IMG/VR virus record: IMGVR_UViG_3300030098_003239
Coordinates: 1,633 to 32,845 of that record
DNA: 31,213 nucleotides
From: a virus
Strand: one strand, 5' to 3'
Under the pieces are notes generated by a model. It had not been told where the DNA came from. It saw only the letters and a program-made list of their open reading frames with translations, and searched no databases. Below are positions 1 through 31,213 of the stretch, one piece after another (positions within the stretch are counted from its first letter, which is position 1; every line of letters begins with the position of its first letter). Made by a program: the position numbers and the translations under genes.

Positions 1-285
1 CCGATTGGACAAGAAGCGTATGGCGATCAAGGTCTTGGCAGTATGCCTGACTACAGAGTATTCAACATACAACCTGCATTAATGCCAGGTGTTGCTTACG
101 CTAATGCACCGCCTCCCGAAATGAAACACGGTGGCGTACACGGTGCTGGCAAGAGAGAAGGACCTGGAGACATAACACTAGCAAGACTAGAACCAGGTGA
201 GTTTGTAATGACAAGAAAAGCTACTGAAAATTTAGGAGCTAGAAATCTTTACAGTTTAATGAAACAAGCAGAGAGGATGGGATAA
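1..285 (+). CDS. Probable virion-associated protein, C-terminal part (5' truncated by window edge)
   Basis: The reading frame is open from base 1, with an internal ATG at 43, so this is probably the C-terminal 94 residues of a longer protein that begins outside the window. The visible end is Gly/Pro-rich and then carries the segment LEPGEFVMTRKATENLGARN, a type of closing motif I know from the ends of large phage virion or tail-associated proteins of marine phages. No enzymatic motif is visible. Its stop codon overlaps the next start (TAATG at 283-287), so the two genes are translationally coupled and probably belong to the same late operon. The structural assignment is an inference from motif and context. 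The alternative is a complete 80-aa protein starting at 43, but no ribosome-binding site precedes that ATG. Confidence 0.6.
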   Translation, partial: PIGQEAYGDQGLGSMPDYRVFNIQPALMPGVAYANAPPPEMKHGGVHGAGKREGPGDITLARLEPGEFVMTRKATENLGARNLYSLMKQAERMG

Positions 286-1238
286 TGTCAGTTAGTCCAA
301 GTTTTTTTACAGGTACAGCAAGAGGTCAAGGCCCTACAACTACTGGTAGATACGAAGAACCGTATGCTCAGGCAATGCGCCGTGGATTCTTGGAATCGGC
401 ATTCGGTTTAGCGCAAACACCAACACCTGTTCCTGTTAAACAAGTAGCAGGATTAGATCCGTTTGAAATGCAAGCTAGAACTTTAGCTGGTGGCCTTGGT
501 GGGTTTACCCCATACATACAACAAGGCGGACAGATGCTTCAACAAGGAGCTGGTTACTATACGCCAGGTGGAATTAGACAATTCTACAATCCATTTGAAC
601 AAGATGTTGTGCAACAAACACTATCAGACTTACAAGAGCAGAGTGCAAAACAGGGCATTGCTAACAGAGCACAAGCTGTAAGCAGAGGAGCGTTTGGCGG
701 TTCTCGTGGCAGACTAATGGAGCAAGAAAGAGAAAGAGCATTTGGCAGAGGCGCAGCAGAAGCTTTAGGTGACATACGCTCAAGAGGATTTGGACAAGCC
801 ACAACAGCAGCGCAAAACGCAGCAAGAGGACTTGGCACATTAGGTCAAAGTTTTGCAGGTCTTGGAACTACTGCTCAAAGTAATCTGTTAAACCAAATAA
901 AAGCTTTTGAAGGACTAGGTGGAACAGGCAGACGCATACAAGATCAAATGTTTGGTGCTCAGTTTGATGCAGCTAATAGACTAGCGTTAGAACCCAGACA
1001 ACGTTTAGCTGGCTTACAAAGTGCATTATCATTATTACCAAAAACTTATGCTACTACTACGTTTAATCCTATAGCCAATACCTATGATCCTATGAGAGGT
1101 ATTATGGATCTTCTTGGTGGAGGCAACATAAACTTACCAGGCGTAGATCAAACATCTGTTTCTACACAACCTGCTGGACAATCTAATCAACTTCAACAGT
1201 TAGCGCAAATTCTTCAACTATTCGGAGGCTTAGGTTAA
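285..1238 (+). CDS. Probable phage virion/tail-associated protein (317 aa)
   Basis: Cytoplasmically made protein of 317 residues with no signal peptide or membrane segment. The middle (about residues 105-205) is Gln/Ala/Arg-rich and likely helical, and contains a GAFGGSRGR segment of a kind I associate with marine phage structural proteins. The C-terminus is Gln/Leu-rich and ends LFGGLG. The gene is coupled to both neighbours by TAATG overlaps (start at 285, stop at 1236-1238), which supports co-expression with the flanking late genes. I do not recognise a named family. A virion component such as a tail, internal or head-decoration protein is inferred from neighbourhood and composition only. 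Confidence 0.55.
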   Translation: MSVSPSFFTGTARGQGPTTTGRYEEPYAQAMRRGFLESAFGLAQTPTPVPVKQVAGLDPFEMQARTLAGGLGGFTPYIQQGGQMLQQGAGYYTPGGIRQFYNPFEQDVVQQTLSDLQEQSAKQGIANRAQAVSRGAFGGSRGRLMEQERERAFGRGAAEALGDIRSRGFGQATTAAQNAARGLGTLGQSFAGLGTTAQSNLLNQIKAFEGLGGTGRRIQDQMFGAQFDAANRLALEPRQRLAGLQSALSLLPKTYATTTFNPIANTYDPMRGIMDLLGGGNINLPGVDQTSVSTQPAGQSNQLQQLAQILQLFGGLG

Positions 1239-2536
1239 TGCACGAGCAGTGGAAGAAAAGAAAGATGTTTTCTAACAGAGAGCAGGGCATCATGTCTGGC
1301 CTTGATCCTGTACCCATGGTGCAAGGTGGCTATGTGCCTTACCCTAAAATGCAAACAGGCGGTGTCGTACCTCAAGCACAGTTGTTTGAAGAAGGCGACA
1401 ATGAACTAAACGAAGCATTAAACAGTCTGGCCAGCATTACTAAACCAGATGTCCCTGATATGCCAATGCCTAAAATGGAAGAGAGGGTAGAGGTCAAAGA
1501 AGAAGTAATCGAGGACCAAGGACCTAGTAACTTTAAAGCTGCCGTGGCAAAACTTAAAGATACGTTTGTTAAAGAAATAGAAAACTATATTGAACAAGCT
1601 GGTTCAGGAAACATAGGTCAGTATCTTAAAAGCATGAACGTAGCTTATAACAATCAATTAAATAATTTACGTAAACAATTTAAAGTAGAAAAAGTAGATC
1701 CCGAAGACCAATTGTTTACACCACAATTTTTATCTGAATTTATGGAAGACATTCCTGGTATGCAGGGCAGTGGAATACCCATGACTCAAGAAAGGCTAGA
1801 CGAAATGTTTGGCCCAGGTCAAATTTCTTTAGAAAGATTTGAGGGTTTAGAGCCTTACCAACAATCAATTGTTTTAGATAAAGGGTTATTGTCTCGTATA
1901 GAACGAGGTCAAACTACAGCTGGTTCAAGTCCTGATTTAAGTAGGCTAAGAAAACTTTTAGATGAAAGAAGAGCGTTAGCAGGAGAAGCAGGAAGAGCAG
2001 CTCGCGCAAACGTGGCAACAGTTGGATCTCCTTCGGGCAGATACCTTGCTGGACTAGCAGCAGGAAGAGCAGCAGAAACAGCAGCGTTGGACAAAGCCTT
2101 GGCAGGAGAAATAAATTTAGAAACAGCATTGCTTAACGCACAAGCAAGAGCAGGCACTCGTGGTGGAGGGCTAGACTTTACAGCTGATGAATCAAGTATG
2201 TTTACTTTAAGAAATGTGTTGGAAGAACAGAAACGAGATGAAGAAGATCGTAATTTATGGTTACAGATAGTAGATGCTACAACCACTAGATCAGGCACTA
2301 CTAAATTGGGCAAAGCCTTAATAGCTTACTTTCAAACAACCAATAGACAAACTCCTCCTCCTTACCAAGGCGAAGAAAGAATGATTCCAGGATTAAAAGG
2401 CACAGACGACGAAGTAATGACTTTAGCTGAGTATTATGACTATGTTTTACAAAAAGCAGGAACAGACGACAAAATAGATGTAGCAGACGAATTAGAGAAG
2501 TGGGTTACGACTTTCCAAAAACCTCCAAAAACATAA
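1238..2536 (+). CDS. Hypothetical virion-associated protein (432 aa)
   Basis: 432-residue soluble protein. The N-terminal 80 residues are Gly/Pro/Met-rich, with a GG(Y/V)V-type pattern (QGGYVPYP, QTGGVVPQ) and an LFEEGDNELNEALNS segment. I have seen this kind of segment in phage proteins that sit next to giant internal proteins. Residues about 100-170 and 250-300 are strongly helical, with an Ala/Arg-rich stretch near 265-295. No catalytic motif is visible. The start is the TAATG overlap with the preceding stop. The next gene follows after only 9 bases and has its own AAGGAG ribosome-binding site. Function unknown; its position suggests assembly into the virion together with the 1788-aa protein. 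Confidence 0.55.
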   Translation: MHEQWKKRKMFSNREQGIMSGLDPVPMVQGGYVPYPKMQTGGVVPQAQLFEEGDNELNEALNSLASITKPDVPDMPMPKMEERVEVKEEVIEDQGPSNFKAAVAKLKDTFVKEIENYIEQAGSGNIGQYLKSMNVAYNNQLNNLRKQFKVEKVDPEDQLFTPQFLSEFMEDIPGMQGSGIPMTQERLDEMFGPGQISLERFEGLEPYQQSIVLDKGLLSRIERGQTTAGSSPDLSRLRKLLDERRALAGEAGRAARANVATVGSPSGRYLAGLAAGRAAETAALDKALAGEINLETALLNAQARAGTRGGGLDFTADESSMFTLRNVLEEQKRDEEDRNLWLQIVDATTTRSGTTKLGKALIAYFQTTNRQTPPPYQGEERMIPGLKGTDDEVMTLAEYYDYVLQKAGTDDKIDVADELEKWVTTFQKPPKT

Positions 2537-2545
2537 GGAGCTAAC

Positions 2546-5500
2546 ATGGCGCGTCCACTTACAGACGAAGAAAGAGCAATTCTTGAACTTGCAGAAGAAG
2601 AAGAACAAGAAGAAGAAAAAGTAGAAGTATCTCCTTCAATAGATTTAACTAAACTACTTCCTCTTCCTGCAAGAGTAGCTTTATTAGCGGATACGTTTAC
2701 AGATAGTTTATACGGTTCAACACAAGCAACCATAGGAGATTACCAAGAAACTAGAGCTCGTAGACAAGAAGGTTTGGGTCAGGATGATTTTGCTAAGGAG
2801 TTATTAAAAAGAGCGGATATAAATGAACAACAAGCTCAAGAATCTGCATATCAAGCTAAATATGGCGAAGAAGGTTTAGAACAATTTAAAAACATATCTG
2901 ATCCAGAATGGTGGGCAGCAACCATAGGTGAAGTAATACCTGGCTCAGCTCCTTTTTTAGCAGGTGCAGGAGCTGCGGGTGGAGCCACGTTTGCAGCTAC
3001 AGGTAATCCGTATGCAGCATTAGCAGCTGCAGCACTTGGAGGAGGTGCTGTTGTTTTTGCACAAACTTATGGTGACGCTTATTACGAATACTTAGAAGCA
3101 AATCCTGATGATGAAGCGGGTGCAGACAAATACGCATTAAAAAAATCAGGCATAAGCGCAATCATAAACGCAGCTAGTGTCCCTGCAGGATTAGTGGGTT
3201 TAAGTAAATCCATATTAGAGCACTACATAAAACAAGCTATATTACAAGGTGGCATTGGTGGCTTAGATACTGTGTCGCAAAATATTCTTGTTAAAAACAA
3301 TGTAGACCCTAACTTAGATATAACCACAGGCTTAGCAAAGAGCATAATAGGAGAGGCCATTGGCGAAGGGACGGTATTTGCTACAGCAGGTCGTCTAACT
3401 CTTCCTAACTTTAATGAGTTTCAAAAACAAGTTACAGAAGAAGAACGCAGTGCAAACAATGAAAAAGTAGAGGCTCTAACTAAAGCAGACCTACAAAGGA
3501 TTGCACCAGATTTAGATGATTTAGATGCAAACCAACTTAGAGAACTTATAGACGCAAATCCTGAATTAGAACTTGGTGTGGTAATACCAGGAGAAAGCAG
3601 AGAATCTTTACGTAGAAAAATTGAAGAAGCAGTAAAAGCTAAAAACGAACAAACAGTTATTAGAGAATACATGATAGATACTGTTCTTAGTAACTTTAGT
3701 CCAGAGCAAGTTTACAAAGAACAAAAAACAGCGTTTGATGCGCTAACAGACGAAGAACTGGACGCTTACATCTTAGAAGAGTTTGGCACACCAGAAGCTT
3801 ATGCAAGATGGGCTTCACGACAAGGTGAAGATTTTAGTTTTATACCTGGCACTACAGCGACCAGAGAAGAAGATCGTGTAGCGTTAGCCAATGCAGCCTC
3901 ACAATTGTTAATACGAGAAAGACAAGGCCCTGTATGGAAACTAGGTGTAAACGAGTTCAGAGACTATGTAGATAATATAGAAAAAACCTACACTATTGAT
4001 GAACTAAAAGTAGCAGTAGAGGAAGCTGTGCCTGGCATAAGAAGTAAGTTTCAAGGACGCGGAATTGAGGAGCTTTCTAGAAAGGAACTAGCAACTGCTT
4101 TAGCAGAACAAATTGCAGTTATAGAACTACAACGACAGATACGTGATAAAAATACAAATAGAACTAGAACAGTAGAACTTACAGAAACAAATTTTGATGA
4201 AGAAGGTAACCCAGTGCCTTTTAAATTTACTTCACAACTTATGCAGTTTTTAAACGAGGAAGGACCTGCTCTTAGAGCAGAGTTAATTTTATCAACTGGA
4301 GAAGATACAAATCCTATAGAAGTTGGTTTTCAAAGACGAGGCATAGAAGAGAACATGAGTTTAGCTGAACAAGCAGCTAACAGAGGAGCGGAACTTTCCG
4401 TATTTAAGGTAGATGGGGTTGAAGTAACTGAGGACAGTCCGTTTTTTAACAAAACTTTGCAAGAAGTTATTGATGGCAACACCATACAAGTTTACTACGA
4501 CACTAAGAAAACAAGATTAAGTAGCATGGACATTCCGTTAGGTCTAGCTCCTCAATTTCAAACTGGTCCAAGTTCTGCTATATCTGCATTTTTTAGCGCA
4601 TACATAAGACCGTTGATGCCTACAGGATTATTGATAGGAAGTAGAATACGACAAAAACAAGGAAACATTAGAGCGTTAGAAAGCAGAGCACAAAGACTAG
4701 GATTAGAAGTAGAGCAAGCTATAGCAGAGGCAGTTAGACGAGGCGACGTAAAAACTAAAGCGCAAGCAGATAAATTAATTATGGCGTTTTTACAACAAAC
4801 AGGAGCGCGCATAGAGCTGACAGCTGAAGAAAAAAGAGCAGCAGAACGAACAATACGAGACCTTGAACAGAAAAAAGTAAGAGACCAAGAAGAGCTTTCC
4901 AGTATTGAAATAGAAGAAATAAACGATCAAATAGAATTTTTAGAAGGACAGTTACAAGATATACAAACAACTAAAGTAGCTGCGAGACAGCTGCCTGATT
5001 CATTACGAAAACCAGCATTAAAAATTAGAGAAGGAATAGACGCTATTACAAATAGATTTTTAAATGAAATACCTGAACAAAGTTTAGATCCTAGTTTACG
5101 TTCGGTGTTGCAGCATAATTTAAACACTTACGTAACTAGATCGTATAAATTTTTCTCTCCTAATTTAGGTTGGAATCCAAAAGCTGCGATGTTAATAGAG
5201 TCTATAACAAATCTTCCTATTAACGTTGCAAACAAAGTGGGAGCAGATACTGGCACACCTAGCACAAGCATGACAGATTTGTACAACAGGGCTATTGTTT
5301 CTATGGAGTATAAATATAGAAACAGAATGCCAGATTACAGGTCTGATGCCAGACAAGAATTAGGTTCTAATGCCACTGAAGAACAAATACAAAACAGAGC
5401 TACTGAGATAAGACGAGAAAAAGCTCAACAAACTGTAGACGAATGGATTGATTCATCTTTATACAGAAGTGCGACAAATATTTCTAATATGGCAAATGTT

Positions 5501-7912
5501 TTAAAAGGCAAACAACAAGACAAGGCGGATATAAAAATAAACAGACTTCTTACACAAAGAGGAGAAATACCATACGCTGTTAGACAGTTGTTAGGAGAAA
5601 TAACAGAACCTGAGCTTATAGCTGCTACGTCTTTTGCTAGGATGGCAAGGTCTGTAGAAAACGCTACTTTTCTACAAGAAGTTAAAAGACTTGGTGAGAT
5701 GCCAGGAGAGATGTGGTTTTCTCCAGCTAAGACTCCTGAATATACGTACCAAATAGAAACGGGAGACGATTTTAATCCACTAGAAGGTTTGTGGACTACT
5801 AAGACTATGGCCGAAGCTTTGTCTGGAGGCAGTGCTATTGGCTCAGAAGATGCAATTCTTAATGTTCTTGCAAGTACATTTGGCACAGCTAAAGCCATTA
5901 CTCAATATGGAATTATTGTATTAAGCCCAGGTACACAATTTAGAAATATCTATGGTGCTGCAATTATGTATGCAATGAACGGCCATTTAAGAACCAAAGG
6001 CGGTTTAGCAGAAGCAGCAAGACTTATAGGTAATGACCTGTTTCAAAATGTGCAGTACAACCCTGAAACAGGAGAAATATCAGGCAACGTTGAAGAATAC
6101 TATTCGGCTTGGGAGTATTTACAACAACTTGGTATTGTTAATACTGAAGTTAGAGCAAATGATGCTTTGGGTGTTTTTACTCGTGTAGCTAACAGTGATT
6201 GGAAAACAATCAACGAAATGGTAAACGGTTTATACGCTTTGAAACAAACAGGACCAGGTAAAGCATTCGATAATTATGTGTTAAGTATTAATCGAGGAGC
6301 AAGACGAGCTTACGCTGCATCAGACGATTTCTTTAAAATACTTGCTTTCTTGTCTGAACGAAGAAAGTTTAAAGACATGATAAGTGAAATACCAGGATCA
6401 GATAATTTAAAACTAAGAGTATTAAGAGATTTTGCTAAAACTTTAAAAACAAAGAGCGGTCTTACAGATAAACTTTCTGGTTATGTACAAGATCAAGGCA
6501 CAGTGTTAAGGAATGTTACAGACTTAGATAAATATGTAGACCATATATCAGCTTACATGGTCAGAAATGGAATGCCTAATTATGACTACACAGGTAAATT
6601 TGCTGAGTATTATCAAAACTTACCCATAGGTAACTTTATTGCTTTCCCAACTGAAATTACTAGAACAACATTAAACTCTGGTCAATTAGTTTACAGAATG
6701 GGCACATACAACTATTCTCCAGAAGTGCGTGAGTACGCAAGACAAGAAGGAGTCATACTACCCGAAAAACCTTTTTATCGAAGAGCTCAAGAAAGATTTA
6801 TAGGAGGATATGTCGCAACTCATGGTTTAGTAGCAGCCTTGTCCAAAGGTAGTCAAATACTATTTAATATAGATGATGATGAAGCCGATGGTTTTGACCA
6901 ATTAGTTCCTGCATATTCAAAGGGAGAACGACCAATATATTTAGGCAACGAAAAACCATACCCTTATTTAAGTTCAAATTATTTCTTCCCTTACGAAGAA
7001 ATAGGTAAATTGTTTAGTGTGCTAAACACGTCTCTTACAGAAAACCAAGGAAGAAGTGATCCTGATGCTGTTAGACTAGCTATGGGAACTTTGATAGCAA
7101 ACTACACAGAAGCATACAGGCAAGAAAGTATTTCTGCTAAGTTAGCTTTAGATTTGATAAAAAATCAAAACGACAATAACCCTAGAAACATAAAACCAAT
7201 TTGGAATGAAAACGATGACTTTTACGATCAGTTTTTAGATGGATTTAAATATGCCATGAATGAAGCTGGACCTGGAGCTTACAGACAAATAAATGATGTA
7301 ATATGGTCTTTACAAGAGGAAGAAGCTTCTTTAGGTAGATATGGAAAAAGAAGAGATTTTATTACAGCTGCAGCTAGATTGTTTGGGTTTGCTGCTTCTG
7401 AACTAGATCCAGATAAATCCGTTGCATTTATTATAGATAACCAAAGAAAAATATTTGAACAAGTAACTAGGCAAAATTTAAATAGACAGTATGCGTCAGA
7501 CGAAAAGTTAACTGATGAAGACACTATAAAAGATTGGGAAGATGCACAACGTTCTTTCTTCAAACAACAACAAGAAATGTATTTTGAAATTGCAGCTCTT
7601 AAAGCTTGGGGCGTTGACGAAGACATACTTGAAGATAGATTAGCAAGTTTTGTTCAACTTACAGGTGTAGACGAGGCTTTTTATGACAATATAGAAGACG
7701 GCATTTTTACAGCGTGGCCTGTGCCATCAAGCACTATAGATAATTACGAGTCTGCTTTAGAAAAATATGGCTACAAAAATAGAACATGGCCTGAGACTCA
7801 ACTAGATCGTAAATACGATTTTATTGAAAGAAAACAAATTTCTTTAACGGGTAATTTTGAATTATCTAGGAATCTTGAGGAGAATCTTGGGGTTCGGGAT
7901 CTGGAAGACTAA
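2546..7912 (+). CDS. Giant phage internal/ejection-type polyvalent protein (1788 aa)
   Basis: At 1788 residues this is the largest gene in the window, preceded by AAGGAG five bases before the ATG. Residues about 10-30 are Glu-rich. A long Ala/Gly hydrophobic stretch near 132-178 (TIGEVIPGSAPFLAGAGAAG) could insert into or cross a membrane. Several hundred residues of charged helical sequence follow, including coiled-coil-like runs near 700-810. The C-terminal half has a segment around NLPIGNFIAFPTEITRTTLN (near residue 1355) that resembles domains of large polyvalent phage proteins. Such proteins are typically packaged in the head and ejected with the DNA. The hydrophobic N-terminal block is arranged like that of the 1034-aa protein at 21883. 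No peptidase or lysozyme catalytic motif was recognised. The 3' end overlaps the convergent nuclease gene by 47 bases. Confidence 0.65.
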   Translation: MARPLTDEERAILELAEEEEQEEEKVEVSPSIDLTKLLPLPARVALLADTFTDSLYGSTQATIGDYQETRARRQEGLGQDDFAKELLKRADINEQQAQESAYQAKYGEEGLEQFKNISDPEWWAATIGEVIPGSAPFLAGAGAAGGATFAATGNPYAALAAAALGGGAVVFAQTYGDAYYEYLEANPDDEAGADKYALKKSGISAIINAASVPAGLVGLSKSILEHYIKQAILQGGIGGLDTVSQNILVKNNVDPNLDITTGLAKSIIGEAIGEGTVFATAGRLTLPNFNEFQKQVTEEERSANNEKVEALTKADLQRIAPDLDDLDANQLRELIDANPELELGVVIPGESRESLRRKIEEAVKAKNEQTVIREYMIDTVLSNFSPEQVYKEQKTAFDALTDEELDAYILEEFGTPEAYARWASRQGEDFSFIPGTTATREEDRVALANAASQLLIRERQGPVWKLGVNEFRDYVDNIEKTYTIDELKVAVEEAVPGIRSKFQGRGIEELSRKELATALAEQIAVIELQRQIRDKNTNRTRTVELTETNFDEEGNPVPFKFTSQLMQFLNEEGPALRAELILSTGEDTNPIEVGFQRRGIEENMSLAEQAANRGAELSVFKVDGVEVTEDSPFFNKTLQEVIDGNTIQVYYDTKKTRLSSMDIPLGLAPQFQTGPSSAISAFFSAYIRPLMPTGLLIGSRIRQKQGNIRALESRAQRLGLEVEQAIAEAVRRGDVKTKAQADKLIMAFLQQTGARIELTAEEKRAAERTIRDLEQKKVRDQEELSSIEIEEINDQIEFLEGQLQDIQTTKVAARQLPDSLRKPALKIREGIDAITNRFLNEIPEQSLDPSLRSVLQHNLNTYVTRSYKFFSPNLGWNPKAAMLIESITNLPINVANKVGADTGTPSTSMTDLYNRAIVSMEYKYRNRMPDYRSDARQELGSNATEEQIQNRATEIRREKAQQTVDEWIDSSLYRSATNISNMANVLKGKQQDKADIKINRLLTQRGEIPYAVRQLLGEITEPELIAATSFARMARSVENATFLQEVKRLGEMPGEMWFSPAKTPEYTYQIETGDDFNPLEGLWTTKTMAEALSGGSAIGSEDAILNVLASTFGTAKAITQYGIIVLSPGTQFRNIYGAAIMYAMNGHLRTKGGLAEAARLIGNDLFQNVQYNPETGEISGNVEEYYSAWEYLQQLGIVNTEVRANDALGVFTRVANSDWKTINEMVNGLYALKQTGPGKAFDNYVLSINRGARRAYAASDDFFKILAFLSERRKFKDMISEIPGSDNLKLRVLRDFAKTLKTKSGLTDKLSGYVQDQGTVLRNVTDLDKYVDHISAYMVRNGMPNYDYTGKFAEYYQNLPIGNFIAFPTEITRTTLNSGQLVYRMGTYNYSPEVREYARQEGVILPEKPFYRRAQERFIGGYVATHGLVAALSKGSQILFNIDDDEADGFDQLVPAYSKGERPIYLGNEKPYPYLSSNYFFPYEEIGKLFSVLNTSLTENQGRSDPDAVRLAMGTLIANYTEAYRQESISAKLALDLIKNQNDNNPRNIKPIWNENDDFYDQFLDGFKYAMNEAGPGAYRQINDVIWSLQEEEASLGRYGKRRDFITAAARLFGFAASELDPDKSVAFIIDNQRKIFEQVTRQNLNRQYASDEKLTDEDTIKDWEDAQRSFFKQQQEMYFEIAALKAWGVDEDILEDRLASFVQLTGVDEAFYDNIEDGIFTAWPVPSSTIDNYESALEKYGYKNRTWPETQLDRKYDFIERKQISLTGNFELSRNLEENLGVRDLED

Positions 7913-8582
7913 ACTTTTCTACACGCTCCATCCAAGCTTCGGCAGCTCTTTTAAACTCGTCACCTTCAAGAATAAATTCTTGATATAGACAATCTACAGA
8001 ACACATCATGACAACACCTTTCTGTATGTCAGTGCCGTACAGCTCGTTGTGCGCAAGTGCGTAGGCAGCTAACTGTTGAAAGTAGTCCCACACCCACTGT
8101 CTGCGTTTAGGTTTGTTAGTTTGTTTAAAGTCCATAATAGACAGATCGTCATTGTGCACACCGATTACGTCAGCTTTACCAGCATACTTGTCAGGATAGT
8201 ACAGAGAAACTTCACAACCGTACACTTGTGACACGTTCGGCAAACCTTGATCCATAATCGTACACGCCATTTTGTAGGCACGTTTTTGATCGGCAGTTTC
8301 AGGCTTGCAGTCCCAGATGTCTCCGTTAATAAGTTGTTTTTCTAACAGGTCGTGCATATAGCTACCTCTAGCAGCAGCTTCTGTTCTAATACGCTCAGCC
8401 TCTTCTTCGCCTACTTTATCTATCCACTTCTTCAAGAAGTCGCCTTCTTTTGTGCCAGATAATATAGTGGTGACAGACGGAAGTTTTACACCGTTGCAGT
8501 CGTAGAACCGACCGTTGCGTCTGTCTTCGCTGGAGAACACACCGTACTCGTACGGAGACTCGTACAGTATCTTATGTTTCAT
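7866..8582 (-). CDS. PD-(D/E)XK exonuclease, RecB/Cas4-like
   Basis: 238-residue nuclease of the PD-(D/E)XK superfamily. The RecB-type motifs are in order: H77 in GSYMHDLLE, GxxD at 135-138 (GKAD), the catalytic DxK at 151-153 (DFK), and QxxxY at 170-174. The enzyme probably degrades or resects DNA ends, serving recombination, nucleotide scavenging or concatemer processing. It is the last gene of the minus-strand replication operon, two bases after the small RHH gene. It converges on the 1788-aa gene with a 47-base overlap of 3' ends and no visible terminator between them. The C-terminus is acidic and Pro/Gln/Ser-rich. The family assignment rests on visible motifs; the exact substrate is unknown. 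Confidence 0.85.
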   Translation of the reverse strand: MKHKILYESPYEYGVFSSEDRRNGRFYDCNGVKLPSVTTILSGTKEGDFLKKWIDKVGEEEAERIRTEAAARGSYMHDLLEKQLINGDIWDCKPETADQKRAYKMACTIMDQGLPNVSQVYGCEVSLYYPDKYAGKADVIGVHNDDLSIMDFKQTNKPKRRQWVWDYFQQLAAYALAHNELYGTDIQKGVVMMCSVDCLYQEFILEGDEFKRAAEAWMERVEKFSLPDPEPQDSPQDS

Positions 8583-8584
8583 AA

Positions 8585-8755
8585 TTAACTTTTAGGTACG
8601 TCATTCAAGCGTCCGTTTTCAAGATCATCCTGTAATCTTTTAACTGCATACGCAAACACATTGCTAGTAGGCCTTTCAGTCTTTTCACCGATGTCGGCTG
8701 CTACTTCAACAATTTCTTTACGTATAGCTACGCTTTTCCATTTAGTTGTATCCAT
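8585..8755 (-). CDS. Small ribbon-helix-helix DNA-binding protein
   Basis: 56 residues from the ATG at 8755, which has AGGAG five bases upstream. A longer version starting at 8776 lacks this signal. The pattern fits a ribbon-helix-helix (Arc/MetJ-like) fold: a short strand (WKSVAIRKE), helix A (IVEVAADIGEKTE), a turn (RPTS) and helix B (NVFAYAVKRLQDDLENG). Such proteins bind palindromic operators as dimers. A perfect 14-bp palindrome, TAAGATATATCTTA, lies at 8791-8804, 36 bases before the start, so autorepression is plausible. The gene sits between polymerase and nuclease in the replication operon. The fold call comes from sequence pattern only. Confidence 0.65.
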   Translation of the reverse strand: MDTTKWKSVAIRKEIVEVAADIGEKTERPTSNVFAYAVKRLQDDLENGRLNDVPKS

Positions 8756-8774
8756 CTTTACTCCTGTAGATAAC

Positions 8775-8804
8775 ATTATACATTATATTCTAAGATATAT
8801 CTTA
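8775..8804 (-). promoter_or_regulatory. Candidate promoter and palindromic operator for the RHH gene
   Basis: Read on the minus strand, the perfect palindrome TAAGATATATCTTA (8804-8791) is followed by two TATAAT boxes (8787-8782 and 8780-8775), then by the AGGAG of the RHH gene. The palindrome occupies the -35/spacer area of either promoter, where a bound repressor would block RNA polymerase. It also overlaps the stop codon of the polymerase gene. Operator function is inferred from symmetry and position. Confidence 0.45.
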
Positions 8805-10670
8805 ACTATTCTTAGGTTCCATTGAGTCGCCCCAATTATCTCCAATCTCGGCATCTACCTTGTTTGGAACATCCAAAGGCACAGCTTCTTCCATCAAACG
8901 ACATATATTCTCTACATCTTCGTCAGACTTGATAGAGAACACCAGCTCGTCATGTACTTGCAAAAGTGGGAGGTATCCCGCCTCGTAACAACGGACCATG
9001 GCCTGTTTAGTCATATCAGCTGCTGAGCCTTGAATTAGTTTATTTAGAGCCTTGTAAACAAACGCTCTTTTGATCTCGCCATTGTATTCGTGCACGGCTT
9101 CTTTGTGTTTCATCGGTCTACCTGTTCCATACTTCAAAGGCTCCCACATATCAAAGTGACAACGCCTCCCTAGTATGGTTTTGATATAGCCTTTTGAGTT
9201 TGCACTACGCATAACCGAATCAGCTAACTGCCTGACAAAAGGTGCGTAGGTATTAAACTTAGCTAAGATCTCTGATGCTTCTTCTACGGTAACGCCCAGC
9301 TGATCTGCCAACTTGCCTTTGCCCATGCCGTACATGATGCCAAGTCCTATTGTCTTTGCAGTCTTTCTATCTATGTCCACAAGGTTAGCTACCTCCTGGT
9401 GAAAGTCTGCATCACCAGCGTGGTAAGCATCTGCAATTGCATCTGCCCCGTCGTAGCGTGACCTACTAGCATAGTGTGTAAGTATTCTAGGTTCTTGTTG
9501 TGAGAAGTCTGCAGAACACCACAGCTCTCCCTCCTCTGGTAAGAACAAAGATCGTATTAAGGGGCCAATCTCTTTGTTACGTGCAGGCACTTGTTGTAAG
9601 TTTGGATTGCTCATGGACAACCGACCTGTAACTGTACCGCCTGACTCACCTTTTAGCTGACGTATCTCTGCATGTATCCTACCGTTGTGCTCATGCTTCA
9701 ATATAGAATCAATAAACGTGCTATGTGTTTTGTTTACTTCTCTAGCTTCGCGTATTAGTTTAGCTATAGGATGAGAGTGGTTTTCTAAGAACGCTTTTGT
9801 AAAGCTAGGCATGCCTGTTGGTGTCCTAAGATACGTAAGATTCATAGCGTCAAACACCTTGGCTAATGAGTTAGCTGCCCATAGCTGTATTTCTGTTACG
9901 CCTGATTCTTTCTTTATCTGCTGGATTATGTCCTTCTCTCTTTTAATAAGTTGTTTCTTTAATGTCTCGGCTCTCTCTAAATCAACACGAACACCCTTTT
10001 GTTTCATCGCAAGAATGACAGGAAGCACTCGCATTTCTAAATCAAACACGTTCCAGAGGTTTTGTTCTTCTAATAAAATCTTGAAGTGATTCCATAATTT
10101 TAGTGTGAGGGCTGCGTCCTGTGTTGCATAAGTGCCCACATAAGCTGATGGTAGCCTCCACATTTCAGCCTTGGGGTCCAATCCCCACTCCTCTGCAGCA
10201 GCATTTAGTTCTGCCTCAGTCTTACCTTCATTTATGTATTCGCGACCCAAAGCATTTAATGAATACCAATATTGATTCTCGTCAATCAAAGGTGCAACGA
10301 CCATGGTATCTATAATCCTGCCATTTATGGTTACGCCCTCTTTTACCAACCAACCTATATCGTATGTAGAGTTGTGAAATATCTTGTCGCTTTCTGTAGC
10401 GCAAATCTTTTTAGTAAACTCTATAACTTTCTTTTTGGAAAAGTTAAATCCTTGCTCATGTGCAAATGGAAAGTAATCTTCGTAACCGTCTATTGCAAAA
10501 GATATACCGACAACCTCGCCATCACCTCGTATGTAACCTGGACCCAACTCTTTCAAGTTTGGATCTCTAGTCTCAAGGTCGATGGCTATCTCTTTTGCCT
10601 GACATAATTTTTCTGTTGGAAAACTATCGGGTGGTATCCACTCCGTTGGGGGCTTATAAACAAAACTCAT
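8802..10670 (-). CDS. polA: Family A DNA polymerase with 3'-5' exonuclease
   Basis: 622-residue replicative polymerase lacking a 5'-nuclease domain, as usual for phage enzymes. Proofreading motifs: D31/E33 (AIDLET), D104 (NSTYDIG) and Y181/D185 (YATQD). Polymerase motifs: A at D388 (ADFSQQEPR), B at R435-K439-Y447 (RKTAKTIGLGIMYG) and C at H573-D574-E575 (QVHDE). The residue matching E. coli Pol I position 762 is Leu443, not Phe or Tyr. Virioplankton studies have linked this residue to phage lifestyle, with Leu proposed for slower or temperate phages. The start overlaps the helicase stop as ATGA (10670-10667), so the two are coupled. It copies the phage genome together with the helicase, primase and SSB encoded upstream in the same operon. 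Confidence 0.97.
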   Translation of the reverse strand: MSFVYKPPTEWIPPDSFPTEKLCQAKEIAIDLETRDPNLKELGPGYIRGDGEVVGISFAIDGYEDYFPFAHEQGFNFSKKKVIEFTKKICATESDKIFHNSTYDIGWLVKEGVTINGRIIDTMVVAPLIDENQYWYSLNALGREYINEGKTEAELNAAAEEWGLDPKAEMWRLPSAYVGTYATQDAALTLKLWNHFKILLEEQNLWNVFDLEMRVLPVILAMKQKGVRVDLERAETLKKQLIKREKDIIQQIKKESGVTEIQLWAANSLAKVFDAMNLTYLRTPTGMPSFTKAFLENHSHPIAKLIREAREVNKTHSTFIDSILKHEHNGRIHAEIRQLKGESGGTVTGRLSMSNPNLQQVPARNKEIGPLIRSLFLPEEGELWCSADFSQQEPRILTHYASRSRYDGADAIADAYHAGDADFHQEVANLVDIDRKTAKTIGLGIMYGMGKGKLADQLGVTVEEASEILAKFNTYAPFVRQLADSVMRSANSKGYIKTILGRRCHFDMWEPLKYGTGRPMKHKEAVHEYNGEIKRAFVYKALNKLIQGSAADMTKQAMVRCYEAGYLPLLQVHDELVFSIKSDEDVENICRLMEEAVPLDVPNKVDAEIGDNWGDSMEPKNS

Positions 10671-12214
10671 ATAACGTACCTGTAGTAATCATCTTGGGCT
10701 TGTATCAGATACAAATTTTCTATTGTGCGCGTGACCGCAACATAGAACTGCCTGTGTAGCCCATCGGGTTGTAACATGGAGGTGCGCTTCTGTGACTTAG
10801 ATAAATCTAAATACACAGCAACGTTCTCCGCTTCTCCACCTTTTGCCTGATGTATGGTTGAAATGACAATTCGTGGCTCTCCATATAAATCCTCGTTGTT
10901 CTTTATTGCTTTCTCTATAAAACTTCTTCTTTCTACGTCTATCGTTTTATCAAACACCGTCTGCCATTCTTGACCAAGACACTCGGGTTTAAGTCCATAA
11001 TTATCTATTATTTGTTGCAGTGATAATGACTGCCCTTGGTTTGGAGCTTGAGAGACTTGTGTAATAAATCCTCTCTTTACTCCTGTTTTGCCCAAATACT
11101 TGTACAAAGCGTCAAGCTCAGACAATGTGATATCCTCTTGATTGTTTAGCCTTTCCCAAATTTGTATGGCCATGCTCATTTTTCTAGGTATGTATCTAAA
11201 ATTGTTATGGGCAAAAACAAAACCATTATCTATTAAATACTTTCTAACATTGTAGCCTTTTGATGCGTCAGTTAACATATAGTCACACGAGGCAAGCACA
11301 AGCCAATTACCTTCTTCCAAAGGCAGTAAATCTACTGAACTGACTTTGTTAACTGTTCCTGGCTCTTCTCTAGGTTTGTATGTCTTAGGCTCTCTAGAAA
11401 TTATGCGTTTAGATATACGCTCAGCGATAGGGTGAACTTTGCTAGGTATGCGATAAGATTGATCTAACACAATGCTCTCACCCACATAGTCTACGAAACG
11501 TTGTGGTTTTGCTCCGTTCCATTCGTATATAGCCTGATCGTCGTCTCCAGCTATATAAGTTTTCTTAGAGTTCAAGGCCAGCTTTTCTACTAATCGCCAG
11601 TTGAGTTCTGCTAAATCTTGAGCTTCATCAACAATCAATAGATCTAATTCAGGAGCTGTCCCATCATCTAAGAATTTGTTTATCATGTCAGCGAACGAGT
11701 ACACCACGGGCACTCTAGATAATCTAAACGACTCCCAAGCTTCTGCCAAAGGCTCTAGCATGTGCGTAACAACACCTTTGCGTTGCTCTTTCTCCAAAGA
11801 CAAACGTTCTTCTTTTAACGAACGACAGTTTGCTTTTGCACGTTCTATGATGTCGAAGTAGGGATCTTGGACAACGGACCTAAGACCTCTCGCGTTAGTG
11901 CCATACTTCTTAGTAAGGTTAAACTCGTAGTCCTCTAAAAAATCAAAAATGTCTCTGCCACTCATTACCTGTGATATACCCATGATTCTTTTGCAGAAAG
12001 CATGGCTAGTACAGAAATAGGGCATTTCATCAAAACCTAGTCCTAATCTTATGTTAGCTCTGTTTTTACCTTCATCTGCAGCTTTGACAGAAAAAGATAT
12101 AAAGGCTATTTTTTCAGGAGCCACACCTTCATCTAGGCTTTTCTCTATGATGTTCATAAGAGTCGTAGTCTTGCCTGTGCCAGGAGGTCCAAAGTATTTA
12201 GTTACTCTTCCCAT
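10667..12214 (-). CDS. UvrD/Rep-like superfamily 1 DNA helicase
   Basis: 515-residue SF1A-type helicase. Motif I is GPPGTGKT (residues 9-16, K15). Motif II is VDEAQD (195-200). Motif III is GDDDQAIYEWNGA (223-234), motif IV resembles QSYR (about residue 254), motif V is STIHQAKGGEAENV and motif VI is FYVAVTRT, close to the C-terminus. It unwinds duplex DNA 3'-5' using ATP and is the only classical helicase in the replication operon. No DnaB or T7 gp4-type helicase is seen, so it may act as the fork helicase or in recombination-dependent replication. At 515 residues it is shorter than cellular UvrD (about 720). The start lies inside the primase 3' end (13-base overlap). Confidence 0.93.
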   Translation of the reverse strand: MGRVTKYFGPPGTGKTTTLMNIIEKSLDEGVAPEKIAFISFSVKAADEGKNRANIRLGLGFDEMPYFCTSHAFCKRIMGISQVMSGRDIFDFLEDYEFNLTKKYGTNARGLRSVVQDPYFDIIERAKANCRSLKEERLSLEKEQRKGVVTHMLEPLAEAWESFRLSRVPVVYSFADMINKFLDDGTAPELDLLIVDEAQDLAELNWRLVEKLALNSKKTYIAGDDDQAIYEWNGAKPQRFVDYVGESIVLDQSYRIPSKVHPIAERISKRIISREPKTYKPREEPGTVNKVSSVDLLPLEEGNWLVLASCDYMLTDASKGYNVRKYLIDNGFVFAHNNFRYIPRKMSMAIQIWERLNNQEDITLSELDALYKYLGKTGVKRGFITQVSQAPNQGQSLSLQQIIDNYGLKPECLGQEWQTVFDKTIDVERRSFIEKAIKNNEDLYGEPRIVISTIHQAKGGEAENVAVYLDLSKSQKRTSMLQPDGLHRQFYVAVTRTIENLYLIQAQDDYYRYVI

Positions 12215-13818
12215 GGTAGCGGTGTCTTTTGTGTTTTGAAATCTGCAGAATCAACAGCATCATCAATTTCATTTATATCTAACATCCAAATCTTCTTGTT
12301 GCCTACTGTCCTGTCTATGTATTTAGCCATGTTTGTAGCCCCCATGTTTTTAAGTTCTGTAAATACCTCTGCCTCTTTAATGTGACGCATCTTCTTAAAC
12401 TCTTGTATGAAAATTACTGCGTCTCTCCCTGTAAACCACCACTGCTTTTCATCCTCTTCTTCGTATCGAAACACACCGTTAGATGCAATTGATAGTCTAG
12501 AGGAGGATTCAGATAATCTGCAGAACTCGTAGATAGCTTCTTGTAGTAGACCTTGCTTTGTCATGTCAGCAGGAACTTCTACCTCTTGCACGTCTTGCAA
12601 CAGAGAATTAAGCTTGGCCACCCAATCAGACTTCTTAACATCTGGAGGACATATATTAAGAACCTCCATACATCTTTGTTGATACATAGAGAAGTTGTGC
12701 AGTTGTTTTGTGTCTAGCACAATTGTCCTACCGTCTACATCAAGATGCCAAAGAGGGGGATCAGTAAGATACTTGCGTAAACCACCAAAGTTAGGCTCGC
12801 GTTCAGAGGCATCAATACCATATCTTTTTGTAACACAAATGCCACTTTGACAAAAATCAACTAAGGGTTGCTTACTGCATTGGTATCGGTAATCAGATTT
12901 TTCTAGGCTTTGTATAATTGTATTAAGTTCACTGTGAGAAAGAGCCTTAGTGCAAACAGACTTGTTTATGTCTTGTAGTTTGTCTTTCCACTCTTCTCCC
13001 TCAGGATATACTTTACGTAAGAATACTCCATAATTTAAAAGTGCATTGTTACGCATGCCCTCGGGTATGCCATTTAGTTTCATGTGCACTAAACATGGCG
13101 GAGCTTCGTCCCACATGCTGCCTTGTTTTGTTATCTGTTTCTTTCTGCTTTTCTTTACAGCTATAAATGAGTCTAACTGTTTTTCCGTTATGGCTATGTT
13201 TTCTACTAAATCAAAAAATTCGTGTATGTCCGCAGCTTCTCCATCAGGTTTGAGCGCGTATCTTGTTGTATCTTCTCCTGCAAAGTAAGGCATGTTTAAC
13301 CAGTTGCCTGTTTGATTTTCTTTCGGTAACTGCTTAGACCACTCGTATTGTTTAGGAAATATTTCGTCTCCTGTCCTGCCCATGGCTGCAGCTATCTCTT
13401 CAAGTTTAGCTTGAAACTTGTATGCGGATATAGGCTCCTTTGTAAATAAAAACAAATGTAGGCCTCCTGATTTAGTCATACAAGGTAGGAGAGGCAAACT
13501 CATTTCTTCTATGCGTTGTAATATTTCTTTGGTGTCTATTGGATATTCGTCTACATCTATGCAGCCCCAGCTACACGTTTCATCGTCAGTCAGAGGTATT
13601 ACACCTATGGATAAATCACCTTTTAAATGTTTTTCCCAAAGTTCTAAAGTAAGAGGCTCTTGTAGTGTCCTGCCTCTGCCATCTTTCTTTACACCTTTTG
13701 CAGTGTTTTTTTGACCTGTAATTTCATATATACCGTGAGCCCTCTCCAATCCCGAGAATACTTGCTTGAATCTGTTTGCAATTTCTTCCATGCGCGTCCA
13801 GTAAGAAGGCTCCAGCAT
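12202..13818 (-). CDS. Archaeo-eukaryotic-type primase (PrimPol-like)
   Basis: 538 residues. The N-terminal domain has the AEP signature: metal-binding D88-x-D90 in GCIDVDEY, an sxH-type motif SGGLH (117-121), and a downstream basic/aromatic section (EIFPKQ, TGNWLNMPYF) as in TOTE/PrimPol-type primases. Middle Cys residues (PPCLVH, then YQCSKQ, DFCQSGIC) suggest a metal-binding or PriCT-like domain. The C-terminal third is helical with no recognised motif. It would make RNA or DNA primers for the phage polymerase. The chosen ATG at 13818 lies inside a perfect hairpin (13807-13841) and has no Shine-Dalgarno sequence. ATG 13791 (residue 10) is an alternative, also without a good ribosome-binding site. 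Confidence 0.82.
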   Translation of the reverse strand: MLEPSYWTRMEEIANRFKQVFSGLERAHGIYEITGQKNTAKGVKKDGRGRTLQEPLTLELWEKHLKGDLSIGVIPLTDDETCSWGCIDVDEYPIDTKEILQRIEEMSLPLLPCMTKSGGLHLFLFTKEPISAYKFQAKLEEIAAAMGRTGDEIFPKQYEWSKQLPKENQTGNWLNMPYFAGEDTTRYALKPDGEAADIHEFFDLVENIAITEKQLDSFIAVKKSRKKQITKQGSMWDEAPPCLVHMKLNGIPEGMRNNALLNYGVFLRKVYPEGEEWKDKLQDINKSVCTKALSHSELNTIIQSLEKSDYRYQCSKQPLVDFCQSGICVTKRYGIDASEREPNFGGLRKYLTDPPLWHLDVDGRTIVLDTKQLHNFSMYQQRCMEVLNICPPDVKKSDWVAKLNSLLQDVQEVEVPADMTKQGLLQEAIYEFCRLSESSSRLSIASNGVFRYEEEDEKQWWFTGRDAVIFIQEFKKMRHIKEAEVFTELKNMGATNMAKYIDRTVGNKKIWMLDINEIDDAVDSADFKTQKTPLPWEE

Positions 13819-13841
13819 TGAGTGAGGGAATGCTGGAGCCT
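13807..13841 (-). promoter_or_regulatory. 13-bp perfect hairpin covering the primase start codon
   Basis: AGGCTCCAGCATT at 13807-13819 is perfectly complementary to AATGCTGGAGCCT at 13829-13841, with a 9-base loop. On the transcribed minus strand the primase ATG (13818-13816) lies in the 3' arm and so would be paired in the mRNA. No T-run follows on either strand, so it is not a standard intrinsic terminator. It could restrict primase translation or act as an RNA-processing or stability element after the SSB gene. Confidence 0.6.
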
Positions 13842-13848
13842 AATGAAG

Positions 13849-14637
13849 TTAGTCTTCCCAATCCTTATTGGAGTCAGACTTATCTTCCAGTGCGGAGGCC
13901 TGTTGACCAGGTAACTGATCCATTCCTCCATCGGAACAAAACTTAGAAAACTCTTCCGCCTCTTTGAAAAGGTCGATTTCATTTTCTTCCAATACCCGTT
14001 CCTGCGTAATACTATAGCTATACCACGACCCACGATCATTGGATTCCACTTGCGTTTTTAGTTTGTACCAGTGCGAGTAAGCAGGGGGAGTGAACGTCCC
14101 CTTTTCACCCTTCACTTTGGTCCCCTGTATCAGGGTGTTCCAACCACGCGAGTGTTTAAGTTGTGATCCAGTCATATTAATAACACACCTTTGTGGTGTG
14201 CCATCAATAAGCGCGTAGCCATAATGGTTGGCAGTAGTAGTCAACTGAGTTTCCCCACTTGGCGTTACTAGCCTACCTTGGCTGTCACGTTGGCATCGAT
14301 TCAAAAGGTCAGAATCTGCAGCGTGCACAGTAACAAGACCGCCACCTTTCTCACGTAAACGCCACTCAACAAGAGTCTTGTTGTAGTAGACAGGTAAGAA
14401 AGACAGGCCTTCGTCTCCACTTATACAAGTGTTGTTGCCTGAATAGAAGATATCTCCTTCTTCTGCGTCTGCAACATAATCTGCGCTGGCCTTTTGTCTT
14501 TGCGGAGACATTGCTTGCACTATGCTGATACGCGGAGTCTTGAGGTCTTCCGCACCTACATCGCCGAAACCTTTTTCTTCGATGTTTTCAAATAGGGACG
14601 TTAAGGATGTCCCGTTACCATTTTTCTTCGTTGCCAT
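13849..14637 (-). CDS. ssb: Probable phage single-stranded DNA-binding protein
   Basis: 262 residues, with AAGGAG eight bases before the ATG. The body is rich in aromatic and basic residues (GLSFLPVYYNKTLVEWRLRE, NHYGYALIDG, HSRGWNTLIQGTKVKGEKG, YSHWYKLKTQ), consistent with an OB-type ssDNA-binding core. The C-terminus is acidic and ends SDSNKDWED, resembling the acidic tail by which SSBs recruit polymerase and helicase. Length and position, directly upstream of primase, helicase and polymerase, match the SSB slot of T7-like and marine phages. It would coat single strands at the fork. I infer this from composition and context and cannot align it to a named SSB family. Confidence 0.65.
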   Translation of the reverse strand: MATKKNGNGTSLTSLFENIEEKGFGDVGAEDLKTPRISIVQAMSPQRQKASADYVADAEEGDIFYSGNNTCISGDEGLSFLPVYYNKTLVEWRLREKGGGLVTVHAADSDLLNRCQRDSQGRLVTPSGETQLTTTANHYGYALIDGTPQRCVINMTGSQLKHSRGWNTLIQGTKVKGEKGTFTPPAYSHWYKLKTQVESNDRGSWYSYSITQERVLEENEIDLFKEAEEFSKFCSDGGMDQLPGQQASALEDKSDSNKDWED

Positions 14638-14660
14638 TTATTTACTCCTTATTTCTTCGT

Positions 14661-15233
14661 TCAACGATTTATTTTTGTGCGCTTGCCTAAATACACAGAA
14701 AACTTTTTCTGTACGTCTAGGTCAAACGAGTTGTTTCCTGATTCTATTTGTTCTTTAACAAATGCTTTCAGGGTGCTTGGGTGAACCGCTTCCTTTTCCT
14801 CAGGTATAAACCCTTGTTTAGTTAGCGATGCAACCAATTCTTTTGCGAGATCATCTTCACCTTGACCGAACGAAAGCGTCATTGTGTTTTTTATGATGTC
14901 TCCATGTCCATTTTCTCTGAGCCAGTTATGTGCCTCTTCTACATTTGCAGCAGATATCCTGGCACTGTAGAACGGCTCAGCTGATATACGTGATCCGTCA
15001 TTCAAGCGTAGGTCTGATACGCCTAGTTGTGTAAGTCTGTCAGGTATAAGTTGTTCAGAGAGTTCTCTCTGTTGGTCTTTGAGACGTTTTAGTCTCTCTT
15101 CTGTATTGCCTATGGTGGCTTCTACTCGTAATAATTTTTGACAGAGTGCACTAAGGTCTTGTATAGAATCTTCTGATATTTCCTCTACGGCTTTAGTGGT
15201 ACTCTCCTCGAATAGATCTTTGATACTTGTCAT
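14661..15233 (-). CDS. Coiled-coil protein heading the replication operon (190 aa)
   Basis: 190-residue soluble protein, first gene of the minus-strand replication operon, with a strong AAGGAG six bases upstream of the ATG. Residues about 20-70 form a heptad-rich, Glu/Leu/Arg coiled coil (NTEERLKRLKDQQRELSEQL). The rest has the composition of a small alpha/beta domain (LNDGSRISAEPFYSARISA), and the C-terminal 20 residues are basic. The organisation vaguely resembles phage recombination accessory proteins of the Gp157 type, but I cannot show homology. It ends 23 bases before the SSB start, so the two are probably co-transcribed. Function unknown; a replication or recombination accessory role is inferred from position. 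Confidence 0.6.
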   Translation of the reverse strand: MTSIKDLFEESTTKAVEEISEDSIQDLSALCQKLLRVEATIGNTEERLKRLKDQQRELSEQLIPDRLTQLGVSDLRLNDGSRISAEPFYSARISAANVEEAHNWLRENGHGDIIKNTMTLSFGQGEDDLAKELVASLTKQGFIPEEKEAVHPSTLKAFVKEQIESGNNSFDLDVQKKFSVYLGKRTKINR

Positions 15234-15355
15234 TTTTTCTCCTTCTTTATTTCGTTATCAACTCAAAGTTGCCAGAGCATAATATCATCTATATAATATA
15301 TTGCAACACTTTAAGATGTGTTTGAATATATAACGAAGAATAAAGGACGGAACTT
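15234..15355. promoter_or_regulatory. Divergent promoter region between replication operon and SNF2 gene
   Basis: This 122-base region separates divergently transcribed genes and is very AT-rich (TATATAATATATTG near 15290-15303, TATATA at 15327-15332). It must carry the start signals for both transcription units. On the plus strand, AAAGGA lies nine bases before the SNF2 ATG. On the minus strand, AAGGAG serves the 190-aa gene. I could not choose unique -35/-10 pairs. Confidence 0.4.
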
Positions 15356-16804
15356 ATGGAAATAACTAATTACGAATTCAAGAGCGAGCCATATCAGCAT
15401 CAACTAGAAACTCTCCAACAGAGTTACCATCGTAACCTATTTGCATTATTTTTGGAAATGGGTCTCGGCAAGTCTAAAATACTATTAGACAACGCAGGTA
15501 TTTTGTTTGAAGAAGGTAAGATATCAGGGCTACTAATTGTTTCGCCAAAAGGTAATCTACGAAATTGGGACATCAATGAGGTTAACAAACATTTACCTGA
15601 CCGCATAGAACGTAACGTATTGGTGTGGCAGCCAAACCATACACAGAAATGGTTGCACGAGTTTAAAAAGATGGTCGAAGAACCTAGCGATGGTCAACTC
15701 AATATTTTCTTAGTTAACGTAGAAGCTTTTGCTACAGTCAAGGCGTGTAAATTTGTAGAAGAGTTTATGGTTACGCACGATGTTATGATGGCCGTAGATG
15801 AATCAACTACAATTAAAAATCCAAAAGCAAAACGTACACAACATCTTATTAAGTTAGCACCTTTAGCAGACTACAGGAGAATACTGACAGGCTTTCCAAT
15901 AACTAAAGCACCCCTTGATTTGTACTCGCAATGTTACTTTTTATCTCCAAATCTTTTAGGGTTCAGTAGCTTTTATGCCTTTCAAGCTAGATATGCAATA
16001 ACACAACGCAGACAGATGGGACAACATGCCTTTCAACAAGTTGTTGGGTTTCAAAAGTTAGAAGAACTTCAACAATCGATCAAGGACTTTTCTATACGTA
16101 AGATTAAAGATGAATGTTTAGACTTGCCCGAAAAAGTTTATGTAAGGAGAAACGTAGAGCTGACTGACGAACAGAACAAAGCGTATGGCACGATGAAGCG
16201 CGAAGCACTTATGATATTAGAAGACGAACTGTTTTCTACAATGAACGTACTGACTCAGCTGATGCGACTACAGCAAGTCGTGGCAGGTAGCTTACGTAAT
16301 GAAGAAGGCGAAACAATCATTCTTAAAAACAACAGAGTGCAGACAGTATTAGATTTACTAGAAGAAACATCTGGTAAAGTTGTAATCTTTGCAGTCTTTC
16401 AAACAGACATACAAGAACTAGAGCGAGCAATCACCGAAAAGTTTGGTCAGGGCTCTGTCGCATCTTACTACGGTCATACACCACAGGACGAACGACAAAA
16501 GATTATTGAGAAGTTCCAAGATCCTGACAGTGACCTAAGATACTTTGTATCAAACCCACAAACAGGGGGTAGAGGTATTACACTTACAGAAGCCAGCACA
16601 ATGATATTTTATTCTAACTCCTACGACCTAGAACTTAGGGTGCAGGCAGAGGACCGCATACATAGAATAGGACAAGAGCACAGTTGTACGTACATTGATT
16701 TAGTGTCTCCTGGCACAGTTGATGAACAAATTCTTAAAAATCTATTAAGCAAAGTAAAGATCAGTAACGAAGTATTAGGAGAAGTTCGCAGTTGGTTCCA
16801 ATAA
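15356..16804 (+). CDS. SNF2-type superfamily 2 DNA helicase/translocase
   Basis: 482 residues with the SNF2/SF2 motifs in order: a Q-like motif PYQHQ (12-16), Walker A in EMGLGKSK (34-41), Walker B variant DEST (148-151, in place of DEAH), motif III LTGFP, and the C-terminal motifs TGGRGITLTEA and DRIHRIGQ. ATP-driven translocation on duplex DNA is the family activity. In phages, members are thought to support replication, recombination or remodelling of protein-DNA complexes. It is transcribed divergently from the replication operon and has an AAAGGA ribosome-binding site. Its length is typical of compact phage SNF2 proteins. No nuclease domain is fused. Confidence 0.92.
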   Translation: MEITNYEFKSEPYQHQLETLQQSYHRNLFALFLEMGLGKSKILLDNAGILFEEGKISGLLIVSPKGNLRNWDINEVNKHLPDRIERNVLVWQPNHTQKWLHEFKKMVEEPSDGQLNIFLVNVEAFATVKACKFVEEFMVTHDVMMAVDESTTIKNPKAKRTQHLIKLAPLADYRRILTGFPITKAPLDLYSQCYFLSPNLLGFSSFYAFQARYAITQRRQMGQHAFQQVVGFQKLEELQQSIKDFSIRKIKDECLDLPEKVYVRRNVELTDEQNKAYGTMKREALMILEDELFSTMNVLTQLMRLQQVVAGSLRNEEGETIILKNNRVQTVLDLLEETSGKVVIFAVFQTDIQELERAITEKFGQGSVASYYGHTPQDERQKIIEKFQDPDSDLRYFVSNPQTGGRGITLTEASTMIFYSNSYDLELRVQAEDRIHRIGQEHSCTYIDLVSPGTVDEQILKNLLSKVKISNEVLGEVRSWFQ

Positions 16805-16813
16805 ATGTATAAT
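16785..16813 (+). promoter_or_regulatory. Candidate promoter for the holin/curli/cyclase operon
   Basis: TTCGCA (16785-16790, four of six -35 consensus bases), a 17-base spacer, then a perfect TATAAT (16808-16813). The expected transcription start near 16820 leaves about five untranslated bases before the ATG at 16825. No Shine-Dalgarno is present. The promoter lies at the end of the SNF2 gene and would drive the whole 16825-21865 cassette. Confidence 0.45.
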
Positions 16814-16824
16814 TTATATGTTAT

Positions 16825-17175
16825 ATGGAACAAGCAGTACAGTTTATAAATGAAGTTGGCTTCCCAATAGCTGCTGCTTTAGGGCTAGGCTTTTTTATAT
16901 GGAAGCTCATCAATCGAATTATTGACGGCATGGAAACTAAAGTAGATGTGCTAGACGATAAAGTAGCAGATCAAATATCTCAAATGGAAGAACGTCTAGG
17001 CACAAAACTAGATTCACAACACGGGATTTTAGTGGCTCTTATAGATAGAGTACGTAGTTTAGACAATGAGATTATAAGACAAGATACTCTTATAAAAACC
17101 ATATTAGGTGTACCGCAGCTAATAGACAGCAATAAAATTGCAAAGGCAGACAGAGACGATCAGAGAAAAGATTAA
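16825..17175 (+). CDS. Holin-like membrane protein with coiled coil (116 aa)
   Basis: 116 residues: one N-terminal transmembrane helix (about 10-30, GFPIAAALGLGFFIWKLI), followed by a long amphipathic coiled coil (about 35-95) and a charged C-terminus. This layout is common among small phage proteins annotated as holin-like or Rz-like membrane proteins. A membrane role in lysis is plausible but not shown. It opens the cassette, and its stop overlaps the csgF start (TAATG at 17173-17177). The coupling makes it interesting as a possible inner-membrane partner of the curli pore proteins that follow. No endolysin was identified in the window. Confidence 0.6.
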   Translation: MEQAVQFINEVGFPIAAALGLGFFIWKLINRIIDGMETKVDVLDDKVADQISQMEERLGTKLDSQHGILVALIDRVRSLDNEIIRQDTLIKTILGVPQLIDSNKIAKADRDDQRKD

Positions 17176-17630
17176 TGGATATGTGGGATAAAACAATGTT
17201 ATTAATAATATTAGTTCTTTTTATGGTTATGTCTGTAAACGCCGACGAAATGACCCACAAGTTTAAAAACCCTAGCTTTTCTGGAGAGAACACTTCAAGC
17301 CATTACCTAACTATAGAGAACCAAGAGTTTAACAGGAAAGAGGCCATACGTGAGGAGATCAAAGCTTACGTAGAAGATTTAGAAAGAGAAGCTGAAAATA
17401 CCACATTAGCTAGATTTATTAGAAATCTCGAATCGCGCATTTACGCTCAGCTTTCACGGCAGTTGGTTGATAGTTTGTTTGGCGAAACAGCATCTGACTT
17501 TGGAGTTTTAGAATTAGAGGGTAACACTATAGAATATAGGGTTGAGGACGATAAGGTAACACTGATAATTACAGATGAAGAAGGCAACACTACAGAGATT
17601 ACTGTACCTCTCGGTTCTTTTACTTTCTAG
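17175..17630 (+). CDS. csgF: CsgF-like curli assembly protein
   Basis: 151 residues. Signal peptide: hydrophobic core at residues 8-21 with a predicted cleavage after V21-N22-A23. The mature N-terminus reads DEMTHKFKNPSFSG, matching the conserved start of CsgF (E. coli: TMTFQFRNPNFGG), the segment that plugs into the CsgG channel. The C-terminal half (YRVEDDKVTLIITDEEGNTT) also follows the CsgF pattern of YxVxxxxxxLxLxVTDxxxGxT. In bacteria CsgF is exported to the cell surface, binds CsgG and helps anchor and nucleate curli fibres. The gene overlaps csgG by 56 bases in another frame. It differs from E. coli CsgF in an acidic middle helix (residues 40-70). Confidence 0.88.
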   Translation: MDMWDKTMLLIILVLFMVMSVNADEMTHKFKNPSFSGENTSSHYLTIENQEFNRKEAIREEIKAYVEDLEREAENTTLARFIRNLESRIYAQLSRQLVDSLFGETASDFGVLELEGNTIEYRVEDDKVTLIITDEEGNTTEITVPLGSFTF

Positions 17631-18387
17631 TTGCGCACTTATTATACCGCCGTTAGACAATGGCATTCCCCCAATACGAGAGATCGAGCCTGCACAAATA
17701 AACTCTCTTTTTGTTCAAGAGCTCAAAGACATAGGGCCACCTGTTAGGAAGCCTATAGTAGCTGTGTATGGGAGCAGTTTTACCGACCAGACAGGTCAAC
17801 GTAGATCTAATAGTAGATACGCTAGTTTTAGTACAGCTATAACTTCTTCTCCTGATGCCTATCTAATAAGAGCACTCAAGCACTCTAAATTTTTTGATGT
17901 GGTGGAGCGCAAAGGTTTGGACAACTTAACAAAAGAAAGACAGATTATCAGGAGCACACGAGAGAACTTTGATGAAAATCAAAAACTAAAGCCTCTTTTG
18001 TTTGCTGGGTTACTTATGGAAGGTGGCGTAATAGGCTACGAAACAAATATTAAGTCTGGAGGAGCTGGGGCTAGGTATCTTGGTATAGGAGCATCGAAAG
18101 AGTATAGGCAAGATAGTATCACTATCTCTTTGCGCACTGTGTCGGTAAGCACAGGAAAAGTATTAATAGAAGTTTTAGTTACAAAAAGTGTACTGAGTGC
18201 TTCTATCTCACAAGACGTGTTTAGGTTCTACAACAATAACACCGAATTAGTTGAAATTGAGAGCGGTATAGTAGAAAATGAGTCAGTAAATATAGCATTA
18301 CAGACGGCTGTAGAAACAGCTGTCTTACAAACAATACTTGAAGGTTTAGAGCTAGAGTATTGGGAGCAAAGAAGTGAGAATGAATAA
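17575..18387 (+). CDS. csgG: CsgG-like outer-membrane curli secretion lipoprotein
   Basis: 270 residues (E. coli CsgG has 277). It has a lipoprotein signal peptide with the lipobox LSSC (C20), then the CsgG domain. Matching stretches include VVERKGLDNLTKERQIIRST, GYETNIKSGGAGARYLGIGA and LRTVSVSTGKVL, all close to E. coli CsgG. In the constriction segment, E. coli YPASNFSTA corresponds to RYASFSTA here, so Phe56 is kept while Asn55 appears to be Ser. CsgG forms a nonameric outer-membrane channel that exports curli subunits. The start is placed at the ATG inside csgF because it provides the complete signal peptide. Assignment is strong; function in the phage is inferred. Confidence 0.95.
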   Translation: MKKATLQRLLYLSVLLLSSCALIIPPLDNGIPPIREIEPAQINSLFVQELKDIGPPVRKPIVAVYGSSFTDQTGQRRSNSRYASFSTAITSSPDAYLIRALKHSKFFDVVERKGLDNLTKERQIIRSTRENFDENQKLKPLLFAGLLMEGGVIGYETNIKSGGAGARYLGIGASKEYRQDSITISLRTVSVSTGKVLIEVLVTKSVLSASISQDVFRFYNNNTELVEIESGIVENESVNIALQTAVETAVLQTILEGLELEYWEQRSENE

Positions 18388-19096
18388 ACTATTTATATTG
18401 TTGTTTTTATTAACAACGCCTCTTTATGCAGCTGACAACGAAATATATATTGACCAGTCAGGTGCAACATCTAATTTAGATATAGAACAAGTTGGTAGTG
18501 GCGGTAACATCATCGGTGGTGCTGATGCTGCAGCTGGAGCATCTAATATGACCCCATTGGACTTAGATGGCGCAAGCATGACCTTAGATATATTGCAAAA
18601 AGGATCTACAAACAAATTCCTTGGCGATATATGGGCAGACAATTACACAGGATACTTTTCTTTTATAGGAGACACCAACACATTTAATATGTCGACAGAT
18701 GAAACCAATGCAACTGGTGCAGATGGATCTAATGTAAATGTACAGGTCACAGGTAATACAAATACTATGACACTGAACCATGCTATGAATGCCTTAGCAG
18801 CTAACTTAGATTTAGATTGGGTGGTGCAAGGTGACACCAACAACATCACTGCTTCTATAGATGTAGACGGTGCAACTAACTACCTGGATATTGATGGTGA
18901 TGATAATGTGGTTACGTACGATGGTGATGGATATGCTGGAGGATACTTTTATTTAGATCATACAGGGGGATCGCGTACATTTAACATAGATCAAGAATCT
19001 ACATCTGACAATGACTGGCTCAAGATTATTTCAAACGGTTCTAGTGGCACAGTTTGTGTTACTCAGTCAGACGCAACAACTTCATTCGTCTGCTGA
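18374..19096 (+). CDS. Secreted curlin-like repeat protein (putative fibre subunit)
   Basis: 240 residues with a clear Sec signal peptide ending LLTTPLYA before ADNEIY. The mature part is a series of about eight beta-strand-rich units that converge on the curlin core Q-x-G-x2-N: ILQKGSTNKF is exact; IDQSGATSN and IEQVGSGGN are one residue longer; VTGNTNTM, VQGDTNNI, FIGDTNTF and IDGDDNVV keep G-x2-N. Spacing is less regular than in CsgA. Two Cys residues lie in the last 15 residues. Placement after csgF and csgG suggests it is the substrate of the CsgG pore and may form amyloid-like fibres. The GTG start overlaps csgG by 14 bases; ATG 18380 is equally possible. Divergent from CsgA/CsgB, so the call is curlin-like. 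Confidence 0.78.
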   Translation: MRMNKLFILLFLLTTPLYAADNEIYIDQSGATSNLDIEQVGSGGNIIGGADAAAGASNMTPLDLDGASMTLDILQKGSTNKFLGDIWADNYTGYFSFIGDTNTFNMSTDETNATGADGSNVNVQVTGNTNTMTLNHAMNALAANLDLDWVVQGDTNNITASIDVDGATNYLDIDGDDNVVTYDGDGYAGGYFYLDHTGGSRTFNIDQESTSDNDWLKIISNGSSGTVCVTQSDATTSFVC

Positions 19097-20126
19097 GATA
19101 GGTTCTATCTCGGAAGTTAGGGGTAACGCTCAAGTCCTGAGAGACAAGGCCTACGGAGCCGAACTTCAATTTGACATACAACAAATGGATGATGTCCGCA
19201 CGGAAGCGGGCAGAGTTGCTATAACTTTTGAAGATTCTTCTACAGTCAAACTAACAGAACATTCTAAGTTAGTTATAGACGAATACATCTATGACCCCGA
19301 CCCGTCAAAATCTAAAATGGCCTTGAAGTTTGCTAGTGGCACAGCGCGCTTTATAACAGGTAAATTCAACAACAAAAGCAATATATCTATCAAGACTCCT
19401 ACCGCAGATATAGCTATACGTGGTACAGACTTTACATGCACAGTAGATGAACTTGGTAGATCGCTTGTAATACTATTGCCTGATGAAAATGGTATATCTA
19501 GCGGAGAGATTGTTGTGGCAACTGCTATGGGAAGTGTCACATTGAACAAACCTTACCAGGCAACAACAGTATCAGTTTACGAAAACAATCCAAGCAAACC
19601 TGTGACTTTAGATATATCACTAGATTTGATTGATAATATGTTGATTGTAAATCCACCAGAAGAGACTGAACAACAGACAGAAGAAACGCAATCAAGAACC
19701 ACAGTAGATTATTTAGAGTTTGATGACCTTGATATTGATTATCTAAACGAGGATTTTCTGGATGCAGAAGAAGAACTTGAGTTTACCGAGCTAGATGTCA
19801 ACTATTTAGATGTAAACTTCTTAGAAGATTTACTTAACGTGTTGGATGCACTAGCTATAACTAAAGAAGAAGATGCTCTTAAACAAGGAGGTGCTGGTAT
19901 TCGTATTGTTGGCACAGAAATAGGCCAGGACAAGGACACTCAAATAACAACTATTATTACAGGGCAAAGGATTAGTCTGAACAGAACAGTGAACCAAAGT
20001 GCTAGACTAGACTTAGATGGATCAAACAGCTATACCATCATATTAATACAGGACGGTGTATCAAACACAGTTAAAATCAACGGCGGATCTTCTACTACGA
20101 TTACAATAAAACAAGGATCAGGATGA
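19011..20126 (+). CDS. Secreted FecR-domain protein with C-terminal curlin-like motif
   Basis: 371 residues. A signal-peptide-like N-terminus (hydrophobic residues 6-18, cleavage near residue 28) is encoded inside the 3' end of the curlin-like gene in another frame (86-base overlap). Residues about 30-200 match a FecR domain: EIGSISEVRGNAQVLRD, DDVRTEAGRVAITFED, GTARFITGKF and TPTADIAIRGTDFT. Residues 232-282 form an acidic repeat built on LD(I/V)(D/N)YL and (D/N)FL. The C-terminus has IQDGVSNTVKI, an exact Q-x-G-x2-N curlin motif (Q347, G349, N352), and ends TIKQGSG. FecR domains are periplasmic signal relays. The stop overlaps the cyclase start as ATGA. An envelope sensor or a fibre-associated component is inferred. 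Confidence 0.8.
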   Translation: MTGSRLFQTVLVAQFVLLSQTQQLHSSAEIGSISEVRGNAQVLRDKAYGAELQFDIQQMDDVRTEAGRVAITFEDSSTVKLTEHSKLVIDEYIYDPDPSKSKMALKFASGTARFITGKFNNKSNISIKTPTADIAIRGTDFTCTVDELGRSLVILLPDENGISSGEIVVATAMGSVTLNKPYQATTVSVYENNPSKPVTLDISLDLIDNMLIVNPPEETEQQTEETQSRTTVDYLEFDDLDIDYLNEDFLDAEEELEFTELDVNYLDVNFLEDLLNVLDALAITKEEDALKQGGAGIRIVGTEIGQDKDTQITTIITGQRISLNRTVNQSARLDLDGSNSYTIILIQDGVSNTVKINGGSSTTITIKQGSG

Positions 20127-21865
20127 AAAAATTACAGTTACTTGGTTTGATACTATTGCTTGGTACACCCTTGGTGCTACAGCTCACACCCTTAGAGATA
20201 CTAAAGCTCAAGGTATTTGATTCATGGATCAAGGACCAAGAACCTTCTGAATATTTTACGGTGCTAAATATTACCGAAGAGGATATTGCAAATGAAGGTG
20301 GCTACCCTCTATCTAGGCAGACACTGGCACAAATTCAAATAAACCTTCTACGCAGAGGAGCAACTGGGGTGGGATGGGTTATAGCGTTTCCTCAACCCGA
20401 TAGATTTGGTGGTGACTTTGAGTTTATGGAAGCTCTATCTTTTTCTCCCAGTGTACTAGCCATGTTTGAAGGAGAGGGTGACTATCCTCCAACTACAGGG
20501 ACAGTTATTTTGGGAGAAGACACGGGAGGCATTTTAGCCACGGGAGCCATACAAAACATTAAAGTGTTACAGAAAAATGCAGCACAAGGGCTAGCTGTAG
20601 CTAGAACTGATGTAGACAATTTAGTTCGCAGACTACCTTTGTTGATGCGTACACCTAATGGATGGGTATCTGCATACGGCACAGAAGTATTAAAAGTTTT
20701 AGCAGGAGCAGATACTTACGTTATAAAGACGAATGATAATGGTATAGAAGAAATTAGGGTAAAAGGGCTCCCACCAGTAAAAACAGACAGTTTAGGGCGC
20801 AAGTGGATAAGTTTCGTGAACACCCCGCAAACAAATTTAAAAGAAATGGACGTAGAAAATAAGTTTGTTTTCGTAGGATTTACTGCAAAAGGCATCATGC
20901 CGCAGATAGCCACGCCCGCAGGATTGTTAGAGCCACATAAAATACAAGCAGCTCTTGCCGAAAGTATATTAATCGAGGACAGCCCTTACATACCTGACTA
21001 TGCTCTGGCTGTAGAACTAGCCTCCTTGGTTCTAGCTGTGTCCTTGATGTGGTTTTTTATAAATACGTTTGGCATAACTCTAGGGGTGACGTACGCAAGT
21101 ATCTTTATGATTGCTACTCTGTTTCACGGACATTGGATGGTGCAACAAGGACTATTGATAGACGTAACATGGACTTTTATATCTGAGTTTATTACAGGGA
21201 CAGTGGCTTTCTACTTACGTTTCAGGGAACAATACAAGCTACGCCAGCAAATCAAAAAGCAGTTCGAACATTACCTCGATCCTAGGCAGGTAAAGGCTTT
21301 GCAGGATGATCCGAGTCTACTAAAGTTGGGCGGAGAACGAAGGAACTGCACATTTTTGTTTACAGATGTACGTGGTTTTACTGCTATGAGTGAGACCATG
21401 GAACCAGAAGAAGTAACAAAAATTATGAACCAAGCTTTGACCATACAATCAGACACAGTTAAGAAGTACGATGGCATGGTAGATAAGTATATTGGTGATG
21501 CAATGATGGCTATATTTAATGCGCCTTTGGATGTACACAACCATGAAGAAGCTGCGGTGCTTTGCGCAAAAGAAATACAAGACCAGTTTAAGTCTTCAAA
21601 AATTTCTGTGGAGATTGGTATTGGCGTAAACACGGGCCCAGCCGTGGTCGGTAACATGGGGTCTGAAACTAGATTTGACTATACAGCCATAGGCGACACG
21701 GTGAATCTAGCAGCCAGATTAGAATCCAGCACCAAAGAAGTAGGTAAAGATATAGTCATTGGAGAGTCCACAGCAAAAGCATGTTCTTTCCCTTTAGCGG
21801 TACTGCCTTCGATCACTGTTAAAGGTAAACAGGACAGGATAAACATATTCACCTTGATGCCCTAA
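20123..21865 (+). CDS. CHASE2-domain class III adenylate cyclase
   Basis: 580 residues. TM helix at 4-20, periplasmic CHASE2 domain at about 25-290 (LNITEEDIANEGGYPLSRQ is typical), three TM helices near 296-313, 318-336 and 345-365, then a cytoplasmic class III cyclase domain at about 405-550. Catalytic residues are complete: metal-binding D415 (FTDVRGFT) and D459 (YIGDAMMA), adenine-selecting K455, Thr521 in the partner position (YTAIGD, as in class IIIb enzymes), and N528 and R532 (VNLAARLE). It should convert ATP to cAMP in response to an extracytoplasmic signal. In bacteria CHASE2 cyclases often neighbour FecR proteins, as here. Coupled to the FecR gene by ATGA. I know of no well-described phage example. 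Confidence 0.93.
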   Translation: MKKLQLLGLILLLGTPLVLQLTPLEILKLKVFDSWIKDQEPSEYFTVLNITEEDIANEGGYPLSRQTLAQIQINLLRRGATGVGWVIAFPQPDRFGGDFEFMEALSFSPSVLAMFEGEGDYPPTTGTVILGEDTGGILATGAIQNIKVLQKNAAQGLAVARTDVDNLVRRLPLLMRTPNGWVSAYGTEVLKVLAGADTYVIKTNDNGIEEIRVKGLPPVKTDSLGRKWISFVNTPQTNLKEMDVENKFVFVGFTAKGIMPQIATPAGLLEPHKIQAALAESILIEDSPYIPDYALAVELASLVLAVSLMWFFINTFGITLGVTYASIFMIATLFHGHWMVQQGLLIDVTWTFISEFITGTVAFYLRFREQYKLRQQIKKQFEHYLDPRQVKALQDDPSLLKLGGERRNCTFLFTDVRGFTAMSETMEPEEVTKIMNQALTIQSDTVKKYDGMVDKYIGDAMMAIFNAPLDVHNHEEAAVLCAKEIQDQFKSSKISVEIGIGVNTGPAVVGNMGSETRFDYTAIGDTVNLAARLESSTKEVGKDIVIGESTAKACSFPLAVLPSITVKGKQDRINIFTLMP

Positions 21866-21882
21866 TCATATAAACTAAGTCA

Positions 21883-24800
21883 ATGGCAATCTTTGGTGAA
21901 GACATTACAGCAGCGGATTTAGCTGCGGGTAAGTTACAAGGCTCTGAAAAAGAAGCGTCAGAGTTTAGTAAAGCTTTGCGATTTGGCTTAGACCAACCGA
22001 CAGAGAATGTTGCAACAACGTTACGCGCACTAGGATTTGACACACAAGCAGATACTTTAAGTGGCTTAATAGATGCTCCTAAAGACTATGACTCAAAAGC
22101 AGCTCAGTTTGTAGGAGAGGAGGGAATGTACGACTTTAGTGCTTTGCCTTTAGCTGTAGTAGAACAAGCAGGGCAACTAGGCGGATCTTTATTATCTAGG
22201 GGTATTGGTGCAGGAGCAGGATTTGCGGTTGGTAATGTCCCTGGAGCAGTTATTGGTGGTTTACTTGGACCAGGATTATTTGAAGCGGTACAGATAGCAG
22301 GGCCAGTAGCATTGGAAAGGGCTAGGAATAACGGTAGGACAGAACCAGATACTTCTGATTGGGCAGCTGCTTTAGGCACAGCAGCTTTTTCTGGGGTTTT
22401 AAATGCTATCGGTGCTAAAAACATTGGTAAATTAAACACTACATTAGTTGGTTCAGGAGTGCGAGAAGGGAGCACAGAATTATTACAAGGACTTACCGAA
22501 CAGTTTGGTAGCACAGCTGGCACAGACAAAGGACTAGAGTTAGATTTGAGACAAGCAGGTGGTGAGGGATTAATAGGCGGTGCTACGGGGTTTACTGCAC
22601 AAGTGCCTACTTCTACACTTCAAACAGCACCGCAAGCCATTGAAAAGATTAAAGATTTATTGCCTACACAACGTCCGACTACAGCTCCTATGGCTGTCAG
22701 AGGTATGCAAGACACGACTGACCCTGACAGATTGCAAAGAAGAGAACAAATTCAAGAAATTAGAGAGGGTATTGAAAGATTTGAGCAAGAAGTTCCGCAA
22801 GCAGATCAAGAAAATATACAAGAACAACTGAATGATGAAGAAATACAAAGAGCTTTTGTAGAAGCACAAGGGCCTTACATAAGAAACCATATAGCTAGGT
22901 ATTACGGAGCAGCGGGGGAAAATGTTCAATTAGATGTTATTAACGATGTGCAAGAGTACATACAAACAAACTATCCATTGTTTGATCCAAGAGTTCCTGA
23001 AAACACAGAAAGCACAATCGCCGATAGAATCGCTGGTCAAATAGACGCGCAGTTTGAAATACGTCAACAAATAGTACCTAATCCAAGACAAGCTGTGGAA
23101 GAAGGAGACAAACGTTTTGAGGCTCCTTTAAATACAGAATTTGATATTTATTCAGAAGTAGTTCCACAGACAGCTATGGGGCCTCCCGCAAGAATCCCTA
23201 AAGTTTTGGGAGGGCCTAGAGCAGGAATAACTTCTTTAGAAACTCAAATAGATCCTGTGTTTATGACAAAACGTGTATCGAGCGATAGAGTAGACAACCT
23301 ACCTAACTCTCCTATGAAACCAGATTTTGCAATGAAACAGTTAGGAATAAAAAAAGTAGACAATAAATTTGTATATGAACCTACGAAAGCTCAGATTGGA
23401 CCAGAAGCTAACGAGTTAATAAACATGGAAATTGCTTCTTTCTTAGACTATAAAAAGAGAGTAGACGAAACAGTAACAAAAAATGAAATAAAAGGTGTTT
23501 TTAATGACACTCTTTCTAGATTTAAATCTGTGCTAACGGAAGGAGCAAACACACATTATAAAAGCAATTACGAGGATACAGAGGATTTAAAAACTCTCTT
23601 TCCTGAAATGAATCCTGTAGACGATTCTGTAGAACTTTGGACAGAATACGTTCCAAGATTACCTGAAGGAGAAAACAAATTTGATAGTCCTCTTTTTAAT
23701 CGAGACCCTGACACAGCTCATAATCCTCGAACACGCGGTAGTGATGGGGGAAACCTTTTTTGGTGGAGAGGTAAATACGTAGAGGATCCCAACGGTAAAT
23801 TAGGAGAAGGACTTTTAGTCCACGAGTTTCAGTCTAACGTACACGCTCACCCACAAAGCACAAATCCAAGATACGAGGACGTAACATATTTATCTCAGCT
23901 ATCTACTGATACCGATCAAGATATTCAAGAAACTAAAGAAAAAATACAAGCAGCAAATAATGCTACAGTTGCTTTTCAAAATCAATTAGCAAACACAACT
24001 TTAAAAAACGGTAGAGAGTACCCAAGTTACAGTGCTGAAATTAACTCACAGGCCGTAGGCTCTATGTTGGGTTTATATGATTATTCGTCTAAAACTGTTT
24101 CTGATTTATTTTTTCACATGGTAGATGTTTCACCTAAGTTTAAAGAAATTTTAGAAGAGTATGAGAGTAAACGTGATGCAGCTAGGATAGAAACTTACAA
24201 AAACTTATTATTAGCTCGACAACCTTTTGGAATAGCGGGAGTACAAATAACTCCAGAGGATGTTGACTTTACAGATACTAGATTTGGGTTTTCCAGTGCT
24301 AGGAGGCAGTTATATCAAAATTTAGCTGATAAAGGATTTGACGTGCAAGCAGAGGCCTTAACTAGTCCTGAACTTACATATAGTTTAGAAAGAGTGAAGA
24401 AGCTTGAAACTGACTTGTATGATAGAGAAAAAGACCAAGATAGAGATTTTTTTGAACAAACTGTTAAAGATAATTTACCTACAATAGCGGAACAATTCCC
24501 AGCAGTTTACGACATGCAAAGAGCAGCGCGTAACTATCCTAGCAAACAAGAACTAGAAAGGTATGAAAGATTCCAAAGAACACAGTACAACAGGAAAGCT
24601 TTCCCTGACTATCCTTTTAAAAAGAACTACCCTCAAATGGATTTAAGAACAGCAATCGCTCATGCTATCGATACGGGTCTTAACCACATCATAATTCCCG
24701 AAAAAGGTTTTACCCCTGATGAGGCAGGAGTAAAAGGAACGTACAACAGAGTTAAAAAAGAGGCTGAGAAAATTGCTAAACAAATAGCTTCAAAAGGCGG

Positions 24801-24987
24801 ACCAAGCGCAAAAGAATTATTTACAGTTATTCCTGGTAGCCAAGATCTTAATAGAGGCCCGTATTACCAGCTAGACTTACGTTCACTACGCAGTCAAATA
24901 GAAGCAAAAGTATTTGAAGGCTTCAAAGGATACAAAGAAGGTGGTTTGGTTATGAACTACGGTGACTATGGAAGGAGTTATATTTAA
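21883..24987 (+). CDS. Large polyvalent phage protein (1034 aa), possible ejection protein
   Basis: 1034 residues. The N-terminal 250 residues contain Gly/Ala-rich hydrophobic stretches (near 75-150) and then REGSTELLQGLTEQFG and GEGLIGGATG, an arrangement shared with the N-terminus of the 1788-aa protein. Residues about 270-310 are Arg/Glu/Gln-rich. Near 641-655 lies GEGLLVHEFQSNVHAH, similar to the EIQSD-H motif found in large polyvalent phage proteins, and near 925-940 TAIAHAIDTGLNHIIIP, which accompanies it in such proteins. These domains occur in virion-packaged multidomain proteins; their activity is unsettled. TATAAA lies eight bases before the ATG and no Shine-Dalgarno is seen. Its stop overlaps the nuclease start (TAATG at 24985-24989). 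Confidence 0.6.
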   Translation: MAIFGEDITAADLAAGKLQGSEKEASEFSKALRFGLDQPTENVATTLRALGFDTQADTLSGLIDAPKDYDSKAAQFVGEEGMYDFSALPLAVVEQAGQLGGSLLSRGIGAGAGFAVGNVPGAVIGGLLGPGLFEAVQIAGPVALERARNNGRTEPDTSDWAAALGTAAFSGVLNAIGAKNIGKLNTTLVGSGVREGSTELLQGLTEQFGSTAGTDKGLELDLRQAGGEGLIGGATGFTAQVPTSTLQTAPQAIEKIKDLLPTQRPTTAPMAVRGMQDTTDPDRLQRREQIQEIREGIERFEQEVPQADQENIQEQLNDEEIQRAFVEAQGPYIRNHIARYYGAAGENVQLDVINDVQEYIQTNYPLFDPRVPENTESTIADRIAGQIDAQFEIRQQIVPNPRQAVEEGDKRFEAPLNTEFDIYSEVVPQTAMGPPARIPKVLGGPRAGITSLETQIDPVFMTKRVSSDRVDNLPNSPMKPDFAMKQLGIKKVDNKFVYEPTKAQIGPEANELINMEIASFLDYKKRVDETVTKNEIKGVFNDTLSRFKSVLTEGANTHYKSNYEDTEDLKTLFPEMNPVDDSVELWTEYVPRLPEGENKFDSPLFNRDPDTAHNPRTRGSDGGNLFWWRGKYVEDPNGKLGEGLLVHEFQSNVHAHPQSTNPRYEDVTYLSQLSTDTDQDIQETKEKIQAANNATVAFQNQLANTTLKNGREYPSYSAEINSQAVGSMLGLYDYSSKTVSDLFFHMVDVSPKFKEILEEYESKRDAARIETYKNLLLARQPFGIAGVQITPEDVDFTDTRFGFSSARRQLYQNLADKGFDVQAEALTSPELTYSLERVKKLETDLYDREKDQDRDFFEQTVKDNLPTIAEQFPAVYDMQRAARNYPSKQELERYERFQRTQYNRKAFPDYPFKKNYPQMDLRTAIAHAIDTGLNHIIIPEKGFTPDEAGVKGTYNRVKKEAEKIAKQIASKGGPSAKELFTVIPGSQDLNRGPYYQLDLRSLRSQIEAKVFEGFKGYKEGGLVMNYGDYGRSYI

Positions 24988-25406
24988 TGTATGAATACAA
25001 TTGCACAGTTGAAAAGGTGGTTGATGGCGATACTATCGACGTTGTTTTGGATCTCGGTTTCGATATTTTGTATAAGTCTCGTGTTCGCCTATACGGCATT
25101 GATACTCCCGAGTCACGTACTCGTAACAAAGATGAGAAGGCTAGAGGAAAAATGGCTGGGTCTTTCTTAGAAGAAGCTATCGAGGACGGGGAGAAAGTAG
25201 TTATACAAACAAAGCTCAAGGACTCCAGAGGTAAGTTTGGGAGAGTCTTGGGTGATGTCGTTGTAGATGGCGTAAACATCAACAAGCTCATGGTTAAATG
25301 CCACCTGGCGGTAGCCTACTATGGTCAATCAAAAAAAGACGTAGAAGCCGAACACATGCGTAACAGGGATATTCTAATAGAAAAAGGAATATTCGAACCA
25401 GTATAA
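24987..25406 (+). CDS. Staphylococcal-nuclease-like (thermonuclease) protein
   Basis: 139 residues of the SNase family. Motifs: VEKVVDGDTIDVVLD (metal site around D13-D18), RVRLYGIDTPESR with R34, D39, T40 and E42 corresponding to Arg35, Asp40, Thr41 and Glu43 of S. aureus nuclease, and RGKFGRVLGDV with R86 corresponding to Arg87. All catalytic residues are therefore present. There is no signal peptide, so it acts in the host cytoplasm or after packaging. It is a calcium-dependent nuclease of DNA or RNA. It could degrade host nucleic acid for reuse or process phage DNA. Coupled to the preceding 1034-aa gene by TAATG. A 291-base non-coding stretch follows. Confidence 0.93.
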   Translation: MYEYNCTVEKVVDGDTIDVVLDLGFDILYKSRVRLYGIDTPESRTRNKDEKARGKMAGSFLEEAIEDGEKVVIQTKLKDSRGKFGRVLGDVVVDGVNINKLMVKCHLAVAYYGQSKKDVEAEHMRNRDILIEKGIFEPV

Positions 25407-25416
25407 ATCACTATAC

Positions 25417-25428
25417 ATATCCCATAAA
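25417..25428 (+). repeat. Intergenic motif ATATCCCATAAA, one of three copies
   Basis: ATATCCCATAAA at 25417-25428 recurs exactly at 30670-30681 and as ATGTCCCATATA at 27286-27297. All three copies lie in intergenic regions upstream of plus-strand features (the RNA candidate, the small terminase gene and the endonuclease gene). Two copies also share CTATAC a few bases upstream. Shared position suggests a promoter or regulator site; this is inference. Confidence 0.35.
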
Positions 25429-25453
25429 ATAAATTAGAATATATCTGCGTTAC

Positions 25454-25628
25454 AGGTTTTTAACCTAGCTGGATAGGGGGTAGCGTAAGGTTTGTTAATG
25501 GCCTTGAATTCCAGAGGGCACCAGCAGACGGTGTGCTCCATGAGAAAAACATCTGCAGGGGGAGCTGTTCGAGCCAAATGCCTTACTTTTACATAGTTTT
25601 AGTAAAGCCTCCAGCCCAGTGATCCCCC
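25454..25628 (+). ncRNA. Candidate structured RNA with pseudoknot, class unknown
   Basis: Non-coding stretch between the nuclease gene and the 89-aa gene, more GC-rich than its surroundings. Helices found by eye: AGGTT/AACCT (25454-25466); GGGGG 25476-25480 with CCCCC 25624-25628, closing the structure; GTAAGG-TTTG 25485-25494 with CAAA-TG-CCTTAC 25575-25586; a hairpin GAGGGCACC/GGTGTGCTC (25514-25522/25530-25538, one mismatch) whose loop GCAGA can pair with TCTGC 25552-25556 as a pseudoknot; and TTTAC/GTAAA (25588-25592/25602-25606). It could be a cis-acting leader of the following genes or a trans-acting RNA. I checked mentally against tRNA, tmRNA, RNase P, common riboswitches and group I introns and saw no match. 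Confidence 0.5.
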
Positions 25629-25644
25629 GATTAAATAGATAATG

Positions 25645-25682
25645 ACAAAAGGTCTGGTATCCTAAAGTCTCAGGCCTTTTGT
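25645..25682 (+). terminator. Strong hairpin, possible terminator or attenuator
   Basis: ACAAAAGGTCTG (25645-25656) pairs with CAGGCCTTTTGT (25671-25682): a 12-bp stem with one G-U pair and a 14-base loop. The 3' arm contains TTTT, but the bases after the stem (TACACTAGG) are not a T-run, so termination would be weak. It ends five bases before AGGAG, the ribosome-binding site of the 89-aa gene, so it could end the structured RNA or attenuate downstream expression. Confidence 0.45.
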
Positions 25683-25697
25683 TACACTAGGAGAATA

Positions 25698-25967
25698 ATG
25701 AAAATAGTTGATGGATCAATAATTGCAGAGGTCTACGAACAATGCAGCCCTAAAATGAAAAAGTGGCTCGAGGACGCGGGACCCGAAGAACACGTCATGT
25801 TGCTCGAAGGATTAGTAGAATTTAACATTGTGCCTCAAGAAATGTTTGAGTTGATGAAGGAAGTTATATTGGAGCACGACGGACAAATGACTCCAGAACA
25901 TTACACTGAGTTTCTTGCTATGTGGTACAGCCCCGCTTTTCAGAACAAAAACTGGAAGTTGCAGTAA
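25698..25967 (+). CDS. Hypothetical acidic protein (89 aa)
   Basis: 89 residues, acidic and predicted mostly helical, with several Met, Glu and Trp residues (KKWLEDAGPEEHVMLLEGL, EMFELMKEVILEHDG). No signal peptide, membrane segment or Cys motif. The start has a clear AGGAG six bases upstream. It follows the structured-RNA candidate and the hairpin at 25645-25682, so its expression may depend on them. I do not recognise a family. A small cytoplasmic or virion-associated protein is all that can be said. Confidence 0.65.
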   Translation: MKIVDGSIIAEVYEQCSPKMKKWLEDAGPEEHVMLLEGLVEFNIVPQEMFELMKEVILEHDGQMTPEHYTEFLAMWYSPAFQNKNWKLQ

Positions 25968-25987
25968 GCTCTGCATTTCTTTATTAT
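25959..25987 (+). promoter_or_regulatory. Promoter placing transcription start on the next ATG
   Basis: TTGCAG (25959-25964, four of six -35 bases), a 17-base spacer and TATTAT (25982-25987, five of six -10 bases). The expected transcription start, seven bases after the -10 box, is 25994, the A of the ATG of the 223-aa gene. No Shine-Dalgarno is present. This supports a leaderless mRNA. Confidence 0.5.
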
Positions 25988-25993
25988 TAGCCT

Positions 25994-26665
25994 ATGGACG
26001 GCAACGGCGATCTAGGTATAACAGGCGGAGGATCTACAGGTATCCCCGAGATAGTTGTATCTGGAGTACAACCAGGCATATCTGGTAGGTTTGGCCCTGG
26101 CGGTATGAGCATACTAACAGGCCCTTTTACTGGTGGCATAGGAGCTTATGCTTCACCGTTTGGAATGGGAGACTTTACACCCAGCATACCTACGCCCGTT
26201 ATGCCTCAGTTCAAACCAGAAAAAACTTTTGGAGAAAAAGCTAAGGAAAGCATTTTAGGATTTTTAAAACGTTTGGCGAGAGTACATCCAGCTACGCGTA
26301 ACGCAGCATTCGCTCTTGATTTTGTAAAAGGTTTGCAAGATGCAGAAAACCCACAGGAATTTGTTAAAGGCGTAGTAGGCAATTTAGCTATGCGTAAGGT
26401 AGGAAGCAATCTAGGCATTTCTCCCATGGCTCGCGCAGGCATAAGAACGGTGAGAAATGTTGGACAAGGTAACATCACGCCAGGACAAGGCATAGCCAGT
26501 CTTGGTACATCTGCAGCTTTCCAAAAGGCTGGACCGTCATTGTTTAAATCGGCCTACGACAAAGGCGGAATGAACGCGGTGTACGGTGTCGCTACGTTAT
26601 TGGGTATGGCACAAAACGCTGCTCAGCGAAAAATTTTACAGCCAGGGCCAGGTGGCGGTGGGTAA
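25994..26665 (+). CDS. Hypothetical Gly-rich, possibly virion-associated protein (223 aa)
   Basis: 223 residues. The first 75 are Gly/Pro-rich (GGGSTGIPEIVVSG, RFGPGGMSILTGPFTGG). The middle is helical and basic (EKAKESILGFLKRLARVHP), and the C-terminal part is Ala/Gly-rich with possible weak membrane affinity (NAVYGVATLLGMAQNAA), ending GPGGGG. No enzymatic motif. Composition resembles the small proteins beside giant virion proteins in marine phages, so a virion or assembly role is inferred. The last bases overlap the start of the following small gene (GTGGGTAA). Confidence 0.55.
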   Translation: MDGNGDLGITGGGSTGIPEIVVSGVQPGISGRFGPGGMSILTGPFTGGIGAYASPFGMGDFTPSIPTPVMPQFKPEKTFGEKAKESILGFLKRLARVHPATRNAAFALDFVKGLQDAENPQEFVKGVVGNLAMRKVGSNLGISPMARAGIRTVRNVGQGNITPGQGIASLGTSAAFQKAGPSLFKSAYDKGGMNAVYGVATLLGMAQNAAQRKILQPGPGGGG

Positions 26666-26789
26666 AGGATCAAAGCAAAGGCCAGCTTCTGTATCGGTCG
26701 AAGAGTTTAGCAAGAACTGGGATAGGATTTTTAAAAATGTTCAGAAGAAACATTTAAGCGGTAGCCTGTCGGGTAAGGATCCTGTATAA
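26658..26789 (+). CDS. Small conserved-type phage protein (43 aa)
   Basis: From the GTG at 26658 the protein reads MGKGSKQRPASVSVEEFSKN, followed by WDRIF. I recall similar GKGSKQRP / NWD-IF proteins of 40-60 residues in many phages, usually beside virion or late genes. A longer 67-aa reading starting at 26586 would lie inside the 223-aa gene in another frame and is unlikely. AGGTGG lies a few bases upstream, and the start overlaps the preceding stop (GTGGGTAA). Basic N-terminus, no membrane segment. Function unknown. Its stop codon overlaps a TATAAT box (26785-26790) that may drive the RNA candidate downstream. Confidence 0.65.
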   Translation: MGKGSKQRPASVSVEEFSKNWDRIFKNVQKKHLSGSLSGKDPV

Positions 26790-26796
26790 TACGTCT

Positions 26797-26896
26797 TGGT
26801 TAAACAAACACACACTGTTTGCCTAGTGTGGACTCAAAAAGGCTTAGTTTCACAAAACTAGAGAAAGGGAAGAACCCGTAATTCTTCCCTTTTTTT
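26797..26896 (+). ncRNA. Candidate ~100-nt small RNA or structured 3' UTR
   Basis: A TATAAT at 26785-26790 predicts a transcript start near 26797, and the strong terminator ends at 26896. Between them, CAAACA 26805-26810 pairs with TGTTTG 26816-26821, and the CACAC loop (26811-26815) can pair with GTGTG 26826-26830, giving an H-type pseudoknot. A second hairpin, TAGTTT/AAACTA, lies near 26845-26860. The same structures could be the 3' UTR of the operon. No -35 box was found, so independent transcription is uncertain. Confidence 0.4.
26864..26896 (+). terminator. Intrinsic (Rho-independent) terminator
   Basis: AAAGGGAAGAA (26864-26874) pairs perfectly with TTCTTCCCTTT (26882-26892) around a seven-base loop, followed by an uninterrupted T-run to 26896. 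This is the clearest terminator in the window and ends the plus-strand unit that starts upstream of the holin-like gene or at one of its internal promoters. Confidence 0.9.
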
Positions 26897-26946
26897 GTGG
26901 ACGAGGGACAATGGACTCGGAACGACGGCCCAAGGACAAGGGACTT

Positions 26947-27266
26947 TCTAACCTGAACCTCACTTTAGAAGTTAGATGTAAGCTATTGATTTTGTTGACA
27001 ATAAAAATCTTCTAACTTTGGTAAGGTTAGATCGTAAGTTATTGATTTTATTAGCAATGTTTCTATTCCTATATAACAAAACCTAACCTAACCTGTAATA
27101 TTTCAAAAAGTTTTCACGAATACGCTCAAAATCCAGTTTTTTTATTTTTCAGGTTATAAATGGTAAAAATATAAGTCCTATAAGGGTTTCCATCTAACTT
27201 CTGCAAAGTTAGGTCAGGTTAGAAAGTCTTGAAAATGTTGAAAGAATGCGGGTTTAGAGCTAACCT
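26947..27266. repeat. TCTAAC/GTTAGA repeat region upstream of terminase (pac, origin or regulator-binding candidate)
   Basis: The 446-base stretch 26897-27342 has no gene. It contains three inverted units bounded by TCTAAC and GTTAGA (26947-26976, 27011-27031, 27193-27223), a triple CCTAACCTAACCT (27082-27094) and single copies such as GCTAACCT (27259-27266). Two copies of a 34-36-base direct repeat (26969-27002 and 27024-27058, period 55) share GTAAG(C/T)TATTGATTTT. Clustered iterons in the only long intergenic region, immediately upstream of the small terminase gene, suggest a packaging site, replication origin or operator array. No protein partner can be assigned from sequence alone. Confidence 0.6.
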
Positions 27267-27306
27267 GGCAGAAGTTATGTATTATATGTCCCATATATAA
27301 TAAAAC

Positions 27307-27336
27307 TTGTTACTTTTTATTACCTTGGTATATACT
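27307..27336 (+). promoter_or_regulatory. Promoter for terS, leaderless type
   Basis: TTGTTA (27307-27312), an 18-base spacer and TATACT (27331-27336). The expected start, seven bases beyond the -10 box, coincides with the ATG at 27343. No Shine-Dalgarno is present in the CGCGA that precedes the ATG. The apparent upstream extension of the reading frame to 27307 would run through this promoter. Confidence 0.5.
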
Positions 27337-27342
27337 TCGCGA

Positions 27343-27843
27343 ATGCCAAAAGGAATATCAGGAAACATATCAGGTAAGAATGATAAACACCTAACACCTA
27401 AGCAAATGCTTTTTGCTAAAGAGTATGTGTACAACGATGGATCTAAGACACAAACAGAATGCGCGCTTGCTGCTGGTTATGCCGATACATCTGCAGCTGT
27501 CAGGGCTTCGGAACTCTTGAATCCACAGAAGTACCCGCTTGTTGTTCGATACATACAAGGTCTCCAGGCAGAGCTAGACAAGAAGTATGAGGTTACTTTT
27601 AGTCGTCATGTCAGAGAGTTAGCCAAGATAAGAGATCAGGCCATAGACAAAGGTAATCTTACTGCAGCAGTATCAGCAGAGGTACAAAGAGGCAGAGCTG
27701 CTGGTCTGTATGTAGAACGTAAAGAAGTTAGAACAGGCACGTTAGACTCGTTAAGTGAAGTAGAGATTAAACAGAGGATACAGAAATTACTCGGAGACTA
27801 TAAACCCTTACTTGAAGTTGAAGACGCAGTTATTGTTGAGTAG
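27343..27843 (+). CDS. terS: Terminase small subunit
   Basis: 166 residues from ATG 27343. The N-terminal half has the terminase-1/TerS pattern: LTPKQMLFAKEYVYNDGSKT, ECALAAGYAD and AVRASELLNPQKYPLVVRYI, a helix-turn-helix that recognises packaging sites, followed by helices for oligomerisation (RHVRELAKIRDQAID, QRGRAAGLYV). An upstream ATG at 27307 would add 12 residues encoded by the promoter and is rejected. It should bind phage DNA and hand it to the large terminase, which is not in this window. The inverted repeats directly upstream are candidate binding sites. The 3' end overlaps the convergent 51-aa gene by 14 bases. Confidence 0.9.
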   Translation: MPKGISGNISGKNDKHLTPKQMLFAKEYVYNDGSKTQTECALAAGYADTSAAVRASELLNPQKYPLVVRYIQGLQAELDKKYEVTFSRHVRELAKIRDQAIDKGNLTAAVSAEVQRGRAAGLYVERKEVRTGTLDSLSEVEIKQRIQKLLGDYKPLLEVEDAVIVE

Positions 27844-27985
27844 CTCGTTTTTTCCTAGCTTCTGCACCTTTTTCTCTTATCTCCCATAATCGTCGGGTTC
27901 TCTTTTTTACTATTCTTTTGACCATGCCATCTACTTCATCTGGACAGTCTTTTCTCCATTTCTTTTCTAGTCTTTCCATATCCAT
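27830..27985 (-). CDS. Small basic protein, last gene of early operon (51 aa)
   Basis: 51 residues, very basic, reading MDMERLEKKWRKDCPDE at the start and ending KKRATQQ. Probably helical and nucleic-acid-associated judging by charge. The start overlaps the preceding stop by one base (TGATG around 27985), the same coupling used throughout this operon, which supports a real gene despite its size. Its 3' end overlaps terS on the other strand by 14 bases. No family recognised. Confidence 0.6.
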   Translation of the reverse strand: MDMERLEKKWRKDCPDEVDGMVKRIVKKRTRRLWEIREKGAEARKKRATQQ

Positions 27986-28308
27986 CAGTCGTAACTCCCT
28001 AACATATCAACAAAATCCCTAAGCGTATCTTCTTCGGGCTCTAAATCTTTATCATCATATTCTTCCCAAGATATAGTATCAATTGCTTGCTTGTGTGTTT
28101 CCACTAATGTATCAGCTACGTCCTGGAGCTTGTTTACCAGTCGTGGGTGACTATCTACGGGACAATCAATACACAGTTTGTACTGTCCGTTTTTGTTCTT
28201 GCTGTCTATTTTTAAGAATACAGCCAAGTCTCCTAATTGACCACGCCTGAATATTTGTACCACAGCTTTAGCTTGCGGTTTGTCTAAGTATGCTATGCGT
28301 CTTTTCAT
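27985..28308 (-). CDS. Hypothetical protein (107 aa)
   Basis: 107 residues from ATG 28308 (MKRRIAYLDKPQAKAVVQIF). This start overlaps the upstream stop as ATGA; a longer reading to 28482 would run out of frame through the whole preceding gene and is rejected. The N-terminal half is basic (RRGQLGDLAVFLKIDSKNKN) and has a CIDCP motif. The C-terminal 30 residues are strongly acidic (DDKDLEPEEDTLRDF). No recognised family. Probably an early accessory protein. Confidence 0.65.
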   Translation of the reverse strand: MKRRIAYLDKPQAKAVVQIFRRGQLGDLAVFLKIDSKNKNGQYKLCIDCPVDSHPRLVNKLQDVADTLVETHKQAIDTISWEEYDDKDLEPEEDTLRDFVDMLGSYD

Positions 28309-28559
28309 AATTGTTTTATCCTCTTTGGGTTCTCCTTTGGTGGGTTTAAGTCTAGGTAAAGCTCGCTTGTTAGTTCTTTCCTTTGTGCAGGCGTTACCTG
28401 GCTGGTGATCCGTATATGGTTCTTCTTTATCTTGCTTGTTTTCCAATAAATACTCTCGGGTGGATCCATGTGTAGAGTCCAATCTATTGTCCCGTGTTTA
28501 TCAGAATCAAACTGCATGATGGGGTGGCAATCAAATCGGCCTTTGTAGAGCTCAGTCAT
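28305..28559 (-). CDS. Hypothetical protein (84 aa)
   Basis: 84 residues with beta-strand-like alternating segments (GTIDWTLHMDPPESIYWKTS, NHIRITSQVTP) and a basic C-terminus (KENPKRIKQL). Starts at the TAATG overlap with the preceding stop and ends in an ATGA overlap with the next gene. No signal peptide, membrane helix or catalytic motif. I do not recognise it. Its validity rests on coupling to both neighbours. Confidence 0.65.
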   Translation of the reverse strand: MTELYKGRFDCHPIMQFDSDKHGTIDWTLHMDPPESIYWKTSKIKKNHIRITSQVTPAQRKELTSELYLDLNPPKENPKRIKQL

Positions 28560-28699
28560 TAAAACTTCATGTAAGGTTTAGCTCGTTTCTTTGCAAGTTC
28601 TATGTCGTCTGTGCCTAATCTTACTGTTGGACGGCTAGAATTTGAACAAACCAATACATACTCCCCGCTTAATTTATCTAAAATGTACTCTGTACCCAT
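28559..28699 (-). CDS. Hypothetical small protein (46 aa)
   Basis: 46 residues (MGTEYILDKLSGEYVLVCSN at the start, AKKRAKPYMKF at the end). The beginning looks like two beta strands around SGEY; the end is helical and basic. Overlaps both neighbours by one base as TAATG. Too short for family recognition; gene status is supported by the coupling and by filling the exact gap in the operon. Confidence 0.55.
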   Translation of the reverse strand: MGTEYILDKLSGEYVLVCSNSSRPTVRLGTDDIELAKKRAKPYMKF

Positions 28700-28899
28700 T
28701 ATAAATCCTCTGTAAGATTGTTAATGATTTCACTAATTGCCAATTTATGCAATTTTTTGTCTTTAAGAATTGCATGTTGTTCTGTGTATAAATAGACTAG
28801 AGGCAGTCCTTGAGAGTCTAGAACAACGTTGTATCTCACCCATTGCTCACAACAATTAACGTATTGTGTACCTATCCCTGTAATTTTTTGTAGGTTCAT
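28699..28899 (-). CDS. Hypothetical protein (66 aa)
   Basis: 66 residues with a predominantly beta N-terminal part (GIGTQYVNCCEQWVRYNVVL, then SQGLPLVYLYTEQH) and a helical C-terminus (KLHKLAISEIINNL). Contains a Cys pair (CC) but no metal-binding pattern. Start overlaps the upstream stop as ATGA (28899-28896); stop overlaps the next start as TAATG. Unknown function. Confidence 0.6.
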   Translation of the reverse strand: MNLQKITGIGTQYVNCCEQWVRYNVVLDSQGLPLVYLYTEQHAILKDKKLHKLAISEIINNLTEDL

Positions 28900-29153
28900 T
28901 TGGTTTTCTCCCTTAGTTTTTGTTTTATATCTTGAGGCAATAACGGATATAGGTGTGGTTTTGCTTTAATTAACTTATTAACAGTATTATAAAGACGCAG
29001 ATAAGAAGCCCATTTGTTTCCTATTTCTTTTCTAACTATATCTTTTTGTTGTTCAGTCAATATCCAATTTTTACTTAATTGAGCATCTATTTTTCTTTGT
29101 TCATTACTACATATATGTCTTGCAGTTTTTTCAGAAAGTCTGATTATATTCAT
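28896..29153 (-). CDS. Hypothetical helical basic protein (85 aa)
   Basis: 85 residues, Lys/Arg-rich and helical throughout (LSEKTARHICSNEQRKIDAQ, QQKDIVRKEIGNKWASYLRL), ending KQKLREKTK. No Cys pair or membrane helix. The charge suggests nucleic-acid or acidic-protein binding. Coupled to its upstream neighbour by TAATG at 29153 and to the downstream gene by ATGA. Not recognised as a member of any family. Confidence 0.65.
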   Translation of the reverse strand: MNIIRLSEKTARHICSNEQRKIDAQLSKNWILTEQQKDIVRKEIGNKWASYLRLYNTVNKLIKAKPHLYPLLPQDIKQKLREKTK

Positions 29154-29362
29154 TAGCTTTTTTTATTTTTGATTGTATCTAGCTCTTCAATGACAAATGG
29201 GTCAAGATAGTTTTCTATAATTGTTATCTTATTCTGTATATGCTCTATATCCTTTTGCAGTTCATATAGTTCTATATCGGCACTTTGTTCTACTGATACA
29301 TCATCTAGCAAGCAAGCTACAGATAAGCTTGCTTCTCTTACTGCTTCTAATAATTTATCCAT
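29153..29362 (-). CDS. Hypothetical acidic coiled-coil protein (69 aa)
   Basis: 69 residues, acidic, with heptad-like Leu/Ile spacing over residues 25-62 (ELYELQKDIEHIQNKITIIE), suggesting a short coiled coil or dimer. The start lies in an eight-base ATGGATAA overlap with the preceding gene; the stop overlaps the next start as TAATG. Function unknown. Confidence 0.6.
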   Translation of the reverse strand: MDKLLEAVREASLSVACLLDDVSVEQSADIELYELQKDIEHIQNKITIIENYLDPFVIEELDTIKNKKS

Positions 29363-29558
29363 TGTTCCGTGTCTCCTTAATCAATCTGTTTAAATACCAC
29401 TCTGCTTTGAGTAAATCTTGTAGGCCGTTCTTCTCCTTGTATCGAGTAACATACTTGATGATGTTACCTTCAACATAGTTCATATTGTGACTGACAATAT
29501 AATCAGTCGTTTCTATACCTTTCTTGTAATAAGACGGATTTATTTTATCCTCGTCCAT
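29355..29558 (-). CDS. DUF3310-type phage protein (67 aa)
   Basis: 67 residues from ATG 29558 (MDEDKINPSYYKKGIETTDY). The body follows the DUF3310 pattern: NPS-YY-KGIET-DYI near the start, then MNYVEGNIIKYVTRYKEKNG and DLLKAEWYLNRLI. The family occurs in many phages of T7-like and siphoviral type; its biochemical role is not established, with a nucleotide-kinase-like or nucleotide-metabolism link sometimes suggested. The longer start at 29606 would overlap the 44-aa gene. It begins one base after that gene's stop. The family assignment is firm. Confidence 0.88.
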   Translation of the reverse strand: MDEDKINPSYYKKGIETTDYIVSHNMNYVEGNIIKYVTRYKEKNGLQDLLKAEWYLNRLIKETRNNG

Positions 29559-29559
29559 A

Positions 29560-29694
29560 TTAGATCCAACACTTGTAGCCTGGGCAATCTTCTTTGGTCT
29601 CACCACAATGCTCGCAATATTTTTCCTCTTCTTCGCGTATTTCTTTGCGTAAGCGTTTTGCTATGTAAGGTCTGATGTTTGTTACCTTGCTCAT
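29560..29694 (-). CDS. Small Cys-rich, probably zinc-binding protein (44 aa)
   Basis: 44 residues. A basic N-terminal half (YIAKRLRKEIREEEEKY) is followed by CEHCGETKEDCPGYKC, a C-x2-C-x7-C-x4-C arrangement that fits a small zinc ribbon or knuckle. Such microproteins are common among early phage genes and often bind nucleic acid or host proteins. Start overlaps the previous stop as ATGA (29694-29691); stop is one base from the DUF3310 start. The zinc call is inference from Cys spacing. Confidence 0.6.
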   Translation of the reverse strand: MSKVTNIRPYIAKRLRKEIREEEEKYCEHCGETKEDCPGYKCWI

Positions 29695-29996
29695 TCGTCC
29701 TCCTCCTGTGTTTCTTCTAAAAATATCTCTCTGACTGCTGAGCCTATCGCGTCATTCAATAAACCTACAATGAGGTGGTATTTTTGAGGGGTATCGCTTG
29801 CGCGTTTGAGGTGCATGTAAGCCAGCCAATATATCGAGTCGAATATTAATTGTGGCTCGCTATCTGTGTCGGTGGCCTCGTGTTGTTCTTTAAGCATCCG
29901 CAATAAGTTCTTTTTAACAATTTCGTCTGAGGTCATGCCCTTAATAGGCACAATCTTTTTTTGCTTGTTGCTTTTTCTTTTAACCTTTTTTTCCAT
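29691..29996 (-). CDS. Hypothetical protein (101 aa)
   Basis: 101 residues. The N-terminal 20 are very basic (MEKKVKRKSNKQKKIVPIKG), the centre is helical with aromatic residues (LIFDSIYWLAYMHLKRASDT), and the C-terminus is acidic (EIFLEETQEEDE). No membrane segment. Begins with TAATG overlap at 29996. Not recognised; the charge polarity suggests a protein- or nucleic-acid-binding adaptor. Confidence 0.65.
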   Translation of the reverse strand: MEKKVKRKSNKQKKIVPIKGMTSDEIVKKNLLRMLKEQHEATDTDSEPQLIFDSIYWLAYMHLKRASDTPQKYHLIVGLLNDAIGSAVREIFLEETQEEDE

Positions 29997-30274
29997 TATT
30001 GCACCTCCATTGGGCTAAGTATTGAGAGAGGAGCGTTGTATTTTCTCCCGTTTATGTCTATGTTTGCGGTCGTCTTGTTTATTTTTTCTATGGTAGCTTC
30101 CTCTAATCCGTCGCTAGACCTACATAAACATTTATCGCCTACTTCAAAAGTTTTTAAAGCGTTCAAAGTGAATTCTGCTTTTAACTCTTTTTGTTTTTTC
30201 TTGATAGCGTTGATAACTGTTTCCATTTCATCATTGCTTGAGATTTCATTTATTAGATTGATTAACTGTTCCAT
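29996..30274 (-). CDS. Hypothetical protein with small SH3/Tudor-like barrel (92 aa)
   Basis: 92 residues in two parts: a helical N-terminus (residues 1-45, NAIKKKQKELKAEFTLNALK) and a C-terminal segment that reads like a small beta barrel of SH3/Tudor type (FEVGDKCLCRSSDGLEEATI, then INKTTANIDINGRKYNAPLS). Such barrels bind nucleic acids or peptides. Coupled on both sides by TAATG. The barrel is inferred from the V-G-D-x-C/ING-x-x-Y pattern only. Confidence 0.6.
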   Translation of the reverse strand: MEQLINLINEISSNDEMETVINAIKKKQKELKAEFTLNALKTFEVGDKCLCRSSDGLEEATIEKINKTTANIDINGRKYNAPLSILSPMEVQ

Positions 30275-30612
30275 TACGCGACCTCTTCTAATTGGTTAAC
30301 ATAATCGGAAACAATTTCTTCACCTATAATATAGACGTACATATTAACGATTCGTTCAGGATTACTAAAGTCAGTAGTCACTTCACCAAAATTAAAAGTC
30401 TCGTATTCTTTAATGTGTTCTATTACGTCAAAAGCCATATCACCTAGCCATAATTTAGCTTTGTATGTTCCTATGATGTAGTAATCCTCATTAAATGCGT
30501 AATGGTGTAGATCGTCTAGCCATGTAGTTGGATAATTCTCTTCTAAATATTCTTTATTCTCGTTAATAAAATCATCAAAATACTCTTTGATTTCTTCTTT
30601 TTTATATTCCAT
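30274..30612 (-). CDS. Hypothetical acidic protein, first gene of early operon (112 aa)
   Basis: 112 residues, strongly acidic and aromatic (EEIKEYFDDFINENKEYLEE, then WLDDLHHYAFNEDYYIIGTY). Many phage early proteins that mimic DNA or inhibit host enzymes are small and acidic, but nothing here proves that role. It has its own CGGAG ribosome-binding site before the ATG and follows an AT-rich intergenic region, so it probably heads the 12-gene operon that runs to 27830. No recognised family. Confidence 0.65.
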   Translation of the reverse strand: MEYKKEEIKEYFDDFINENKEYLEENYPTTWLDDLHHYAFNEDYYIIGTYKAKLWLGDMAFDVIEHIKEYETFNFGEVTTDFSNPERIVNMYVYIIGEEIVSDYVNQLEEVA

Positions 30613-30721
30613 TTTTCGTTCTCCGTTTGTTAATAAAAAGGGTTTAACCTCTTAGCTATCCTATACTAAATATCCCATAAACACAACTAAAATATTTTAC
30701 TTTGTTTATAATGTTTTTACT
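30613..30721. promoter_or_regulatory. Divergent promoter region between early operon and endonuclease gene
   Basis: This 109-base AT-rich region separates divergent genes. On the plus strand, TATAAT at 30707-30712 predicts a start near 30719, three bases before the GTG at 30722, with no Shine-Dalgarno. It includes the ATATCCCATAAA motif (30670-30681). On the minus strand a CGGAG precedes the 112-aa gene; a minus-strand promoter must lie here, but no single -35/-10 pair stands out. Confidence 0.5.
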
Positions 30722-31150
30722 GTGGCTCAACCCGAGAAATTATTCTGGCAACAAGTAAGAAAAAACCTTACTGCGTTTTCTTGGATTAGGCTGGAATCTA
30801 GGGTAAATCATGGCATCCCTGACGTTTTGGGCACTACAGAAGAGGGCATTTATTTTACTGTTGAACTCAAAGTTAGTAAAAGTAATAAAGTTAATCTCTC
30901 TCCGCATCAAATTGCCTACCACGAAGAGCGAAAGAAAGCCCCTGCTTTTATCTTGGTCAAGTCCCTCTTGAAGGGTAGTGCTAGAAAATATGACGTTTAT
31001 CTGTATGCCCCCGAACAAGCACGGGAACTTGCAGTCCTTGGTCTGTCGTTGTCTCCCCTTTATCGGTCGTCCTCCGCCGATTGGCCTTTGGTTCAAGAAC
31101 AATTGGCCTTGATCGTTCGACAAAGAACCAAAGGCCAATCGGCGGAGTAG
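30722..31150 (+). CDS. PD-(D/E)XK endonuclease, VRR-NUC/resolvase-like
   Basis: 142 residues. Catalytic motif: E25, then GIPD (D34), then VELK (E48, K50), a PD-(D/E)XK core as in VRR-NUC and Holliday-junction-resolvase-like phage endonucleases; PHQIAYH adds the usual helix. It could resolve replication intermediates or cut host DNA. The GTG start directly follows a promoter (leaderless). The C-terminal 25 residues are encoded by a perfect 23-bp inverted repeat, and the bases after the stop are GC-rich microsatellite. The last part may therefore be an assembly artefact, and the true C-terminus is uncertain from about residue 118. Alone on its strand in this part of the window. Confidence 0.82.
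   Translation: MAQPEKLFWQQVRKNLTAFSWIRLESRVNHGIPDVLGTTEEGIYFTVELKVSKSNKVNLSPHQIAYHEERKKAPAFILVKSLLKGSARKYDVYLYAPEQARELAVLGLSLSPLYRSSSADWPLVQEQLALIVRQRTKGQSAE
31072..31147. repeat. Perfect 23-bp inverted repeat at window end
   Basis: The 23 bases at 31072-31094 are an exact reverse complement of 31125-31147, with a 30-base spacer. The arms begin CTCCGCCGATTGG and the right arm ends CCAATCGGCGGAG. They lie within the end of the endonuclease reading frame. No T-run follows, so it is not a typical terminator. It may be a real hairpin or an amplification/assembly fold-back near a contig end. Confidence 0.85.
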
Positions 31151-31213
31151 CTTGCTTGCTTGTTTGTTCTGCCCGCCCGCCCGCCCGCCCAGCCCTGGGA
31201 TCCAGGCACGCCG
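31151..31213. other. GC-rich tetranucleotide microsatellite tail, possibly foreign
   Basis: After the endonuclease stop the sequence becomes (CTTG)3TTTGTT and then (GCCC)5 at 31171-31190, followed by about 20 further bases. This composition is unlike any other part of the AT-rich window and has no coding content. It may be chimeric sequence joined at the contig end. The window's first bases (CCGATTGG) also occur in the nearby inverted repeat. Confidence 0.55.

Follow-up and report, generated by a model that had tools for sequence, protein, structure and literature searches.

Among the structured RNAs of phages, the put RNA of HK022 is a short two-hairpin antiterminator that acts in cis, and the pRNA of phi29 is a phage-encoded RNA of the DNA packaging motor. 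The GOLLD and ROOL RNAs are also linked to phages. These two are ornate structured RNAs that are functional orphans (PMC12286853), and both are much larger than the RNA described here, which has no Rfam match. Proteo-phage-1 (RF03044) is a catalogued orphan sRNA, on which a literature search found no text. As at the locus described here, the loop of the first hairpin of Proteo-phage-1 pairs with the strand that immediately precedes the second hairpin (PKa), the second hairpin has a loop pseudoknot (PKb) with an A-rich linker ending in AACA, and the RNA is phage-borne, is often followed by a terminator-like hairpin and lies near late genes.

The window, i.e. the entire analyzed stretch of 31,213 nt (positions 1,633–32,845 of the IMG/VR virus record IMGVR_UViG_3300030098_003239), encodes a structured RNA (Table 1) that is best read as a divergent, extended Proteo-phage-1-like RNA. 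That the structured RNA is real is established by comparative evidence; its folding energy on the plus strand is no better than that of shuffled sequence (z = 0.03), so that the single sequence alone proves nothing. Viral contigs were gathered by searching for proteins similar to the upstream nuclease and to the product of the downstream 89-amino acid ORF, and blastn on these contigs identified homologues of the intergenic region at 77–100% identity. Across the 16 distinct homologous sequences of alignment A1, the 49 proposed pairs, which form 8 helices, are 97.6% paired, and 13 of these pairs have changed on both sides (48 such cells, compared with an average of 14.8 in shuffles). None of the 500 shuffles reached the observed percentage of paired positions or the covariation score, and sliding the partner columns by 1–3 lowers the pairing to 35–43%. 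The covariance model R1 scores the window at 211 bits and detects 16 full-length IMG/VR contigs at 193–222 bits and one truncated contig (the E-values of the home-made models R1, R2 and R3 are rough). The original prediction, made from this DNA alone, was that of a structured RNA with a nested pseudoknot, to be checked with a covariance model and an Rfam search and to be abandoned if the homologues had no compensatory base changes. The structure holds: compensatory changes are present, and the RNA has at least two pseudoknots that are conserved by covariation.

There is no ORF of 50 or more amino acids in 25407–25697, a tRNA and tmRNA search of the window found none, and the window-type contigs, searched whole, contain one copy of the RNA per record. 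A blastn search of annotated phages returned only a 23-nt chance match, R1 found no copy in HTVC023P and HTVC027P (Pelagibacter phages), phage 023Pt_psg01 and phage DSL-LC04, which were searched whole and had been picked as the nearest by DNA polymerase, and a pattern scan of genome contigs gave no covariance model match among the stretches found. Pattern and neighbour searches identified, among the matches listed, the diverged relatives L226 and L227 (68 and 65 bits), L323 (62.7 bits) and L309 (27.9 bits, E = 5e-7). The distribution of relatives in the IMG/VR pattern scans is a lower bound, so that the RNA is at least as widespread as the matches listed.

Table 1. Coordinates of the RNA, its helices and its flanking elements in the window, with the basis for each.
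Feature	Coordinates	Strand	Basis or remark
Staphylococcal-nuclease-like endonuclease gene (context)	24987–25406	+	PF00565, 5e-14; phrog_452
Invariant block CTATACATATCCCATA, with −35-like TATACA at 25412–25417	25411–25426	+	identical in 17/17 aligned sequences
−10-like hexamer TARAAT	25435–25440	+	17-nt spacing; TAGAAT/TAAAAT kept in all relatives
Structured RNA (whole)	25447–25628	+	R1 scores and pair counts; ~182 nt
P1 hairpin	25447–25453/25480–25486 (span 25447–25486)	+	99–100% paired; both-side changes in 3 pairs
P1.1, inside P1	25464–25466/25475–25477	+	covered by P1 pair counts
PKa, P1.1 loop CUGGA with UCCAG	25469–25473/25510–25514	+	helix 1 of Proteo-phage-1
Competing pairing GCUGGA/UCCAGC	25468–25473/25610–25615	+	excludes PKa
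P2 hairpin	25487–25490/25502–25505	+	96.7% paired; apical part variable
P3 hairpin, bulged U 25532	25516–25522/25531–25538	+	100% paired in A1
PKb, P3 loop GCAGR with YCUGC	25524–25528/25552–25556	+	100% paired; A-U/G-C exchange
P5	25558–25563/25623–25628	+	100% paired; 3 pairs with both-side changes
P5 extension	25564–25567/25617–25620	+	alternative small hairpin 25564–25566/25572–25574
P6 hairpin	25580–25587/25601–25608	+	6/8 pairs with both-side changes
Intrinsic-terminator-like hairpin ACAAAAGGYCTGG...CAGGCCTTTTGT	25643–25684	+	fold energy in relatives

Covariation extends across the subtypes. PKa, which is 100% paired in A1 (G-U in two), is fully paired across the window, L226 and L323 types, with two pairs changed on both sides in L226, L227 and L323. 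The hairpin that had been predicted to pair through its loop with a downstream segment is P3 with PKb, the latter supported by A-U to G-C covariation; the outer pairs of P3 show both-side changes in the other subtypes, and the A-rich linker ending in AACA sits 5′ of the downstream strand of PKb. Both P3 and P5 exchange pairs across the window, L226 and L323 types, with A-U replacements in P5 of the L226 type, and the alternatives at 25564–25567 (P5 extension or small hairpin) are invariant within A1. The further hairpin of the original prediction corresponds to P6. Because of the double changes in P6, the competing GUAAGG/CCUUAC helix of the MFE fold, probably the predicted 10-bp inner helix, is ruled out: it is broken in relatives (e.g. 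L022, L027 and L041), and its CCUUAC strand is part of P6. The proposed closing helix of GGGGG (25476–25480) and CCCCC (25624–25628) was rejected as well, being 90% paired with a covariation score of 0.262 versus 0.246 ± 0.025 in shuffles, whereas the C-run pairs 100% with GGGGGA at 25558–25563, where three pairs are double-changed. The predicted extent (25454–25628) starts 7 nt too late, P1 having the first base of its 5′ strand at 25447.

The further remark that the RNA matched no known class stands for the window sequence itself, for which Rfam yielded only chance-level matches (Thr_leader and miRNAs) at both gathering and relaxed (E ≤ 10) thresholds, but the 5′ ~110 nt resemble Proteo-phage-1. 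In searches against 4227 families, RF03044 comes out first for L028, the best-scoring member of the window family tested (24.8 bits, E = 0.01), for L226 (23.7 bits, E = 0.023) and for L323 (18.2 bits), and second for L309 (13.4 bits); all these matches are below the curated gathering score of 42 bits, which was reached neither by the window type nor by the diverged relatives, while the positive control phiAH14a scores 82.1 bits. The L028 match, like the others for which there is an alignment, falls in the independently derived register: PKa, a 5′ segment paired with the bases that immediately precede hairpin 2, is helix 1; P3 is hairpin 2; and the AGC-GG-type pseudoknot from its loop to the strand after the AACA linker is PKb, the strand of which (AACACCUGCAG versus AACACCGGCAG) is one compensated pair apart. 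Direct comparisons of models gave less: R1 found none of the classical Proteo-phage-1 members, R3 was not significant on them, and R2, built from true members, detected in the window family only L023 and L028 (9.6 bits, E = 3.4). Because all matches are below 42 bits and the model-versus-model searches are negative or weak, the window RNA is considered a divergent relative that does not qualify for membership under the Rfam rule. The same results are those that favor convergence, with a similar H-type pseudoknot having arisen in an unrelated class of RNA; this appears rather unlikely, considering that RF03044 ranks first or second for four loci from three subtypes and that the order of the elements, the AACA linker and the PKb strand with its compensated pair all agree.

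True Proteo-phage-1 members with flanks number at least 118 in viral contigs, among the matches listed. In 17 classical members, P1, PKa and P3 covary strongly and the order of the elements is identical to that in the window RNA; PKb is invariant in this set because the search pattern fixed it. The P1 hairpin is missing from the Rfam model, so that this hairpin with its loop pseudoknot is new to the modelled structure. The window type differs from that model in its outer P1 with a conserved U-run and in the 3′ domain (P5/P6), and from Proteo-phage-1 also in the P3 apex with a bulged U and in having its own promoter-like block. Furthermore, the window type comes from marine phages and has an SNase neighbour, whereas the classical members come from Pseudomonas-type temperate phages with Q-like neighbours; a longer marine-phage relative would thus widen the class beyond the latter phages. 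A Proteo-phage-1 search of 274 genomes from the class of Pseudomonas spelaei gave no match anywhere and is uninformative.

Two observations concern the classical RNAs themselves. In L326–L445, conservation runs ~100–150 nt 3′ of the Rfam match (e.g. ...GATCGATGCA...GGGCGTCGACG...), so that the Rfam model probably spans only the 5′ part of Proteo-phage-1. In the Pseudomonas phage phiAH14a (L446), the RNA at 3962–4054 is overlapped by gp55, a minus-strand ‘hypothetical protein' that is probably a spurious annotation.

The RNA looks like a free-standing ncRNA gene, given the conserved promoter-like block and the terminator-like hairpin found in 9 of the 16 relatives. The 40 nt between the stop codon of the nuclease gene and P1 hold CTATACATATCCCATA, which occurs once in the window, and TARAAT at a fixed spacing, and this −35/−10-like block ends 7 nt 5′ of the first base of P1, where transcription would be expected to start (~25447). 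The promoter scan match in the CTATACATATCCCATA region is 9/12; because shuffles also give a mean of 1.0 such match, the evidence for the promoter-like block is its conservation. The terminator-like hairpin has a folding energy of about −19 to −24 kcal/mol where present, is absent from 7 of the 16 relatives and was not called by a simple consensus terminator scan, the U run being located within the stem; a similar hairpin also lies 3′ of the RNA in L226, L323 and L309. In the seven window-type relatives without a terminator, a gene follows close behind, so that the RNA could be co-transcribed with it. In L226 and L227, the RNA begins directly at the stop codon of the methyltransferase gene, which leaves no visible intergenic promoter of its own.

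In each of the 16 full-length window-type contigs, the SNase-like gene immediately precedes the RNA, and in the window a terminase small subunit gene (Terminase_2) is located 1.7 kb downstream. In L226 and L227, the RNA has the corresponding genomic position: homologues of the 25994–26665 ORF and of the terminase small subunit lie downstream, and a C5 DNA methyltransferase gene, which in L227 replaces the nuclease gene, lies upstream. The first downstream gene differs among the relatives (gp89 or other small ORFs), the RNA of some of which lies only a few bases 5′ of a start codon; in L309, a DUF927 gene precedes the RNA and a convergent gene follows it. The classical members examined are preceded by genes of the NinG and Q-like kinds (phrog_171; phrog_3412/3373, with a weak Q-like match in one case) and are followed by holin or terminase genes.

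This last arrangement, along with the order in the window of promoter, RNA, terminator and a series of genes that extends to the terminase small subunit, is what recommends a cis-acting antiterminator of the HK022 put type, in which the nascent RNA modifies RNA polymerase and reads through the terminator into the lysis/packaging genes; put, too, is a structured RNA between the promoter and the terminator of a phage transcription unit; the window RNA, unlike put, contains two pseudoknots. Such antitermination is the main rival to a trans-acting scaffold but is itself unlikely: the convergent gene in L309 leaves this homologue with nothing to read into, the nearby terminator is absent from seven window-type relatives, and several Pseudomonas-type phages have a terminator-like hairpin on the upstream side of the RNA as well, where a later-made RNA would be of no help. 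A role in the DNA packaging motor, like that of phi29 pRNA, is suggested by the phage origin, similar size (about 180 nt) and loop-based pairings of the RNA, and by its proximity to the terminase genes in the window, in L227 and in the classical phages. This role is, however, very improbable, because the RNA has no sequence or profile match to phi29 pRNA, matches none of the pRNA families in Rfam, has, in L309, no packaging gene close by among the listed ORFs, and belongs to a different type of phage, with a Terminase_2 small subunit.

The P1 loop has a second potential partner, at 25610–25615, with all 6 bp possible in 15 of the 16 A1 sequences and 5 of 6 pairs in the remaining one; 4 of 5 pairs are kept in the L226 type, with one double change. 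The classical Proteo-phage-1 members inspected show no evident second partner, and homology favors 25510–25514; the other complementarity may be due to chance or may be a switch. Control of the downstream gene by a riboswitch or attenuator that toggles between the two partners would account for both of them staying complementary in the window type and, for the most part, in the L226 type, where there is a compensatory change, and for the RNAs situated a few nucleotides 5′ of a start codon. It is nonetheless quite improbable, as neither partner is overlapped by the terminator, the second one is not evident in the classical members inspected, and there is no consistent downstream gene in the same orientation; the varied neighbours and the L309 arrangement argue against control of any single neighbouring gene. 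More speculative, and doubtful, is the idea that the alternating P1 loop is a bistable switch timing late expression (e.g. by acting on RNA polymerase) and that Proteo-phage-1-like RNAs are widespread unrecognized regulators of late transcription or packaging.

Judging by sequence and gene order, the window RNA is plausibly, on balance, a stand-alone, probably late, trans-acting phage ncRNA scaffold of ~182 nt, related to Proteo-phage-1 but divergent and enlarged. That the RNA lies close to where lysis/packaging clusters begin in unrelated phages suggests that they have a late function of the RNA in common. Under this proposal, the RNA would be transcribed alone, from its own promoter starting at about 25447, as the lysis and packaging genes come on, and the transcript would end at the terminator-like hairpin or read on where the hairpin is absent. 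The 5′ half would fold into the shared module, PKa followed by the PKb hairpin across the A-rich linker, and the 3′ half (P5 with P6) would clamp the other end. The folded RNA would then act in trans as a scaffold or decoy that binds a putative protein partner, and not by switching a single neighbour. The boundaries and mutations now make the function of the RNA testable.

Several other features of the window are of note. A 67-amino acid ORF is separated from the terminase small subunit gene by ~500 nt (26790–27306) that contain no long ORF, and L227 has a similar ORF-poor gap (about 5832–6259). A primase of the AEP-TOTE type (PF22548, 3e-13; phrog_21866) is encoded at 12202–13818. The segment 17175–21865 is a curli-type cassette in a phage genome, with genes for CsgF (PF10614, 1e-19), CsgG (PF03783, 2e-51) and FecR (PF04773), a repeat protein of curlin-like appearance (no Pfam match) and a protein with CHASE2 and adenylate/guanylate cyclase domains.
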